From assembly GCF_003013695.1 (NCBI RefSeq), contig NZ_CP027792.1, forward strand, positions 3,182,501-3,246,500: a DNA stretch of 64,000 bases, written 5' to 3'. Of this stretch, positions 1 through 64,000 are shown piece after piece. The notes below the pieces were generated by a model, which did not search any database, was not told where the DNA came from, and saw only the letters and a program-made list of their open reading frames with translations. The translations under genes were made by a program, and so were the position numbers. The DNA comes from Pulveribacter suum. Its GTDB lineage: Bacteria; Pseudomonadota; Gammaproteobacteria; Burkholderiales; Burkholderiaceae_C. Positions within the stretch are counted from its first letter, which is position 1, and every line of letters starts with the position of its first letter.

Positions 1-1913
1 TCGCCCACCAGGCTGTCATAGCCATGCAGCAGGCGCAGGATGAACTCGTGCGCGTGCGCGGCGCGCGCGGCGGCGACGATTTCCTCGCGCGTGGCTTCGG
101 GCTTGCCATAGGCGATGTTCTCGGCGATGGTGCCGAAGAACAGAAACGGCTCCTGCAGCACCAGGCCGATGTGGCGGCGGAAGTCGCTCACGGCCATGCG
201 CCGGATGTCCACGCCATCGACCAAGATGGCGCCGTCCGTCACGTCGTAGAAGCGGCTGATCAGATTGACCAGCGTGCTCTTGCCCGAGCCGCTGTGGCCC
301 ACCAGGCCGATCATCTCGCCGGGGCGGATGGACAGCGACAGGTTCTTGATGACCGTGCGGCTGCCGTAGCGAAAGCCCACGCCCTGCATCTCGATGGCGC
401 CGGCCACGCGGGGCACCCGCACCGGGTTCACCGGGTCGGGCACGTTGGAGACGTGGTCCAGGATGTCGAAGATGCGCTTGGCGCCGGCGGCCGCCTTTTG
501 CGTGACCGAGACGATGCGGCTCATGGAATCGAGCCGGGTGTAGAAGCGCCCGATGTAGGCAATGAAGGCCGTCAGCACGCCCACCGTGATCTGGTTGTGC
601 GCCACCAGCCAGATGCCGAAGGCCCAGACCACCAGCAGGCCGATCTCGGTCATCAGCGACACGGTGGGCGAGAACAGGCTCCAGGTCTTGTTCAGGCGGT
701 CGTTGACTTCCAGGTTGTGCTGGTTGGCAGCGCGAAAGCGGTCGGCCTCGCGCTGCTCCTGGGCGAAGGCCTTGACCACGCGGATGCCGGGGATGGTGTC
801 GGCCAGCACGTTGGTCACTTCGCTCCAGACGCGGTCGATGCGCTCGAAGCCGGTGCGCAGCTTGTCGCGCACGGTGTGGATCAGCCAGGCGATGAAGGGC
901 AGCGGCACCAGCGTGACCAGGGCCAGCCAGGGGTTGATGGAAAACAGGATGGCCGACGTCATCAGGATCATCAGCACGTCGGTGGCGAAGTCCAGAGCGT
1001 TCAGCGACAGGAAGACGTTGATGCGGTCGGTCTCCGAGCCGATGCGCGCCATCAGGTCGCCCGTCCTCTTGCTGCCGAAATACTCCAGCGACAGGCGCAG
1101 CAGGTGCTCGTACGTAGTGGTGCGCAGATCGGCGCCGATGCGCTCGGACACCAGCGCCAGGATGTAGGTGCGCGCCCACCCCAGGCCCCAGGCCAGCAGC
1201 GCCGCCAGCAGCAGCCCGCCCAGGTACAGCGCGACCTGGCTGGCGGGAATCTGCTGGCCGTTTTGGTAGGGGATGAGGATTTCGTCCATGAGCGGAATGG
1301 TCATGTACGGCGGCACCAGCGACGCGGCGGTGGAGGCCAGCGTCAGCGCAAAGCCGGCGGCCAGCTGCTTCTTGTAGGGCCGGGCAAAGCGCCACAGGCG
1401 CAGCAGCACCCAGGTGGACGTCTGCGGCGCCTGCTGGCGGGCACAGGCCGGGCATTCCTCGGCGTCCTGCGGCAGCGGCGTCTGGCAGACGGCGCAGCGC
1501 GGCGCCTCGTCCGGCGCGGCCAGGGCCTGGCCCGGGTGCTGCAGGCGATCGAGCTGCTGCTCCAGCCGCTGCTGGAAGGCCAGCGCCCGGGCGTGGCGCG
1601 CCAGGGTGAAGCGCCACAGCGCCAGGCGCTCGGCCGCGCCGTGCAGCTCCAGCGTGCCCACGCCGCCGTGGTCCAGCAGGCGCAGCTGCTGGGCGGGCGC
1701 CAGAGGCCAGGACTGCACGGCGCCCCCCGGCCCGCAGGCCAGCAGCCGGGTGGCGGTCAGCGCCAGCAGGCCGGGGGCGAAGCGCAGGTCGGGGGTGAGG
1801 TCAACCTCGAACGCGGCCAGCACGTTCTCCTCGGGGGCGAGCGCCGCTCGCACCTGCCCCGCACAGGGGCCAGTCAGGACGCCGGACGCGTCCAGGGGAT
1901 GTGGATGTTGCAT
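1..1913 (-). CDS. ABC exporter (fused permease/ATPase) with N-terminal zinc ribbon, cyanophycin-locus type; 3' end cut by window edge
   Basis: The visible 637 residues start at an ATG at 1911-1913 and run off the left edge. Residues 1-135 form a module unlike a standard exporter. A CxxC-x10-CxxC zinc-ribbon motif follows (Cys140, 143, 154, 157), then an ABC type-1 membrane domain (about residues 165-460) and the ATPase with Walker A GHSGSGKST. The window ends just after the region reading AHEFILRLLHGYDSLVGE, so the signature motif, Walker B and the C-terminus are off-window. Exporters of this layout are annotated next to cyanophycin genes in related betaproteobacteria (established association), and here the gene is divergent from two cyanophycin synthetase genes. 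The substrate is unknown. A peptide or cyanophycin-related compound is only inference. Confidence 0.88.
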   Translation of the reverse strand, partial: MQHPHPLDASGVLTGPCAGQVRAALAPEENVLAAFEVDLTPDLRFAPGLLALTATRLLACGPGGAVQSWPLAPAQQLRLLDHGGVGTLELHGAAERLALWRFTLARHARALAFQQRLEQQLDRLQHPGQALAAPDEAPRCAVCQTPLPQDAEECPACARQQAPQTSTWVLLRLWRFARPYKKQLAAGFALTLASTAASLVPPYMTIPLMDEILIPYQNGQQIPASQVALYLGGLLLAALLAWGLGWARTYILALVSERIGADLRTTTYEHLLRLSLEYFGSKRTGDLMARIGSETDRINVFLSLNALDFATDVLMILMTSAILFSINPWLALVTLVPLPFIAWLIHTVRDKLRTGFERIDRVWSEVTNVLADTIPGIRVVKAFAQEQREADRFRAANQHNLEVNDRLNKTWSLFSPTVSLMTEIGLLVVWAFGIWLVAHNQITVGVLTAFIAYIGRFYTRLDSMSRIVSVTQKAAAGAKRIFDILDHVSNVPDPVNPVRVPRVAGAIEMQGVGFRYGSRTVIKNLSLSIRPGEMIGLVGHSGSGKSTLVNLISRFYDVTDGAILVDGVDIRRMAVSDFRRHIGLVLQEPFLFFGTIAENIAYGKPEATREEIVAAARAAHAHEFILRLLHGYDSLVG

Positions 1914-2208
1914 GTCGTTGGGTCGGGCCTTCAGGGCCGGGGCCGCGGGCGCCGCCAGGCTGGTGCGCCACAGGATGACGGGGGATTGTCCCGGAGCCGC
2001 GGACAGCGCGCGCCGCAATGCCCGTATCGCCTTGTAACGCGCCGCACCCTGCGGCGGCTGACATGCGCCGCCCCGCCGCCCGCGCCCTACTTCCGGCGCA
2101 CAATCGACCGAAGCGGCCCGGCCCTGCCGGCCTGCCGCTGACCGAAGCACCCCACCGCGGGCCGGGCCGCAGCCCTTGCCCGCCGCTTTTTCTCCCACGC
2201 TGTTTCCC

Positions 2209-4380
2209 ATGGCCACCTTCGAAGACATCCGACTGCTGCGTACCACCTACCTGCGCGGCCCCAGCGTCTGGACCTACCGCCCCATCCTGGAGGTCTGGCT
2301 GGACCTGGGCGCGCTGGAAGACCACCCCTCCAACCAGCTGCCCGGCTTCAACGAGCGCCTGACGCGCTGGCTGCCCGACCTGGTCGAGCACCACTGCGGC
2401 GTGGGCGAGCGCGGCGGCTTTCTGCAGCGGCTGGAGGAGGGCACCTGGTGCGGCCACGTGCTGGAGCACGTCATCATCGAGCTGCTCAACCTCGCGGGCA
2501 TGCCGGCAGAGTTCGGTCAGACGCGCGAGACGTCGCAGCGCGGCATCTACCGCATGGTGTTTCGCTGCCCCGAAGAAGCCGTGGCCCGCGTGGCGCTGGC
2601 GCACGGCCACCGGCTCATCATGGCGGCCATCAACGACCAGCCCTTTGACCTGGCGGCCGCCGTGCGGGACATCAAGACCGCCATCAACGACCGCTACCTG
2701 GGCCCCAGCACCGGCTGCATCGTGGCCGCGGCCGGCGAGCGGCGCATCCCGCACATCCGCCTGAACGACGGCAACCTGGTGCAGCTGGGCTATGGCGCGG
2801 CGCAGCGGCGCATCTGGACCGCCGAGAGCGACCAGACCAGCGCCATCGCCGAGGGCATCGCCCAGGACAAGGACTTCACCAAGCGGCTGCTGGCCTCCTG
2901 CGGCGTGCCCGTGCCCGAGGGCCAAGTGGTGGCCAGCGCCGACGAGGCCTGGGAGGTGGCGCAGGACATCGGCCTGCCCGTCACCGTCAAGCCCAGCGAT
3001 GGGAACCACGCGCGCGGCGTGACGCTGGAGCTGTCCGGCGAGGCCGACATCAAGGCGGCCTTCGCCCTGGCCGAGCCCGAGGGCTCGGAGGTCATCGTCG
3101 AGCGCTTCATCGAGGGCACCGAGCACCGCCTGCTGGTGGTGGGCGGCAAGGTGGTGGCCGCCTGCCGCGGCGAGCAGGTCAGCGTGACGGGCAATGGCCG
3201 GGACACCCTCGGCGCCCTGGTTCATGTCGTCAACCAGGACCCGCGCCGCGGCCCCGAGCAGGAATACCCGCTGGACTGGATCAACCTGCAGGCGCCGGCC
3301 GTGCAGCTGGAGCTCAAGCGCCAGCAGCTCACGCCCGACAGCGTCGTGCCGCAGGGCCAGGAGGTGCTGCTGCAGCGCAACGGCAACATGGCGATCGACT
3401 GCACCGACGAGGTGCACCCAGACGTCGCCTACTACGCGCAGCTGGCGGCGAAGATCGTCGGCCTGGACATTGCCGGCATGGACATGATCCTCAAGGACAT
3501 CTCCCAGCCCATGAAGGCGCAGGGCGGCGCCATCCTCGAAGTGAACGCCGGCCCTGGCCTGCTGATGCACCTCAAACCCACCAGCGGCGCGCCGCGCCCG
3601 GTGGGCATGGCCATCGTGGACCATCTCTTTCCGCGCACCGAAGGCGGCGCGGACAGCGGACGCATCCCCATCGTGGGCATCGCCGGCACCCAGGGCAACG
3701 CCTTTACCGCCCGCCTGGTGGGCTGGCTGCTGCAGCTGTCCGGGCGCCTGACGGGCGTGGCCAGCAGCGAGGGCATGTTCCTGGCCAACCGCCGCACCCA
3801 GGCCGGCAGCGCCGCGCATTGGGCCGGCGCCCACCGCCTGCTGACCAACCGCCTGGCCCAGGCGGCCGTCATCCAGACCACGGCCCGCTCCATCCTGGGC
3901 GAGGGCCTGGCCTATGACCGCTGCCTGGTGGGCGTGGTCACCGACATGGACGGCTACGAGGACCTGGCCGACCATGACGTGCGCGAGCCCGCCCAGATGG
4001 CCCGCGTGCTGCGCACCCAGATCGACGTGGTGCTGGGCGAAGGCGCCGGCGTGCTGAACGCCGACATCGCCCCGGTGGCCGACCTGGCGCGCCTGTGCGA
4101 CGGCCAGGTGCTGCTGTACTCCACCGACGCGGGCAACCCGCGGCTGGCCGAGCACCGCGCCCAGGGCGAAGGCCGGGCGGTGTTCACCCGCGCCGGCCAG
4201 GTCATCCTGGCCACCGGCGCCAGCGAGCGCGTGCTGGGTACGCTGGCCACGCTCAGCCTGCCCGGCGGGCAGCAGCCGGACACCGCGGCGCTGCTGGCGG
4301 CCATCGCCGCGGCCTGGGCGATGGACATCGCGCCCGAGCTGATCGCCGCCGGCATCAAGACCTTCGAATACCTGGCCTGA
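2209..4380 (+). CDS. cphA': Cyanophycin synthetase-like protein CphA' (short form, degenerate Mur-ligase half)
   Basis: The protein has 723 residues from the ATG at 2209. An upstream in-frame ATG at 2176 exists, but the sequence ATFEDIRLLRTTYLRGP aligns with the N-terminus of the next gene, favouring 2209. The N-terminal domain and ATP-grasp domain (about residues 1-480, with KPSDGNHARGVT and the metal/ATP region EVNAGPGLLMHLKP) look intact. In the Mur-ligase part the P-loop reads GTQGNAF at residues 493-499 instead of GTNGKTT, losing the key Lys and Thr. The C-terminal Mur domain present in the next gene is missing (723 versus 861 aa). CphA' proteins paired with CphA are known in Burkholderiales. 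Their exact role is unsettled, and a role as partner or modified ligase is inference. Confidence 0.9.
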   Translation: MATFEDIRLLRTTYLRGPSVWTYRPILEVWLDLGALEDHPSNQLPGFNERLTRWLPDLVEHHCGVGERGGFLQRLEEGTWCGHVLEHVIIELLNLAGMPAEFGQTRETSQRGIYRMVFRCPEEAVARVALAHGHRLIMAAINDQPFDLAAAVRDIKTAINDRYLGPSTGCIVAAAGERRIPHIRLNDGNLVQLGYGAAQRRIWTAESDQTSAIAEGIAQDKDFTKRLLASCGVPVPEGQVVASADEAWEVAQDIGLPVTVKPSDGNHARGVTLELSGEADIKAAFALAEPEGSEVIVERFIEGTEHRLLVVGGKVVAACRGEQVSVTGNGRDTLGALVHVVNQDPRRGPEQEYPLDWINLQAPAVQLELKRQQLTPDSVVPQGQEVLLQRNGNMAIDCTDEVHPDVAYYAQLAAKIVGLDIAGMDMILKDISQPMKAQGGAILEVNAGPGLLMHLKPTSGAPRPVGMAIVDHLFPRTEGGADSGRIPIVGIAGTQGNAFTARLVGWLLQLSGRLTGVASSEGMFLANRRTQAGSAAHWAGAHRLLTNRLAQAAVIQTTARSILGEGLAYDRCLVGVVTDMDGYEDLADHDVREPAQMARVLRTQIDVVLGEGAGVLNADIAPVADLARLCDGQVLLYSTDAGNPRLAEHRAQGEGRAVFTRAGQVILATGASERVLGTLATLSLPGGQQPDTAALLAAIAAAWAMDIAPELIAAGIKTFEYLA

Positions 4381-4392
4381 GCACCTCGGCAA

Positions 4393-4450
4393 CTATCAAA
4401 ATGATAGCTACTGGCGCTTGTCCCATAAGCCCTAAAGGCCCATTTGACTT
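4393..4450 (+). repeat. Intergenic repeat copy 1
   Basis: CTATCAAAATGATAGCTAC, then TGGCGCTTGTCCCATAAG, then AAAGGCCCATTTGACTT. It fills most of the gap between the two cyanophycin synthetase genes. Confidence 0.85.
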
Positions 4451-4476
4451 CACAGACTGCTGAGAGAAAAAGCCCC

Positions 4477-7062
4477 ATGCAGATCACCCGCATCCGCCCC
4501 CTGCGCGGCCCCAACCTCTGGACCCGCGCCACCGCCATCGAGGCCGTCGTGCACTGCGACCCCGGCGAATGCAACCACGCCGCCCTGCCCGGTTTCGAGG
4601 AGCGGCTGCGCGCGCGCTTTCCGGCCATCGGCGCGCTGCAGCCGCACGGCGCCGAGCACGTGCTGACGCTGGCCCACGTGCTGGAGGTGGCCGCGCTGCA
4701 GCTGCAGGCGCAGGCCGGCTGCCCCGTCACCTTCAGCCGCACCCAGCAGACGGTGGAGGCCGGCACCTACCAGGTGGTGGTGGAGTACACCGAAGAAGCC
4801 GTGGGCCGGCTGGCCATGGAGCAGGCCGGCGCGCTGATCCAGGCCACGCTGCAGGACGCACCGTTCGACGCCGACGCCGTCATCGCCCGCCTGCGCGAGC
4901 TGGACGAGGACGAGCGCATCGGCCCGTCCACCGGCTCCATCGTGGACGCGGCCGTGGCGCGCGGCATCCCGTTTCGGCGGCTGACCAGCGGCTCGCTGGT
5001 GCAGCTGGGCTGGGGCTCGCGCGCGCGCCGCATCCAGGCCGCCGAGCTGGACACCACCAGCGCCGTGGCCGAGTCCATCGCCCAGGACAAGGACCTGACC
5101 AAGCGCCTGCTGCACGCCGCCGGCGTGCCCGTGCCACTGGGCCGCCCGGCGGCCGACCTGGAGGACGCCTGGCGCGTGGCCGAAGAGGTCGGCCTGCCGG
5201 TGGTCGTCAAGCCCCAGGACGGCAACCAGGGCAAGGGCGTGACGGTGAACATCGCCACCCGCGCGCAGCTGGAGGCGGCGTGGAACGCGGCGCGCGAGTA
5301 CGGCGACGAGATCATGGTCGAGCGCTTTCTGCCCGGGCACGATTTCCGCCTGCTGGTGGTGGGCCGCCAGCTGGTGGCCGCCGCGCGGCGCGACCCGCCG
5401 CAGGTGCTGGGCGACGGCCAGCACACGGTGCGCGAGCTGGTGGACATCGTCAACCAGGACCCGCGCCGCGGCACCGGCCACGGCACGGCGCTGACGCGCA
5501 TCCGCCTGGACGACATCGCCCTGGGCCGCCTGGCCGCTGAAGGGCTGACGCCCGAGTCCGTGCCCGTGCAGGGCCAGCGCGTGGTGCTGCGCAACAACGC
5601 CAACCTCTCGACCGGCGGCAGCGCCACCGACGTGACGGACGACGTGCACCCGGACATCGCCGCCCGCGCCGTGGAAGCCGCGCAGACCATTGGCCTGCAC
5701 ATCTGCGGCGTGGACGTGGTCTGCGAGACCATGCTGCGCCCGCTGGAGGAGCAAAACGGCGGCATCGTCGAAGTCAACGCCGCGCCCGGCCTGCGCATGC
5801 ACCTGTCGCCCTCCTTCGGGCGCCCGCGCAACGTGGGCGCGCCCATGGTGGACGAGCTGTTCGCCCCGGGCGAGGACGGCCGCATCCCCGTGATCGCCGT
5901 GACCGGCACCAACGGCAAGACCACCACCACGCGCCTGATCAGCCACCTGTTCGCCTCGCACGGCCTGCGCGTGGGCATGACCAACACCGACGGCGTGTAC
6001 GTCGCCGGCCGCCAGATCGACAGCGGCGACTGCTCCGGCCCGAGGAGCGCCCGCAACGTGCTGTTCCACCCCGAGGTAGACGCCGCCGTGCTGGAATGCG
6101 CGCGCGGCGGCATCCTGCGCGAGGGCCTGGGCTTTGACCGCTGCCAGGTGGCCGTGGTCACCAACGTGGGCGCGGGCGACCACCTGGGGCTGAACTTCAT
6201 CACCACGGTGGACGACGTGGCCGTCTTGAAGCGCGTCATCGTGCAGAACGTGGCGCCCACCGGCTTTAGCGTGCTGAACGCCGCCGACCCGCACGTGGCC
6301 GCCATGGCCACGGTGTGCCCGGGCAAGGTCATCTTCTTCGCCGCCGACCGCCACCACCCCGTCATGGCCACGCACCGCGCGCAAGGAGCGCGCGTGGTCT
6401 ATGTGGACGGCGACCACATCGTGGCCGCCGAGGGCTCGTGGCGCGAGAGCGTGCCGCTGCGCGACATTCCGCTCACGCGCGGCGGGGCCATCGGCTTTCA
6501 GGTGGAGAACGCCATGGCCTCCGTCGGCGCCGCCTGGGCCGCCGGCCTGCCCTGGGACACCATCCGCCGCGGCCTGGCCGGCTTCACGAACGACAGCGAC
6601 AACGCTCCGGGCCGCTTCAACGTCATGGACTACCGCGGCGCCACCGTGATCGCCGACTACGGCCACAACCCGGACGCCATGCGCGCCTTGGTGCAGGCCG
6701 TGCAGGCCATGCCGGCGGCGCGGCGCAGCGTGGTCATCAGCGGCGCGGGCGACCGGCGCGACGAGGACATCACCGAGCAGACGCAGATCCTGGGCGGCGC
6801 GTTCGACGACGTGGTGCTGTACCAGGACGCCTGCCAGCGCGGGCGCGAGGACGGCGAGGTGCTGGCCCTGCTGCAAAAGGGCCTGCAGGGCGCCGAGCGC
6901 ACCGGCTACGTGGCCGAGATCCACGGCGAGTTCGCCGCCATCGACCACGCCTTGGCCCGCCTGCACCCGGGCGACCTGTGCCTGGTGCTGGTGGACCAGG
7001 TGGAAGAAGCCCTGGCGCATCTGGCTGGCCGCTGCGAGGCGGCTGCCGCCGAGGCCCGCTGA
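4477..7062 (+). CDS. cphA: Cyanophycin synthetase CphA
   Basis: This 861-aa cytoplasmic ligase polymerises aspartate and arginine into cyanophycin (multi-L-arginyl-poly-L-aspartate) using ATP. The domains in order are an N-terminal domain (about 1-165), ATP-grasp (about 220-475, with [12 protein letters not shown] and [12 protein letters not shown]) and a Mur ligase with an intact P-loop GTNGKTTTT at residues 477-485, followed by the full C-terminal Mur domain. Length matches canonical CphA1. The ATG at 4477 begins [15 protein letters not shown], the usual N-terminus. A longer in-frame start at 4444 would begin inside an intergenic repeat and is less likely. It lies 96 bp after cphA' and overlaps the next gene by one base. 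Confidence 0.96.
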
Positions 7063-7547
7063 TGCGCCGCGCCGCCCTCAACGCCGCCGCCGTGGCCCTG
7101 CTGCTGGGCGCCGCTGCTGGCGCGCAGGCTCAGGCCGAGCGCATCGGCAGCGTGGACACGGCCTTCCAGTGGCTGGGGCGCGACCACGACATCGTCGTGG
7201 AGGCCTATGACGACCCGCGCGTGCAGGGCGTGACGTGCTACGTCTCGCGCGCGCGCACCGGCGGCATCAAGGGCACGCTGGGCCTGGCGGAGGACCGGGC
7301 CGAGGCGTCCATTTCCTGCCACCAGGTCGGGCCCATCCGCATCGCCGAGCCGCTGGCGCGCCAGCAGCAGGTCTTCAGCGAACGCATGTCGATCCTGTTC
7401 AAGCGCCTGCGCGTGGTGCGCATGGTGGATGCGCAGCGCAACGCGCTGGTCTATCTGACGTATTCGGACAAGCTCATCGAGGGCTCGCCGCAAAACAGCG
7501 TCTCGGCCGTGCCGGTGCCGCGCGAGACGCCGATTCCGGTCAAATAG
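7062..7547 (+). CDS. creA: CreA family protein (secreted, unknown function)
   Basis: This 161-aa protein has an N-terminal signal peptide ([18 protein letters not shown], cleavage near AQAQA). It is followed by the CreA-family body with [20 protein letters not shown] near the mature N-terminus and two conserved cysteines ([16 protein letters not shown]). Length is typical for the family (about 155-170). The start ATG shares a base with the TGA of cphA (TGATG), so the two are translationally coupled. CreA is a periplasmic protein conserved in Proteobacteria with no established biochemical role. A link to cyanophycin is suggested only by position. Confidence 0.9.
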
Positions 7548-7566
7548 CGCCCTGCCGGGGCTCCAG

Positions 7567-7624
7567 GCCAAAATGACCTCAAACCCGCGCCAGCAAATCG
7601 CTGGCAGCTATTAAAGTGATAGCA
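7567..7624 (-). repeat. Intergenic repeat copy 2
   Basis: On the minus strand it reads GCTATCACTTTAATAGCTGC, CAGCGATTTGCTGGCG and GAGGTCATTTTGGC. It lies between the convergent creA and DsbA-like genes. Confidence 0.8.
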
Positions 7625-7625
7625 C

Positions 7626-8291
7626 TCAACCCTGCGCCGCGACCTGGCGCAACGCCTTCTCGAACACCTGCACGGGCTGGCCGCCCTGCACCAGGTGGCG
7701 GCCGTTGATGATGACCGCCGGCACCGAGCGGATGCCCTGAGCCTGCCAGTGGTGCTCGCGCTCGCGCACCTCGGCGGTGAACTCCTGCCCGGCCAGCACC
7801 TGGCCGACGCGCTGCGCGTCCAGCCCCGCCTCGGCCGCCAGGCGCTGCAGCAGCGCGTGGTCGCCCGGATCCTCACCGCGGCCGAAGTAGGCCCGCATCA
7901 GCGCGCCGCCCAGGGCCAGCTGCTGCGCGGCCGAGCCTTCCTTGAGCGCCCAGTACAGCAGTCGGTGCGCGTCGAAGGTGTTGTAGATGTGCGTGCGCCG
8001 CTCGTCGTTGAAGGCAAAGCCCAGCTCGCGCCCGCGCTCGGCGATGCTCTGGTGCATCTGCGCCAGCTGCTCGCTCGTGCTGCCGTACTTGTCCGCCAGG
8101 TGCTGCGCCAGCGGCTCGCCGCCCGGGCCCATGGCGGGGTTGAGCTCGAACGGCTGCAGGTGCAGCGTGAAGCTCACCTCGCCGGCCAGGCGCTGGCGCA
8201 CCAGCTCCAGCGTCTTGTGGGCGATGGCGCACCAGGGGCAGGTGATGTCGGAGACGAAGTCCAGGTGCAGGGGTTTGTGGCTCAAGGTCAT
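7626..8291 (-). CDS. DsbA/FrnE-like thiol oxidoreductase family protein
   Basis: This 221-aa thioredoxin-fold protein has a CPWC active site near the N-terminus (SDITCPWCAIAHKTLE) and the cis-Pro region SVPAVIING near the C-terminus. It matches the cytoplasmic FrnE/2-hydroxychromene-2-carboxylate isomerase-related DsbA group. No signal peptide is visible, arguing for a cytoplasmic location. The start ATG at 8289-8291 overlaps the stop of the acyl-CoA synthetase gene by four bases (ATGA), so both are co-transcribed. The target substrate cannot be told from sequence. Confidence 0.9.
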   Translation of the reverse strand: MTLSHKPLHLDFVSDITCPWCAIAHKTLELVRQRLAGEVSFTLHLQPFELNPAMGPGGEPLAQHLADKYGSTSEQLAQMHQSIAERGRELGFAFNDERRTHIYNTFDAHRLLYWALKEGSAAQQLALGGALMRAYFGRGEDPGDHALLQRLAAEAGLDAQRVGQVLAGQEFTAEVREREHHWQAQGIRSVPAVIINGRHLVQGGQPVQVFEKALRQVAAQG

Positions 8292-9844
8292 GCGCGGTTC
8301 TCCTTGCCATCGATGGTAGCCACCGGCTCGCTTGCCCATTGCCGCAGTCCGGTCTTGAGCACCTTGCCGTAGCTGTTCTTGGGCAGCGCGGCCACGAAGC
8401 GGTAGGCCTTGGGGCGCTTGAAGCGGGCGATGTGCGCCAGGCACAGGGCATCCAGCGCCTGGGCGCTCACGGGCGCCGCACCCGGCGCGGCGACGACGAA
8501 GGCCAGCACCACCTCGCCCCACTCGGGGTCCGCCTGGCCGATGATGGCCGCCTCCTGCACTCCGGGGTGCAGCAGCAGCACCTCTTCCACCTCGCGCGGA
8601 TAGATGTTGGAGCCGCCGGAGATGATCACGTCCTTGGCGCGGTCGCGCAGGGTCAGAAAGCCGTCCTCGTCCAGGCTGCCCACGTCGCCCGTGTGCAGCC
8701 AGCCACCGCGCAGCGTGTCGCTGCTGGCCTGCTCGTTGGCCCAGTAGCCGGCCATGACGGTCTCGCCGCGCACGGCCACCTCGCCCAGCGCGCCGGCGGG
8801 CACGGGCGCGCCGCCCGCATCGACCACCCGCACCTCCACGCACGAGTGCGCCACGCCCACCGAGGCGATGCGCTCGGCCCAGCGCGGGTGCTGCGCATCG
8901 GCGATGTGCTCGCGGGCCAGCGCCGTGATGGTCATGGGGCATTCGCCCTGGCCATAGATCTGCACGAACTTCTGGCCCATGGCGGCCAGGGCCCGGCGCA
9001 GGTCTTCCACGTACATCGGGCCGCCGCCATAGACGATGGTCTTGAAGCCCTCGGCGCTGGCGCCGGTGGCCTCCACGTGCGCCACCAGGCGCTGCACCAT
9101 GGTGGGCGCGGCAAACAGCGACAGCCGGCCGACATCAGCGGCCAGCTGCACCAGCTCGGCCGGGTCGAACCCGCCGGAGCCGGGCAGCACATGGCGCGCG
9201 CCGCGCAGCATGTGGGCGTAGTTGTACAGGCCGGCGCCGTGCGACAGCGGGGCGGCATAGACCATGGCGTCATCGGGCTGCACCTGGTCCACGTCGGTGA
9301 AATAGGCCATGGTCATGGCCAGCAGGTTGCGGTGCGTCTGCATGACGCCCTTGGGCCGGCCGGTGGTGCCGGAGGTGTAGAACAGCGAGGCCACGTCCTC
9401 GGGCCGGCGCTCGTGCAGCGCCAGCGGCGCGCCGGCGGCGGCGCGCTCCCATTCGGCGCTGCCCATCTGCAGCATGGCGGCCGCATCGGCCCCGGCCGCC
9501 AGCGCCGCGCCGATCAGGGCCTGCGAGGCGCAAACCACGCGCGCGCCGCTGTGCTGCAGCACGTAGGCCAGCTCGCGCTCGTGCAGCTTGTAGTTGACGG
9601 GCACGCTGATGGCGCCGGCCCAGTGGATGGCGTGCAGCGCCTCCAGGTACTCGGGGCAGTTGGCCGCGAACAGCACCACCCGGTCGCCCGGCGCCACGCC
9701 GCAGCGCTGGCGCAGGTGCCCCGCCAGCGCCGCCACACGGGCGCCCAGGGTGCGGTAGTCGTGCAGCACGCGCGCACCGGCCAGCACGGCGGGCCGCGCG
9801 CCATGCACCTGGGCGCTGCGGGCAAGCAAATGGGAGATGTTCAT
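8288..9844 (-). CDS. AMP-binding acyl-CoA synthetase
   Basis: This 518-aa member of the ANL adenylating family has the P-loop YTSGTTGRPKGVMQTH, the adenylate-binding YGQGE motif, GWLHTGDVG and the C-terminal catalytic Lys region PKNSYGKVLKTG. It would activate a carboxylic acid as an acyl-AMP and then an acyl-CoA. Length is normal for medium or long-chain fatty-acid CoA ligases. The substrate is not readable from sequence. It is the first gene of a two-gene unit with the DsbA-like gene. A copy of the intergenic repeat lies upstream at 9924-9980. Confidence 0.93.
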   Translation of the reverse strand: MNISHLLARSAQVHGARPAVLAGARVLHDYRTLGARVAALAGHLRQRCGVAPGDRVVLFAANCPEYLEALHAIHWAGAISVPVNYKLHERELAYVLQHSGARVVCASQALIGAALAAGADAAAMLQMGSAEWERAAAGAPLALHERRPEDVASLFYTSGTTGRPKGVMQTHRNLLAMTMAYFTDVDQVQPDDAMVYAAPLSHGAGLYNYAHMLRGARHVLPGSGGFDPAELVQLAADVGRLSLFAAPTMVQRLVAHVEATGASAEGFKTIVYGGGPMYVEDLRRALAAMGQKFVQIYGQGECPMTITALAREHIADAQHPRWAERIASVGVAHSCVEVRVVDAGGAPVPAGALGEVAVRGETVMAGYWANEQASSDTLRGGWLHTGDVGSLDEDGFLTLRDRAKDVIISGGSNIYPREVEEVLLLHPGVQEAAIIGQADPEWGEVVLAFVVAAPGAAPVSAQALDALCLAHIARFKRPKAYRFVAALPKNSYGKVLKTGLRQWASEPVATIDGKENRA

Positions 9845-9923
9845 GGCGAAGGAAAGGGACAGGCGGAACGGCCGACCCCACTATAGGCAGGGCGCCGCAT
9901 GCCCGCAGGCACCCTCCGCACAG

Positions 9924-9980
9924 CGCTATCAGAAAAGTAGCTGCCAGCGCTTTCCCAACAAGGGCTGGAGACACTTTTCA
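9924..9980 (+). repeat. Intergenic repeat copy 3
   Basis: GCTATCAGAAAAGTAGCTGC, CAGCGCTTTCCCAACAAGGG, CTGGAGACACTTTTCATG. It lies between the divergent acyl-CoA synthetase and receiver genes. Confidence 0.8.
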
Positions 9981-10091
9981 TGCAAAAGATGGGCTACCCG
10001 TCGGCCGTGTCCTACGCGCGGGGTTATCGCGGCCTGCACACAATGCCTAGTTGCCATCCTGCCGCTACCCCTGCCTTTGAGGAACCCCGCC

Positions 10092-10463
10092 TTGCGCATT
10101 CTGTACGTCGAAGACAACCCCGAGCTGCGTGACACCATCGCCCTGCTCATGGAGGCACCGGGGCGCAGCATCGTCAGCTGCGCCAGCGCCGAGGAGGCCC
10201 TGGCACGCGATGCGGAGCAAGGCCCCTTCGACCTGGTGATGACCGACGTCAGCCTGCCCGGCATGAACGGCCCCGCAATGTGCCGCGCCCTGCTGGCGCG
10301 CCATGGCCAGCAGCGCTTCGTGCTGTGCTCGGGCTACCATCTGGACGATGAGCTGGCCGGCTGCGGCGCCCAGGTGCAGCTGCTGCACAAGCCCTTCGAC
10401 ATCGAGGCCCTGGAGGCCCTGCTGGACGACGCCCAGGCCCGGCTGCAAGACACCGCCAGCTGA
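10092..10463 (+). CDS. Single-domain response regulator (receiver only)
   Basis: This 123-aa stand-alone receiver has the acidic pair in LYVEDN, the phospho-acceptor Asp in LVMTDVSLPGMNG and the conserved Lys in LHKPFD. There is no ATG. A TTG at 10092 preceded by GAGGAA (10079-10084, 7-base spacing) gives MRILYVEDN, the usual first strand of a receiver, so I chose it over TTG at 10077. It converges with the chemosensory-like operon, with two bases between the stop codons. It may be a phosphate sink or carrier for the nearby kinases (inference). Confidence 0.88.
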   Translation: MRILYVEDNPELRDTIALLMEAPGRSIVSCASAEEALARDAEQGPFDLVMTDVSLPGMNGPAMCRALLARHGQQRFVLCSGYHLDDELAGCGAQVQLLHKPFDIEALEALLDDAQARLQDTAS

Positions 10464-10465
10464 AC

Positions 10466-11632
10466 TCAGCCCTGCTGCTGCGCCCTGCGTGGCAGCCAGA
10501 CGGTGAAGCAGGTGCGCCCGCCCTGCGAGGTGGCCGTGATGCGCCCGCCATGCGCCTGCACGATCTGGTGCACGATGAACAGGCCCAGGCCCAGGCCGTT
10601 GTGGCCGCTGCCCGCGGCGCTGGTGCGCCCGCGAAACGGCTCGAACAGCCGCGGCAGCAGCTCCTGCGGTATCTCGCCGCCGTTGGTCACGCACACCGTC
10701 ACCCCATCGGCGGCCTCGCCATCGAGCTGCAGCTGCACCGGCACCTGCGGCGTGCCGTGGTGCATGGCGTTGCCCAGCAGGTTGGCCAGCATCTGGCCCA
10801 GGCGCTCGCCGTCCCACGAGCCGTGCAGGTCGCCCTGGCACTGCAGCTGCAGCTCGCGCTGCGGGTGGCCGGCGCGCACCTCCTGCAGCACCCGCTCAGC
10901 CTGCTCGGCCAGGTCGGTGGGCGCGGCCAGCATGACCAGGCCGCCGTTTTGCCGCGCGCGCGTCACGTCCAGCAGATCCTCGATCATGGACAGCATGCGC
11001 CGGCCGGCCTGCTCGGCCTTGCCTGCCAGCACCTGCACCTTGGCCGGCTCCAGCGGGCGCTGCAGCACCGACGTGCTGGCCAGAATGGCCGACAGCGGCG
11101 TGCGCAAGTCGTGCCCGAGCACGGCCATGAACATCTCGTTGATGTACAGCGCCTCGGTGCGCTGCTGCAGCTCGCAGGCCAGCGCGTGCTTTTGCCGGTG
11201 CAGGTCGAAGAACACCCGCGCCTTGTTGATCAGCATGTGCGGGTCGATGGGCTTGTAGAGAAAGTCCACTGCCCCGCTCTCGTAGCCCTTGAACTGGCGG
11301 CGCTGGTCGTGCGCGCCGGCGGTCATGAAGATCAGCGGGATGTGGCGCGTGCGTTCGGCGCCGCGGATCAGCTCGGCCAGCTCGAAACCGTTCATCTCCG
11401 GCATCTGCACGTCCAGCAGTGCCAGGGCGATGTCGTTTTCCTGCAGCAGCAGCTCCAGCGCGGCGGCGCCCGAGTCGGCCTTGAGGATGTCCACGTCCTC
11501 GCCCTGCAGCAACGCCTCCAGGGCGACCAGGTTCTGCGGCACATCATCGACCAGCAGGCAGCGCACCCGCGCGCCCTGCCGGAGGCAGGCGCCGCTGGTG
11601 CAGGTCGGTTTGGCCGCGTTGGCGAAGATCAC
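10466..11632 (-). CDS. Receiver-histidine kinase hybrid (REC-HisKA-HATPase)
   Basis: This 388-aa soluble protein has an N-terminal receiver (about residues 24-140; LLVDD, phospho-Asp in LALLDVQMPEMNG, Lys in LYKPID). A kinase core follows with H-box LGHDLRTPLSA, N-box LANLLGNAMHHG and G-box GLGLGLFIVHQ. No membrane segment is visible. It is the last gene of the operon coming from the triple-receiver kinase at 13-16.5 kb, and its start overlaps the cheB stop by four bases (ATGA). It probably takes phosphoryl groups through its receiver to control its own kinase, as in similar fusions. Confidence 0.92.
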   Translation of the reverse strand: MIFANAAKPTCTSGACLRQGARVRCLLVDDVPQNLVALEALLQGEDVDILKADSGAAALELLLQENDIALALLDVQMPEMNGFELAELIRGAERTRHIPLIFMTAGAHDQRRQFKGYESGAVDFLYKPIDPHMLINKARVFFDLHRQKHALACELQQRTEALYINEMFMAVLGHDLRTPLSAILASTSVLQRPLEPAKVQVLAGKAEQAGRRMLSMIEDLLDVTRARQNGGLVMLAAPTDLAEQAERVLQEVRAGHPQRELQLQCQGDLHGSWDGERLGQMLANLLGNAMHHGTPQVPVQLQLDGEAADGVTVCVTNGGEIPQELLPRLFEPFRGRTSAAGSGHNGLGLGLFIVHQIVQAHGGRITATSQGGRTCFTVWLPRRAQQQG

Positions 11633-12219
11633 GAAACTCTCCCTTGGTGCAATTGGTTCAGCAGTGGCGCCATCTGTGCAGGCATCAGCACATGGTCAGG
11701 CGTGATGAGCGCCAGCGCCGCCTCGGGCATGGCGGGGGCGCCCGCACTGGCGGGGGCCTGCACGCAGGCGATGCCGCCCATGCGCTGCACCACGGCCAGG
11801 CCACGCGCGCCGTCGGCATTGGCCCCCGACAGCAACAGCGCCGTGAGGGCCGGGCCATAGACGTCGGCGGCAGATTCGAACAACACGTCGATGGACGGGC
11901 GCGAGAAGTGCAGCGGCGGGTCGATGGACAGGGCCAACGACGGCCCGGCGTCCACCAGCAGATGGTAATCCGGCGGCGCAAAGAAAATCGTTCCCGGCGT
12001 CAGGGGCTCCTTGTCCTGCGCTTCGCGCACCTGCAGCGCGCAGCGGTGGCGAAAGATGTCGCACAGCAGGCTGGGCTGCTCGCGCGGCAGGTGCAGCGTC
12101 ACCACCACGGCGGCGTCCAGCTGCGCCGGCAGCGCCGGCAGCATTACGCCCAGCGCGTCCAGGCTGCCGGCCGAGCCGCCGATGACGATGGCCCGCGGCC
12201 CGCGCAAGCCACCTGTCAT
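11629..12219 (-). CDS. cheB: CheB-type methylesterase, catalytic domain only
   Basis: The protein has 196 residues and matches only the methylesterase domain of CheB. The triad is visible as Ser in IGGSAGS, His in TLHLP and Asp in GANADGARG. The usual N-terminal receiver is missing, so phosphorylation control would have to come from the adjacent separate receiver proteins. The start ATG at 12217-12219 overlaps the cheR stop (ATGA). No chemoreceptor, CheA or CheW gene is nearby, so the methylated partner may not be a classical chemoreceptor. Confidence 0.92.
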   Translation of the reverse strand: MTGGLRGPRAIVIGGSAGSLDALGVMLPALPAQLDAAVVVTLHLPREQPSLLCDIFRHRCALQVREAQDKEPLTPGTIFFAPPDYHLLVDAGPSLALSIDPPLHFSRPSIDVLFESAADVYGPALTALLLSGANADGARGLAVVQRMGGIACVQAPASAGAPAMPEAALALITPDHVLMPAQMAPLLNQLHQGRVS

Positions 12220-13049
12220 GCCTCGCCCCGCTTTTGGTAGATGCGCTGGCCGGGCACGAACTCGTCGAACTGCGCAGCGTGCGAGGAAAAGCGCAGTGAC
12301 TCCTTGGAGCCCAGCCCCAGAAAGCCGCGGCGGCACAGCGACTCGTGGAACAGCGCCAGGGCGCGGTCCTGCAGCTGGCGATCAAAGTAGATCAGCACGT
12401 TGCGGCACGAGATCAGCTGCACCTCGGCAAACACGCTGTCGGTGGCCAGGCTGTGGTCGGAGAAGACGATGTGCCGGCGCAGGCTCTTGTCGAACACCAC
12501 GCGCCCGTAGGCAGCGCTGTAGTGCTCGGACAGCGAGGTGTGGCCCCCCGAGCGGGCGTGGTTCTCGGTGAAGCCGGGCACACGGTCGATGTCGTACACG
12601 CCGGCCTCGGCCTTTTGCAGGGCGCTGGCATTGATGTCGGTGGCATAGATCAGCGAGCGCTCCAGCAGCCCTTCCTCGCGCAGCAGGATGGCCAGGGAAT
12701 AGACCTCCTCGCCGGCGCTGCACCCGGCCACCCAGATCTTCAGCGACGGATAGGTGCGCAAGATGGGCACCACTTTCTCGCGCAGGCCGCGAAAGTACTC
12801 CGGGTCGCGGAACATCTCGCTGACCTGCACCGTCAGGTATTGCAGCAGCGCCGGGAACACCGTGGACTCGTGCAGCACCAGGTGCTGCAGTTGCGAGATT
12901 GTCTTGCAGTTGAAGTGCGTGAGCGCCGTGTGCAGCCGCCGCTTGAGCGAGGCCTGGGCATAGCCACGGAAGTCGTAGTGGTAGCGCCGGTAGATGGCCT
13001 CGACCAGCAGCTGCTGTTCGATATCGGCGGTTTTTCGGGTGTGCGGCAC
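12216..13049 (-). CDS. cheR: CheR-type protein-glutamate methyltransferase
   Basis: This 277-aa S-adenosylmethionine-dependent methyltransferase has an N-terminal helical domain (about 1-80) and the SAM motif VAGCSAGEEVYSLA, plus ISCRNVLIYFD typical of CheR. Length fits the family. It follows the large hybrid kinase by 23 bp and overlaps cheB by four bases. Pairing with a receiver-less CheB and hybrid kinases but no receptor suggests a stress or regulatory methylation circuit rather than classical chemotaxis (inference). Confidence 0.93.
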   Translation of the reverse strand: MPHTRKTADIEQQLLVEAIYRRYHYDFRGYAQASLKRRLHTALTHFNCKTISQLQHLVLHESTVFPALLQYLTVQVSEMFRDPEYFRGLREKVVPILRTYPSLKIWVAGCSAGEEVYSLAILLREEGLLERSLIYATDINASALQKAEAGVYDIDRVPGFTENHARSGGHTSLSEHYSAAYGRVVFDKSLRRHIVFSDHSLATDSVFAEVQLISCRNVLIYFDRQLQDRALALFHESLCRRGFLGLGSKESLRFSSHAAQFDEFVPGQRIYQKRGEA

Positions 13050-13072
13050 GGTGGCGCCCTCTCAGCAATGCG

Positions 13073-16000
13073 TCACTTGGGCATCCACACGCGCAGCAGC
13101 GACAGGAGCTTTTCCACGTCCAGCGGCTTGGCGATGTAGTCGCTGGCACCGGCGGCCAGGCACTTTTCCTGGTCGTCCTTCATGGCCTTGGCGGTAAGCG
13201 CGATGATGGGCAGGCGCCGCCACTGGGCGCGCTTTCTGATCTCGCGCATGGCCGTCAGGCCGTCCATCTCCGGCATCATGATGTCCATCAGCACCAGGTC
13301 CACCGGCGGGCGGCCTTCGCTGCCGGCGCGCTCCAGCGCCTGCAGCGCCTCGCGGCCGTTGCGCGCGATCTGCACCTGCACGCCCGTGGGCTCCAGCACG
13401 CTGGACAGGGCGAACACGTTGCGCACGTCGTCCTCGGCCACCAAGATGGTGCGGCCCTCGAAGGCTTCGTCGCGGGCCCGGGCGCGCTGCAGCAGGCGGC
13501 GCCGGTCGTCGGGCAGCGACGACTCCACCTGGTGCAGAAACAGTGTGACCTCGTCCAGCAGCCGCTCGGGCGAGCGCACGTCCTTGATGATGATGGACTT
13601 GGAAAAGCGCCGCAGCTCCTGCTCCTCGTCGCGCGACAGCGAGCGGCCGGTATAGACGATGACGGGCGGGAAATCCATGCCTTCCTGCGCGGCCATCTCC
13701 TTGAGCAGCTCGTAGCCGGACAGGTCGGGCAGGTTCAGGTCCATGACCATGCAGTCGAAGCTGCCGGCGCGCAGCAGCTGCAGCGCTTCCTGCGCCGTGG
13801 CGGCGCTGGCGATCTGCACGCCATCGGCCGCGAGCAGCTCGCACATGCTCTGGCGCTGGCGCTCGTCGTCCTCCACCACCAGCAGGCGGCGCATGCTCTG
13901 GGTGAACTTGGCCTCCATGCGCTGCAGCGCCTCCACCAGCTCGTCGCGCTGCACGGGCTTGAGGGCGTAGCCGATGGCGCCCTGCTCCATGGCCTTTTGC
14001 GAGTAGTCGGCCACCGAGACCACGTGCACCGGGATATGCCGCGTGGCCGGGTCGCGCTTGAGCTGGTCGAGCACGCCCAGGCCCGAATAGTCGGGCAGGT
14101 TCATGTCCAGCAGCACGCCACTGGGGCCGAATTGCAGGGCCGCGTCCAGGCCCTCGCGGCCGGTGCCGCAGACGATGCACTGGAAATCCATCTCGTGCAC
14201 CAGCTCGTACAGGATGCGCGCGAAATACGGATCGTCCTCGATCACCAGGATCAGGCGGCGGCTCGGCTCGATCCGCTCGCGGTCGTCGGGCGTCGCCTCT
14301 TCGACGGACACGGGCCCGGGCGCGGCCGACCCCTGGACAGCCGGGGCGCGCCGGGGCGCCGCAGGCGGCGCAGCCAGCGGCATGGGCAGCGGCGCCACGG
14401 CCGGCATGGGCGCCATGGCGGGCGCGGCCAGCGGCAGCGTCAGGGTGAAGGTGCTGCCCTTGCCCAGCGTGCTGTGCACCGAGATGCTGCCGCCCAGCAG
14501 GTCGGCCAGCTTGCGCGAGATCGACAGCCCCAGCCCGGTGCCGCCGTACTTGCGGTGCATGCTGCCGTCGGCCTGGCGGAACGCCTCGAACATCTCTTCT
14601 TGCTGGTCCGGCGCGATACCGATGCCGGTGTCGCTCACGGACAGGCAGACCTGTTCGTCGCCGCCGCGGCGGATGCGCAGCGCCACTTCGCCCCTGTCGG
14701 TGAACTTCAAGGCGTTGAACAGCAGGTTCTTGAGGATCTGCGCGATGCGCTGCGCATCGGAGGCGATGCACTCGGGCGTGTCCGGCTCGATCGTCACGTG
14801 CAGCGCCAAGCCCTTTTCCTGGGCCATCGGCCGCAGCGGGTCGACCACGTCGCGCGCCAGCTTGGCCAGGACCACGTCGTCGATGTCCATGCGCGTCTGG
14901 CCGGCCTCGATCTTGGACAGGTCCAGGATGTCGTTGATGAGGGCCAGCAGGTCGTTGCCGGCGCTCTGGATGGTCTGGGCGTAGCGCACCTGCTCCGGCG
15001 TCAGGTTGCCGTGCTTGTTGTCCGCCAGCAGCTTGGACAGGATCAGGCTGGAATTGAGCGGGGTGCGCAGCTCGTGGCTCATGTTGGCCAGGAACTCGCT
15101 CTTGTACTGGCTGGCGCGCGACAACTCGTCGGCCTGCACCTGCATGGTGTCCTGCGTGCGCAGCAGCTGCTCCTTTTGGTATTCCAGCTCCTGCGTTTGC
15201 TCCTCCAGCTGGGCGTTGGATTCCTCCAGCGCCGTCTGCTGCGACTGCATGAGCGTCTGCGACTCCTGCAGGGCGCGGCTTTGCTGCTCCAGCTCCTCGT
15301 TGCTCACGCGCAGCTCTTCCTGCTGGGCCTGCAGCTCTTCGGCCTGGCGCTGGGTTTCGTCCAGCAGCGCCTCCAGGCGCGTGCGGTCCATGGCGCCGCG
15401 CACGGCCTGCGCCAGTTGCTCTTCGGCGCGGCGCAGGAACTCCAGCCCCTCCTCCCCCAGCGTGGAAAACAGCCCCAGCTCCACCACGGCCAGCGTCACG
15501 CCGCTGAGCCCGATGGGCAGGATGACCAGCTCGGCCGGCGTCGCCCGGCCGGTGCCGGAGCTCACGGGCAGGTAGTCCGCCGGCACGTCGCGCACGTGCA
15601 TGAGGGCGCGCGACTGCAGCGCCTGGCCCAGCAGCCCCTCGCCCGGGCGTACCACGTCCGCCCCGCTGCCGGGCAACAGGGCATAGCCGCCCAGCCGCTC
15701 GTAGGTGCCATGCCCCTGGGTGACGTACATGGCCCCCACCTTGGCGTGCAGCCAGTAGGCCAGGTATTCAACGACGGCTGGAGCCAGCTCATGCATGCGC
15801 TGCTCGCCCTGCACGCGCGCGCCCAGGCCCACGATGCCGCTTTTGATCCAGCTCTCGCGCTCGCGCGTACGGTAGTCCGACAGCGCCAGGGCTCCGGCGC
15901 CGCAGATCAGCGCCAGCAGCAGGCCCGTGCTGCCCCAGACCAGGTAAGTGGCAATGCCGAATTCGTTTTCCCAGACGGTGCGCCGCTCCTGCAGCGCTTC

Positions 16001-16531
16001 GCGCTCGGCGCTCAGCAGGTCGCGCACCACGGTGCGCAGGCTCTCCATCGTCACCCGCCCTTCCGAGCTCATGATGGCCAGCGCCTCGTTGCCCCGGCCC
16101 TCGCGCTGCAGCGCGATCATGCGTGCCAGCTCTGCCATCTTCTTGCCGGCCAGGCCCTGCAGCTGATCGAAGCGCTGCTTCTTGACGAGCGAGCCGTGGT
16201 TGATCTTGCCCAGCTTGTCCAGCTCCACCGGCAGCGCCGCCTCGGCCACCGTATAGGGTGACAGGAGTTCCTCGTTGCTGGTCAGCAGGTAGCCGCGCTG
16301 GGCCGATTCGGCATTCTTGATGTGTGCCCACACCAGCTGCACCTGGGCGATGGCGTCCACCGCGGCGTTCATCTCATTAACGACCTGGGCCCGGTCTTCG
16401 CTGGAGCGCCAGGTCAATACGGCAATCATCATGGCGGCAACGGCAGCCACCACGAAACCGGACAACAGACGGAAAGGCAGGCCCGTGCCCGGCCGAATGG
16501 AAGGCCGGGGAGGAAGGGAGGAAGCTGGCAT
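13073..16531 (-). CDS. Large hybrid sensor kinase: CHASE3-GAF-HisKA-HATPase-three receivers
   Basis: The protein has 1152 residues from the ATG at 16529-16531. Order: a membrane helix (about 16-40), a CHASE3-like periplasmic region (45-190), a second membrane helix (190-215), GAF (235-385) and a long glutamine/glutamate-rich coiled coil (385-480). Next come an H-box with His486 (SHELRTPLNS), an ATPase domain (600-720) and three receivers starting near 760, 882 and 1027. Each receiver has an intact phospho-Asp (LLDMNLPDYSG, VMDLNLPDLSG, LMDIMMPEMDG). A longer frame to 16741 lacks support, because the sequence from the chosen start leads directly into the first membrane helix. It heads the operon with cheR, cheB and the receiver-kinase, and is divergent from the DJ-1 gene. 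Confidence 0.93.
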   Translation of the reverse strand: MPASSLPPRPSIRPGTGLPFRLLSGFVVAAVAAMMIAVLTWRSSEDRAQVVNEMNAAVDAIAQVQLVWAHIKNAESAQRGYLLTSNEELLSPYTVAEAALPVELDKLGKINHGSLVKKQRFDQLQGLAGKKMAELARMIALQREGRGNEALAIMSSEGRVTMESLRTVVRDLLSAEREALQERRTVWENEFGIATYLVWGSTGLLLALICGAGALALSDYRTRERESWIKSGIVGLGARVQGEQRMHELAPAVVEYLAYWLHAKVGAMYVTQGHGTYERLGGYALLPGSGADVVRPGEGLLGQALQSRALMHVRDVPADYLPVSSGTGRATPAELVILPIGLSGVTLAVVELGLFSTLGEEGLEFLRRAEEQLAQAVRGAMDRTRLEALLDETQRQAEELQAQQEELRVSNEELEQQSRALQESQTLMQSQQTALEESNAQLEEQTQELEYQKEQLLRTQDTMQVQADELSRASQYKSEFLANMSHELRTPLNSSLILSKLLADNKHGNLTPEQVRYAQTIQSAGNDLLALINDILDLSKIEAGQTRMDIDDVVLAKLARDVVDPLRPMAQEKGLALHVTIEPDTPECIASDAQRIAQILKNLLFNALKFTDRGEVALRIRRGGDEQVCLSVSDTGIGIAPDQQEEMFEAFRQADGSMHRKYGGTGLGLSISRKLADLLGGSISVHSTLGKGSTFTLTLPLAAPAMAPMPAVAPLPMPLAAPPAAPRRAPAVQGSAAPGPVSVEEATPDDRERIEPSRRLILVIEDDPYFARILYELVHEMDFQCIVCGTGREGLDAALQFGPSGVLLDMNLPDYSGLGVLDQLKRDPATRHIPVHVVSVADYSQKAMEQGAIGYALKPVQRDELVEALQRMEAKFTQSMRRLLVVEDDERQRQSMCELLAADGVQIASAATAQEALQLLRAGSFDCMVMDLNLPDLSGYELLKEMAAQEGMDFPPVIVYTGRSLSRDEEQELRRFSKSIIIKDVRSPERLLDEVTLFLHQVESSLPDDRRRLLQRARARDEAFEGRTILVAEDDVRNVFALSSVLEPTGVQVQIARNGREALQALERAGSEGRPPVDLVLMDIMMPEMDGLTAMREIRKRAQWRRLPIIALTAKAMKDDQEKCLAAGASDYIAKPLDVEKLLSLLRVWMPK

Positions 16532-16730
16532 TTGTGACTTCTGGTAAATCGCGCTGCGCGATGATAGAAAGCGGCCGAATGTCTGTTTGTAGGGCAATGC
16601 CGCATGGCGCATCGGAGACGCGCTGCTTGCGCCGCGGCGGCATTTGCTGTAGTAGCGGGCTAACACCCGCCGGGCGGCAGTGCATCCAACAATGCCTGAG
16701 CCTAAACCCAAAGCTACAGGAGACACAGAG

Positions 16731-17312
16731 ATGCCAGGCAAGAAGATTTTGATGATCTGCGGCGACTACTGCGAGGACTACGAGACCATGGTGCCGTTCC
16801 AGGCGCTGTGGGCCGTGGGGCATACGGTGCACGCCGTGTGCCCGGACAAGCAGGCAGGCGAGCACATCAAGACGGCGGTGCATGACTTCGAGGGCGCGCA
16901 GACCTACAGCGAAAAGCCGGGGCACAACTTCACGCTTAACGCCACGTTCGCCGAGATTCGCCCCGAGGACTACGACGCGCTGGTGGTGCCCGGCGGGCGC
17001 GGCCCGGAATACCTGCGCGGCTACCCGGCAGTCTGCGCTGCCGTGCGCTATTTCTTCGATACCAACAAGCCCGTGGCCACTGTCTGCCATGGCGCGCAGC
17101 TGCTGGCCGGCGCAGGGGTGCTCAAGGGCCGCCATTGCTCGGCCTACCCGGCCTGCCGCGCCGAGGTGGAGCTGGCAGGCGGCACCTACGTCGATATCGC
17201 CGTGGACAAGGCCTTCACCGAAGGCAATCTGGTCTCGGCCCCGGCCTGGCCGGCCCACCCCGACTGGATCGCGCAATTCCTGGCCCTGCTGGGCACCCGC
17301 ATCACGCTCTGA
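16731..17312 (+). CDS. DJ-1/PfpI family protein
   Basis: This 193-aa class I glutamine amidotransferase-like protein has the nucleophile elbow [10 protein letters not shown] with its Cys and the upstream Glu/Gly region [11 protein letters not shown]. The ATG at 16731 has AGGAGA at 16718-16723, which fixes the start. Members include deglycase/glyoxalase-like and protease-like proteins. The specific activity cannot be assigned. It is transcribed away from the signalling operon and is followed 79 bp later by the ribbon-helix-helix gene. Confidence 0.92.
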
Positions 17313-17391
17313 GCGGCGCTGCGCCACCCTAGAGCCACAGCACAATGCCCATGGCGGCGGCAGCAAGGCTGCGGCCGCAAGGAGAGCCCCC

Positions 17392-17763
17392 ATGTGCCAG
17401 GTATTCATCAGCGCCGACCCTGCCCTGTACGACAGCCGTGCCCGCTCCGTGCGCCTGCACGGCGTAGCCACCAGCATCCGGCTGGAAAACCTGTTCTGGC
17501 AGGTGCTGCAGGAGATTGCTGCGCGCGACGGCATGACGGTGCCACAGCTGTGCGCGCGGCTGCATGATGAACTCACGCACGAACGGGGGCAGGTGGAGAA
17601 CTTCGCCTCCTTCCTGCGCGTGTGCTGCGGCCGCTACCTGGCGCTGCAGCTGTCGGGCGGCATTCCGCGCAACCGGCGTATTTCCATCCGCAGCCTGGAC
17701 GCCGCGCAGGTGCTGGCGGGCGAACGTGCCGAAGAAACCGTGTCGTGCCTGCGCCTGGCCTGA
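17392..17763 (+). CDS. Ribbon-helix-helix domain protein
   Basis: This 123-aa protein has a short motif (RSVRLHGVATSIRLENLFWQ) resembling the strand and first helix of a ribbon-helix-helix domain of the type found in small alpha/beta-proteobacterial proteins. It is followed by a helical C-terminal part. The ATG at 17392 is preceded by AAGGAG at 17379-17384. It may bind DNA as a dimer, but no target site was recognised. It converges with the small proline-rich gene that ends at 17784. Confidence 0.8.
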   Translation: MCQVFISADPALYDSRARSVRLHGVATSIRLENLFWQVLQEIAARDGMTVPQLCARLHDELTHERGQVENFASFLRVCCGRYLALQLSGGIPRNRRISIRSLDAAQVLAGERAEETVSCLRLA

Positions 17764-17783
17764 TCGCTTCCGACCTGCTGCCC

Positions 17784-17960
17784 TCAGTGGTGAGCGGGAG
17801 GATCGGAAACCGGTGGCTCCGACGGCTGGGCGGGCGGGTCTTCCACAGGCACCGGTGACGGCCAGGGCTGGATGGGAGGCATTGGCGGCACGCCGGGCTG
17901 CGGCGTGGGGACGGAGGAAAGGCACTGCCCTGCCCCAGCTAGGCCGGTGATGATCGACAT
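17784..17960 (-). CDS. Small proline-rich protein, unknown
   Basis: This 58-aa frame begins MSIITGLAGAGQCLSSVP and continues as a proline-rich tail with repeated P-x-P and PP motifs, ending SDPPAHH. No family was recognised. It lies 9 bp downstream of the 102-aa gene on the same strand, which supports a two-gene unit. The single Cys near the N-terminus is not in a convincing lipobox. It was called because it fills the space cleanly between neighbours. It could be spurious. Confidence 0.5.
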   Translation of the reverse strand: MSIITGLAGAGQCLSSVPTPQPGVPPMPPIQPWPSPVPVEDPPAQPSEPPVSDPPAHH

Positions 17961-17969
17961 GCCGGATCC

Positions 17970-18278
17970 TCAGGGGATGGAGGGGTGTGCGGGCGCGTCC
18001 GAGCTGTCGTCGCGCACGGCGGTCTGCGGCTGTGCCAGCAGGTCCGCACGATTGGCATAGGTAGCGGGATCGCCCCCCGCGCCAAAGCGTCGGGGCCGGT
18101 CGCCCGTGCCCGGGTTGGCGCGGGCCGACTCCTGGGCGTCGCGAGGGTCGATGCGCATGCCGTACTGGGTGAAATGCCCGCGATCGCGCGCACGATCGCG
18201 CTGCTCCGCGTCCAGCAGGGCCTGCACCTGGGGATCGGCGGGAGTGGCTGGAGAAGAAGGCGTGGTGGTTTGTGTCAT
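17970..18278 (-). CDS. Small hydrophilic protein, unknown
   Basis: This 102-aa hydrophilic, probably disordered protein is rich in Asp, Arg, Pro and Ala (MTQTTTPSSPATPADPQV at the start, with RDRARDRGHFTQYGMRIDPR in the middle). It has no membrane segment and no recognised domain. The gene lies 138 bp beyond the methyltransferase gene on the same strand and 9 bp before the proline-rich small gene. Its low hydrophobicity and clean start argue for a real but lineage-restricted gene. Confidence 0.6.
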   Translation of the reverse strand: MTQTTTPSSPATPADPQVQALLDAEQRDRARDRGHFTQYGMRIDPRDAQESARANPGTGDRPRRFGAGGDPATYANRADLLAQPQTAVRDDSSDAPAHPSIP

Positions 18279-18416
18279 GGCGAGGGCTCTCCGAAAGGCA
18301 GCAGTCAGGCTGCCGGGTTGGACGCAGAAGGCCCATCGTGGCAGCCCGGGCGGCGTTACAGGCTTCCTGGGGGCTGCATGCGGCTGTCAGACAAGGACGC
18401 CGCATTGCCTGCCCGC

Positions 18417-19055
18417 TCACAGCCGGCCCTCGCCCGCGGCGATGCTGGACGCTTCGCTTCGTGTCCAGACCTCCAGGACGAAATCCGCGTCCCGCAGGGC
18501 CACCACGCGGCGCAGGCCCAGGGCGGCGCCCAGCCGCCGGTGCACCTGTCGCCCCGTCAGCGCGCAGCCTTCGATGGGATGGACCCAGTGACAGGCCAGC
18601 ACCGCCCCCTCGCTGCGCAGCGACGAGCGTACGTGGCCAGCCAGTGTCTCGATCTGGGAGGGGTGCAGGTAGTACAGCAACTCGCTGAGCACCACCAGGT
18701 CGAACGCCCCCGGGGGCCACGGCGCCGGCACCTCGGCCTGCTGCAGCCGCACATGCGGGGCATGGCCCCGCAGGCGGCTGCGCGCGGTCGCCAGGGCCTG
18801 GGCCGAGCAGTCGGTGGCCAGCAGGCGGTCACAGCGCCCGGCCAGCTCGGCCGTCAACAGGCCTTCGCCGCAGCCGGGCTCGCAGGCGCTGGCATAGCGG
18901 ACGCGGGGCAGGCTGGCCAGCACCAGGGCGCGCTTGCGCTGCTCGTACCAGCTGCCCTGCATGGCCCAGGGGTCGCTGCGCTCGCCATACAGGGCCTCAA
19001 AGCGCTGCGCGTTCCAGCCGGCCGGCTCAGGACGCGTAGATGAAGAAATACTCAT
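18417..19055 (-). CDS. Class I SAM-dependent methyltransferase (NodS-like)
   Basis: This 212-aa Rossmann methyltransferase has motif I as ACEPGCGEGLLTAELA, the acidic end of strand 2 in LLATDCSAQAL and motif post-I FDLVVLSELLYYL. It resembles the NodS-like methyltransferases found beside PIG-L deacetylases. The ATG at 19053-19055 lies inside the end of the deacetylase gene (29-bp overlap), so translation is coupled. It is the last gene of the four-gene unit. The acceptor could be an amino sugar or similar small molecule exposed by the deacetylase (inference). Confidence 0.9.
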   Translation of the reverse strand: MSISSSTRPEPAGWNAQRFEALYGERSDPWAMQGSWYEQRKRALVLASLPRVRYASACEPGCGEGLLTAELAGRCDRLLATDCSAQALATARSRLRGHAPHVRLQQAEVPAPWPPGAFDLVVLSELLYYLHPSQIETLAGHVRSSLRSEGAVLACHWVHPIEGCALTGRQVHRRLGAALGLRRVVALRDADFVLEVWTRSEASSIAAGEGRL

Positions 19056-19794
19056 GGGGCCAGAGCGCGCGCTCGAGGATGGAGGAGTCCAGCACCGCCG
19101 GCAGCGAGGCGGAGCGGGGCGAGAGCTGCGACTGGTGCGCCTGCAAGGCCGCAGCTTTGCACATGCGCGCGAGCGCGGGCGCGCCCATCGCATACAGCTG
19201 ATGCCAGGGAATGCGCGGCATGGCCGGCTCGGCCCAGTGCCACATCCATACCGGGGCCTGCAGCAGAGGCAGGGACAGGCGGCGCGCGACGTCCATGGCC
19301 ACGCGGCCACAGCATTCGTGGTCGGGGTGGCCGTCCAGGTGCCAGGTCGTCACCAGCGCATCGCCGGGCCGCAGCAGGGCCAGCAGCGCGGCATGCAGGC
19401 GCGCCCCCGCTTCGGCCACGCCGCCGTCGGGCAGGTGCAGCGGCGTCATCGGCATGTGACCCAGCCCCAGTCGCACCAGGCCCTCGCGCCGCTCGCGGCT
19501 GCGCAGGGCATGCAGGTCCGGCGGGGGCAGGTCGGCCTGGGAATGGCTGGCCTCTCCGTCCGTCACGCCCACCAGGTGCAGGGCCCCGCCGCACGCGGCA
19601 TGCTGCTGCATGAGCAGGGCGCAGGCCAGCACTTCGTCGTCGGGGTGCGGCGCCACCACGACCAGCCGGCGCGCAGGGTCCACCAGCGGCCCTTGCAGCG
19701 CGGGAACGTGGCGCGACAGCCAGGTTTGCCAGCGGGCCGAAGGCAGCTGCGGGGCCCCGATGTGGCGCGCCGCCGCGTCGTTCACAGAGCCCAC
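19027..19794 (-). CDS. PIG-L family deacetylase
   Basis: This 255-aa LmbE/PIG-L metal-dependent N-deacetylase has the zinc motif VAPHPDDEVL near residue 48 and the second metal-ligand region HLDGHPDHE. Family members remove acetyl groups from GlcNAc-containing lipids or small molecules. It overlaps the acyl-CoA dehydrogenase-like gene upstream by 13 bp and the methyltransferase gene by 29 bp. The substrate is unknown. The neighbouring glycosyltransferase suggests a glycosylated intermediate (inference). Confidence 0.93.
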   Translation of the reverse strand: MGSVNDAAARHIGAPQLPSARWQTWLSRHVPALQGPLVDPARRLVVVAPHPDDEVLACALLMQQHAACGGALHLVGVTDGEASHSQADLPPPDLHALRSRERREGLVRLGLGHMPMTPLHLPDGGVAEAGARLHAALLALLRPGDALVTTWHLDGHPDHECCGRVAMDVARRLSLPLLQAPVWMWHWAEPAMPRIPWHQLYAMGAPALARMCKAAALQAHQSQLSPRSASLPAVLDSSILERALWPHEYFFIYAS

Positions 19795-20828
19795 GGCGCC
19801 TCCCCGGCTGCGAGCAGGGCCTGACCCAGCGCCGCGTCGTCGCGCGCGCCGTGGCTTTGGCGGATGAAGACCGCCAAATCTGCCGCGTGCCGGGCAAAGC
19901 CGCTATCGCGGCACAGGGGCGTGGCGCCCAGGGCGCGGGTGACCTCGTCCAGCACATGTCGCGCCGCCGCCTCTACCGCCTGGCGCACGCGCAGCGCCTG
20001 GCAACGGGCGTCGCCCTCGGGGTGGGCGTCAATCCACCGGGCGGCCTCGCGCAATAGCGCGGCCGAGCCCGCCAGCGCCACATCCACCTGGCCCAGGGCG
20101 GCCTGCTGGTAGGGCGCGCCGGGGCGCCCGTCGCTGGTGGCGGCAGCCGTGTGCAGCGCCCGGGCGATGCGGCGCGCGCCACCCCACCAGCAGGCGGCCA
20201 CGCCGGCGCCGCCCTGCCAGAACCCGGGCCGATTCACATAGGCTCCGGGCGCGCCCACCGGCGTGACCGGCACAGCGTCGAACTGCACCGTGGCGCTGGC
20301 GCTCGCAGCCATGCCCACGGCCATCCATTCGCTGCAGGACATGGAAATGCCCGGCTGGCGCAACTCCACTGCCACCAGCTGGGGCTGCTGGGCGTGCGCG
20401 CGCCAGGCCGTCAGCAGCGCGTGGCTGACCTCCTGCGCTCCGGAGCACCAGGCCTTGGTGCCGCTGATGCGCAGCTGGCCGTCTGCGCCCTGGTGCAGCT
20501 GCACCCGGGCGCCGGGCACCTCCGCCGCCCAGACGGCCCAGGTGGCACCCGCCTGCGCTGCCAAAGCCGGGGCCGCCAGCTCCTGCACGATGGCCAGCGC
20601 ATCGGCATGGCCCTCGTACAGCTTGGCCAAGGACAGGTCATGCTCGCCCACCTGGGCCAGCATGCGCCAGCGCTGCAGCGTGGCCCCGCCGGCCGGCCGG
20701 GGCGGCAAGGGCAGGCCGGCTGCCACCAGCCGGCGCAAGGCCTCTCCCGGCGTAGTGCCCGGCGGGCAGCAGTGGTACAGGCCGGCGGTCAGGTCCGGGG
20801 ACTGCAGGGGTAGCTCGTCGCGCCTCAT
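19782..20828 (-). CDS. Acyl-CoA dehydrogenase-like protein (atypical, no YEGT motif)
   Basis: This 348-aa flavin-type acyl-CoA dehydrogenase fold has SGTKAWCSGA matching the SGxKxW substrate/FAD segment. It is shorter than standard enzymes (about 380), and the C-terminus lacks the usual Y-E-G-T segment holding the catalytic Glu. It ends FIRQSHGARDDAALG instead. This suggests a divergent subfamily, possibly a monooxygenase or other flavoprotein (inference). The start overlaps the glycosyltransferase stop by four bases. It belongs to the four-gene unit with PIG-L and methyltransferase. Confidence 0.85.
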   Translation of the reverse strand: MRRDELPLQSPDLTAGLYHCCPPGTTPGEALRRLVAAGLPLPPRPAGGATLQRWRMLAQVGEHDLSLAKLYEGHADALAIVQELAAPALAAQAGATWAVWAAEVPGARVQLHQGADGQLRISGTKAWCSGAQEVSHALLTAWRAHAQQPQLVAVELRQPGISMSCSEWMAVGMAASASATVQFDAVPVTPVGAPGAYVNRPGFWQGGAGVAACWWGGARRIARALHTAAATSDGRPGAPYQQAALGQVDVALAGSAALLREAARWIDAHPEGDARCQALRVRQAVEAAARHVLDEVTRALGATPLCRDSGFARHAADLAVFIRQSHGARDDAALGQALLAAGEAPWAL

Positions 20829-21496
20829 GCCGCAGCCCCTTGCGCGCTGTGGCACAGCGCCGCCAGGCAGGCACCAAAACCTTCGGGCGCCCGGTAGTCC
20901 AGGCGCGCGCTGGTGCGCACGCGCGGGCGGTTGGACCAGGCGATGCGCGCCCCGCTGGCGGCCAGCGCCTGCACCAGGGCCACATCCTCGTGCGAGCGCA
21001 GGGGCGCGAAGCCCCCAACCCGCTGATAGGCCTGCGCGCACACACCCAGATTGGCGCCGTGGATGTGGCGATGCTCCGGCCGGTCGTGGTAGGCGGCCAG
21101 GTAGCGCTGGCGCACACCGCGGCTGTAGCCCGCCCAGCTGCTGACCTGCACCGTGCCGCAGACGCAGTGGGCCGCTTCGGCCAGCTGTGCGGCGATCCAT
21201 TCAGGGCCCACCTCGCTGTCGGCATCGGTGAAGCTGAGCCAGCGTGCCCCTTGCTCCAGCGCCCGCGCGGCGCCCAGGGCGCGGGCCTGGCCGACGTTGC
21301 GGCCGTCCAGCCACACCACCTGCACGCCGTGGGCGGCGGCAATCGCGCCCGAGCGGTCGGTGCAGGCGTCCAGCGCCACGATGGTCTGAACCCTCTCGCC
21401 CGCCAAGCGGGGGTGTGCGGCCGCGCGCGCCACCGAGCGCAGGCAGGCAGCGAGGCAGCGCTCTTCGTCATGGACGGGAACGACCACGCCGATCAT
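20825..21496 (-). CDS. Family 2 glycosyltransferase
   Basis: This 223-aa GT-A fold protein starts MIGVVVPVHDEERCL, a classical GT2 N-terminus, with the D-x-D-type motif SFTDADSEV and the acceptor region RSHEDVALV. It has no membrane segment. The ATG at 21494-21496 is preferred over an upstream frame extension because it begins exactly at the first beta strand. It is the first gene of the overlapping four-gene unit, 228 bp downstream of corA. The donor and acceptor sugars are unknown. Confidence 0.9.
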   Translation of the reverse strand: MIGVVVPVHDEERCLAACLRSVARAAAHPRLAGERVQTIVALDACTDRSGAIAAAHGVQVVWLDGRNVGQARALGAARALEQGARWLSFTDADSEVGPEWIAAQLAEAAHCVCGTVQVSSWAGYSRGVRQRYLAAYHDRPEHRHIHGANLGVCAQAYQRVGGFAPLRSHEDVALVQALAASGARIAWSNRPRVRTSARLDYRAPEGFGACLAALCHSAQGAAA

Positions 21497-21724
21497 GCGA
21501 GCCCCATGCGGCGGACGGATGCGAACAGGTTTCGGTGCATTTTTGCTTCTTTCCACGCGGGTGGCGGCGCAGGCGGCGCCGGCAGGCCATCGTAGAAAGC
21601 AGGCGGCCGTCCGCCGTGTAGGACAAACCAAGGCCGCCGATGCGCCTTGTGGCCTGACCTCACGTCGGCAGTTCGCGGGCGCGGCGCACCGGCCAGCGCT
21701 GCACTGCAGGGGGAGCGCCGCGCG

Positions 21725-22867
21725 CTACAGCCAGTGCTTGCGCCGGAAGTACGCCAGCATGCCGCCCACCACCACGGCCATCACCCCCAGCACGTAAAGG
21801 TAGCCGTAGCGCCAGTGCAGCTCGGGCATGTTGAAGCGGCTGTCGGTGTCGAAGTTCATGCCGTACAGCCCGGTGATGAAAGTCAGCGGCAGGAAGATGG
21901 TGGCGACGATGGTCAGCCCCTTCATGATGTTGTTCATGCGCTGGCTCACGGCCGACAGGTACACATCCAGCAGGCTCGAAGCCATCTCGCGGTAGGTCTC
22001 GACGAAGTCGATGATGACCACAGCGTGGTCGTGGCAGTCGCGCAGGTACACGCGCGTGCTCTCGTGGATGAACGAGGCGTCGTCGCGCATCAGTGCGGCG
22101 ATGGCCTCGCGCTGCGGCCACCAGGCGCGGCGCATCACCACCAGCTCGCGCTTGGCGTAGTGCAGCTTGTTGCGGGCCTCCTGGTCGGCGTCCAGCAATA
22201 TCTCGTCCTCCAGCCCTTCCAGCTCGTCGCCCAGGTCGTCCAGCAGCGGAAAGCCCGAGTCCACGATGGTGTCCAGCAGCGCGTACAGCAGGTAGTCGGC
22301 GCCCAGGCGGCGGATCTTGCCGTTGGCGCGCAGGCGCTGGCGCACGGGCTCGAACACGTCGCTGGCGCCGTCGTTGATGCTGACCACGAAGTTGCAGCCC
22401 AGGAACAGGCTGATCTGGTCCACGCGGCAGGCGCCGCCATCGCCTTCGGCATCGCGCTCGCGCTGCACCAGGTTCAGGATGACGAACTGGTGCGCGTCAT
22501 AGGTTTCGGCCTTGGCGCGCTGGCCGCGGTGCAGCACGTCTTCGAGCGCCAGCGGGTGCAGGCCGAGCGTCTCCTTGAGGCTTTGCAGCTGCTGCGGACT
22601 GGGCAGGCCCTGCAGGTGCAGCCAGACCACGCGCTGGCCGTCGGCCATGGCAGCCGCGGCGGCATCGATGCTGGCGCCCTGCTGCTCGACCACTTCGCCC
22701 TCGCTGGCGTAGTGCATCAGCCACAGGTGCGCCGGCGGCAGCGCCGCGTCGTCCTGGGCACTGGCGACAGATTCGAGCGAACCTGGCGGGGCGCCCGGGC
22801 GGTTGTTGCGACGGCGAAAGGCTTGGCGGCGCAGGGCGCGCAGGCGGGTGGTGACGGGGTTTTTCAC
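21725..22867 (-). CDS. corA: CorA family magnesium/cobalt transporter
   Basis: This 380-aa channel has a large cytoplasmic N-terminal domain, a long stalk helix and two C-terminal membrane helices. The signature GMN lies in GLYGMNFD between them, and the C-terminus is short and basic (FRRKHWL). It mediates Mg2+ (and Co2+/Ni2+) uptake as a pentamer. The start codon is GTG at 22865-22867 with GAGG upstream. No regulatory leader such as a Mg2+ riboswitch was seen in the short upstream region. Confidence 0.95.
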   Translation of the reverse strand: MKNPVTTRLRALRRQAFRRRNNRPGAPPGSLESVASAQDDAALPPAHLWLMHYASEGEVVEQQGASIDAAAAAMADGQRVVWLHLQGLPSPQQLQSLKETLGLHPLALEDVLHRGQRAKAETYDAHQFVILNLVQRERDAEGDGGACRVDQISLFLGCNFVVSINDGASDVFEPVRQRLRANGKIRRLGADYLLYALLDTIVDSGFPLLDDLGDELEGLEDEILLDADQEARNKLHYAKRELVVMRRAWWPQREAIAALMRDDASFIHESTRVYLRDCHDHAVVIIDFVETYREMASSLLDVYLSAVSQRMNNIMKGLTIVATIFLPLTFITGLYGMNFDTDSRFNMPELHWRYGYLYVLGVMAVVVGGMLAYFRRKHWL

Positions 22868-22998
22868 AAGGGTCTGCCTCTGAGGCGGTCAGCGGTGCGG
22901 CGGCGGCGCGGCAAGGCAAAACACCGCAGGAGCCGAGCAGCCGCGTGGATGGCAATCAGCATACCTGGCGCGAAGCCAGTGCCCGGCGCAACGTATGC

Positions 22999-23053
22999 GT
23001 CAAAACAGGCTCCAAGGCTTGTACAGCAAGCGCTGGCAGCTATGGTTTTTGAT
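22999..23053 (-). repeat. Intergenic repeat copy 4
   Basis: On the minus strand ATCAAAAACCATAGCTGC, CAGCGCTTGCTGTACAAGC, then GGAGCCTGTTTTGAC. It lies between corA and the DUF333 gene. Confidence 0.85.
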
Positions 23054-23090
23054 GACTGCGCGTGAAGCGGCGCACGGCGTGGGCGCCTCC

Positions 23091-23348
23091 TCACTGGTTT
23101 GAATGGTCGCGCCGAAACAGCTCCCACTCCTCGACCACTGTGCCATCCGGAAGGTGGCACAGGCCCTGCTCTGCGCCCATGCGCTTGACGATCTCCAGCC
23201 TGCCGCCCCGCTGCGCGCAGTACACCGACGCCGGATTGGCCATGCCCACGGCCGGGGACGGGACCGGGGGTGCGGCGCAGCCCGCAAGCGCCGCAAGCGC
23301 CACGGTGCTGGCGGCGAAGAAGGTCCAGGAGGCGGCAGGGTTGGTCAT
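23091..23348 (-). CDS. DUF333 lipoprotein
   Basis: This 85-aa protein has a signal sequence ending in the lipobox LAGC (ALAALAGCAAP), so it is probably a lipoprotein. The mature part has the DUF333 pattern NPASVYCAQRGGRLEIV and GLCHLPDGTVVEEWELF, each with a conserved Cys. The start at 23346-23348 is supported by AAGGA upstream. DUF333 proteins are often labelled hemolysin-like, but their function is not established. Confidence 0.9.
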   Translation of the reverse strand: MTNPAASWTFFAASTVALAALAGCAAPPVPSPAVGMANPASVYCAQRGGRLEIVKRMGAEQGLCHLPDGTVVEEWELFRRDHSNQ

Positions 23349-23403
23349 GGCATTTCCTTGGGATGACTGGATGGGGCGCTTGCGGTACACAGCCTGCGCC
23401 GGC

Positions 23404-23441
23404 CCAAGAGCGCAACGGTCATTCGACCGTCACGCTCTTGG
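23404..23441 (-). repeat. Displaced duplicate of the glmS 3' end with its hairpin
   Basis: On the minus strand this reads AAG AGC GTG ACG GTC GAA TGA, encoding K-S-V-T-V-E-stop as at the end of glmS, again preceded by GCC (Ala). The same dyad symmetry is present (CCAAGAGCG / CGCTCTTGG). The true glmS copy is at 23537-23574. The 95 bases between are non-coding. Confidence 0.8.
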
Positions 23442-23551
23442 CAGAAAGGCTTGTGCCGCCCCATAACTTCGCTGCGCGAAGTGAGCGGCGTCCAAGCCGC
23501 GCAATCTGGGCGCTGCGCGCAGCGGCTGCGCCTCTTCCAAAAGCGTGGCGG

Positions 23552-25450
<1,899 letters not shown>

Positions 25451-25594
25451 GGGTGAATGCCTCCGAGAGCAGAAAAAGCAATGACCGGATGCTAGGAAGC
25501 GCTGTGCGAAATTTGTCCTCTATTTCTGCATCTTTTCGGCGTTGAATTTCAGAAAATGGCACTGATGAAATATTCGATCGCCTAACATGCTTGC

Positions 25595-26110
25595 ATGCAA
25601 GAGAAAATCACGCTCGACGCCATTGACCTGCAGCTGCTCGACCAGCTGCAGCGTGACGCCTCGCCCAGCAACCAGGACCTGGCCCGGCAGGTGGGGGTGT
25701 CGCCCGCCACCTGCCTGCGCCGCGTGCGCCGGCTGCACGAGTGCGGGCTGATCGAGCGCCAGGTGGCGCTGGTGCAGCCCGAGCGGCTGGCGCAAGTGCT
25801 GGGCCACGGCCTCACGGTGATCGCCGAGGTGTCGCTGGACCGCCAGGGCGCCGAGCATCTGGACGCCTTCCAGGCCCGCGCCGTGCAGGATGACGCTGTG
25901 CAGCAGTGCTGGCGCGTCTCGCCCGGGCCGGACTTCGTGCTCATCGCCCAGGTGGTGGACATGCCGGCCTGGCTGGCGCTGTCGCAGCGCCTGTTCACGC
26001 AGGACGCCAATGTGCGCAACGTGCGCGCCTTCTTCGCCACCCAGCGTGCAAAATTCGAGACAAAACTGCCTCTGGCGCCCGCCAGTCAAGCGCAAGGAGC
26101 TATCAAATAA
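25595..26110 (+). CDS. Lrp/AsnC family transcriptional regulator
   Basis: This 171-aa regulator has an N-terminal winged helix (LDLQLLDQLQRDASPSNQDL then VSPATCLRRVRRL) and a C-terminal RAM/AsnC ligand-binding domain. It is divergent from glmS across 144 bp, so it may control glmS, itself or both (inference). The last 18 codons or so are unusual. Positions 26057-26110 match the intergenic repeat, so the tail (about ETKLPLAPASQAQGAIK) is repeat-encoded, and the ancestral stop was probably further upstream. Confidence 0.93.
   Translation: MQEKITLDAIDLQLLDQLQRDASPSNQDLARQVGVSPATCLRRVRRLHECGLIERQVALVQPERLAQVLGHGLTVIAEVSLDRQGAEHLDAFQARAVQDDAVQQCWRVSPGPDFVLIAQVVDMPAWLALSQRLFTQDANVRNVRAFFATQRAKFETKLPLAPASQAQGAIK
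26057..26110 (-). repeat. Intergenic repeat copy 5, inside the 3' end of the Lrp/AsnC gene
   Basis: On the minus strand TTATTTGATAGCTCC, TTGCGCTTGACTGGCG, then AGAGGCAGTTTTGTCTC. The gene's final codons and stop are within it. Confidence 0.75.
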
Positions 26111-26197
26111 ACAGCATCCGCATTCCCAGCGTTGACCTACAGCCGGTGCGCCGCCGGCTCACTACAGTGGTCGGCAGCTGCCACCCATGGAGGATGC

Positions 26198-27190
26198 ATG
26201 GAGTTCAAGGACTACTACAAGACGCTGGGCGTGGCCAAGGACGCCACGGCCGACGACATCAAGAAGGCCTATCGCAAGCTGGCCCGCAAGTACCACCCCG
26301 ATGTGAGCAAGGAGGCGGACGCTGCCGCGCGCATGGCCGAGGTGAACGAGGCCAACACCGTCCTGTCCGACCCCGAAAAGCGCGCCGCCTACGACCAGCT
26401 GGGCCGCAGCGCGCCGCACGGGGCAGGCAGCGGCGGCCAGGGCTTTCGCCCGCCGCCCAACTGGGACGCGGGCTTCGAGTTCACCGGCGCGCCCGGCGGC
26501 GCCGAAGGCATGGACAGCGCCCAGTTCAGCGAATTCTTCGAAGAGCTCTTCGGCCGCACCGCCCGCGGCCAGGGGCCAGGCCGTGCGCACCGCGCGGGCG
26601 GCGGCGCAACGCGCGAGCAGCGCGGCAGCGACCACCACGCCCGCATCGAACTGGACCTGGCTGACGCCTACCTCGGCGCCGAGCGCACCTTGTCGCTGCG
26701 CGGCGCGCGGCTGGACGCGCAGGGGCACCTGGTCAATGAAGAGCGCCAGCTGCAGGTGACCATCCCCAAGGGCGTGCGCGCCGGCCAGCTGATCCGCCTG
26801 GCCGGCCAGGGCGCGCCGGGCGCGGGCGGCGCCCCGGCCGGCGACCTGTTCCTGGAGGTGGAGTTCAAGCCCGATGCGCGCTGGCGCGCCGAGGACCGCG
26901 ACGTCTATCAAAGCGTGCCCGTCGCCCCCTGGGAGGCCGAGCTGGGCGGCGCCATCGAGGTCACCACCCCGGGCGGGGCGACGGTGGAAGTCACCGTGCC
27001 CGCGCGCTGGAAAGCGGGGCGCAAGCTGCGCCTCAAAGGGCGCGGCATTCCCGCCGCCACGCCGGGCGACCTGTACCTGGAGCTGCACGTGGCCTTGCCC
27101 CCGGCCACCACCGAGGCTGAAAAGCAGGCCTGGCGCACCTTGGCCCAGGCCTACCCATCGTTCAACCCGCGCCGCACGCAAGGAGGCTGA
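26198..27190 (+). CDS. cbpA: DnaJ-family co-chaperone CbpA
   Basis: This 330-aa protein has an N-terminal J-domain (YYKTLGVAKDATADD; HPD in KYHPDVSKE), a Gly-rich linker (about residues 75-150) and two C-terminal substrate-binding domains, with no zinc-finger repeat, as in CbpA. It stimulates DnaK ATPase activity and binds client proteins. GGAGG at 26189-26193 precedes the ATG at 26198. It is followed 5 bp later by cbpM, the usual arrangement. Confidence 0.95.
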   Translation: MEFKDYYKTLGVAKDATADDIKKAYRKLARKYHPDVSKEADAAARMAEVNEANTVLSDPEKRAAYDQLGRSAPHGAGSGGQGFRPPPNWDAGFEFTGAPGGAEGMDSAQFSEFFEELFGRTARGQGPGRAHRAGGGATREQRGSDHHARIELDLADAYLGAERTLSLRGARLDAQGHLVNEERQLQVTIPKGVRAGQLIRLAGQGAPGAGGAPAGDLFLEVEFKPDARWRAEDRDVYQSVPVAPWEAELGGAIEVTTPGGATVEVTVPARWKAGRKLRLKGRGIPAATPGDLYLELHVALPPATTEAEKQAWRTLAQAYPSFNPRRTQGG

Positions 27191-27195
27191 CCGCC

Positions 27196-27528
27196 ATGCC
27201 AACACCCCACACTCCCGCCAGCGCCCTGGCCGAGCTGCTGGACGAGCGCGGCCCCTTGAGCCTAGACGAACTGGCCCGTGCCTGCTGCATGGCCCCCGGC
27301 TGGGTCAGCGAGCGGGCCACGGCCGGGCTGCTGCAGGGCGACCAGGCCGGCAGCAGCTGGCATTTCTCCAGCACCACCGTGGTGCGCGCCCGCCGCCTGG
27401 CGCGGCTGGAATCGACGTTCGACGCCGACCCGCAGCTGGCCGGCCTGACGGCCGATTTGATCGAGGAAGTGAACGCCCTGCGCCAGCGCCTGCGCCAGCT
27501 GGAGGCGCAGCTGGGGCTGGGCGGGTAG
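27196..27528 (+). CDS. cbpM: Chaperone modulator CbpM-like protein
   Basis: This 110-aa MerR-like winged helix has a C-terminal helix (LTADLIEEVNALRQRLRQLEA). CbpM binds the J-domain of CbpA and blocks its activity. The direct position after cbpA is the main evidence with the fold (LSLDELARACCMAPGWV, VVRARRLARLESTF). Sequence conservation in this family is low, so the call depends strongly on synteny. Confidence 0.85.
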   Translation: MPTPHTPASALAELLDERGPLSLDELARACCMAPGWVSERATAGLLQGDQAGSSWHFSSTTVVRARRLARLESTFDADPQLAGLTADLIEEVNALRQRLRQLEAQLGLGG

Positions 27529-27630
27529 CGGCGCTCCTCTCAGGGCGGCGTGGCAGCACCGCCGTCTGGGCCCCTTGGGGCGGTTGTGTGGGGGGCGTTG
27601 AGCGTTTTGCTTGGACACCCACCCAACGCT

Positions 27631-28380
27631 CTATGCCGCCGGCCAGTCCAGCTGCACCGTGCAGCCCCCGCCGGGTTGGGCCGTGGCGCTGATGCGCGCG
27701 CCGTGGCGCTGGGCAATGGCCTGGCACAGCGCCAGGCCGGCGCCCACGCCTTCGAATTCCGACTCGCGGTGCAGCCGCTCGAACACGCCGAACAGCGGGC
27801 CGGCGCGTTCGGGTTCGAAGCCGGCGCCGTTGTCCTGCACGGCGATGTGCACGCGCTCGCCCTGGCGCTGCGCCCGCACGGCGATGCGGGCCGGCTCGCG
27901 CCCGCGGGTGAACTTGAGCGCGTTGGCCAGCAGTTCGCGCAGCAGCTGGCGCAGCAGGGCCGGGTCGGCCTGCACGGCGGGCAGCGCATCGTCCACCTGC
28001 CACTGCACGGGGCGGCCGGCCTCGCTGGCGGCCAGCAGGGTACGCGCCTCGTGCAGCGCCGCACTCAGGTCCACGGGCTGCAGCTGCAGCGGGGCGCGGC
28101 CGGCGTCGGCGAGGGCGCGCAGGCCGTCCAGCATCAGCGCCATGCGGCGGGCGGACTGCTCCATGGTGGCCACGCAGTCCTGCGCCTCGGCCACGGTGTC
28201 CTCGGGCGGCAGCTCGGCCAGCAGCTCGCGCACCAGCGTGCCGTAGGAGGTGACGTGGCGCAGCGGCGCGCCCAGGTCGTGCACCACGCGCTGCATGAAG
28301 GCGTCCTGCGCGGCGGCCATGTCGGCCAGTTGCTGGCGGGCCTGCGCCAGCTGCTGCTGCAGGGCCTGGGTGTCTGCCAT
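27631..28380 (-). CDS. Small soluble histidine kinase
   Basis: This 249-aa protein has a short coiled coil (residues 1-25), H-box HDLGAPLRHVTS and ATPase N-box LLRELLANALKFT, D-box VQDNGAGFEPE and G-box GVGAGLALCQAI. No sensory or membrane domain is present. It resembles the C-terminal halves of bacteriophytochrome-type or cyanobacterial-style kinases. It starts 7 bp after the glmU stop and is likely co-transcribed with it. No partner response regulator is adjacent, so its input and output are unknown. Confidence 0.88.
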   Translation of the reverse strand: MADTQALQQQLAQARQQLADMAAAQDAFMQRVVHDLGAPLRHVTSYGTLVRELLAELPPEDTVAEAQDCVATMEQSARRMALMLDGLRALADAGRAPLQLQPVDLSAALHEARTLLAASEAGRPVQWQVDDALPAVQADPALLRQLLRELLANALKFTRGREPARIAVRAQRQGERVHIAVQDNGAGFEPERAGPLFGVFERLHRESEFEGVGAGLALCQAIAQRHGARISATAQPGGGCTVQLDWPAA

Positions 28381-28387
28381 GGCCTTG

Positions 28388-29824
28388 TCAGCCCTTGGGC
28401 TGCTTGGCTGGGCGCTTCCAGCCGGCCAGGCTGACCTGCTTGCCGCGCGCCACGGTCAGCGCGCCGGGCGGCGTGCTCTTGGTGACGGTGGAGCCGCCGC
28501 CCACGGTGCCGCCGGCGCCCAGGGTGAGGGGCGCCACCAGCACGCAATTGCTGCCCACATGCACGTCGGCCTCGATCACGGTGCGGTGCTTGTGGGCGCC
28601 GTCGTAGTTGGCGGTGATGCTGCCGGCGCCGTAGTTGACGCGCTCGCCCACGGTGGCGTCGCCCAGGTAGGCCAGGTGGTTGGCCTTGGCGCCGTCGGCC
28701 AGCGTCGAATTCTTGACCTCGACGAAGTTGCCGATGTGCACTTCGCGCCCCAGCTGCGCGCCCGGGCGCAGCCGCGCGAAGGGGCCGACCAGCGCACCGT
28801 CCCCCACCTCTACGCCCGCGGCCTCGCCGTCGATGTGGGTGTAGGGGTGGATGACGGCGCCAGCGCCGATGCGGGCGTTGGCGATGTGGCAGTAGGCGCC
28901 GATGCGCGCGCCCTCGCCGATCTGCACGCGGCCGCTGAAGAGGCAGCCCACATCGATCTCCACGTCCTGGCCGCAGGCAAGTTCGCCGGGCGCGCCGCTG
29001 CGCACGTCCTGGCGCAGGTCGAAGCGCGCCGGGTCGGCCAGGCGCACGCCCTGCTGCTCCATCAGCCGCGCGGCCTGGCGCAGCTGGTGGGCACGCTCCA
29101 GCTCGGCCAGCTGGGCGGGGCTGTTCACGCCGGCCACCTGCAGCGCATCGTCAATGCAGTGGGCGGCCACGGGCACGCCGCCAGCCACAGCCATGGCGAC
29201 GATGTCGGTCAGGTAGTACTCGCTCTGGGCGTTGTCGTTGGCCAGGCGCGCCAGCCAGGGCGCGAGCAGCCGGCCGGGCACGGCCATGATGCCGCTGTAG
29301 ATCTCGCCGATGGCGCGCTGCGCGTCGCTCGCGTCCTTGTGCTCGACGATGCGCTGCACGGCGCCATCCGGCCCGCGCACGATGCGGCCGTAGCCGGTGG
29401 GGTCGGGCAGCCGCACGGTGAGCAGCGCCATGCGGTCGGGGCCGGCCGCGGCCACCAGGGCGGCCAGGGTGCCCGCCTGGGTCAGCGGCACGTCGCCCGA
29501 CAGCACCAGCACCAGGCCGTCGCCGGCCAGCAGCGGCACCGCCTGCTGCACGGCGTGGCCGGTGCCCAGCTGTGGCTCCTGGCGCACGGTTTGCAGGTCA
29601 AAACCGGCGCCAGCGCCCTTGGGGCCTGCGCAGGCAGCTTCCACTTCGATAGCAGCGTGGCCCGTTACCACCACCACGCGGCGGGCCTGCAGGCAGGCTG
29701 CCTGGTCCAGCACATGGTGCAGCAGGGGCCGGCCGGCCAGGCGCTGCAGCACCTTGGGCGTGCGGCTTTTCATGCGCGTGCCGCGGCCGGCGGCCATGAT
29801 GATGATGTCGAGGGGCGCTGTCAT
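28388..29824 (-). CDS. glmU: Bifunctional N-acetyltransferase/uridylyltransferase GlmU, with repeat-encoded insert
   Basis: This 478-aa enzyme acetylates glucosamine-1-phosphate and then makes UDP-GlcNAc. The N-terminal pyrophosphorylase domain has the signature AAGRGTRMKSRTPKVL, and the C-terminal left-handed beta helix holds hexapeptide repeats. It is longer than E. coli GlmU (456). Residues 58-77 (AIEVEAACAGPKGAGAGFDL) are encoded by DNA matching the intergenic repeat in full length and in frame. They lie in the loop before the conserved QEPQLGTGHAVQQA. Catalytic motifs are untouched, so the enzyme is probably active. Confidence 0.96.
   Translation of the reverse strand: MTAPLDIIIMAAGRGTRMKSRTPKVLQRLAGRPLLHHVLDQAACLQARRVVVVTGHAAIEVEAACAGPKGAGAGFDLQTVRQEPQLGTGHAVQQAVPLLAGDGLVLVLSGDVPLTQAGTLAALVAAAGPDRMALLTVRLPDPTGYGRIVRGPDGAVQRIVEHKDASDAQRAIGEIYSGIMAVPGRLLAPWLARLANDNAQSEYYLTDIVAMAVAGGVPVAAHCIDDALQVAGVNSPAQLAELERAHQLRQAARLMEQQGVRLADPARFDLRQDVRSGAPGELACGQDVEIDVGCLFSGRVQIGEGARIGAYCHIANARIGAGAVIHPYTHIDGEAAGVEVGDGALVGPFARLRPGAQLGREVHIGNFVEVKNSTLADGAKANHLAYLGDATVGERVNYGAGSITANYDGAHKHRTVIEADVHVGSNCVLVAPLTLGAGGTVGGGSTVTKSTPPGALTVARGKQVSLAGWKRPAKQPKG
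29596..29653 (-). repeat. Intergenic repeat copy 6, translated within glmU
   Basis: In the coding direction GCTATCGAAGTGGAAGCTGC, CTGCGCAGGCCCCAAGGGCG, then CTGGCGCCGGTTTTGACC. It aligns end to end with copy 1 and stays in frame. Confidence 0.7.
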
Positions 29825-29894
29825 GGGGAAGGAGTCAGGGTTGCAGGCAAGGCCGCGCGGCGCGCGAAACGGGGATTATCGGACGCCCTGCCGG

Positions 29895-29952
29895 CTATCA
29901 AAAACCATAGCTACCAGCGTTTGTCTGGCAATGGTTTCAGCCCGATTTGACC
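29895..29952 (+). repeat. Intergenic repeat copy 7
   Basis: CTATCAAAAACCATAGCTAC, CAGCGTTTGTCTGGCAATGG, then CAGCCCGATTTGACC. It lies between glmU and the DUF2917 gene. Confidence 0.85.
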
Positions 29953-29965
29953 CTAAACCCGGCCT

Positions 29966-30346
29966 TCAGGCCCCGCAGGCCTGTGGCTGGGCGGCGCAGG
30001 CCGCCGGGCGCGCGGCCGGGGCATCGGCGCCGGCGCGGCGCCACTGGTAGTGCAGCGGCTCGCCGCCCAGGGGCTCCAGCACGGCCTGCTGGCCGGCCTG
30101 CACCTGCAGGCACTGGCCGGCATGCAGCAGCGCATCGCCCGAGGCCTCCAGCCAGCCGCCGGGCCCGGTGCCCAGGGTGACCCAGGCGCGCCCGCGCAGC
30201 ACGCGCAGCTGCATGGCCGCCGCAGCGCGCAGGCTGCGGGCCTGGTGCAGCTCCAGCGTCTGCACCTCGGCACCCGCGGCCAGGCGCACGGGCTGCGGCG
30301 ACGATTGTTGCGATTCGGGAACAGATACGGAAGCTACGGCGGTCAT
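29966..30346 (-). CDS. DUF2917 domain protein
   Basis: This 126-aa protein has a central cupin-like segment (LRVLRGRAWVTLGTGPGGWL and GDALLHAGQCLQVQAGQ) typical of DUF2917. The ATG at 30344-30346 has GGAG six bases upstream. It is divergent from a LysR regulator with 136 bp between the starts, an arrangement that usually signals regulation by the LysR protein. The C-terminal tail is Ala/Pro-rich and probably disordered. Molecular function is unknown. Confidence 0.85.
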   Translation of the reverse strand: MTAVASVSVPESQQSSPQPVRLAAGAEVQTLELHQARSLRAAAAMQLRVLRGRAWVTLGTGPGGWLEASGDALLHAGQCLQVQAGQQAVLEPLGGEPLHYQWRRAGADAPAARPAACAAQPQACGA

Positions 30347-30482
30347 GGCACGCTCCAAAAAAGCCTTGGGTGTGCCTGCAGTGTGAAACTGCGCGCCTGG
30401 GGCGTCCAATGAATTGCGATGCCCGGATAGATTCCCGAACTGCATCAATCACTGCCCCAGCACCCGCTTTCCAGGAGCCTTT

Positions 30483-31475
30483 ATGAGCACGCCGCCCGCC
30501 GCCGCCCTGCCCATCACCCACCTGCGCACCCGGCCCGTGGCCGCGGGCCACTGGCGTGCGTTCTTGGCCGTGGCGCGGCACCTGAACTTTCGCGCCGCGG
30601 CCGAGGAGCTGGCGCTGACGCAGTCCGCCGTCAGCCGGCAGATCCAGGCGCTGGAGGACGAAGTGGGTGTGCCGCTGTTCCTGCGCCACACGCGGGCGGT
30701 GGAGCTGACCAGCGCCGGCGGCCAGCTGCAGCGCGCCGTGGGCCCGGCGCTGGAGCGGCTGGACGCGGCCGTGCGCCAAGTGCGCCTGGCGGCGGGGCGG
30801 CGCAGCGTGGCCATCACCACCTGGGCAAGCTTTGCGTCGATGTGGCTGATCCCGCACATGGAGGAATTCCAGCGCGACCACCCGGACATCGACATCCGCA
30901 TCGACGCCAGCGACGCCATCCAGGACCTGGAGACGGCCGACGTGGACCTGGCCCTGCGCTCCAGCATCCCCGGGCACGCCGGCCCGGGCGCGCAGCGCCT
31001 GTTTGGCGAGCAGCTGGCGGTGGTGGGCAGCCCCTGGCTGCTGGGCAGCATGCCGCCCATCGCCACGCCGCAGGACGTGGCGCGCTTCACCCTGATCGAG
31101 GCCGGCGACGCGCACCGCATGCCCTACTTCGAGTGGATCACCTGGCGCCGCTGGTTCGGCGTGCACGGCCTGGAGCGGCTGCAGCCCAAGCGCTGGCTGT
31201 ACTTCAACTACGCCCAGCAGATCGTGCAGGCCGCGCTGGCCGGCCAGGGCCTGGCGCTGGCGCGCATGCCGCTGATCGCCGAGATCCTGGCGCGCGGCGA
31301 CCTGGTGGAGGTGCTGCCCGGCCACCGGCTGGACTCGCCCCTGGTGTACTGGCTGGTGCCGGGCCCGCGCGGCGCCCAGCGGCCGGAGGTGCAGGCGTTT
31401 TGTGCCTGGCTGCTGCTGCAGGCCGAGGCGACGCGGCTGGCGGTCGGCGAGCCGGCGGCGCAGCAGGGCGGCTGA
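30483..31475 (+). CDS. LysR family transcriptional regulator
   Basis: The protein has 330 residues. The N-terminal winged helix (RAFLAVARHLNFRAAAEELA; TQSAVSRQIQALEDEVG) is followed by the LysR effector-binding domain. AGGAG at 30473-30477 fixes the ATG at 30483. It is divergent from the DUF2917 gene, which is its most likely target. The variant is GcvA-like by the ALTQSAVSRQI and WLIPHMEEF patterns (weak inference). A repeat copy lies directly after the stop. Confidence 0.93.
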   Translation: MSTPPAAALPITHLRTRPVAAGHWRAFLAVARHLNFRAAAEELALTQSAVSRQIQALEDEVGVPLFLRHTRAVELTSAGGQLQRAVGPALERLDAAVRQVRLAAGRRSVAITTWASFASMWLIPHMEEFQRDHPDIDIRIDASDAIQDLETADVDLALRSSIPGHAGPGAQRLFGEQLAVVGSPWLLGSMPPIATPQDVARFTLIEAGDAHRMPYFEWITWRRWFGVHGLERLQPKRWLYFNYAQQIVQAALAGQGLALARMPLIAEILARGDLVEVLPGHRLDSPLVYWLVPGPRGAQRPEVQAFCAWLLLQAEATRLAVGEPAAQQGG

Positions 31476-31486
31476 GGCGCGGCGCC

Positions 31487-31544
31487 GCTCCTGATTTAAT
31501 AGCTTCCAGCGCTTGACTGGCAAGCGCTAGAGGCCGATTTGACT
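31487..31544 (+). repeat. Intergenic repeat copy 8
   Basis: GCTCCTGATTTAATAGCTTC, CAGCGCTTGACTGGCAAGCG, then CTAGAGGCCGATTTGACT. It lies between convergent lysR and tyrS. Confidence 0.85.
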
Positions 31545-31553
31545 GATATTGTG

Positions 31554-31572
31554 GTCAGTCAGTCAGTCAGTC
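31554..31572. repeat. GTCA tandem repeat at the tyrS stop
   Basis: Nearly five copies of GTCA. On the minus strand this places TGA in all three frames around the tyrS stop codon. Confidence 0.9.
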
Positions 31573-32799
31573 CAGCAGCACGCGCGCGAACTTGCGCTTG
31601 CCCACCTGCACCACGCAGCTGCCGGCTTCCAGCTTCAGGCCCTTGTCGCTGACCACCGCGCCATCGATGCGCACGCCGCCGCCGTCGATCAGGCGGTTGG
31701 CCTCGCTGCTGGAAGGCGCCAGGCCCGCAGCCTTGAGCAGCGCCCCGATGGACAGCGGCGCGCCGGACAGGCGCACCTCGGGGATGTCGTCGGGAATGCC
31801 GCCCTTGCTGCGGTTGTGAAAGTCCTCGTGCGCCGCATCGGCCGCGGCCGCGCTGTGAAAGCGCGTGGTGATCTCGCGGGCCAGCATGACCTTGGCGTCC
31901 TTGGGGTTGCGCCCGCCCGCCACCTCGGCCTTGAGCGCCGCGATCTCCGCCAGGCTCTTGAACGACAGCAGCGTGTACCAGTCCCACATCAGCGTGTCGG
32001 AGATCGACAGCACCTTGGCGAACATGCTGTTGGCGTCCTCGGTGATGCCGATGTAGTTGTGCTTGGACTTGGACATCTTGTCCACGCCGTCCAGGCCGAC
32101 CAGCAGCGGCATGGTGAGCACGCACTGCGGCTCCTGGCCCCACTCCTGCTGCAGGTGGCGGCCCATGAGCAGGTTGAACTTCTGGTCGGTGCCGCCCAGC
32201 TCCAGGTCGCTCTTCAGGGCCACCGAGTCGTAGCCCTGCAGCAGCGGGTACAAAAATTCGTGCAGGCTGATGGAGCTGCCGTCCGTGAAGCGCTGGTGGA
32301 AGTCGTTCCTCTCCATCATGCGGGCCACGGTGTACTTGGCGGCCAGCTCGATCATGCCGCGCGCGCCCAGCTGGTCGCTCCACTCGCTGTTGTAGCGGAT
32401 CTCGGTGCGCGCAGGATCGAGCACCTTGGCCGCCTGGGTGTAGTAGGTCTCGGCGTTTTGCTTGATCTGCTCGGCGGTGAGCGGCGGGCGCGTGCTGTTG
32501 CGCCCGGACGGATCGCCGATCAGCGTGGTGAAGTCGCCGATCAGAAAGATGACCCGGTGGCCCAGGTCCTGCAGCTGGCGCATCTTGTTGAGCACCACCG
32601 TGTGGCCCAGGTGGATGTCGGGCGCCGTGGGGTCCAGCCCCAGCTTGATGCGCAGCGGCTGGCCGGTGGCCGCCGAGCGGGCGAGCTTCTTGGCCCACTC
32701 GTCCTGCGGCAGCAGTTCATCGACGCCGCGCAGCGACACTTCAAGCGCCTGTCCTACGTCGCCGGTCAATGGAAATGTTGTAACAGCAGCTTGATTCAT
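31567..32799 (-). CDS. tyrS: Tyrosyl-tRNA synthetase
   Basis: This 410-aa class I aminoacyl-tRNA synthetase charges tRNA-Tyr. It has the HIGH-type motif DIHLGHTVVL, the KMSKS motif DKMSKSKHN and a C-terminal S4 RNA-binding domain (LIDGGGVRIDGAVV). The ATG at 32797-32799 gives the family length, and a longer open frame upstream is not coding-like. The stop codon lies in a GTCA tandem repeat that puts TGA in all three frames. It is divergent from the M23 peptidase gene. Confidence 0.97.
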   Translation of the reverse strand: MNQAAVTTFPLTGDVGQALEVSLRGVDELLPQDEWAKKLARSAATGQPLRIKLGLDPTAPDIHLGHTVVLNKMRQLQDLGHRVIFLIGDFTTLIGDPSGRNSTRPPLTAEQIKQNAETYYTQAAKVLDPARTEIRYNSEWSDQLGARGMIELAAKYTVARMMERNDFHQRFTDGSSISLHEFLYPLLQGYDSVALKSDLELGGTDQKFNLLMGRHLQQEWGQEPQCVLTMPLLVGLDGVDKMSKSKHNYIGITEDANSMFAKVLSISDTLMWDWYTLLSFKSLAEIAALKAEVAGGRNPKDAKVMLAREITTRFHSAAAADAAHEDFHNRSKGGIPDDIPEVRLSGAPLSIGALLKAAGLAPSSSEANRLIDGGGVRIDGAVVSDKGLKLEAGSCVVQVGKRKFARVLLD

Positions 32800-32833
32800 A
32801 AGGGTTTCCAGGGGTGTCTGCAGGACGACGCCG

Positions 32834-32839
32834 ACTATA
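32834..32839 (-). promoter_or_regulatory. Possible -10 box of tyrS
   Basis: TATAGT on the minus strand lies 35 bases before the tyrS start. The -35 is weak. Confidence 0.4.
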
Positions 32840-33001
32840 CTTGCGGGCATTTTGCAGCGGGGGATTCTAGTGGCCTGCCCACTTTCCCGGCCTTTGCGCC
32901 CTTTAGCCGCACCTTGATTTCCGCCTTGCTTCCCGCCTCCACGCTGCCCCGAGCCGCAGCACCCGAGGGGCCCGGAGGCATCACAGCCTGGGGTAAGACT
33001 C

Positions 33002-34372
33002 TTGTTGAAAAACAAACTGACCGCCGCCTGCGTGGCACTCCTTGAATCCGTCGCACGCACGGTTCGTCAGCACCCGAAACGCATCACCGCCGCCTTGGGC
33101 GCCGTGCTGCTCACCGGCGGCGGCGGCGCCTTTGCCGTGGCCTCGCTGGCACCCGACCCGGCGCAGCTGCCCGTCAGCACTGTGCTGGAAGAAGTCGACT
33201 CCCTGGCCGAGGGCAGCACCCTGGCCAGCCTGCTGGACAGCATGCCCAGCTACTCGCTGTACCGCTCTGACGTCACGCGCAGCACCGACACCCCGGAAAA
33301 CCTGCTGGAGCGCATAGGCGTGGCCGACCCGGCCGCCTCCGCCTTCCTGCGCGGCAACGACCTGGTGCGCCAGAACCTGCTCGGCCGCGCCGGCCGCTCG
33401 CTCACCGCCGAGGCCACCGACGACCAGCGCCTGCAGCGCCTGACGGCGCGCTGGGCGCCGGACGAAACCCCCAACTTCAAGCGCCTGGTGGTCGAGCGCG
33501 GCGCGGACGGCACCTTCAGCGCGCGCATCGAAAGCGCCCCCCTCACGGTGGGCAGCCGCCTGGCCGGCGGGGTCATTCGCAGCTCGCTGTTCGCCGCCAC
33601 CGACGCGGCCAACATCCCCGACGGCGTGGCCGTGCAGCTGGCCGACATTTTCTCCAGCAGCATCGACTTTCGCCGCTCGCTGAGGAAGGAAGACCGCTTC
33701 TCGGTGGTCTATGAGACGCTGGAAGCCGATGGCGAGCCGCTGCGCAGCGGCCGCGTGCTGAGCGCCGAGTTCCACAACAACGGCAAGACCCACGACGCGC
33801 TGTGGTTCCAGGAGACGCCCCAGTCCAAGGGCGCCTACTACACCCTGGAAGGCCAGAGCATGCGCCGCGCCTACCTGACCTCGCCGGTGGCCTTCACGCG
33901 CATCTCCAGCGGCTTTTCCATGCGCATGCACCCCATCCAGAAAACCTGGCGCGCGCACCTGGGCACCGACATGGCCGCTGCCACCGGCACGCCCGTGCGC
34001 ACCGTGGGCGACGGCGTGGTCGAGTTCGCCGGCGTGCAAAACGGCTACGGCAACGTGGTTTATGTGAACCACCGCAACCAGCACGTGACCGTGTACGCCC
34101 ACCTCAGCCGCATCGACGTGCGCAAGGGCCAGTCCATCGACCAGGGCGACACCCTCGGCGCCGTCGGCTCCACGGGCTGGGCCACCGGCCCCCATCTGCA
34201 CTTCGAATTCCGCGTCAACGGCCAGCACCAGGACCCGATGAGCATCGCCCGCCAAAGCGAGGCCGGCCAGCCTATCGCAGGCGCGGCACGCAAGGCCTTC
34301 GAACAGCTGGCCGGCAACATGCGCGTGCAACTGTCCGCCGCCTCGCAGACCCTGCAAGCCAGCGCCGAGTGA
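33002..34372 (+). CDS. M23 family metallopeptidase (cell-wall endopeptidase)
   Basis: This 456-aa protein has an N-terminal membrane anchor (about residues 27-48, LGAVLLTGGGGAFAVASLA), a middle OapA/LysM-like region and a C-terminal LytM/M23 domain. Zinc ligands are visible as HLGTD (near residue 318) and HLH in GPHLHFEF (near 397). It would cut peptidoglycan cross-links in the periplasm. There is no ATG. Two tandem TTG codons at 33002 and 33005 are candidate starts and either is possible. It overlaps anmK by one base (TGATG), linking wall cutting with recycling. Confidence 0.93.
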   Translation: MLKNKLTAACVALLESVARTVRQHPKRITAALGAVLLTGGGGAFAVASLAPDPAQLPVSTVLEEVDSLAEGSTLASLLDSMPSYSLYRSDVTRSTDTPENLLERIGVADPAASAFLRGNDLVRQNLLGRAGRSLTAEATDDQRLQRLTARWAPDETPNFKRLVVERGADGTFSARIESAPLTVGSRLAGGVIRSSLFAATDAANIPDGVAVQLADIFSSSIDFRRSLRKEDRFSVVYETLEADGEPLRSGRVLSAEFHNNGKTHDALWFQETPQSKGAYYTLEGQSMRRAYLTSPVAFTRISSGFSMRMHPIQKTWRAHLGTDMAAATGTPVRTVGDGVVEFAGVQNGYGNVVYVNHRNQHVTVYAHLSRIDVRKGQSIDQGDTLGAVGSTGWATGPHLHFEFRVNGQHQDPMSIARQSEAGQPIAGAARKAFEQLAGNMRVQLSAASQTLQASAE

Positions 34373-35532
34373 TGTCCGCGGGCACCCGCCCGGCGCAGCA
34401 GCCCGCAGAAGCTGCCACCGCCCAGTGGTACATCGGGCTGATGTCGGGCACCTCGCTGGACGGCGTGGACGGCGTGCTCGCCGAGATTTCAGAGTCCGGA
34501 TGCGCCGTAGCGCGCCATGCATCTGCGCCGCTAGCTCCTGAATTGAGAGCAGAGCTGCTCGCACTGAACACCTGCGGCGACAACGAGCTGCACCGCGCGG
34601 CCCTCGCCGCCAGCGCCTTGGCACGCACCTATGCCGGCGTGGTGCACGAACTCCTCAGCCAGTCCCGCCTGCCCGCCAGCACCGTGCGCGCCATTGGCGC
34701 CCACGGCCAGACTGTGCGCCACCAGCCCGGCCTGCACGACGGCACCGGCTACACCCTGCAGCTGAACAACCCCGCCCTGCTGGCCGAAGCCACCGGCATC
34801 ACGGTGGTGGCGGACCTGCGCAGCCGGGACGTGGCCGCCGGCGGCCAGGGCGCCCCGCTGGTGCCCGCCTTTCACCGGCGCGCGTTCGGCCAGGCGGGCC
34901 AAGCCGTGGCCGTGCTCAACATCGGCGGCATCGCCAACCTGAGCGTGCTGGGCGCGAGTGGCGCGACCACGGGCTTTGACTGCGGCCCCGGCAACGCGCT
35001 GATGGACCACTGGTGCCAGCGGCACCAGGGGCGCCTCTACGACGAGGACGGAAGCTGGGCAGCCAGTGGGCAGGTGCTGCCCGCTCTGCTGCAGCTCCTG
35101 CTGGCCGAACCCTACCTGGCGCTGCCGCCCCCGCGCAGCACCGGGCGCGACCTGTTCAACCCGGCCTGGCTGCAGCGCTGCCTGCAGGCCGCGGGCGCGT
35201 CGCAGGCCCGGCCGCAGGACGTGCAGGCCAGCCTGGCGGAGCTGACGGCCCGCGCCTGCGTGCAGGACATGCAGCGCCATGGCGCGGGCGCGCGACTGCT
35301 CATCGTCTGCGGCGGCGGCGCGCTCAACGGCCACCTCATGCGCCGGCTGCAGGCCCTGCTGCCCGGCGTGCGCGTCGAATCGTCCGCGCACCACGGCCTG
35401 CCGCCCCTGCAGGTGGAGGCCGCTGCCTTTGCCTGGCTCGCCCGCCAGTGCCTGCACGGCCTGCCCGGCAACCTGCCCGCCGCGACGGGCGCACGCGGGC
35501 CACGCGTGCTGGGCGCCATCTACCCGGCCTGA
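34372..35532 (+). CDS. anmK: Anhydro-N-acetylmuramic acid kinase
   Basis: This 386-aa cytoplasmic enzyme of peptidoglycan recycling converts 1,6-anhydro-MurNAc to MurNAc-6-phosphate. The signature IGLMSGTSLDGVDGV lies near the N-terminus, with the ATPase-fold motifs NIGGIANL and GFDCGPGNALMD and the late VCGGGALNGHLM. Length fits the family. The start codon overlaps the stop of the M23 peptidase gene, as is usual in related bacteria. Its stop is followed by a 365-bp non-coding stretch. Confidence 0.96.
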   Translation: MSAGTRPAQQPAEAATAQWYIGLMSGTSLDGVDGVLAEISESGCAVARHASAPLAPELRAELLALNTCGDNELHRAALAASALARTYAGVVHELLSQSRLPASTVRAIGAHGQTVRHQPGLHDGTGYTLQLNNPALLAEATGITVVADLRSRDVAAGGQGAPLVPAFHRRAFGQAGQAVAVLNIGGIANLSVLGASGATTGFDCGPGNALMDHWCQRHQGRLYDEDGSWAASGQVLPALLQLLLAEPYLALPPPRSTGRDLFNPAWLQRCLQAAGASQARPQDVQASLAELTARACVQDMQRHGAGARLLIVCGGGALNGHLMRRLQALLPGVRVESSAHHGLPPLQVEAAAFAWLARQCLHGLPGNLPAATGARGPRVLGAIYPA

Positions 35533-35897
35533 GGAAGAAGTCGCCCGGGGCAAAGACATGGTTTCGCACCAGCTGCCTGTGATGAGCGGCACTGCCGGCC
35601 GGCGCGGAGCAAGCGCCCATCGCGCCGCTGCAGATCCACGCTGCCACCCTGCCCGCCCGGCGCATGGCAGCACCACGCCAGTGCAAGGCAGCAAGTGACG
35701 CTCCACCAGTTCCAGGCCGATCAAGGCTGCATGGTCAGCCTGCAGTCCAGGGGATGAAAGAACAGCGGACTCATCGTGGGCGCCGGCGAGGTGCGTGCCT
35801 GAAGGGGTCGGCGCCCGCGGCCAGGCATGCATGAAAAAACCGCCCTCGGGCGGTTCTCTCGTTTACGCACGGCGGCCCTGGCGGCCGGTGCGATCCA
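35533..35897. other. Non-coding stretch between anmK and erpA
   Basis: Apart from the erpA terminator at 35838-35855, no gene, promoter or repeat could be recognised in these 365 bases. A minus-strand frame stays open through part of it, but its sequence is low in hydrophobic order and matches no family known to me. Confidence 0.6.
35838..35855 (-). terminator. Rho-independent terminator of erpA
   Basis: An 8-bp perfect stem (AACCGCCC / GGGCGGTT) with a two-base centre is followed, on the minus strand, by six T residues. It lies 42 bp beyond the erpA stop. Confidence 0.85.
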
Positions 35898-36272
35898 TTA
35901 TTGGTCAGTGGGCGAGAAGCTGGAGCCGCAGCCGCAGGTGGTTTCGGCGTTGGGGTTCTTGATGACGAACTGAGCGCCCTGCAGATCTTCCTTGTAGTCG
36001 ATCTCGGCGCCCACCAGGTACTGAAAGCTCATGGCGTCGATCAGCAGCGACACGCCATTCTTGGTCATGGTGGTGTCGTCCTCGTTGGTGATCTCGTCGA
36101 ACGTGAAGCCGTACTGGAAGCCCGAGCAGCCACCGCCCTGCACAAATACGCGCAGCTTCAGATCCGGGTTGCCCTCCTCGGCGATCAGGTCGGCCACCTT
36201 GGCGGCAGCGCTGTCGGTGAACAGGATGGGGGTGGGCATTTCGGTGGTGGTGATTTCGGCAACGGCGCTCAT
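35898..36272 (-). CDS. erpA: Iron-sulfur cluster insertion protein ErpA
   Basis: This 124-aa A-type carrier has the three cluster-binding cysteines, one in [11 protein letters not shown] and two in the C-terminal TTCGCGSSF. It receives Fe-S clusters from the ISC machinery and passes them to apoproteins, including IspG/IspH. Length and motif spacing are canonical. Own promoter or read-through from the ribosomal genes cannot be decided. A clear terminator follows. Confidence 0.97.
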
Positions 36273-36417
36273 GTCGGCTCCTGGGCAGTGGTACGCGGAA
36301 TGTTAAGGCAAACCCTGTGGCGCCGCAGGGGCAGCGGCATTTGCCGCCAGGGCGCATAAGGCTTTAGCCGCATATGGGGCCGCAGGCCGCGGCAGGCAAT
36401 GCCTGCAGGCATGAAAA

Positions 36418-36436
36418 AACCGCCACGAGGGCGGTT
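36418..36436 (-). terminator. Rho-independent terminator of rplM-rpsI
   Basis: The stem AACCGCC / GGCGGTT has a five-base loop. On the minus strand it is followed by T6, 24 bp beyond the rpsI stop. Confidence 0.85.
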
Positions 36437-36460
36437 CTTTCGGCTCTGCAAGGCTGAATA

Positions 36461-36853
36461 TCAGCGCTTGGAGAACTGCTTGGCGCGGCGTGCGGAGTGC
36501 AGGCCGACCTTCTTGCGCTCGACTTCGCGGGCGTCACGGGTCACGAAGCCGGCAGCGCTGAGCTGGGGCTTGAGCGTGGCGTCGTAGTCGATCAGAGCGC
36601 GGGTGATGCCGTGGCGGGCAGCGCCGGCCTGGCCGGATTCACCACCGCCGTGCACGTTCACCTGGATGTCGAAAGTCTCGACATGGCCCGTGAGCGCCAG
36701 CGGCTGCTTGGCAATCATGATGGAGGTTTCGCGGCCGAAGTACTGCTGAATGTCTTTGCCATTCACAGTGATCTTGCCGGAGCCCTTCTTCAGAAACACA
36801 CGGGCGACGCTGGACTTGCGACGGCCGGTGCCATTGTTCCATTCACCAATCAT
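36461..36853 (-). CDS. rpsI: 30S ribosomal protein S9
   Basis: This 130-aa protein matches S9 throughout, beginning [19 protein letters not shown] and ending with the conserved basic tail [17 protein letters not shown] that reaches toward the P-site tRNA. It lies 9 bp after rplM in the usual two-gene operon. Confidence 0.98.
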
Positions 36854-36862
36854 CTCGGCTCC

Positions 36863-37291
36863 TTAGATATCCAGCACTTTGGGCTGCTGCGCGCTGTGCG
36901 GATGCTCGCCGCCGCCATAGACCTTGAGCTTCTTGACCATGGCGTAACCCAGGGGGCCCTTGGGCAGCATGCCCTTGACGGCCTTTTCCAGGGCGCGGCC
37001 GGGGTGCTTGGCTTGCAGGTCGCGGAAGTTGGTGGCAGTGATGCCGCCGGGAAAGCCGGAGTGGCGGTAGTACATCTTGTCCGTGGACTTGGTACCCGTC
37101 ACTTTGAGCTTGGAGGCGTTGATCACGACGATGTAGTCGCCGGTGTCAACGTGAGGCGTGTAGATGGCTTTGTGCTTGCCGCGCAGACGGAGGGCCACTT
37201 CGCTGGCGACCCGACCGAGCACCTTATCGGTGGCGTCAATCACAAACCACTCGTGCACGACCTCAGCAGGCTTTGCGCTGAAGGTGGTCAT
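36863..37291 (-). CDS. rplM: 50S ribosomal protein L13
   Basis: This 142-aa protein is an early assembly protein of the large subunit. It has [20 protein letters not shown] near the start, [18 protein letters not shown] in the middle and [16 protein letters not shown] near the end. It is the first gene of the rplM-rpsI operon. A TATAAT box lies about 130 bp upstream, leaving a leader of roughly 120 nt. Confidence 0.98.
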
Positions 37292-37419
37292 GGTGAGTTT
37301 TCTCTGGAGAAAGAGGGTTTGGCCGGTCCTTTTCCACGGTCGGTGCTCTTCTTGACGTGAGCCTCTTAGGTGGGTGCAAGGCTTCGCCGCGGGACCTGAA
37401 AATCGCTGCGAAGCCCGCC

Positions 37420-37425
37420 ATTATA
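37420..37425 (-). promoter_or_regulatory. -10 box of the rplM-rpsI promoter
   Basis: A perfect TATAAT on the minus strand lies just after the kinase-gene terminator. The -35 region is weak. Transcription would start near 37413, giving a leader of about 120 nt before rplM. Confidence 0.6.
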
Positions 37426-37436
37426 TAACGCTGGCC

Positions 37437-37470
37437 AAAAAAACCCGCGCCTGCGGCCGCTACTGCGGGT
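37437..37470 (-). terminator. Terminator of the Ser/Thr kinase gene
   Basis: The stem ACCCGC / GCGGGT is followed by T7 on the minus strand and begins at the stop codon of the kinase gene, so it insulates rplM from upstream transcription. Confidence 0.6.
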
Positions 37471-39334
37471 ACATCTGTTGCTGGCGCGCCGCTTCCTCGC
37501 GCTGGCGGCGCGCGGCCACGCACACGGGGTGGCCTGCCAGCGCGGCGGTCTGGCACTGCTCGTGGATGCACAGCGGCCGCGCCAGGAAGCTGGCGGAGGC
37601 GCAGGCCTCCTGGGGCCCGGCCACGCGCGCGGGGGGCGCTGCACGCGAGGCAGCCGGGCGCGGCTCGGGCGGCGCCGGGGCCTGCACGACCGGCTCGGGA
37701 GCAGGCGGCGGGCGTGGGGCTTCCTCCACCCGGCGCGGGGCGCGGGGCCGCGGTGCAGGCGCTGCCGGCTGGAGCGCAGCGGCCGCTTCGCTGGCAGCGG
37801 CTCCCGCTTCGTCCACCGCTTCGTCCTGCGCCGCCTCGGGCGGCGGCGAAAGCGGCAGCGGCGGCGGCGGCAGGGGCGGCGGCGCCAGTTCGGTGATGAT
37901 TTCGCTTTCGGGCGTGTAGCGCGGGCGCTGCTGCTGCTGGCCCCACCACCAGGCCACGGCCAGCAGCACCAGCAGCGAGGCGGCCATGGCCCCCATCAGC
38001 CGCGCGCGTCCGGCAAGGGCTGCAGCGGGGCCTGCGCGGCGCGGCGGCTGCCCTGCCCCGGGGTGGCCCGGGTCTTCTGTCGCGAGACGCTGCCCGCCCG
38101 CCCTGGATGTGCGCGGCGCAGGCTCGTCCAGCGCCAGGTTGCGCGTATCGGCAAAGGCCGTTGTGTCCCAGTCCACGGCCACCGTTTCGGCAAATGCCGG
38201 GGCGCCTTCAGGCGCCTGCTGCACCGGCGCCTCGGGCACGGTGTCGCCGGCCGAGGGGGGGGAATAAGGCTGGGACAGCGCGGACAGGTCGATGACCTTG
38301 TCACTGGCCACGCCCTGCGCATCCTTGCTGGAGGGCTCGACCCAGACGTCCGCCAGCTCGGCGCGGAAGTCGAAATGCTCCAGCCCGGCCGGGGCCTCGG
38401 TCATGCCCATTTCCTGCAGGAAGGCGTCGATGGTCTGCGGCCGGTCCTGCGGCTGCAGCTGCAGGCTGTGCGCGACGGCGTCGATGAAGGGGCGCGAATA
38501 CTCCACGCCGAACTGCTTGCGCACGGTGCGCGCCACGCGCGAGAACGGCACCATGCGGTCGCGGATGGCGCGCAGCGTGGCCGGCAGCGGCGTATCGTTG
38601 CACAGGCAGCCATGCACCACGGCGCCCAGCGAGTACAGGTCGCTCCAGGGGCCCTGCTGCAGCTGCTGGCCAGCGTCGGTGTACTGTTCGATAGGAGCGT
38701 AGTTGACCTTGAGCACCGAGGTCAACCGCTGCGAGCCGTCGCCGATGACGTGGCGCGCGGCGCCCAGGTCCAGCAGCACGGGCGGGCCCGCGTCCTGCAG
38801 GAAGATGTTGTCCGGCGAGATGTCGCGGTGCAGCGCCTGGCCCTCGTGCAGCACGCGCAGCGCACTGGTCACCGACCACAACAGCTTGCGCAGCCAGGCC
38901 TCGGGCGGCGGCGTGCGCATGTGGGCGCGCGCCTGCTTGAGCGTCATGCCGCCGTACAGCGGCATGACCATGTAGGCGGTGTGATTGGCCTCCCAGAAGC
39001 GGAAGACCTTCACCAGGGACGGGTGGTCGAACTGGGCCAGCAGGCGCGCCTCGCCCACGAAGGAGGCCAGACCCGCCTGGTAGGACTGCGCGTCCGAGGA
39101 CGAGCGCACCCACAGCGACTGCCCGTCGGCACGCCCGGCCAGCGCCGCCGGCATGTATTCCTTGATGGCCACGAAACGCAGTAGGGAATGGTCGAACGCC
39201 TGATAAACCATGCCGAAGCCGCCCACCCCCAGCAGCGCCAGCACCTCGAATTCACCCAGGCGCGTGCCCGGCGGCAGCGCATCGACGTGATGGGCGACGC
39301 TGGCTGGGGTGGCGCGGACGGGGACGGCAGACAT
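37460..39334 (-). CDS. Membrane-anchored Ser/Thr protein kinase
   Basis: This 624-aa Hanks-type kinase has a catalytic domain at about 25-290 (Gly loop GVGGFGMVY, Lys in VAIKEYMP, catalytic HRDISPDN, and DLG in place of DFG). An acidic linker follows, then one membrane helix (about 446-466, MAASLLVLLAVAWWW) and a long Pro/Ala-rich C-terminal segment. The far C-terminus has four cysteines within about 30 residues (ACAS, PLCIHEQC, PVCVAA). The cytoplasmic kinase faces inward while the tail is probably periplasmic. Target and signal are unknown, and no matching phosphatase gene is adjacent. Confidence 0.92.
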   Translation of the reverse strand: MSAVPVRATPASVAHHVDALPPGTRLGEFEVLALLGVGGFGMVYQAFDHSLLRFVAIKEYMPAALAGRADGQSLWVRSSSDAQSYQAGLASFVGEARLLAQFDHPSLVKVFRFWEANHTAYMVMPLYGGMTLKQARAHMRTPPPEAWLRKLLWSVTSALRVLHEGQALHRDISPDNIFLQDAGPPVLLDLGAARHVIGDGSQRLTSVLKVNYAPIEQYTDAGQQLQQGPWSDLYSLGAVVHGCLCNDTPLPATLRAIRDRMVPFSRVARTVRKQFGVEYSRPFIDAVAHSLQLQPQDRPQTIDAFLQEMGMTEAPAGLEHFDFRAELADVWVEPSSKDAQGVASDKVIDLSALSQPYSPPSAGDTVPEAPVQQAPEGAPAFAETVAVDWDTTAFADTRNLALDEPAPRTSRAGGQRLATEDPGHPGAGQPPRRAGPAAALAGRARLMGAMAASLLVLLAVAWWWGQQQQRPRYTPESEIITELAPPPLPPPPLPLSPPPEAAQDEAVDEAGAAASEAAAALQPAAPAPRPRAPRRVEEAPRPPPAPEPVVQAPAPPEPRPAASRAAPPARVAGPQEACASASFLARPLCIHEQCQTAALAGHPVCVAARRQREEAARQQQMYPQ

Positions 39335-39425
39335 GGAAGGGGCAGCGGATCAGCGAGGCAGGAGAGCTTGGCAGCGGTGCATTGTGCGTCATCACGGGCG
39401 ACGCCGCCCTGGTTACCATCGCCGC

Positions 39426-40313
39426 ATGTTCAGTTATCGCCACGCCTTCCATGCAGGCAACCACGCCGACGTGCTCAAGCACACGGTGCTCATCGCCACC
39501 TTGCAGCATGTGCTGCTCAAGGAGGCCGCGCTCATGGTGCTTGACACCCATGCGGGCGCCGGCCTGTACCGCCTGGACGGCGACTACGCCAACACCAGCG
39601 GCGAAAGCGCCGACGGCATTGCCCGGGTGCTGGCCGCGCCCGGCCCGCTGGCGCCCGCGCTGCAGGCGTATGTGGACACCGTGCGGGGCTTCAACCAGGG
39701 CCAGCAGGTGCGTGTCTATCCCGGCTCGCCCTTCATCGCCCAGCGCCTGCTGCGCGCGCACGACCGCCTGAAGCTGTTCGAGCTGCACCCCAGCGACGCC
39801 CGGGCGCTGGAGCGCAACGTGGAGCAGCTCGATGCCGGCCGCCAGGTGGCGGTGCTGCGCGAGGATGGCTTCGAAGGCGCCCGCAAGCTGCTGCCCCCTG
39901 CGGCGCGCAGGGCGCTCGTGCTATGCGACCCCAGCTATGAAATCAAGACCGACTACGGCCGGGTGCAGGACATGCTGCAGGACGCGCTCAAGCGCTTTGC
40001 CACCGGCACCTACGCCGTGTGGTACCCCATCATCCCGCGCCCCGAGGCGCACGACCTGCCGCGCCGCCTCAAAACCCTGGCCACCAAGCTCGGCAAGCCC
40101 TGGCTGCACGCCACGCTCACGGTCAAGGGCAGCAAGATGGCGCCGCCGGCCGCCGGCGACAGCCGCCGCCCCGGCCTGCCGGCCAGCGGCATGTTCGTCA
40201 TCAACCCGCCCTACACCTTGCAGGCCGCCCTGCGCGAGGCGCTGCCGCAGATGGCCGAGCTGCTGGCGCAGGACCGCCACGCCGGCCACACGCTGGAAGC
40301 GGGCGGCGGCTGA
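39426..40313 (+). CDS. rlmJ: 23S rRNA (adenine(2030)-N6)-methyltransferase RlmJ
   Basis: This 295-aa SAM-dependent RNA methyltransferase begins with the family signature MFSYRHAFHAGNHADVLKH. It has motif I as LDTHAGAGLY and a catalytic motif DPSY in VLCDPSYEIKTDY (E. coli has DPPY). It methylates A2030 of 23S rRNA. The start ATG at 39426 is fixed by the conserved N-terminus, not the longer frame. It is divergent from the kinase gene. Confidence 0.95.
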   Translation: MFSYRHAFHAGNHADVLKHTVLIATLQHVLLKEAALMVLDTHAGAGLYRLDGDYANTSGESADGIARVLAAPGPLAPALQAYVDTVRGFNQGQQVRVYPGSPFIAQRLLRAHDRLKLFELHPSDARALERNVEQLDAGRQVAVLREDGFEGARKLLPPAARRALVLCDPSYEIKTDYGRVQDMLQDALKRFATGTYAVWYPIIPRPEAHDLPRRLKTLATKLGKPWLHATLTVKGSKMAPPAAGDSRRPGLPASGMFVINPPYTLQAALREALPQMAELLAQDRHAGHTLEAGGG

Positions 40314-40325
40314 GGCAGCGGGCAG

Positions 40326-41051
40326 CTAGCGCTTTCGCGGCTTGCGCCGCGCCTTGGGCTTCGGGGCGGGCCTGGCGGCCCGGGTGGGCGGCGCCAGCTG
40401 CAGGGCCTCGTCAGCCGCCGCCGCGTCCAGCCCCAGGCTGGAGCCTTCCACCTGCGCCTCCAGCTCCTCGGGGCAGGTGTCGCTGCCCTCATCCAGACGC
40501 CACAGCTGCACCGGCTTGATGCCCAGGCCGACCATGCCCAGCTCCTCGGCGGCGGCGCGGCTCAGGTCGATGACGCGGCCGCGCACGAAGGGCCCCCGGT
40601 CATTGATGCGCACCATGACGGTGCGGCCGTTGACCAGGCTGCGCACGCACAGCCGCGCGCCAAAGGGCAGGCTGCGGTGCGCGGCTGTCAGCTCCTCGCG
40701 GTCATAGCGCTCGCCGTTGGCGGTGCGCCGCCCGTGCAGGCTGTCGGCATACCAGGACGCCTGGCCACTGCCCAGCAGCACTGGCGGCTCGGCTGGCTCG
40801 GCCTGCGGCGGCAGGCGCAGGCCGGGCGGGCCTGAGGCCTCGGCCGGGCCGCGCTCGGGCCTGATGCGCAGCGCCGGCTCCGCCCGCTCGGGCGGTGTCG
40901 CCAGCAACGGAATACTGGGCGCAGGGGCCGGCGCTGCGGCCTGCGGCGGCGCGGCGGCAGGCTCGGGCGTGGCCGCCGGGGGGGCGGCGCAGCCGGCCAT
41001 CAGGGCGGCGGCGGTCGCGGCCCAGAGCAGTCGCAAGGGGGGTGGGTGCAT
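40326..41051 (-). CDS. rlpA: RlpA-like septal ring lytic transglycosylase lipoprotein
   Basis: This 241-aa protein has a signal peptide with lipobox LMAGC, a Pro/Ala-rich linker (about residues 22-75) and the double-psi beta-barrel domain (GQASWYADSLHGRRTANGE; VRINDRGPFVRGRVIDLS). RlpA cleaves naked glycan strands at the septum. The C-terminus is a basic Pro/Lys/Arg tail. No SPOR domain, which recruits many RlpA proteins to the septum, is visible. An alternative ATG lies 30 bp upstream. Confidence 0.9.
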   Translation of the reverse strand: MHPPPLRLLWAATAAALMAGCAAPPAATPEPAAAPPQAAAPAPAPSIPLLATPPERAEPALRIRPERGPAEASGPPGLRLPPQAEPAEPPVLLGSGQASWYADSLHGRRTANGERYDREELTAAHRSLPFGARLCVRSLVNGRTVMVRINDRGPFVRGRVIDLSRAAAEELGMVGLGIKPVQLWRLDEGSDTCPEELEAQVEGSSLGLDAAAADEALQLAPPTRAARPAPKPKARRKPRKR

Positions 41052-41114
41052 GGAGGTGGCGTTCCTGCGTTGCGCAAGCAAGGCACTTTAGCCGCCTGGC
41101 CCGTCTGCCCCGCT

Positions 41115-41957
41115 TCAGAGCTTGAGGCGCTCGCAGATGGCCAGCGTGGCCGCGCTTTGGTTCATGGTGTAGAAGTGCAGGCCTGGCGCGCCGGCGCGCA
41201 CCAGCTGCTCGCACAGCTGCGTCACCACGTCCAGCCCGAAGGCGCGGATGCTGGCCACGTCGTCGCCAAAGCCCTGCAGGCGCAGCCGGATCCAGCGCGG
41301 AACCTCGGCGCCGCAGGCGTCGGAAAAGCGCAGCAGCTGGCTGGCACCCATGATGGGCATGATGCCCGGCACCACCGGCACGTCCAGCCCCAGCCGGCGT
41401 GTGTCCTGCACGAAGCGCTGGTAGGCATCGGCGTTGAAGAAGTACTGGGTGATGGCCGAGTCGGCGCCGGCGCGCACCTTGGCGGCAAAGGCGTTCAGGT
41501 CGGTCTCGGCGCTGCGGGCCTGGGGATGGATCTCGGGGTAAGCCGCGACTTCGATGAAGAAGTCGTCCCCGGTTTCGGCGCGGATGAAGGCCACCAGGTC
41601 GCTGGCGTAGTGGAACTCGCCGCCCAGGCCGTAGCCGCTGGGCAGGTCGCCGCGCAGGGCCACCAGGCGCTTGACGCCCATGGCCTTGAGCTGCGCCAGC
41701 TGCTCGCGCACGCCGCTTTTGGTGGCGCCGATGCACGAGAAGTGCGACGCGGCATCCACGCCCTCGGCCAGGATCTCGCGCACGGCGGCGAAGGTGCCTT
41801 GCTGCGTGGAGCCGCCGGCGCCGTAGGTGACCGAGCAAAACTGCGGCGCGCGCGCATACAGCTGCTGGCGCACGGCGCGCAGCTTCTCGGCGCCCTCGGG
41901 CGTCTTGGTCGGAAAGAACTCGAAGCTGACGGGCAGCGCTGCGGTCGTCGTGCTCAT
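41115..41957 (-). CDS. metF: 5,10-methylenetetrahydrofolate reductase
   Basis: This 280-aa flavoprotein reduces methylene-THF to methyl-THF for methionine synthesis. It starts with SFEFFPTKTPEGAEKL and has SVTYGAGGSTQQGT and CIGATKSGVREQL as family landmarks. It is the last gene of ahcY-tlyA-metF and overlaps the tlyA stop by four bases (ATGA). The shared riboswitch upstream of ahcY would control it too, in line with known ahcY-metF operons. Confidence 0.96.
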   Translation of the reverse strand: MSTTTAALPVSFEFFPTKTPEGAEKLRAVRQQLYARAPQFCSVTYGAGGSTQQGTFAAVREILAEGVDAASHFSCIGATKSGVREQLAQLKAMGVKRLVALRGDLPSGYGLGGEFHYASDLVAFIRAETGDDFFIEVAAYPEIHPQARSAETDLNAFAAKVRAGADSAITQYFFNADAYQRFVQDTRRLGLDVPVVPGIMPIMGASQLLRFSDACGAEVPRWIRLRLQGFGDDVASIRAFGLDVVTQLCEQLVRAGAPGLHFYTMNQSAATLAICERLKL

Positions 41958-42961
41958 GCGGCGCTCCCCAGGTCGGCGTGGATGAAGAATTCGCGGTTGC
42001 CGTCGCCGCCTTCGATGGGGCTGTCCAGCCAGGCGCGCACGCGCAGGCCCAGCTGCTCGCAGCTGGCGCGCAGGCGCTCCTCGACCTGGGCGTACAGGCT
42101 GGCGTCGCGCACGATGCCGCCCTTGCCCACCTGGCCGGGCTGCAGCTCGAACTGCGGCTTGACCAGCAGCAGCAGCTGGCCGCCCGGCTGCAGCAGCGCC
42201 ACCAGGGCCGGCAGCACCAGGGTCAGCGAGATGAAGGACACGTCGCCCGTGATGAAGGGGAAGGCGGGCGTGATGTCCACCTGCTCGCGCCCGGCGCGGC
42301 GGCGGCGCACGGTGGGCAGGCTGCCGGCGGCGCGGGCCTGGGCGCGGGCGGCGCGCTCGGCCTTGAAGGCCTCGACCTCGTGCTCCTTGGCGTCGGCACT
42401 GTCATCGTACTCGTCGTCCACCATGCCGCCGTTGCGCATCCAGGCGTAGGGGGCCTGGGGCTGGGTGTCGTTGTCCTCGGGCTCGGCGTCGATGCGCTCG
42501 CACAGCGCGTCCTCGCAGGCCTCTTGCAGCGCCTCTGGCGTGAGGTGGCGGGCGTTCACGCCCTCCACGCCGACCACGCGGGGGTCGGCCTGCAGCCGCT
42601 CGTGCAGCTGGTTCTGGCCCACATCCACGCCAATGACCTGCGCCGCGCCGTGCGCCAGCAGGCAGTCGGTAAAGCCCCCCGTGCCCTGGCCCACGTCCAG
42701 GCAGCGCAGGCCGGCCACACTGATGCCGGTGGCGGCCAGCGCGCCTTCGAGCTTGAGGCCGCCGCGCGAGAGGTACCTGGCCTCGGACGCGTCCAGCAGC
42801 TGCACCTGGGCGCCGGGCGGTATGTCGTCGCCGTTCTTGCCCACCTTTTGCCAGGGCAGCGTGGCCGCCAGGCGCCATTGCACGCCGGCGGCGATCAGCC
42901 GCTGGGCCTGCGAGCGGGTGGCCGCATGGCCGCCCTCCACCAGAAACACGTCCGCACGCAT
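41954..42961 (-). CDS. tlyA: TlyA-family rRNA methyltransferase with internal acidic/basic insert
   Basis: The protein has 335 residues from the ATG at 42959-42961. The N-terminal S4 domain (MRADVFLVEGGHAATRSQAQ) is followed by a FtsJ-like methyltransferase with SAM motif DVGQGTGGFTDCLL. Family members 2'-O-methylate 16S/23S rRNA and are usually about 245-270 aa. The extra length is an insert at about residues 148-228, acidic at first (DAEPEDNDTQPQ, VDDEYDDSADAKEHE), then Arg/Ala-rich (RRRRAGRE). It sits between conserved methyltransferase segments. It is co-transcribed with metF and probably ahcY, although repeat copies fill the gap before it. Confidence 0.93.
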   Translation of the reverse strand: MRADVFLVEGGHAATRSQAQRLIAAGVQWRLAATLPWQKVGKNGDDIPPGAQVQLLDASEARYLSRGGLKLEGALAATGISVAGLRCLDVGQGTGGFTDCLLAHGAAQVIGVDVGQNQLHERLQADPRVVGVEGVNARHLTPEALQEACEDALCERIDAEPEDNDTQPQAPYAWMRNGGMVDDEYDDSADAKEHEVEAFKAERAARAQARAAGSLPTVRRRRAGREQVDITPAFPFITGDVSFISLTLVLPALVALLQPGGQLLLLVKPQFELQPGQVGKGGIVRDASLYAQVEERLRASCEQLGLRVRAWLDSPIEGGDGNREFFIHADLGSAA

Positions 42962-42976
42962 CGTGCCGTCCTCTCT

Positions 42977-43030
42977 CTTTTTGATAGCTGCTGGCGCTTG
43001 TTGCAAGCCACCTTCAGAGGGCTTTCACTC
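42977..43030 (+). repeat. Intergenic repeat copy 9
   Basis: CTTTTTGATAGCTGC, TGGCGCTTGTTGCAAGCC, then CAGAGGGCTTTCACTC. It lies directly upstream of tlyA, between ahcY and tlyA. Confidence 0.75.
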
Positions 43031-43032
43031 CG

Positions 43033-43073
43033 AAACCGGCTTCTATCAAGCGCTGGCAGCTATGATTTTTGAT
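43033..43073 (-). repeat. Intergenic repeat copy 10 (partial, inverted relative to copy 9)
   Basis: On the minus strand ATCAAAAATCATAGCTGC, CAGCGCTTGATAGAAGCCGG. With copy 9 it forms an inverted pair filling the ahcY-tlyA gap. Confidence 0.8.
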
Positions 43074-43075
43074 GC

Positions 43076-44512
<1,437 letters not shown>

Positions 44513-44595
44513 GGCGGCTCCTGGGCGGTTGGGAAACACCACCGGCCGCGCGAGGCAGGAACGCAGGAAAGAAGTCCGCCGCCCATCGCACGCCA

Positions 44596-44683
44596 GGTGG
44601 ATGAGCGTCGTTGCACAGCGGGCCGGGCCCGATCTCCCGAGCCTCACGCCGCCTGAGCGGGGGCGCTGCAACGCTCCTCGGGA
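44596..44683 (-). promoter_or_regulatory. S-adenosylhomocysteine (SAH) riboswitch upstream of ahcY
   Basis: On the minus strand CCCGAGGAGCG (44682-44672) pairs with GCTCGGG (44642-44636). It is followed by the conserved 3' block CAACGACGCTCATCC, which forms the pseudoknot with the GAGCG/GTTG part. This order and these blocks are the SAH riboswitch consensus known upstream of ahcY in betaproteobacteria. The element ends about 85 bases before the ahcY start and would turn expression on when SAH binds. Confidence 0.92.
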
Positions 44684-44692
44684 AAGGGCCGC

Positions 44693-44698
44693 ATTATA
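44693..44698 (-). promoter_or_regulatory. -10 box of the ahcY promoter
   Basis: A perfect TATAAT on the minus strand lies about 10 bases before the first base of the riboswitch stem, the right place to start a transcript beginning with the aptamer. The -35 would fall inside the end of the MFS gene. Confidence 0.75.
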
Positions 44699-44699
44699 T

Positions 44700-45926
44700 T
44701 CAACGTCCCGCCGCGCGCAGGCGCAGGGCCAGCGCCAGGGCCGCGCCCAGCAGCGCCAGCGCAAAGCCGGCCATGCCCGGCCAGCGCCCGTGCTCCCAGA
44801 ACCAGCCGCCCACCGAGCCCAGCACGCTGGAGCCCAGGTAGTACGCCAGCAGGTACAGCGACGAGGCATGGCCCTTGGCCGCCCCGGCCAGGCGCCCGAC
44901 CCAGCCACTGGCCACCGCGTGCGCCACGAAAAAGCCAAACGTCAGCAGCGCGATGCCCGCCATCACCGCCGCCAGCGGCGCGGCCAGCGTCAGCAGCACG
45001 CCCACCGCCATCAGCAGCACCCCGCCTACCAGCACCGGCGCCCGCCCGCGCCGGTCGGCCAGCGCCCCGGCCGCGGGCGAGGCCACCATGCCGAACAGGT
45101 AGGCGGCAAACACCAGCCCGATCTGCGTTTGCGACAGGCCGTAGGGCGGCAGCGCCAATCGAAAGCCCACGTAGTTGAACAGCGAGACGAACACGCCCAT
45201 CAGCACGAAGGCCGAGACAAACAGCCGCGCCAGCGCCGGCGTGGCCAGGTGCGCGCGCCAGGCCGCCAGGTGCTGCGCCAGGGTCAGGCGCTCGGCCGCC
45301 GCGCCCGCCTGCGCGGCGCGCTGCGCGCGCGGCAGCAGCAGCACGAAGCCCACGGCCGCCAGCAGGCCCAGCACGCCCATGCCGGCCAGGGCCACGCGCC
45401 AGCCCCAGGCGTCGGCCAGCATGCTCATGCCGATGCGCCCGGCCATGCCGCCAAAGGCCGTGCCGCCGATGTACAGCCCCATCGAAAAGCCCAGGCCGCG
45501 CGGGTGGATCTCCTCGGCCAGATAGGCCATGGCCACCGCCGGCACGCCGCCCAGCAGCACGCCCTCCAGCGCCCGCGCTGCCAGCAGCGCGCCCCAGGCG
45601 GGCGCCAGCGCCGCTGCCACGTTGCACAGCGCAGCCAGCGCCATGGAGGCGAACATCAGCCGGCGCTTGTCCCGCCCCTGCGACAGCGCCCCGGCCGCGA
45701 AGATGGCCACCGCCAGGCAGCCCGTGCTGGCCGACAGCGCCAGCGAGCTGCCGGCCGGGCTCAGACCGAAGTACGCCGCCAGCTCGGGCAGCACCGGCTG
45801 CACGCAGTACAGCAAAGAGAAGGTGGAAAAACCGGCCAGGAACAGGGCGGCACTGACGCGGCGATAGGCAGCGCTGCCCGCCTGCACCCAGGTGCGGGCC
45901 GCCGGCGCGGCAGGGGTTTCTTGCAT
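44700..45926 (-). CDS. MFS transporter (YnfM-like)
   Basis: This 408-aa protein has twelve predicted membrane helices, with the family signature near the 2-3 loop ([14 protein letters not shown]) and a repeat in the second half ([15 protein letters not shown]). It matches the YnfM/arabinose-efflux type. The ATG at 45924-45926 begins METP-like cytoplasmic residues before helix 1. Substrate is unknown. Its 3' end overlaps the ahcY promoter region. Confidence 0.92.
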
Positions 45927-46088
45927 GGCCGCTACTGTGGCACGGCGCGCCCGGCCGGCCGGACGCGCCCTGGTCCGTAGAATTGCGCATTTGCCACTGT
46001 GCCGGCGGGCCCCGCCCGGCACGCGCCCGTCCGACGCGCCGCGCCGCCTGCCTTGCGCCGCGCCCACCACGCCTTTCTCGCACGCACC

Positions 46089-47714
46089 GTGTCCTACGCC
46101 TTTGAAACGCGGCGCCGCCGCACCTTTGCCATCATCTCCCACCCCGATGCGGGCAAGACCACGCTGACGGAAAAGCTGCTGCTGTTCTCCGGCGCCATCC
46201 AGATCGCCGGCGCCGTGAAAGGCCGCAAGGCCAGCCGCCACGCCACGTCCGACTGGATGGAGATCGAAAAGCAGCGCGGCATCTCGGTGGCCAGCTCGGT
46301 CATGCAGATGAGCTACCGCGACCACGTCATCAACCTGCTGGACACGCCGGGGCACAAGGATTTTTCCGAGGACACCTACCGGGTGCTCACGGCCGTCGAT
46401 TCGGCCTTGATGGTCATCGACGCGGCCAACGGCGTGGAAACGCAAACGCGCCGACTGATCGAGGTTTGCCGCCAGCGCGATACGCCCATCATCACGTTCG
46501 TCAACAAGATGGACCGCGAGGTGCGCGACCCGCTGGACATCCTGGACGAGGTGGAGCGCGAGCTGGGCATGCCCTGCTGCCCCATGACCTGGCCCGTGGG
46601 CCAGGGCCGGCAATTCGGCGGCATCATCGACCTGCGCACGCGCACCATGACGGTGTTTTCACCCGGCAGCGAAAAGCGTCCGGAAGACTTCGAGATCATC
46701 CCGCTGGCCGAAGCCGACAGGCTGCGCGCGCGCTTCGGCTCGGTCTTCGACGACGCGCTGGAGAGCATGGAGCTGGCCGTGGGCGCCTCCGCCGAGTGGA
46801 GCCACGAGCAGTTCCTGGCCGCCAAGCTCACCCCCGTGTTCTTCGGCTCGGGCGTGAACAACTTTGGTGTCAAGGAAGTGCTGGACGCGGTAGTGGACAT
46901 GTCGCCCCCACCCGGCCCGCGCACGAGCACGCTGGCCGTGAACAAGCAACCTGTGGAAAAGGTCGTACAGCCTGAGGACGAGGGCTTTGCCGGCGTGGTC
47001 TTCAAGGTGCAGGCCAACATGGACGCCAACCACCGCGACCGCATTGCCTTCGTGCGCGTGGCCTCGGGCAAATACACACCCGGTATGAAGATGCGCGTGC
47101 AGCGCACGGGCAAGGAGCTGCGCCCCACGTCGGTCGTCACCTTCATGAGCCAGCGCCGCGAGGCGGTGGAAGAAGCCTACGCGGGCGACATCATCGGCTT
47201 TACCACCCACGGCGGCGTGCAGCTGGGCGACACCATCACCGATGGCCCGGCCCTGCAATTCACCGGCCTGCCCTTCTTCGCGCCCGAGATGTTCATGACG
47301 GTGGTGCTGAAAAACCCACTGCGCACCAAGCAGCTGCACGAGGGCCTGATGCAGCTGGGCGAGGAAGGCGCCATCCAGGTGTTCAAGCCTGAGGCCGGTG
47401 GCAACATGCTGCTGGGCGCCGTGGGCCAGCTGCAGTTCGAGGTCGTGCAGCACCGGCTGAATACCGAATACAACTGCGACATCCGGCTGGAGGGTTGCCA
47501 ATACACCGGGGCGCGCTGGATCACGGCGGACACGCCGGCCGAACTGCGCGAGTTTGAAAACGCCTATCCGCTGCGCATGGCGCGAGATGCAGCGGATACG
47601 CTGGCGTATCTGTGCACGAGCCCCTACGACGTACGGCTGGCGCAGGAGCGGTTTCCGAAGATCCATTTCCATCCGCTGCGAGAGCATGCGGGGTTGGCAT
47701 TGCAGAGCAGCTGA
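46089..47714 (+). CDS. prfC: Peptide chain release factor 3
   Basis: This 541-aa GTPase recycles RF1/RF2 after translation termination. GTPase motifs are SHPDAGKTTLTEKL (P-loop), LLDTPGHKDFSEDT and FVNKMDRE. The GTG at 46089 gives MSYAFETRRRRTFAIIS, the usual start, and no ATG lies at this point. The 3' end runs into the lower-GC island only 8 bp later. Confidence 0.96.
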   Translation: MSYAFETRRRRTFAIISHPDAGKTTLTEKLLLFSGAIQIAGAVKGRKASRHATSDWMEIEKQRGISVASSVMQMSYRDHVINLLDTPGHKDFSEDTYRVLTAVDSALMVIDAANGVETQTRRLIEVCRQRDTPIITFVNKMDREVRDPLDILDEVERELGMPCCPMTWPVGQGRQFGGIIDLRTRTMTVFSPGSEKRPEDFEIIPLAEADRLRARFGSVFDDALESMELAVGASAEWSHEQFLAAKLTPVFFGSGVNNFGVKEVLDAVVDMSPPPGPRTSTLAVNKQPVEKVVQPEDEGFAGVVFKVQANMDANHRDRIAFVRVASGKYTPGMKMRVQRTGKELRPTSVVTFMSQRREAVEEAYAGDIIGFTTHGGVQLGDTITDGPALQFTGLPFFAPEMFMTVVLKNPLRTKQLHEGLMQLGEEGAIQVFKPEAGGNMLLGAVGQLQFEVVQHRLNTEYNCDIRLEGCQYTGARWITADTPAELREFENAYPLRMARDAADTLAYLCTSPYDVRLAQERFPKIHFHPLREHAGLALQSS

Positions 47715-47722
47715 CTGCCAGC

Positions 47723-50700
47723 ATGAGCCCCCTCTCCCCTTCTGCCCAAGGCAGCCATCCGGGCAACAACTTCGATGCGATCCGCATCGTCGCCGCCACC
47801 ATGGTGCTGGTCAGCCACCACTACGCTCTGACCGGGCAGATGGAGCCGTCCTTTTTTGGCATCCACAGCCTGGGGGGGCTGGCCGTCACCATCTTTTTCG
47901 TCATCAGCGGATATTTGGTGACTGCCAGCTGGCAGCGCGACCCCAACGTATGGCGCTTCGGCCTGCGGCGCTTTCTGCGCATCTGGCCTGCACTGACCGC
48001 TGTGATCGTGTTAACAGCCTATGGACTGGGCGCCTGGGTGACGGAACTGCCGCTGGGGCAATACCTGACGCATGGAGCCACGGCGAACTACCTGCAAGGC
48101 CTGTGGATGAAGATTCACTTCGTGCTGCCGGGGGTCTTTGAGGACAATCCCTATCCGTCCGGAGTCAATGGTTCGCTGTGGACCATCCCGATCGAGGTGC
48201 GGTGCTATCTCTTCCTGGGTTTGGCCGGCGTGGTGGGCCTGCTCCGCTTTCGTGTCGTGTTTCTCACGGGTGTTGCCATTGCCCTGGGCTGGTTTCTCTT
48301 GCGCAGCAACGCCGACCTGACCGGAAGCGTGCATTACGGACGCGAACTGAGCGTATTTTTCCTCTCCGGCGCTGCGCTGCAGGCATTAGAGCCGCAGTGG
48401 CGCCGCCGTCCTGCGCGGTGGGCGGCTGTGTTGTGCCTGCTCGCTGGCGCAGCCTGGGTGGCGGATTGGCGGCACACTGCTTTGCTGCTGGCCCTGCCCT
48501 TCGCCGTCATCTATGGCGGCACGCGCGCCACGCCCTTTCTGCGCCGTGCAGGACGGTGGGGCGACCCGTCTTACGGCATATACCTCTTCGCCTTCCCGAT
48601 CCAGCAAACCATCATTTTTTACGCCTGGCCTGAAGCAGGTTTTACAGGATCCCTGCTGCTGGCCATAGCCTGCACGACGGCCCTCGCCTATGCCAGCTGG
48701 CATCTGCTAGAAAAGCAGGCTCTGAAGTTCAAACCCAGTCGGCAGCAGCGCACTTGGCGGGCCACCCTCTCATGTGGCCTCCAACGCATCAGAAATATTC
48801 TTTTGTCTCCCTGGGCGTGGCCTGTCATCGCCGGATTTGTCGGGCTGCGCCATATCGCACACAGGCTCGGTGCGCCGGTGCTTCCAGATCCGGAGTACAC
48901 CTATCTGCCAGCCGCCCGCGCGTTCCTGGAACAAGGATGGTCCTTTCTGCTCACCCCGCAGAGCTATCAAGTGACGCCGCTGGCCTATCTCTGGCCTGCG
49001 CTCTGGGGAGCAGAGCCACTGCTGATCCGCGTGGCCAATATGGGGTTGTGGATAGGGAGCGTCTTTTTCCTCTGGCGTACCAGCTGCCTGCTGGGCGGTC
49101 CGCTGGCCGGAGCCAGCGCCATGGTGCTGCTCCTTCTTTCCTCCGAACTGCTGCGCTACTTTCCTTCAGAGATGACGGAGCCGCTCTTCCTGTTTGCTCT
49201 GTTCGGCTGGATGCACGCGCTTGCACGCATCGTCATTGCGCGTGACTACAGGGCATCGACGGCACTCCAGGGTGCCATCATGCTCACCCTGACGCTGCTG
49301 ACCCGTCCTGTGTTGCAGCTGGTCGCGCCTGCGGGCCTGCTCGCCTGCCTGGCATGGCTGACCTATCGCGCAGCCTTTCTAAGAGGCGAGAGCGACGACA
49401 GCCCCGTGCCTCGACAGGTGGCAGCCCTTGCCTGGAGTGTGGCAGGCGCACTGGTGCTGCCTCTTGCACTGGTTCTGAAGAACGGGTTGGTCTTTGGGTT
49501 GTGGGGCCTGGGCACGGGCTCGGGCATCGGGTTATACCTTGGTACGCATCCGCTTTTCCAGGGTGCAGAACCGGGCTTTCTCGGATTCGGCTTCGATGTC
49601 AACACCCTGGTCGCGCTGGCAGCCCAGTCGGGCAACCCGCTTTCACTGGAGGGAGACCGGGCAACATCTCTCGCAGCTTTTTGGCAGCTTCAGTCGATGG
49701 CGCCTGCCGAGGCTGTGCAGTTCTTCACCCGAAAGCTGTGGTGGTGGCTGGCTCACCACCCGGCTCAGATCGAAACCGCAGGCCGAACGCTGCGCAACGT
49801 CCGCCTCATTGAGTTTTTTCTGATCGCGGCCGCCGTCTTGCACCTGCTGTTGAATCGTCGCCTGGCAGTACAGCCAGGCAGCGAGCCCGTCCTGCTACGC
49901 CGCTCACCCGCCCTGTGGCTCGCCGCGCTGCTTGCTCTACTTCTGGGCGCGATGCTGGTTCAGCTGCTGCCCATCTTGCACAACAGCCGCTACAGCTCCG
50001 TGCTTCTCGACCCCTGGCTGATACCTCTGGCGTCCTTGAGCATGGCTGTGCTCATAGGCACGCTGCACATTCGGATCGAACGCTCACGCAGCCGTTGGTG
50101 CCTTGCGCTGATGACCAGAGACCACCGTGCAGTCAGTTCGACACTCGGCTGGCTAGTCGTTGTGGTGGCCTTGTCTTTCACGGCTTCGTTCCTGTCGCTC
50201 AAGTGGGAGCGCAACGCCATTGATCCCGAACGAATGGGTGCGGTCCGCACGATCGTGCAGCTGGCCGAGAATGTGGAAACAGCAGCCCATGGCATGCAGC
50301 CTGCTGGCGAGCAGGCCTGGATAGTCATGCAGTCGCCTGCCTCCTTGAATGTCGCTGTTGACGCCTCGGTTGTGAAGCAGATCAGCGAAGCCAACCCCTT
50401 TAACGCTCTCTGGGAAACACAGCTGGCATTGGAAAGCGCAGGCGGAAAATGTCGACAGGTGGGCTTCTCCTTTCAAACATTTACCGGACGCATTCTCCAG
50501 CCATCCTACCGCCTGCCTCTACAGCCGCGAGTGGAGACCGATGGTGCCATGCGCCCACTGGTGGTATCCGCCAATCACGAGTTGCGTCCGCGTGAACCGG
50601 GCAGCCTGCGCATCGAGATCCATTGCCCCGTGGGCACACGCCTGCAGTGGGGCGGTACGCGAGTGCTTGAAAGCCGCCATCCCTGGGACGCGGCCGCTCA

Positions 50701-50725
50701 CATCCAACCACGAGATCCCGCATGA
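47723..50725 (+). CDS. Fusion of acyltransferase family 3 and GT-C-like glycosyltransferase (membrane)
   Basis: The protein has 1000 residues. Residues 1-332 form an acyltransferase-3 domain (OafA-like) with the His motif FDAIRIVAATMVLVSHH and FFVISGYLV. A short linker leads to a second polytopic half (about 360-860) with an acidic motif LPDPEYTY at 387-394 after its first membrane helix. Its layout resembles ArnT/PMT-type GT-C transferases, followed by a soluble C-terminal domain (about 860-1000). Such a protein could move an acyl group and a sugar onto the same envelope glycan. The ATG at 47723 is 8 bp after prfC. Codon use is visibly less GC-rich than in neighbours. The GT-C assignment rests on topology and the acidic motif, not on a strong family match. 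Confidence 0.85.
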   Translation: MSPLSPSAQGSHPGNNFDAIRIVAATMVLVSHHYALTGQMEPSFFGIHSLGGLAVTIFFVISGYLVTASWQRDPNVWRFGLRRFLRIWPALTAVIVLTAYGLGAWVTELPLGQYLTHGATANYLQGLWMKIHFVLPGVFEDNPYPSGVNGSLWTIPIEVRCYLFLGLAGVVGLLRFRVVFLTGVAIALGWFLLRSNADLTGSVHYGRELSVFFLSGAALQALEPQWRRRPARWAAVLCLLAGAAWVADWRHTALLLALPFAVIYGGTRATPFLRRAGRWGDPSYGIYLFAFPIQQTIIFYAWPEAGFTGSLLLAIACTTALAYASWHLLEKQALKFKPSRQQRTWRATLSCGLQRIRNILLSPWAWPVIAGFVGLRHIAHRLGAPVLPDPEYTYLPAARAFLEQGWSFLLTPQSYQVTPLAYLWPALWGAEPLLIRVANMGLWIGSVFFLWRTSCLLGGPLAGASAMVLLLLSSELLRYFPSEMTEPLFLFALFGWMHALARIVIARDYRASTALQGAIMLTLTLLTRPVLQLVAPAGLLACLAWLTYRAAFLRGESDDSPVPRQVAALAWSVAGALVLPLALVLKNGLVFGLWGLGTGSGIGLYLGTHPLFQGAEPGFLGFGFDVNTLVALAAQSGNPLSLEGDRATSLAAFWQLQSMAPAEAVQFFTRKLWWWLAHHPAQIETAGRTLRNVRLIEFFLIAAAVLHLLLNRRLAVQPGSEPVLLRRSPALWLAALLALLLGAMLVQLLPILHNSRYSSVLLDPWLIPLASLSMAVLIGTLHIRIERSRSRWCLALMTRDHRAVSSTLGWLVVVVALSFTASFLSLKWERNAIDPERMGAVRTIVQLAENVETAAHGMQPAGEQAWIVMQSPASLNVAVDASVVKQISEANPFNALWETQLALESAGGKCRQVGFSFQTFTGRILQPSYRLPLQPRVETDGAMRPLVVSANHELRPREPGSLRIEIHCPVGTRLQWGGTRVLESRHPWDAAAHIQPRDPA

Positions 50726-51069
50726 GCCTTAGCCTCAGTCTTTTTACGCTGCTGTGTGTCGTCGGCATTTCCATAGGCCAGCTGCTTTTCAAGAAGGCCG
50801 CGGCTGCATTGCCCGCAGCGCTTTCGCTGGGAGCTGTGGTGACCAACGGCTGGTTGCTGGCGGCACTTGCGCTGTATGGAGTTACTACCCTGGCATGGAT
50901 CTGGGTGCTCAGACATGCACCCCTGCATTTGGCTTATCCATTCATGGGCCTCGCATTTCTGATCGTGCCGACGCTGGCGTGGTTGCTCCTCGGGGAGCCG
51001 CTGCACTGGCGCACCCTGGCGGGCGGCGCCTTGATCATGGCTGGCGTTGCGCTGGCCTCCACCAGTTGA
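50722..51069 (+). CDS. Small EamA/SMR-type membrane protein (ArnE-like flippase candidate)
   Basis: This 115-aa protein has four membrane helices, beginning SLSLFTLLCVVGISIGQLLF with KKAAAALP next and containing HLAYPFMGLAFLIVPTLAWL, as in ArnE/ArnF and other small EamA-like transporters. The start overlaps the stop of the fusion gene by four bases (ATGA). Between a GT-C protein and a polyprenyl-phosphate glycosyltransferase, the natural role is flipping a lipid-linked sugar to the periplasm (inference). Confidence 0.85.
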   Translation: MSLSLSLFTLLCVVGISIGQLLFKKAAAALPAALSLGAVVTNGWLLAALALYGVTTLAWIWVLRHAPLHLAYPFMGLAFLIVPTLAWLLLGEPLHWRTLAGGALIMAGVALASTS

Positions 51070-51079
51070 GGGCACTTCC

Positions 51080-52042
51080 ATGCGCATTGCCGTTGCCATA
51101 CCCTGCTACAAGGTCACCCAGCACGTACTGGGCGTGATTGAGGCCATCGGTCCCGAAGTGCACGCTATTTATGCAGTCGATGATGCCTGCCCCGTCGGCA
51201 GTGGTCGTTTCATAGAAGAAAACAACTGCGATCCACGCGTGCGCGTGCTTTACAACCCGGAAAATCGCGGTGTCGGCGGCGCCATCGTCACGGCTTACAA
51301 AGCAGCCCTGGCCGATGGCATGGATATCGTGGTCAAGATCGACGGCGACGGACAGATGGACCCAACGCTGCTACCCCTGTTCGTGCGCCCGCTGCTGCGC
51401 GGGCAGGCCGACTACACCAAGGGCAATCGCTTCTATCGGCCCGAATCGGTGCAGGGCATGCCGCCGGTGCGGCTGTTCGGCAATGCCGTGCTGTCGTTTT
51501 TGACCAAACTCAGCTGCGGCTACTGGAACGTGATGGATCCGACCAACGGCTATACAGCCGTGCGCACCTGCGTGCTGGCAGAGCTGCCTTTGGACAAGCT
51601 CGAGCGCCGCTACTTCTTCGAGACCGACATGCTGTTTCGTCTGAATACGGTACGCGCCGTGGTGCAGGATGTGCCCATGGATGCGATTTATGCGGACGAG
51701 GAATCGAACCTGAATGTGAGTCGCGTGCTACCCGAATTCCTGCGCAAACATCTGTCTCGGCTGGGACGGCGCTATGTCTACAACTACCTTGTGCGCGACT
51801 TCAACGTAGGCACGCTGTACAGCCTTTTCGCAGCCCTTTTGCTAATGGCAGGAGCTGTTTTTGGTGGCTGGCATTGGATCGTCAGCAACAGCACCAACCA
51901 TCCCGCCACCAGCGGCACGGTCATGCTGGCAGCCCTACCTATCCTGATTGGCATCCAGTGCCTAATTGCATTCCTGCACTACGACGTCAGCAATGTGCCC
52001 AGCGAGCCCGTCAGCCTGTCGCTACAGGACCTGCCTTCCTGA
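51080..52042 (+). CDS. GtrB/DPM1-like family 2 glycosyltransferase with two C-terminal membrane helices
   Basis: The protein has 320 residues. The GT2 domain (MRIAVAIPCYKVTQHVLG; D-x-D in VVKIDGDGQMDP) is followed by two membrane helices at about 245-295 (TLYSLFAALLLMAGAVFGGW; MLAALPILIGIQCLIAF). This layout is that of enzymes moving a sugar from a nucleotide donor to undecaprenyl phosphate. The ATG at 51080 has GAGGG about 8 bases upstream. It lies 10 bp after the flippase gene. Confidence 0.92.
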   Translation: MRIAVAIPCYKVTQHVLGVIEAIGPEVHAIYAVDDACPVGSGRFIEENNCDPRVRVLYNPENRGVGGAIVTAYKAALADGMDIVVKIDGDGQMDPTLLPLFVRPLLRGQADYTKGNRFYRPESVQGMPPVRLFGNAVLSFLTKLSCGYWNVMDPTNGYTAVRTCVLAELPLDKLERRYFFETDMLFRLNTVRAVVQDVPMDAIYADEESNLNVSRVLPEFLRKHLSRLGRRYVYNYLVRDFNVGTLYSLFAALLLMAGAVFGGWHWIVSNSTNHPATSGTVMLAALPILIGIQCLIAFLHYDVSNVPSEPVSLSLQDLPS

Positions 52043-52056
52043 ATTCAGCAGGCACC

Positions 52057-53157
52057 GTGCATTCCTTGACCGAAAACACGCCTGCACCCGGCTGGCAGGC
52101 GCCCTTCGCCCAGCGCCCACATGCCAACCTGCAATGGGTCCAGGCATTGCGCGGCATTGCGGCATTGATGGTGCTGTTCTTTCATATGCATCCGCACTGG
52201 AACCTGGTTCCTGTCCTAGCACCAACGGCTGCAGTCACGCGCTGGGGGTTCTCAGGCGTGGACATCTTCTTTGCACTGAGCGGCTTTGTCGTGTATCGGT
52301 CGGCGCAGCGCTCCGTGGCCAACCACGGGGCAGGACCATTCCTGCGCCGGCGGCTCTTGCGCATCTACCTGGGCTATTGGCCGGTGTTGCTGCTGATCGC
52401 CGCGTTCACGCTCCTGGTGTATCAGGAAAAACTGCCTCCCGTCGGAAAGATGATCTTCAGCACCCTGTTGCTATACCCCAATATCTGGGACAACTGGCTG
52501 CCGCCGGCCTGGTCGCTCACCATGGAGATCTATTTCTACCTCTGGATCACCGCTATCGCACTGCTGCCCTGGCGCTGGCAGCCAAAGGCGATTGCAATCC
52601 TCATGGCCTTGCTGGCGGCGTGGGGTGCTGGCTGGCTGATATTCGACGCCGCGCGAGTATTTGAGGGCCGACAGCCGCTGCGTTACGGGCTTACCGGTCT
52701 GGGGTTGGAGTTTCTGGCTGGCGCCTTGCTGGCGCGCGCCTATGACAGGGGTGCAGCGTGGCTTTCCAACTCTGGGCTGACTGTGCCATTGTGTCTGTGT
52801 GCCATAGCGGCTGGCATTTCTCTGGGCAATCTTTCGCCTTATTTCGACCGTGTCGAGGTCATGCGAGCAGCCAGCTTTGGGGTGATGGGTGTGGCAGCGC
52901 TGACGCTGATCCTCGTCCTCGAGCATTCACGGTTTACGCCGCCACGCTGGCTCGTGCATATCGGAGACGCCTCCTTCAGCCTATACCTGCTGCACACCTT
53001 CCTGCTGGACGCCAGCGGCCGCCTTCGCATGGAGTGGCAGGTGTCCCAGCCCGGCGCACTGCTGTGCTTCATGCTGGCACTTCCCGTGGCCATCGTCATC
53101 CTTAGTCTGCTTTGGTACCGCTGGGTGGAAAAGCCCCTGATGAAAGTCTTTCTGTGA
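52057..53157 (+). CDS. Acyltransferase family 3 protein
   Basis: This 366-aa integral membrane O-acyltransferase of the OafA type has the signature VQALRGIAALMVLFFHMHPHW with its catalytic His and VDIFFALSGFVVYRS. About ten membrane helices are visible. No ATG is placed well. A GTG at 52057 gives the shortest complete N-terminus, and a TTG at 52066 is an alternative. It is a second, separate acyltransferase beside the fused one, which suggests two acylation steps or sites. Confidence 0.9.
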   Translation: MHSLTENTPAPGWQAPFAQRPHANLQWVQALRGIAALMVLFFHMHPHWNLVPVLAPTAAVTRWGFSGVDIFFALSGFVVYRSAQRSVANHGAGPFLRRRLLRIYLGYWPVLLLIAAFTLLVYQEKLPPVGKMIFSTLLLYPNIWDNWLPPAWSLTMEIYFYLWITAIALLPWRWQPKAIAILMALLAAWGAGWLIFDAARVFEGRQPLRYGLTGLGLEFLAGALLARAYDRGAAWLSNSGLTVPLCLCAIAAGISLGNLSPYFDRVEVMRAASFGVMGVAALTLILVLEHSRFTPPRWLVHIGDASFSLYLLHTFLLDASGRLRMEWQVSQPGALLCFMLALPVAIVILSLLWYRWVEKPLMKVFL

Positions 53158-53948
53158 TTCCCCTGCCCCACTGGCCCTCTGACTCCCGCAGCCGCATCAC
53201 CGGCGTTTTCACCGACATCGACGACACCCTCACCACCGACGGCGCGATCACCCCCGACGCCCTGCAGGCCCTGGCCGACCTGAAGGCCGCCGGCTTGGCG
53301 CTGGTGGCCATTACCGGCCGGCCCGTGGGCTGGAGCGAGCCGTTTGCGCTGGCCTGGCCGCTGGACGCCATCGTGGCCGAGAACGGCGCCGTGGCGCTGC
53401 GCCGCAATGCCTCGGGCGGGCTGGACAAGCTCTACCAGCAGGACACGGCCACCCGCGCCGCCAACTACGCCCGCATGCAGCAGGTGCTGGCGCACATCGA
53501 GGCCACGATCCCCGGTGCGCGGCGCGCTACCGACTCGGCCGGGCGCGAGACCGACATCGCCATCGACCACAGCGAGTTCACGCAGCTGTCCGACGCGCAG
53601 ATCGAAAAGGTAGTGCTGGCCATGCGCCACGAGGGCATGCACGCCACGGTGAGCAGCATCCACATCAACGGCTGGTACGGCGAGCACAACAAGCTGGAAG
53701 GCGCGCGCTGGATCGTGCGCGAGCTGTGGGGGCGCGACCTGGACGCCGAGCGCGCGCACTGGGTGTATGTGGGCGACTCGACCAACGACGCGCTGATGTT
53801 CGACGCCTTCGAGCACAGCGTGGGCGTGGCCAACGTCGCGCGGTTCGTGCCGCACCTGTCGCACCTGCCGCGCTATGTGACACAGGAAGAGCGCGGCGCG
53901 GGATTTGCCGAAGTGGCGCGCGCCGTTTTGAGCCAAAAGGGCCGCTAG
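53154..53948 (+). CDS. HAD-IIB family phosphatase
   Basis: This 264-aa HAD hydrolase has motif I FTDIDDTLTTDG, motif II AITGRP and motif IV VYVGDSTNDALMF. It is of the sugar-phosphate/mannosyl-phosphoglycerate phosphatase type. The GTG at 53154 overlaps the stop of the acyltransferase (GTGA). Codon use returns to high GC, so it may belong to the backbone rather than the island. The last codons (VLSQKGR) are encoded by a copy of the intergenic repeat. Confidence 0.88.
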   Translation: MIPLPHWPSDSRSRITGVFTDIDDTLTTDGAITPDALQALADLKAAGLALVAITGRPVGWSEPFALAWPLDAIVAENGAVALRRNASGGLDKLYQQDTATRAANYARMQQVLAHIEATIPGARRATDSAGRETDIAIDHSEFTQLSDAQIEKVVLAMRHEGMHATVSSIHINGWYGEHNKLEGARWIVRELWGRDLDAERAHWVYVGDSTNDALMFDAFEHSVGVANVARFVPHLSHLPRYVTQEERGAGFAEVARAVLSQKGR

Positions 53949-53988
53949 CGCTTGTCGGATAAGCGCTGGCAGCTACATAAAGAGTAGC
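53924..53988 (-). repeat. Intergenic repeat copy 11, overlapping the HAD gene end
   Basis: On the minus strand GCTACTCTTTATGTAGCTGC, CAGCGCTTATCCGACAAGCG, then CTAGCGGCCCTTTTGGCTC. The last codons and TAG stop of the HAD gene lie in it. Confidence 0.8.
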
Positions 53989-53997
53989 AAAGCGACA

Positions 53998-54960
53998 TCA
54001 CGAGCCGCGCCCCAGGCCGAGCTTCTCGACCAGCGCCTTCTCGCGCGCAAAGGTTTCCTGGGCAAAGCGCGCGTACTGCTCCGGCCCCATGTAGATGGGC
54101 AGCATGTCGTAGCGCGCCAGGGCGCTGCGGTAGCTCTCGTGGTCCATGGCCTCCTTGAAGGCTGCGTGCAGACGTTGCACCACCGCGTCGGGCGTGCCGC
54201 GCGGCGCGCCGAGGCCGAAGGGCGAGTTCTGCACCACATCCAGGCCCAGCTCGCGCAGCGTGGGCGCATCGGGAAACTTGGCCAGGCGCTCGGCGCCCCA
54301 GGTGTTGAGCACGCGCAGCTTGCCCGCCTCGACCTGCGGCGCGAAGCCCGTGGAGTCGGCTGCGGCCATCAGCTGGCCCGACAGAATCGCCTGCATCAGG
54401 TCGGCGCTGCCTTTGTAGGGCACGTGCAGCAACTCCATGCCCAGCTGCTGCGCCGCCAGCTCCATCGTCAGGTGCGGACTGGTGAGTGTGCCGGTGGAGC
54501 CGTAGCTGAGCTTGCCCGGGTTGGCCTTGGCCCAGGCGACGAAGTGCGACCAGGTCTTGAGCGGCGAGTCCGCGGGCACCACGACGCCGAAGGCATAGCC
54601 CGTCACGTTGATCACGTAGCGGATGTCCTTGACCGGGTCCCAGTTGATCTTGGTGGTGTAGGGCAGGCGAAACACCCCCAGCGGGATTTGCGCGACGGTG
54701 TAGCCATCGGGCGCGGCGCTTTGCAGCATCTGCGCGGGCAGCGTGCCGCCGGCGCCCGGCTTGTTTTCCACCACCACCGGTTGGCCGAGCACGCGGCCCG
54801 CCTGCTCGGCCAGCACGCGCATGGTGATGTCCGTCGGGCCGCCGGCAGGAAAGGCGACCAGCAGCCGGATGGGCTTGGACGGAAAGGCCTGGGCGTGGGC
54901 GGCAACGGCCGGGGCGGCCAGCACGGCCGCGCCCCACTGCATGAGTTGACGGCGCTGCAT
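53998..54960 (-). CDS. Bug/TctC-type tripartite tricarboxylate transporter solute-binding protein
   Basis: This 320-aa periplasmic protein has a signal peptide ending near AVAAHAQA and the Bug-family start FPSKPIRLLVAFPAGGPTD. It continues with VVENKPGAGG and SYGSTGTLTSPH. No tctA/tctB membrane genes are adjacent, as is typical for the many orphan Bug proteins in Comamonadaceae. Ligand unknown, probably a carboxylate. Confidence 0.95.
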   Translation of the reverse strand: MQRRQLMQWGAAVLAAPAVAAHAQAFPSKPIRLLVAFPAGGPTDITMRVLAEQAGRVLGQPVVVENKPGAGGTLPAQMLQSAAPDGYTVAQIPLGVFRLPYTTKINWDPVKDIRYVINVTGYAFGVVVPADSPLKTWSHFVAWAKANPGKLSYGSTGTLTSPHLTMELAAQQLGMELLHVPYKGSADLMQAILSGQLMAAADSTGFAPQVEAGKLRVLNTWGAERLAKFPDAPTLRELGLDVVQNSPFGLGAPRGTPDAVVQRLHAAFKEAMDHESYRSALARYDMLPIYMGPEQYARFAQETFAREKALVEKLGLGRGS

Positions 54961-55092
54961 GAAGGATCTCCTGGTTGGGTGAGCGGATGCGCTGCGTATT
55001 GCAGCGGCTGGCAGCCCAACGGCGGCGCGTGGAAACCCTGATGCACTGTCGCGCAGGTGAAAGGCCCCTCGGCGTGGGCAATCTCCAAGGCT

Positions 55093-55153
55093 TCTAATGA
55101 AACAGGGCTGTAGCCCTTACCCAGCAAGCGCCAACAGCTATTAAATCAAGAGC
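55093..55153 (-). repeat. Intergenic repeat copy 12
   Basis: On the minus strand GCTCTTGATTTAATAGCTG, TTGGCGCTTGCTGGGTAAGG, then CTACAGCCCTGTTTCATT. It lies downstream of gltL. Confidence 0.8.
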
Positions 55154-55209
55154 AAAAAAGAAAAAAAGGCGCCCGGAGGCGCCTGTGGAGCTGCCGAAAC
55201 GCCCGGCGC

Positions 55210-55956
55210 TCAGTGCTGCAGGATCTTGTCCAGAAAATCCTTGGTGCGCGGCTGGCGCGCCTCGGGATGGCCGAAGAAGTCCTCCTTGGTGCAGTCCTCC
55301 AGAATCTTGCCGCCCACGTCCATGAAGATGACGCGGTTGCCGACCTTGCGGGCAAAGCCCATCTCGTGGGTCACGCACATCATGGTCATGCCTTCGTGCG
55401 CCAGGCCGACCATCACGTCCAGCACCTCGCCCACCATCTCCGGGTCGAGCGCCGAGGTGGGCTCGTCGAACAGCATCACGATCGGGTCCATCGACAGCGC
55501 GCGGGCAATCGCCACGCGCTGCTGCTGCCCGCCCGAGAGCTGGCCGGGGAACTTGTCCTTGTGCGCCGTCAGGCCCACGCGCTCGAGCATCTTCAGCCCG
55601 CGCGCCTTGGCGTCGGTAGGGTTGCGGCCCAGCACCTTGATCTGCGCGATGGTCAGGTTCTCCGTCACCGACAGGTGCGGAAACAGCTCGAAGTGCTGGA
55701 ACACCATGCCCACGCGCGAGCGCAGCCTGGGCAGGTGGGTCTTGGGGTCGTGGATGGCCGTGCCGTCCACCCAGATCTCGCCCTTCTGGATGGGCTCCAG
55801 CGCGTTGATGGTCTTGATGAGCGTGGACTTGCCCGAGCCCGACGGGCCGCAGACCACCACCACCTCGCCCTTCTGGATGTTGGTGGAGCAGTCGTTGAGC
55901 ACCTGGAAGGTGCCATACCACTTGGAGACGTTTTTCAGTTCAATCATTTGGCTCAC
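55210..55956 (-). CDS. gltL: Glutamate/aspartate ABC transporter ATPase GltL
   Basis: This 248-aa ATPase has Walker [10 protein letters not shown], signature [15 protein letters not shown] and Walker [17 protein letters not shown] at 55954-55956 follows GGAG. An internal ATG at 55945-55947 ([12 protein letters not shown]) matches E. coli GltL better and may be the true start. It is the last gene of gltIJKL, separated from gltK by 142 bp that hold a hairpin. Confidence 0.95.
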
Positions 55957-56052
55957 TTCTCTTTCTCCGTATCAGATGGCCGCCGGGCGGAGGCTGGGGC
56001 ATGCGCCAGGCCAGGGCCACCGTGCAAGGGCCGCCCCGCAGCACCGGTGGCG

Positions 56053-56070
56053 TCCCCCCTTCAGGGGGGA
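56053..56070. repeat. GC hairpin element between gltK and gltL
   Basis: The stem TCCCCCC / GGGGGGA has a four-base loop TTCA, followed by AGGCGCGAAGCGACTCAGG. It resembles a short hairpin repeat common in comamonad intergenic DNA (recall, not checked). It may attenuate gltL expression or stabilise the upstream message. Confidence 0.5.
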
Positions 56071-56098
56071 AGGCGCGAAGCGACTCAGGGGGTTCACC

Positions 56099-56773
56099 CT
56101 ATCTGATGATGGCAATCTTCTTGTGCAGGCGCTTGACCAGCCACGACAGCGCATAGCACAGCACGAAATAGACGACGGCGGCGGCCAGGTAGGCCTCGAT
56201 GGGGCGGCCATAGTTCTTGCCCGCGATCTCAAAACCCTTGAGCATGTCGTAGGCGCCGATGGCATAGACCAGCGAGGTGTCCTGGAACAGGATGATGGTT
56301 TGCGTCAGCAGCACCGGCAGCATGTTGCGAAAGGCCTGGGGCAGCACCACCAGCTTCATGTTCTGGCCATAGGTCATGCCCAGCGCCTGTCCGGCAAAGA
56401 CCTGTCCGCGCGAGATGGACTGGATGCCGGCGCGCATGATCTCCGAGAAATACGCCGCTTCGAACGCCACGAAGGTGATGATGGCCGAAGCCTCGGCGCC
56501 GATGGGCCGGCCGATGATCATGGGCACCAGCAGGAAGAACCACAGGATCACCATCACCAGCGGGATGGAGCGCATGCCGTTCACATAGATGGTGGCCGGC
56601 AGGTCCAGCCACTTCTTGCCCGACAGGCGCATCAGCGCCAGCACCGTGCCCAGCGCCACGCCGCCCAGGGTGGCGATCACGGTGAGCGTCACGCTGAAGT
56701 ACAGGCCCTTGAGCACGAAGCTGGAAAACAGGTCCCAGGTGAAGAACGACCAGTCGATGTTCAGATTGACCAT
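56099..56773 (-). CDS. gltK: Glutamate/aspartate ABC transporter permease GltK
   Basis: This 224-aa permease of the HisMQ type has the coupling-helix region EAAYFSEIMRAGIQSISRGQ. The ATG at 56771-56773 lies one base after the gltJ stop, so the two permeases are coupled. It pairs with GltJ to form the membrane channel. Confidence 0.95.
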   Translation of the reverse strand: MVNLNIDWSFFTWDLFSSFVLKGLYFSVTLTVIATLGGVALGTVLALMRLSGKKWLDLPATIYVNGMRSIPLVMVILWFFLLVPMIIGRPIGAEASAIITFVAFEAAYFSEIMRAGIQSISRGQVFAGQALGMTYGQNMKLVVLPQAFRNMLPVLLTQTIILFQDTSLVYAIGAYDMLKGFEIAGKNYGRPIEAYLAAAVVYFVLCYALSWLVKRLHKKIAIIR

Positions 56774-56774
56774 G

Positions 56775-57527
56775 TCAGTGCCCTCCCGCGCCGGCGGCGA
56801 GCAGGCCGGGCACGCGTGCGCGCTTCTCGATGAAGGCCATGACGCGGTTGATGGCAAAGGCCGAGATGACGTACAGGCCGGTGACGGCCAGATAGACCTC
56901 CACGCCGCGGGCGGTCTCCTCCTGCGCCTGCATGGCGAACATGGTCAGCTCGGCCACCGACACGGCGAACGCCACCGACGAGTTCTTGAACACGTTCATG
57001 GTCTCGCTGGTCAGCGGCGGGATGATGATGCGAAACGCCATGGGCAGCAGCACGTAGCGGTAGGTCTGGAAGGTGGAAAAACCCATGGCCATGCCAGCGT
57101 AGCGCTGCCCGCGCGGCAGTGCCTGAATGCCCGAGCGCACCTGCTCGGCGATGCGCGCCGACGTAAAGAAGCCCAAAGCGAAAACCACCAGCACGAAGCC
57201 CGGCAGCGACTTCATCGCCGGAAAGATGGCGGGCACGACGTGGTACCACACGAAGATGTGCACCAGCAGCGGGATGTTGCGAAACAGCTCCACCCAGGCG
57301 TTGCCCAGGCGCACGACCCAGGGCCGGCCCTCCAGCGTGCGCAGCGTGCCGACCAGCGCCCCCACCACCAGCGCAATGACCAGCGACAACAGCGATACGG
57401 ACACCGTCCAGCCCCAGGCCGACAGCATCCAGTCCAGATAGGTCACGTCGCCGCCCTTGCCAAAGCAGCTCGCACCCACTTCCATGGTGATGGTGTCCTG
57501 GCAGAACACCTGCCATTCCCAGTTCAT
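56775..57527 (-). CDS. gltJ: Glutamate/aspartate ABC transporter permease GltJ
   Basis: This 250-aa permease starts MNWEWQVFCQDTITME and has the permease motif ARIAEQVRSGIQALPRGQ. Length and N-terminal extension match GltJ. It is preceded by a terminator-like hairpin after gltI, so less message reaches it than the binding protein. Confidence 0.95.
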   Translation of the reverse strand: MNWEWQVFCQDTITMEVGASCFGKGGDVTYLDWMLSAWGWTVSVSLLSLVIALVVGALVGTLRTLEGRPWVVRLGNAWVELFRNIPLLVHIFVWYHVVPAIFPAMKSLPGFVLVVFALGFFTSARIAEQVRSGIQALPRGQRYAGMAMGFSTFQTYRYVLLPMAFRIIIPPLTSETMNVFKNSSVAFAVSVAELTMFAMQAQEETARGVEVYLAVTGLYVISAFAINRVMAFIEKRARVPGLLAAGAGGH

Positions 57528-57591
57528 AGGAACACCCTTTCAGTTAACCAGTTCAGTCAGTTCGCCGGGCGCTGTGCCCGGCAACGAAAAA

Positions 57592-57630
57592 CGCCCCTTT
57601 TTCCGGCCGCGCAGGCAGAAAAAAGGGGCG
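57592..57630 (-). terminator. Attenuator hairpin between gltI and gltJ
   Basis: A perfect 11-bp stem (CGCCCCTTTTT / AAAAAGGGGCG) with a 17-base loop is followed by five T on the minus strand. It probably lets part of the transcripts stop after gltI, giving excess binding protein. Confidence 0.75.
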
Positions 57631-57648
57631 GCACGCGCTCAGGCGCGC

Positions 57649-58548
57649 TTACTTGACTTCGTAGGACTCCATGGGCTTGTCGTTGGGGTGAGCCCAGGCG
57701 TCCTTGGTGGCATCGGACAGCGGCAGGCCGATCTTCACGTTGGCCGGGGGGATGGGCTGCATGAACCACTTGTCATACAGCTTGGCCAGCGAACCGTCGG
57801 CGATCTGGCGCTTGATGGAGTCGTCCACGGCCTTCTTGAAGGCCGGGTCGTCCTTGCGCAGCATGCAGGCGATGGGCTCCACCGACAGCACTTCGCCCAC
57901 GATCTTGTAGTCCTGCGGGGCCTTGGACTTGGAGATGTTGGCCGCCAGGATGGAGCCGTCCATGATGAAGGCGTCGGCGCGGCCCGTCTCCAGCATCAGG
58001 AAGCTGTCGGCGTGGTCCTTGCCCATGACTTCCTTGAAAGTGAGGCCATCGGCGCGCTTGTTCTTGCGCAGCGTCTGCACCGACGTCGTGCCGGTGGTGG
58101 TGACGATGGTCTTGCCGTTCAAGTCCTTGATGCCGGTGATGCCGGACTGGGCGTTCACGGCAATGCGCACTTCTTCCACGTAGGTGGTCACGGCGAAGGC
58201 CACTTCCTTCTGGCGTGCCGCGCTGTTGGTGGTGGAGCCGCACTCCAGATCCACCGTGCCGTTGGTCACCAGCGGGATACGGTTTTGCGAGGTCACGGGC
58301 TGGTACTTCACGTCCAGCTTGGCCAGGCCCAGCTGCTTTTGGATGTCGTCGGCGATGCGCTCGCTCATCTCGGTGTGAAAGCCCACGTACTTGCCGTTGC
58401 CCAGCGTATAGCCCAGGCCGGAAGACTCGCGCACGCCCAGGGTGAGGGCGCCCGAAGACTTGATCTTGGCCAGCGTGTCGCCGGCCTGCGCCAGGGCGCT
58501 GCCTGCGGCCAGGAGGGTGATGGCCGCAGCCAGCAAATGCTTTTTCAT
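57649..58548 (-). CDS. gltI: Glutamate/aspartate-binding protein GltI
   Basis: This 299-aa periplasmic binding protein has the signal peptide MKKHLLAAAITLLAAGSALA and the binding core GVRESSGLGYTLGNGKYVG, with ECGSTTNSAARQKEVAF. AAGGAGATATCC before the ATG is a strong ribosome binding site. It is first in gltIJKL. The LysR gene further upstream is on the same strand. Confidence 0.96.
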   Translation of the reverse strand: MKKHLLAAAITLLAAGSALAQAGDTLAKIKSSGALTLGVRESSGLGYTLGNGKYVGFHTEMSERIADDIQKQLGLAKLDVKYQPVTSQNRIPLVTNGTVDLECGSTTNSAARQKEVAFAVTTYVEEVRIAVNAQSGITGIKDLNGKTIVTTTGTTSVQTLRKNKRADGLTFKEVMGKDHADSFLMLETGRADAFIMDGSILAANISKSKAPQDYKIVGEVLSVEPIACMLRKDDPAFKKAVDDSIKRQIADGSLAKLYDKWFMQPIPPANVKIGLPLSDATKDAWAHPNDKPMESYEVK

Positions 58549-58741
58549 GGATATCTCCTTGTGGGTATGACGTGAAGCGAAAACGATTGGATGCGCCAGC
58601 GATGAGCCAGCGACACAGGCCCGCGGATGGCGGGCCGGCCAGCATCCGGTCAAGCGCGTATTGTGCGCCCTTGAGCTGGCGCAAGGGATGCTGGAATCTA
58701 CGGTGTTTCCTTAAGGGACAGCGCGGCGTTTTGGAGGCAGC

Positions 58742-59683
58742 TCACACGGCCGCGTGGCTGCCGTGGGTGACCAGGTAGTCCCACAGCGACTGCGCCAGGC
58801 CCTTGCTCGCGTCCTTGCGCGACGGCTTTTCGCGGTAGGCACGCACGTCCATCACCATCTGCAGCTCCTGCTGCATGGCCGGCGGCGCGGCGCTCACCAG
58901 CTTGCGCGCGCGCAACTCCTTCTTGACGGCGCTGTAGGGCAAAAAGGCCACGCCATGGCCCTCCATCGCCATGGCCTTCAGGCCCTCGGCCATGTCGGTC
59001 TCATAGACCCGGTCCAGGTGGATGGGCGTGGTGGCCTGCTTGAGGATCAGCTCCGTCACCCGCCCCAGATAGGCGCCGGGCGCATAGCCCAGGTAGGGCA
59101 GCGGCTCGCCGGCCTGCCCAGGCAGGCTGTACAGCGGCTGGCCCTCGGCGCCGGGGCGGGCATAGGGCGCCAGCGACTCCTGGCCCAGCGTCACCATCTC
59201 ATAGCGCTCCGGGTCGAGCTGGAAGGGCTGCGAGGCGTGGTGGTAGGCGATCAGCACGTCGCAGCCGCCCTCCACCAGGCGCATCACGGCGTCATGCACG
59301 TTCAACGCGATCAGGCGGCTCTTGAGCGGGCCGAAGTTCTCGCGCAGGCTGGACACCCAGGCCGGAAAGAACGTGAAGGCCAGCGTGTGCGGCACGGCGA
59401 ACTCGATCATGTCGCTGCTGGTGCTGGAGTGCGCGCGCATCACCGCACGGGTGTTTTGCAGCGCCTGCAGCACCTCCAGCGCCTGGTCATACAGCGTAAG
59501 GCCGGCCGGCGTGAGGCTGGTGGGGTAGGAGCTGCGGTCCACCAGGTCGGTGCCGGCCCAGGCCTCCAGGGCCTGGATGCGGCGCGAAAACGCCGGCTGC
59601 GTCACGTGCCGCAGCTGCGCGGAGCGGCTGAAGCTGCGCGTCTCGGCCAGGCTGACGAAGTCTTCGAGCCATTTGGTTTCCAT
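58742..59683 (-). CDS. LysR family transcriptional regulator
   Basis: The protein has 313 residues. The N-terminal winged helix (WLEDFVSLAETRSFSRSAQL; VTQPAFSRRIQALE) precedes the effector domain. The ATG at 59681-59683 (METKW) is used, and another 9 bp upstream is possible. It lies between gltI (same strand, 193 bp downstream) and the divergent TRAP genes, so either could be its target. In relatives such regulators often sit beside dicarboxylate or amino-acid uptake genes. Confidence 0.92.
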   Translation of the reverse strand: METKWLEDFVSLAETRSFSRSAQLRHVTQPAFSRRIQALEAWAGTDLVDRSSYPTSLTPAGLTLYDQALEVLQALQNTRAVMRAHSSTSSDMIEFAVPHTLAFTFFPAWVSSLRENFGPLKSRLIALNVHDAVMRLVEGGCDVLIAYHHASQPFQLDPERYEMVTLGQESLAPYARPGAEGQPLYSLPGQAGEPLPYLGYAPGAYLGRVTELILKQATTPIHLDRVYETDMAEGLKAMAMEGHGVAFLPYSAVKKELRARKLVSAAPPAMQQELQMVMDVRAYREKPSRKDASKGLAQSLWDYLVTHGSHAAV

Positions 59684-59895
59684 GGCGCGCATTATCGGGC
59701 CGGCCTCCGCGCGCCCCGCTGCCTTGTCCCGTTGGGGAACACCCTGCGCCGGTGCAGGACGCATTTGATTGCAAAATAGGCCGGCCAGGCGCCACCTCTG
59801 CCTCGGCACGCCGTCCAGGGCCTGCGGTGCACGACACCGGCGGGCTGAAGCGACCCTCGTTTGCCGTATGTCCGACTTCCCGCCTGCGCCTCCCC

Positions 59896-60474
59896 ATGCC
59901 TTCCCATCCCCCCACCGGGTCGCCCGAACAGGGCCCCGACCGCCGCGCCGCGCCCGCCACTGACGACGCTCCCCGCTTCCTGCGCCTGGAGGACTGGCTC
60001 ACGGTCGCTGCCATGGCGCTGCTGGCGCTGATCACGTTCGCCAACGTGATCGTGCGCTACTTCTCCAATTCCTCCTTCGCCTGGACGGAGGAGCTGTCCA
60101 TCTTCCTGATGATCGTGCTGGCCCTGGTGGGCGGCGCCTCGGCGGTGGCGCGCGACCAGCACATCCGCATCGAGTTCTTCTGCGCGGCCGGCTCCGCCGC
60201 GCGCCGCCGGCGCCTGGCGCAGCTGGGCGCGCTGCTGGTGGCGCTGCTGTTCGCCCTGATCGCGGTCCTCTCCGTGCGTGTGGTCTGGGACGACTACCGC
60301 TTCGAGGAGACGTCCCCCGGTATCGGCGTGCCGCAATGGTGGTACTCCGTCTGGCTGCCCATCCTGTCGCTGCTGATCGCCGCGCGGGCCGTGGGCCTGC
60401 TGGTGCGCCGCACGCGCCAAAGCGATGCGCGGTACCTGGCTGCCGACGCCCGCGAGGAAGGGCCTCGGCCATGA
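59896..60474 (+). CDS. TRAP transporter small permease (DctQ-like)
   Basis: This 192-aa protein has four membrane helices and the DctQ-type segment NVIVRYFSNSSFAWTEELSI. The ATG at 59896 has no clear ribosome binding site, and the open frame extends to 59752, so the N-terminus is uncertain. It overlaps the large permease gene by four bases (ATGA). Confidence 0.9.
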   Translation: MPSHPPTGSPEQGPDRRAAPATDDAPRFLRLEDWLTVAAMALLALITFANVIVRYFSNSSFAWTEELSIFLMIVLALVGGASAVARDQHIRIEFFCAAGSAARRRRLAQLGALLVALLFALIAVLSVRVVWDDYRFEETSPGIGVPQWWYSVWLPILSLLIAARAVGLLVRRTRQSDARYLAADAREEGPRP

Positions 60475-61769
60475 TCGCCACGCTGCTGTTCGTTGCCTTC
60501 CTGGCGCTGATGTTTTTGGGTGTGCCCATTGGCGCGGCGCTGGGCCTGGCGGGGGCCGCGGCCATTGCGCTGGCCAACGCCGAGACGCAGTGGTTCGGCC
60601 TCTTGGCCGTGCCGCAGAACTTCTACGCCGGCCTGGGCAAGTACCCGCTGCTGGCCATTCCGATGTTCGTGCTGGTGGGCTCGATCTTCGATCGCTCGGG
60701 CGTGGCGCTGCGGCTGGTGAACTTTGCCATCTCCATCGTCGGGCGCGGGCCCGGCATGCTGCCGCTGGTGGCCATCTGCGTGGCCATGTTCATGGGCGGC
60801 ATCTCCGGCTCGGGGCCGGCCACGGCCGCCGCCGTGGGCGGGGTGATGATCGCCGCCATGAGCCGTGCCGGCTACCCGGCCGCGTTCTCGGCCAGCGTGG
60901 TGGCGGGCGCCGCGGCCACCGACATCCTCATCCCGCCTTCGGTGGCCTTCATCGTCTATTCGGTGCTGGTGCCCGGCGCTTCGGTACCGGCGCTGTTCGC
61001 CGCCGGCATGTTCCCCGGCGTGCTGGCGGGGCTGGCGCTGATCGTGCCGGCCGTGTGGCTGGCGCGGCGCCACCAGATGGGCCAGCTGGAAGCCGCCCTG
61101 TCCCGCCCGCCGTTCTGGCGGAGCCTGAAGGACGCTGCCTGGGGCCTGGCCGCGCCGGTGCTCATCCTGGGCGGCATGCGCATGGGCTGGTTCACCCCCA
61201 CGGAGGCGGCCGTGGTGGCCGTGTTCTACGGCCTGTTCGTGGGCATGGTGGTGCACCGCACTATTCGGCTGCGCGACCTGTTTCCCATCCTGCGCGAAGC
61301 GGGCGAGCTGTCGGCGGTGATCCTGGTGGTGGTCTCGCTGGCGGGCATCTTCGCGTTCTCGCTGTCCACGCTGGGCGTGATCGACCCGGTCACGCGGGCC
61401 ATCGTTGCCTCGGGCCTGGGCGAGCGCGGCGTGCTGGCGCTGATCATCGTGCTGCTGCTGGTGCTGGGCATGTTCCTGGACGGCATCTCCATCATGCTGA
61501 TCTTCGTGCCGCTGATGGCGCCCATCATGGCGCACTACCAGTGGGACGTGGTCTGGTTCGGCGTGGTGCTGGTGCTGACCATTGCCATCGGCCAGTTCAC
61601 CCCGCCCATGGCCGTGAACCTGATGGTGGCGGCAAAAATAGCCCAGGTGCGCATGGAGGCCACCACGCGCTGGGTCATCTGGCTGGTGCTGGCCATGTGC
61701 GTGGCCATGCTGGCCGTGGTGGTGTGGCCGCAGATCGCGCTGTGGCTGCCGCAGCGGCTGGGCTACTGA
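60471..61769 (+). CDS. TRAP transporter large permease (DctM-like)
   Basis: This 432-aa permease has many membrane helices and the DctM motifs GPATAAAVGGVMI and ATDILIPPSVAFIVYS. It is the ion-driven membrane subunit of a periplasmic-binding-protein-dependent secondary transporter. It is co-transcribed with the small permease and the binding protein 49 bp downstream. Confidence 0.95.
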   Translation: MIATLLFVAFLALMFLGVPIGAALGLAGAAAIALANAETQWFGLLAVPQNFYAGLGKYPLLAIPMFVLVGSIFDRSGVALRLVNFAISIVGRGPGMLPLVAICVAMFMGGISGSGPATAAAVGGVMIAAMSRAGYPAAFSASVVAGAAATDILIPPSVAFIVYSVLVPGASVPALFAAGMFPGVLAGLALIVPAVWLARRHQMGQLEAALSRPPFWRSLKDAAWGLAAPVLILGGMRMGWFTPTEAAVVAVFYGLFVGMVVHRTIRLRDLFPILREAGELSAVILVVVSLAGIFAFSLSTLGVIDPVTRAIVASGLGERGVLALIIVLLLVLGMFLDGISIMLIFVPLMAPIMAHYQWDVVWFGVVLVLTIAIGQFTPPMAVNLMVAAKIAQVRMEATTRWVIWLVLAMCVAMLAVVVWPQIALWLPQRLGY

Positions 61770-61818
61770 TGCTGGCTTTCCCGTTTTGTTCGTTGACCCC
61801 AAGAAGGAGACCTTTCCC

Positions 61819-62862
61819 ATGAAACTGCGCACGTTCCTTACCGCCACGGCCGCCGCGAGCGCGTTGCTCACCCTGGGCCTGCCCGCCGCGCACGCCCAGG
61901 CGCCCGCCGGCTACAAGAGCGAATACCGCATGTCGCTGGTGCTGGGCACGGCCTTCCCCTGGGGCAAGGGCGGCGAGATCTGGGCCAGCAAGGTGCGCGA
62001 GAAGACCAGTGGCCGCATCAACATCAAGCTGTACCCCGGCGTGTCACTGATCCAGGGCGATCAGACGCGCGAGTTCTCGGCGCTGCGCCAGGGTGTGATC
62101 GACATGGCCATCGGCTCCACCATCAACTGGTCGCCGCAAGTGAAGGCATTGAACCTGTTCTCGCTGCCCTTCCTGTTCCCCGACTACGCCGCGGTGGACG
62201 CGGTGACGCAGGGCGAAGTGGGCAAGAGCATCTTCCAGACGCTGGAGAAAGCCGGCGTGGTGCCCCTGGCCTGGGGCGAGAACGGCTACCGCGAGATCAG
62301 CAACTCCAAGCACCCCATCAAGAGCCCCGCCGACCTGAAGGGCCTGAAGATCCGCGTGGTGGGCTCGCCGCTGTTCCTGGACACCTTCACCGCCCTGGGC
62401 GCCAACCCCACGCAGATGAGCTGGGCCGATGCGCAGCCGGCCATGGCCAGCGGCGCCGTGGATGGCCAGGAAAACCCCGTGTCCGTCTATACCGCCGCCA
62501 AGCTGCACACGGTGGCGCAGAAGTACGTGACCATGTGGGGCTACATCAACGACCCGCTGGTCTTCGTCGTCAACAAGGAAGTGTGGAACAGCTGGACTCC
62601 CGCTGACCGCGAAGCTGTGCGCCAGGCCGCCATCGAGGCCGGCAAGGAAGAGATCGCCATCGCCCGCAAGGGCATGGTCGAGCCAGGCAAGCCGCTGCTC
62701 AAGGACCTGGCCGCCAACGGCGTGCAGGTGACCGAGCTGAGCGCCGCCGAGCGCGATGCCTTTGCCAAGGCCACCCGCCCGGTGTTCGACAAGTGGAAGG
62801 GCCAGATCGGCGCGAACCTGGTGGACGCGGCCGAGAAGGCCATTGCCGCCCGCAAGCAGTAA
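61819..62862 (+). CDS. TRAP transporter solute-binding protein (DctP family)
   Basis: This 347-aa periplasmic protein has a signal peptide (cleavage near AAHAQA). The DctP core is visible with GLKIRVVGSPLFLDTF (the Arg that grips carboxylates) and DGQENPVSVY. AAGGAG at 61804-61809 marks the start. The ligand is probably a carboxylate but cannot be named. A strong terminator follows. Confidence 0.95.
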   Translation: MKLRTFLTATAAASALLTLGLPAAHAQAPAGYKSEYRMSLVLGTAFPWGKGGEIWASKVREKTSGRINIKLYPGVSLIQGDQTREFSALRQGVIDMAIGSTINWSPQVKALNLFSLPFLFPDYAAVDAVTQGEVGKSIFQTLEKAGVVPLAWGENGYREISNSKHPIKSPADLKGLKIRVVGSPLFLDTFTALGANPTQMSWADAQPAMASGAVDGQENPVSVYTAAKLHTVAQKYVTMWGYINDPLVFVVNKEVWNSWTPADREAVRQAAIEAGKEEIAIARKGMVEPGKPLLKDLAANGVQVTELSAAERDAFAKATRPVFDKWKGQIGANLVDAAEKAIAARKQ

Positions 62863-62880
62863 TCTTGCTATAAAACTGAG

Positions 62881-62920
62881 AGCTGCCAGCGCCCGCCAGA
62901 CGGGCGCTGGCAGCTTTTTT
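62881..62920 (+). terminator. Terminator of the TRAP operon, built from the intergenic repeat
   Basis: A perfect 15-bp stem (AGCTGCCAGCGCCCG / CGGGCGCTGGCAGCT) with loop CCAGA is followed by T6. The stem contains the repeat core, so this repeat copy serves as the operon terminator. It lies between convergent genes and could also stop the ABC exporter transcript. Confidence 0.88.
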
Positions 62921-64000
62921 CATGCCGAATTCGGCACCTCGCTGCGGTGCTGCAGCGCCCACATCTGCGCATAGCGCCCGCCTGCGGCCAGCAGCTGGCT
63001 GTGCGTGCCGCGCTCGACGATGCGGCCCGCGTCCATGACCAGGATCTGGTGCGCGTCCACCACGGTGGACAGGCGGTGGGCGATCACCAGGGTGGTCTTG
63101 CCCTGCGCCACGGCGCGCAGCTCGGCCTGGATGGCACGCTCGTTGGCCGAATCCAGCGCGCTGGTGGCCTCGTCGAATATCAGCAGGGGCGGGTTCTTCA
63201 GCAGCGTGCGGGCAATCGCCACGCGCTGCTTCTCGCCGCCCGACAGTTTCAGGCCCCGCTCGCCCACCATGGTCTCGTAGCCCCGGGGCTGGGCGGCGAT
63301 GAAGTCATGGATGCGCGCCGCGCGCGCGGCCTGCTCCACCTCCTGCTGCGTCGCATCGGTCTGGCCGTAGGCGATGTTGTAGGCCACCGTGTCGTTGAAC
63401 AGCACGGTGTCCTGCGGCACGATGCCGATGGCGCGGCGCAGCGACTGCTGCGTCACGCCCCGGATGTCCTGGCCGGCGATGACGATGCGCCCCTGCTGGA
63501 TGTCATAGAAGCGAAACAGCAGCCGGCTGAGCGTGCTCTTGCCCGCGCCGGACGGCCCGACCACGGCCACCGTCTGCCCGGCCGGGATCTCAAAGCTCAC
63601 GCCCTGCAGGATGGGCCGCGCCGGCTCGTAGGCAAAGTGCACGTCCTCGAAACGCACGGCCGGTGGACCCGACAGCGCCAGCGGCGCAGCACCCGGCGCG
63701 TCGGCCACCTCCTGGTGGCGGTCCATCAGCGTGAACATCTTGTCCAGGTCGGTCAGGTTCTGCTTGATCTCGCGATAGACCACGCCCAGGAAGTTCAGCG
63801 GGATGTAGATCTGGATCATGAAGGCGTTGACCATGACCAGGTCGCCCAGCGTCATGCGCCCGGCGGCCACGCCCTCGGTGGCGCGCCACAGCATGGCCAC
63901 CAGGCCCGCGGCGATGATCACCTGCTGGCCGGTGTTGAGCAGGGAAAGCGTGCTGCGGCTTTTCAGCTGCGCCAGGCGCAGCTGCTCCAGGCTTTCGTCA
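62920..64000 (-). CDS. ABC exporter of the Atm1/HMT type (fused permease/ATPase); 5' end beyond window
   Basis: The visible 360 residues cover the last membrane helices and the ATPase, with Walker A GPSGAGKST, signature LSGGEKQRVAIARTLL and Walker B LLIFDEATSALDS. The region MIQIYIPLNFLGVVYREIKQ is characteristic of the Atm1/heavy-metal-tolerance group, which exports glutathione-linked compounds. The gene enters from the right edge, so its start and N-terminal helices are not seen. Confidence 0.9.
   Translation of the reverse strand, partial: DESLEQLRLAQLKSRSTLSLLNTGQQVIIAAGLVAMLWRATEGVAAGRMTLGDLVMVNAFMIQIYIPLNFLGVVYREIKQNLTDLDKMFTLMDRHQEVADAPGAAPLALSGPPAVRFEDVHFAYEPARPILQGVSFEIPAGQTVAVVGPSGAGKSTLSRLLFRFYDIQQGRIVIAGQDIRGVTQQSLRRAIGIVPQDTVLFNDTVAYNIAYGQTDATQQEVEQAARAARIHDFIAAQPRGYETMVGERGLKLSGGEKQRVAIARTLLKNPPLLIFDEATSALDSANERAIQAELRAVAQGKTTLVIAHRLSTVVDAHQILVMDAGRIVERGTHSQLLAAGGRYAQMWALQHRSEVPNSA

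Follow-up and report, generated by a model that had tools for sequence, protein, structure and literature searches.

The ~5 kb island that follows prfC in the 64,000-nucleotide window of Pulveribacter suum (the whole stretch of DNA analysed) is probably an exchangeable envelope-glycan modification cassette that places sugar and acyl groups on a surface polysaccharide, and the prfC-to-HAD site in which it lies is a more informative observation than the gene set itself. Relatives mostly keep SMR and GT2 genes at this site and differ in the transferase, or have nothing there. The four tightly packed genes of the initial annotation were all found on the plus strand, as one run in 47723-53157, with a Pfam match on each gene product. 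Upstream, prfC (46074..47714, plus strand; peptide release factor RF3, Pfam GTP_EFTU and RF3_C) flanks the variable site, and the ATG of the AT3-GT-C fusion gene (47723..50725, plus strand, an ORF for a 1000-aa protein) lies 8 bp past its stop. The fusion gene overlaps by 4 bp the SMR/EamA gene of the presumed flippase (50722..51069, plus strand, 115 aa), which is followed on the same strand by GT2 (51080..52042) and a second, free-standing AT3 acyltransferase gene (52057..53157, starting at GTG 52057 or TTG 52066). The stop of the latter is overlapped by the GTG start at 53154 of the HAD-IIB hydrolase gene (53154..53948, plus strand; TIGR01484 above cut-off), which is the downstream flank and lies outside the island. 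The GC content of the island (47715-53153) is 61.3% against 68.9% for the window, and no 5439-bp stretch of the window has a lower GC content than the one starting at 47720 (61.2%).

The fusion protein begins with an AT3 acyltransferase domain (residues 1-342, 47723..48748), in which PF01757 covers residues 16-324 (Pfam, E 2.1e-21), and a 28-row alignment showed F58, F59, S62, G63, R83, R86, E158, D281, S283, Y284 and G285 to be invariant and H32 nearly so. Both AT3 genes are classed as AT3 acyltransferases by PF01757 membership (E 8e-35 for the second), with conserved residues checked in the fused one; of five simple AT3 sequence patterns, the fused domain shows all five and the second AT3 three. 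The second half of the fusion matched no Pfam family, even at E 10, the fusion had no match among PDB sequences, and the GT-C profile gave two PDB sequence matches only, at E 0.2 and 0.26. Structure prediction nevertheless bore out the GT-C fold claimed in the initial annotation, where Pfam is silent: the top-ranked solved structure for this half was ArnT. The two-part protein described there keeps its AT3 and GT-C parts and gains a third, since the prediction gives a GT-C domain (residues 351-839, 48773..50239) plus a CBM-like beta-domain (residues 840-987, 50240..50683). An invariant Asp (residue 389) stands directly past the first membrane-type helix of the GT-C domain, and PMT_2 (PF13231) was found on 3 of 101 homologs of the GT-C half, of which 2 were rechecked and 1 was above cut-off. 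The full-length model reached a pTM of 0.71, so how its two membrane halves are placed is uncertain. AT3, GT-C and CBM-like tail in one protein is a combination that was not found described.

Different partners have repeatedly become attached to AT3 halves. A quick tree of AT3 halves (72 of 102 homologs plus the window, SH-aLRT support only) gave 16 changes of partner class where the minimum possible is 4; taken alone, the starred branches require no fewer than 6 changes in the GT-C class and 5 in the 450-aa class, and two partner classes each formed a single group. Two proteins from metagenome sources (P0014 and P0073) are 97% identical across 337 residues and unrelated beyond that, and in the six pairs that were compared the AT3-partner join falls at about the same position. 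The two main C-terminal partner types (A3 and A4) showed no relationship when their profiles were compared (probability 0.6%). The 450-aa type has sub-threshold GT-C-type Pfam matches (Alg9-like, E 0.0023; DUF2142, E 0.032). A wider reading, which is a serious though still tentative candidate, makes the prfC-HAD interval of the family (Comamonadaceae, going by its named members) an antigen-switching site where a single AT3 module has repeatedly become attached to extracytoplasmic transferases of different types (GT-C and its CBM-like tail, a second polytopic type weakly similar to GT-C, or PF00884 phosphotransferase-like domains), acylation and glycan modification being swapped as single plug-in proteins.

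It is doubtful that the fused AT3 is a passenger whose join is neutral and whose halves act independently. Split and fused layouts both occur: Delftia (L041, L111) and a Burkholderiaceae MAG (L045) encode AT3 and GT-C in two separate genes, so the fusion is not needed everywhere, and PF01757 was found on only 22 of the 101 homologs of the GT-C half. However, the fusion has been kept through deep divergence, with 35-61% identity in 27 aligned homologs (28 rows with the window), and is therefore not due to chance; the repeated AT3-partner joins at about the same place also speak against a passenger.

The SMR protein matches EamA (PF00892, 30.7 bits against a cut-off of 28.2) and TMEM234 in Pfam, not the GtrA-type PF04138, whose single match in the genome lies away from the island. 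Its NCBIfam matches to ArnF (E 3e-9, 37.3 of 99 bits) and ArnE (E 7e-9, 35.9 of 92 bits) are below cut-off, no match was found among PDB sequences, and its GQ, FK, YP and VP residues are invariant in 41 sequences including the window; going by its sequence, it is presumed to be the flippase of a polyprenyl-phosphate sugar. GT2 carries PF00535, matches the dolichol-phosphate mannose synthase 5mlz (E 2e-7) and has a C-terminal tail that reads as hydrophobic, and is thus a putative GtrB/DPM1-like, membrane-anchored polyprenyl-phosphate sugar synthase. With the predicted GT-C, the synthase-flippase-GT-C logic first proposed for the cluster is borne out. An ArnE-like flippase does not set it apart as had been thought, because there are precedents: ORF14 of the three-component O-antigen system of Citrobacter youngae is predicted to have four helices, is similar to ArnE and was assigned to the MATE family by its authors (PMC11127046), and a Pseudomonas asturiensis plasmid has consecutive genes for GT2, EamA and glycosyltransferase-39, then an ABC-transporter ATP-binding gene.

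The site was followed through the family by tblastn, on which the counts rest; a GC-bias ORF script missed some ORFs. prfC was detected in 192 of 200 family genomes and a GT2 match in 51 of 399. In all 23 genomes with GT2 at 70% identity or above, the gene lies in the interval that follows prfC, with SMR in 21 and HAD found in 21. Three regions were examined from the 28 genomes with GT2 below 70%, and here GT2 was at the site in L123 and L142 and beyond HAD in L110; in others, among the matches listed, it lies away from prfC (e.g. G020, G113, G173 and G213). Forty regions were picked by hand, 20 for a GT2 found and 20 mainly for prfC without GT2 nearby, and L142, picked with its GT2, was excluded from the latter. 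Where the island is absent, HAD directly follows prfC, and in 11 of the 40 regions the tblastn match ends of the two genes are 15-59 bp apart. In the 19 prfC regions chosen without a nearby GT2 hit, HAD was found within 60 bp in 10, at 60-500 bp in 2, further away in 2 and not at all in 5, and neither SMR nor GT2 was found in the interval; in four of these genomes (G020, G113, G173, G213) a GT2 of 57-61% is present elsewhere. There are four other genomes of the same genus, and the two whose regions were examined (L104, L106) carry cassettes of another make-up at the site. Next to HAD in L117 and L118, the second AT3 was found as its last 67 and 75 residues only, remnants that I label scars. 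Other cassette genes were named from Pfam scans of eight representative ORFs, and the group names SMR, AT3 and LtaS-like are partly my own labels from Pfam matches. Repeat loci (L034, L048, L037, L042, L032, L093, L078, L075, L061, L040, L001 and L014) were dropped from the site table, and the short repeats L002, L003, L015, L016 and L018 are in the table and in no count.

The gene set itself is looser than the fixed four-gene system initially described. In a survey of the best 80 of 382 matches (77 loci), six genomes with a full-length fusion were examined (the window, L027, L028, L029, L030 and L142), and in five of them SMR and GT2 share the prfC-HAD interval with it; the expected co-occurrence thus mostly holds for these three genes. 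It fails in Lampropedia puyangensis (L028), where the fusion stands without SMR and GT2 beside it and a GT2 (64%) is on another contig, and for the second AT3, which is present at 60% identity or above in only two of the six (the window and L027). The second AT3 is therefore optional, and the transferase differs between genomes. In Ramlibacter (L022) the site contains both AT3 genes but neither SMR nor GT2, and no GT2 match was found genome-wide. L104 and L109 have GT2 with no detectable SMR.

Beside these computed results (domains, predicted GT-C and CBM-like folds, fusion conservation, the variable site, and AT3 halves with different partners), I infer every enzymatic step as well as the sugar, the acyl group and the acceptor. 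GT2 would load undecaprenyl phosphate with a sugar on the cytoplasmic side, and the SMR protein would carry the lipid-linked sugar over to the periplasmic leaflet, where the GT-C domain would pass it to the polysaccharide while the CBM-like tail keeps that domain on the nascent polymer, most likely O antigen. The fused AT3 would deliver acyl groups, probably acetyl, across the membrane beside the GT-C active site, so that one protein would both glycosylate and acylate the polymer; a second AT3, if present, may acylate a different position. The acyl target would be the added sugar, rather than the backbone or the lipid-linked donor. Change at the site may proceed by homologous exchange.

That the same machinery modifies a protein glycan, e.g. 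type IV pilin, rather than O antigen is unlikely. Protein glycans are a possible acceptor because a PglL-type ligase (Wzy_C_2, PglL_A) is encoded at ~945 kb in the same genome, and the same logic operates in Pseudomonas pilin arabinosylation and mycobacterial cell-wall arabinosylation (PMC11127046). However, the predicted CBM-like tail is similar to modules that bind polysaccharides, the GT136 enzyme that has been characterised, which carries a CBM, acts on polymer (PMC11127046), the similar GT2-EamA-GT39 set precedes an ABC-transporter ATP-binding gene, and a likely O-antigen cluster lies ~32-38 kb downstream (an ABC ATPase with Wzt C-terminal domain, two AT3 genes and a methyltransferase). 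It is equally improbable that AT3 acylates the lipid-linked donor and GT-C receives the sugar already acylated: fusion to the transferase, with SGNH not found, places the acyl group near the donor site, and the same AT3 module is also joined to other C-terminal partners, but AT3 is a separate gene in related clusters (L038, L041). I know of no lipid-linked donor acylation of such kind. A sequencing error or isolated read-through is ruled out, as 28 of 102 homologs match both halves (a 29th matches 35 aa of the first half only; this set and that of 101 come from searches scoring the 7997 best word-sharing candidates only), and so is an ordinary AT3-SGNH protein, Pfam having found no SGNH in the 1000-aa fusion.

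As for carriers, a seroconverting phage as present carrier is unsupported, five phage records matching GT2 at 33% identity or less. In a plasmid collection, 140 records have GT2 relatives and 60 match the fusion, all below 60% identity and, for the fusion, none over 80% of its length. Direct repeats pairing the island ends are short and imperfect, e.g. 21 nt at 76%, among the 20 of 30 repeat families listed.

If the cassette reading holds, the fusion may add both acyl and sugar groups to a surface polymer and could inform how acyl groups are passed on by AT3 domains that lack an SGNH partner, which is an open question (PMC9558356). The prfC-HAD interval is a defined chromosome site from which the surface-glycan variety of a large environmental family becomes readable from genomes, and natural present/absent pairs exist there.

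Among known systems, the gtr operons of Salmonella and Shigella have a polyprenyl-phosphate sugar synthase, a small flippase and a variable GT-C (PMC11127046), all of which the island has in common with them, and those of Salmonella were acquired horizontally and shuffled (PMC3688519). gtrAB is shared and the third gene varies, much as SMR and GT2 are mostly kept at the prfC site and the transferase varies; in contrast, the gtr flippase is GtrA (PF04138) rather than SMR/EamA, the island's transferase carries AT3 and CBM-like parts, and the Salmonella operons lie in phage-associated regions. The Citrobacter youngae O1/O2 pentofuranose system, likened here by description, pairs a GT136 GT-C with C-terminal CBM with an ArnE-like four-helix flippase (PMC11127046), as the island pairs a predicted GT-C with a predicted CBM-like part with its own ArnE-like flippase; its donor route uses a phosphoribosyltransferase where the island has GT2, and the available text of that source describes no acyltransferase fusion. 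ArnC-ArnEF-ArnT shares the ArnE/F-like SMR protein and, in ArnT, the top-ranked solved structure for the GT-C half, whereas the island has one SMR gene that stays below the NCBIfam Arn cut-offs, and extra CBM-like and AT3 domains. Lastly, the named partners of AT3 are SGNH, alanine/serine racemase and others in eukaryotes, in the text available from PMC9558356, PMC9833829 and PMC12423673; the AT3-SGNH O-acetyltransferases OafA, OafB and PglI, like the fusion, continue past the AT3 module into another transferase part that is extracytoplasmic, which is SGNH in those enzymes and a predicted membrane GT-C with CBM-like tail in the fusion.

In the window, prfC is separated from the HAD-IIB hydrolase gene by four plus-strand genes that overlap or almost abut: the 1000-aa AT3 fusion (47723-50725), whose AT3 half is followed by a GT-C part and a CBM-like tail with both folds assigned from predicted structure, an SMR/EamA protein (50722-51069), a GT2 (51080-52042), and a free second AT3 (about 52057-53157). 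The HAD-IIB gene downstream of this island starts at 53154 and overlaps the stop codon of the free AT3. The GC content of the island is 61.3% versus 68.9% for the window, and position 47720 is the start of the window's lowest-GC 5439-bp stretch. The GT2 matched dolichol-phosphate mannose synthase (5mlz, E 2e-7), while the SMR protein scored above the EamA cut-off and below the cut-offs for both ArnE and ArnF. An alignment of 41 SMR sequences, window included, showed invariant GQ, FK, YP and VP residues and no conserved acidic residue in the first helix. Asn often replaces the central Glu in lipid-type SMRs, according to PMC9574504.

Matches to the GT2 were found in 51 of 399 family genomes. 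At ≥70% identity, 23 genomes remained, all of which had the GT2 in the interval after prfC, and 21 of which had the SMR gene as well. Among 20 regions picked because a GT2 was present there, the gene followed prfC in the interval in 19, including one (L108) where the HAD gene was not found; in the exception, L110, 18 bp separate prfC from HAD, with the GT2 on the far side of HAD. A further 19 regions were picked because they contain prfC but gave no GT2 hit in its vicinity: HAD lay within 60 bp in 10, at 60-500 bp in 2 and further away in 2 (distances between tblastn match ends), and was not found in the other 5. Counting L110 with the 10 regions that had HAD within 60 bp, the site is thus empty in 11 of the 40 regions, which include L142, a region picked together with its GT2 and left out of the 19.

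Where the site is occupied, its contents other than SMR and GT2 vary. Some sites additionally carry a DUF7657 protein on the opposite strand. In others the additional genes encode DUF2142 or PMT-like proteins, polytopic proteins of other kinds, or GT-C relatives that are 23-42% identical to the one in the window. Within the genus, one genome (G001) has an SMR-DUF2142-GT2 set at the site and another (G003) an AT3-GT2 set, and the search of the 399 family genomes returned no GT2 match in G002 and G004. In Comamonas serinivorans (L020:8344-12765), the SMR gene is flanked on both sides by relatives of the window GT-C, two in all. ORFs of 520-1093 aa near GT2 and HAD form one family, comprising L041:15902-17776 and 11 similar ORFs at other loci; L041:15902-17776, the only member scanned, gave no Pfam match and has a signal-like start. 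At two loci the second AT3 was found only as its last 67 residues (L117:9089-9289) or its last 75 (L118:8110-8334), immediately in front of HAD, and this reads as the scar of an earlier cassette exchange.

Six genomes with a full-length fusion, window included, were compared at the DNA level. The initial annotation had treated the four genes as one island and looked to their co-occurrence in other genomes, which held in most cases but not all: SMR and GT2 lie inside the interval in five of the six, while Lampropedia puyangensis (L028) has the fusion without SMR or GT2 in the interval and a GT2 (64%) on a separate contig, and the second AT3 is present at ≥60% in just two. In Ramlibacter (L022), both AT3 genes are at the site with neither SMR nor GT2, and a GT2 match was absent genome-wide. 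L028, L022 and the second-AT3 counts speak against a fixed four-gene system.

The AT3 half is itself joined to different C-terminal partners. A quick tree of 73 AT3 halves (72 of the 102 homologs plus the window; SH-aLRT only) required at least 16 changes of partner class. Since the least possible number was 4 and the shuffled mean was 36.6, partner class is clustered, but the two largest classes do not have a single origin. Two proteins, both from metagenome sources, share 97.3% identity over residues 1-337 and are unrelated beyond, one having a GT-C partner (P0014) and the other a 450-aa partner (P0073). PF00884 is a domain in other C-terminal partners of the window AT3 clade, and more distant partners in the clade have methyltransferase, GT2 or Wzy_C domains. 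P0059, P0060 and P0064-P0071 combine an AT3 of the same clade with C-terminal parts, most of which carry PF00884 (here labelled "LtaS-like").

A likely O-antigen cluster lies approximately 32-38 kb downstream in the same genome (L026:6077-12120), where two AT3 genes accompany a methyltransferase gene and one for an ABC ATPase that carries a Wzt domain at its C-terminal end. The genome also encodes a PglL-like ligase. Outside the window, its only GtrA match adjoins GT2 and YdjC-like genes (L147:650-3073), possibly another lipid-sugar set. On a Pseudomonas asturiensis plasmid, a GT2 (55%), an EamA gene and a family-39 glycosyltransferase are followed by an ABC-transporter ATP-binding gene. Taking the CBM-like tail into account as well, my best guess is that the acceptor of the cassette would be an O-antigen polymer.

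No publication on an AT3-GT-C fusion was found by title or abstract, nor one on a comparable prfC site, in searches largely confined to journals other than subscription titles. The available text of PMC9558356, PMC9833829 and PMC12423673 names SGNH, racemase and eukaryotic partners of AT3, and does not name GT-C among them. Three-component systems, a GT-C enzyme with a CBM and an ArnE-like flippase of four helices all appear in PMC11127046, and gtr operons shuffle, as described in PMC3688519.
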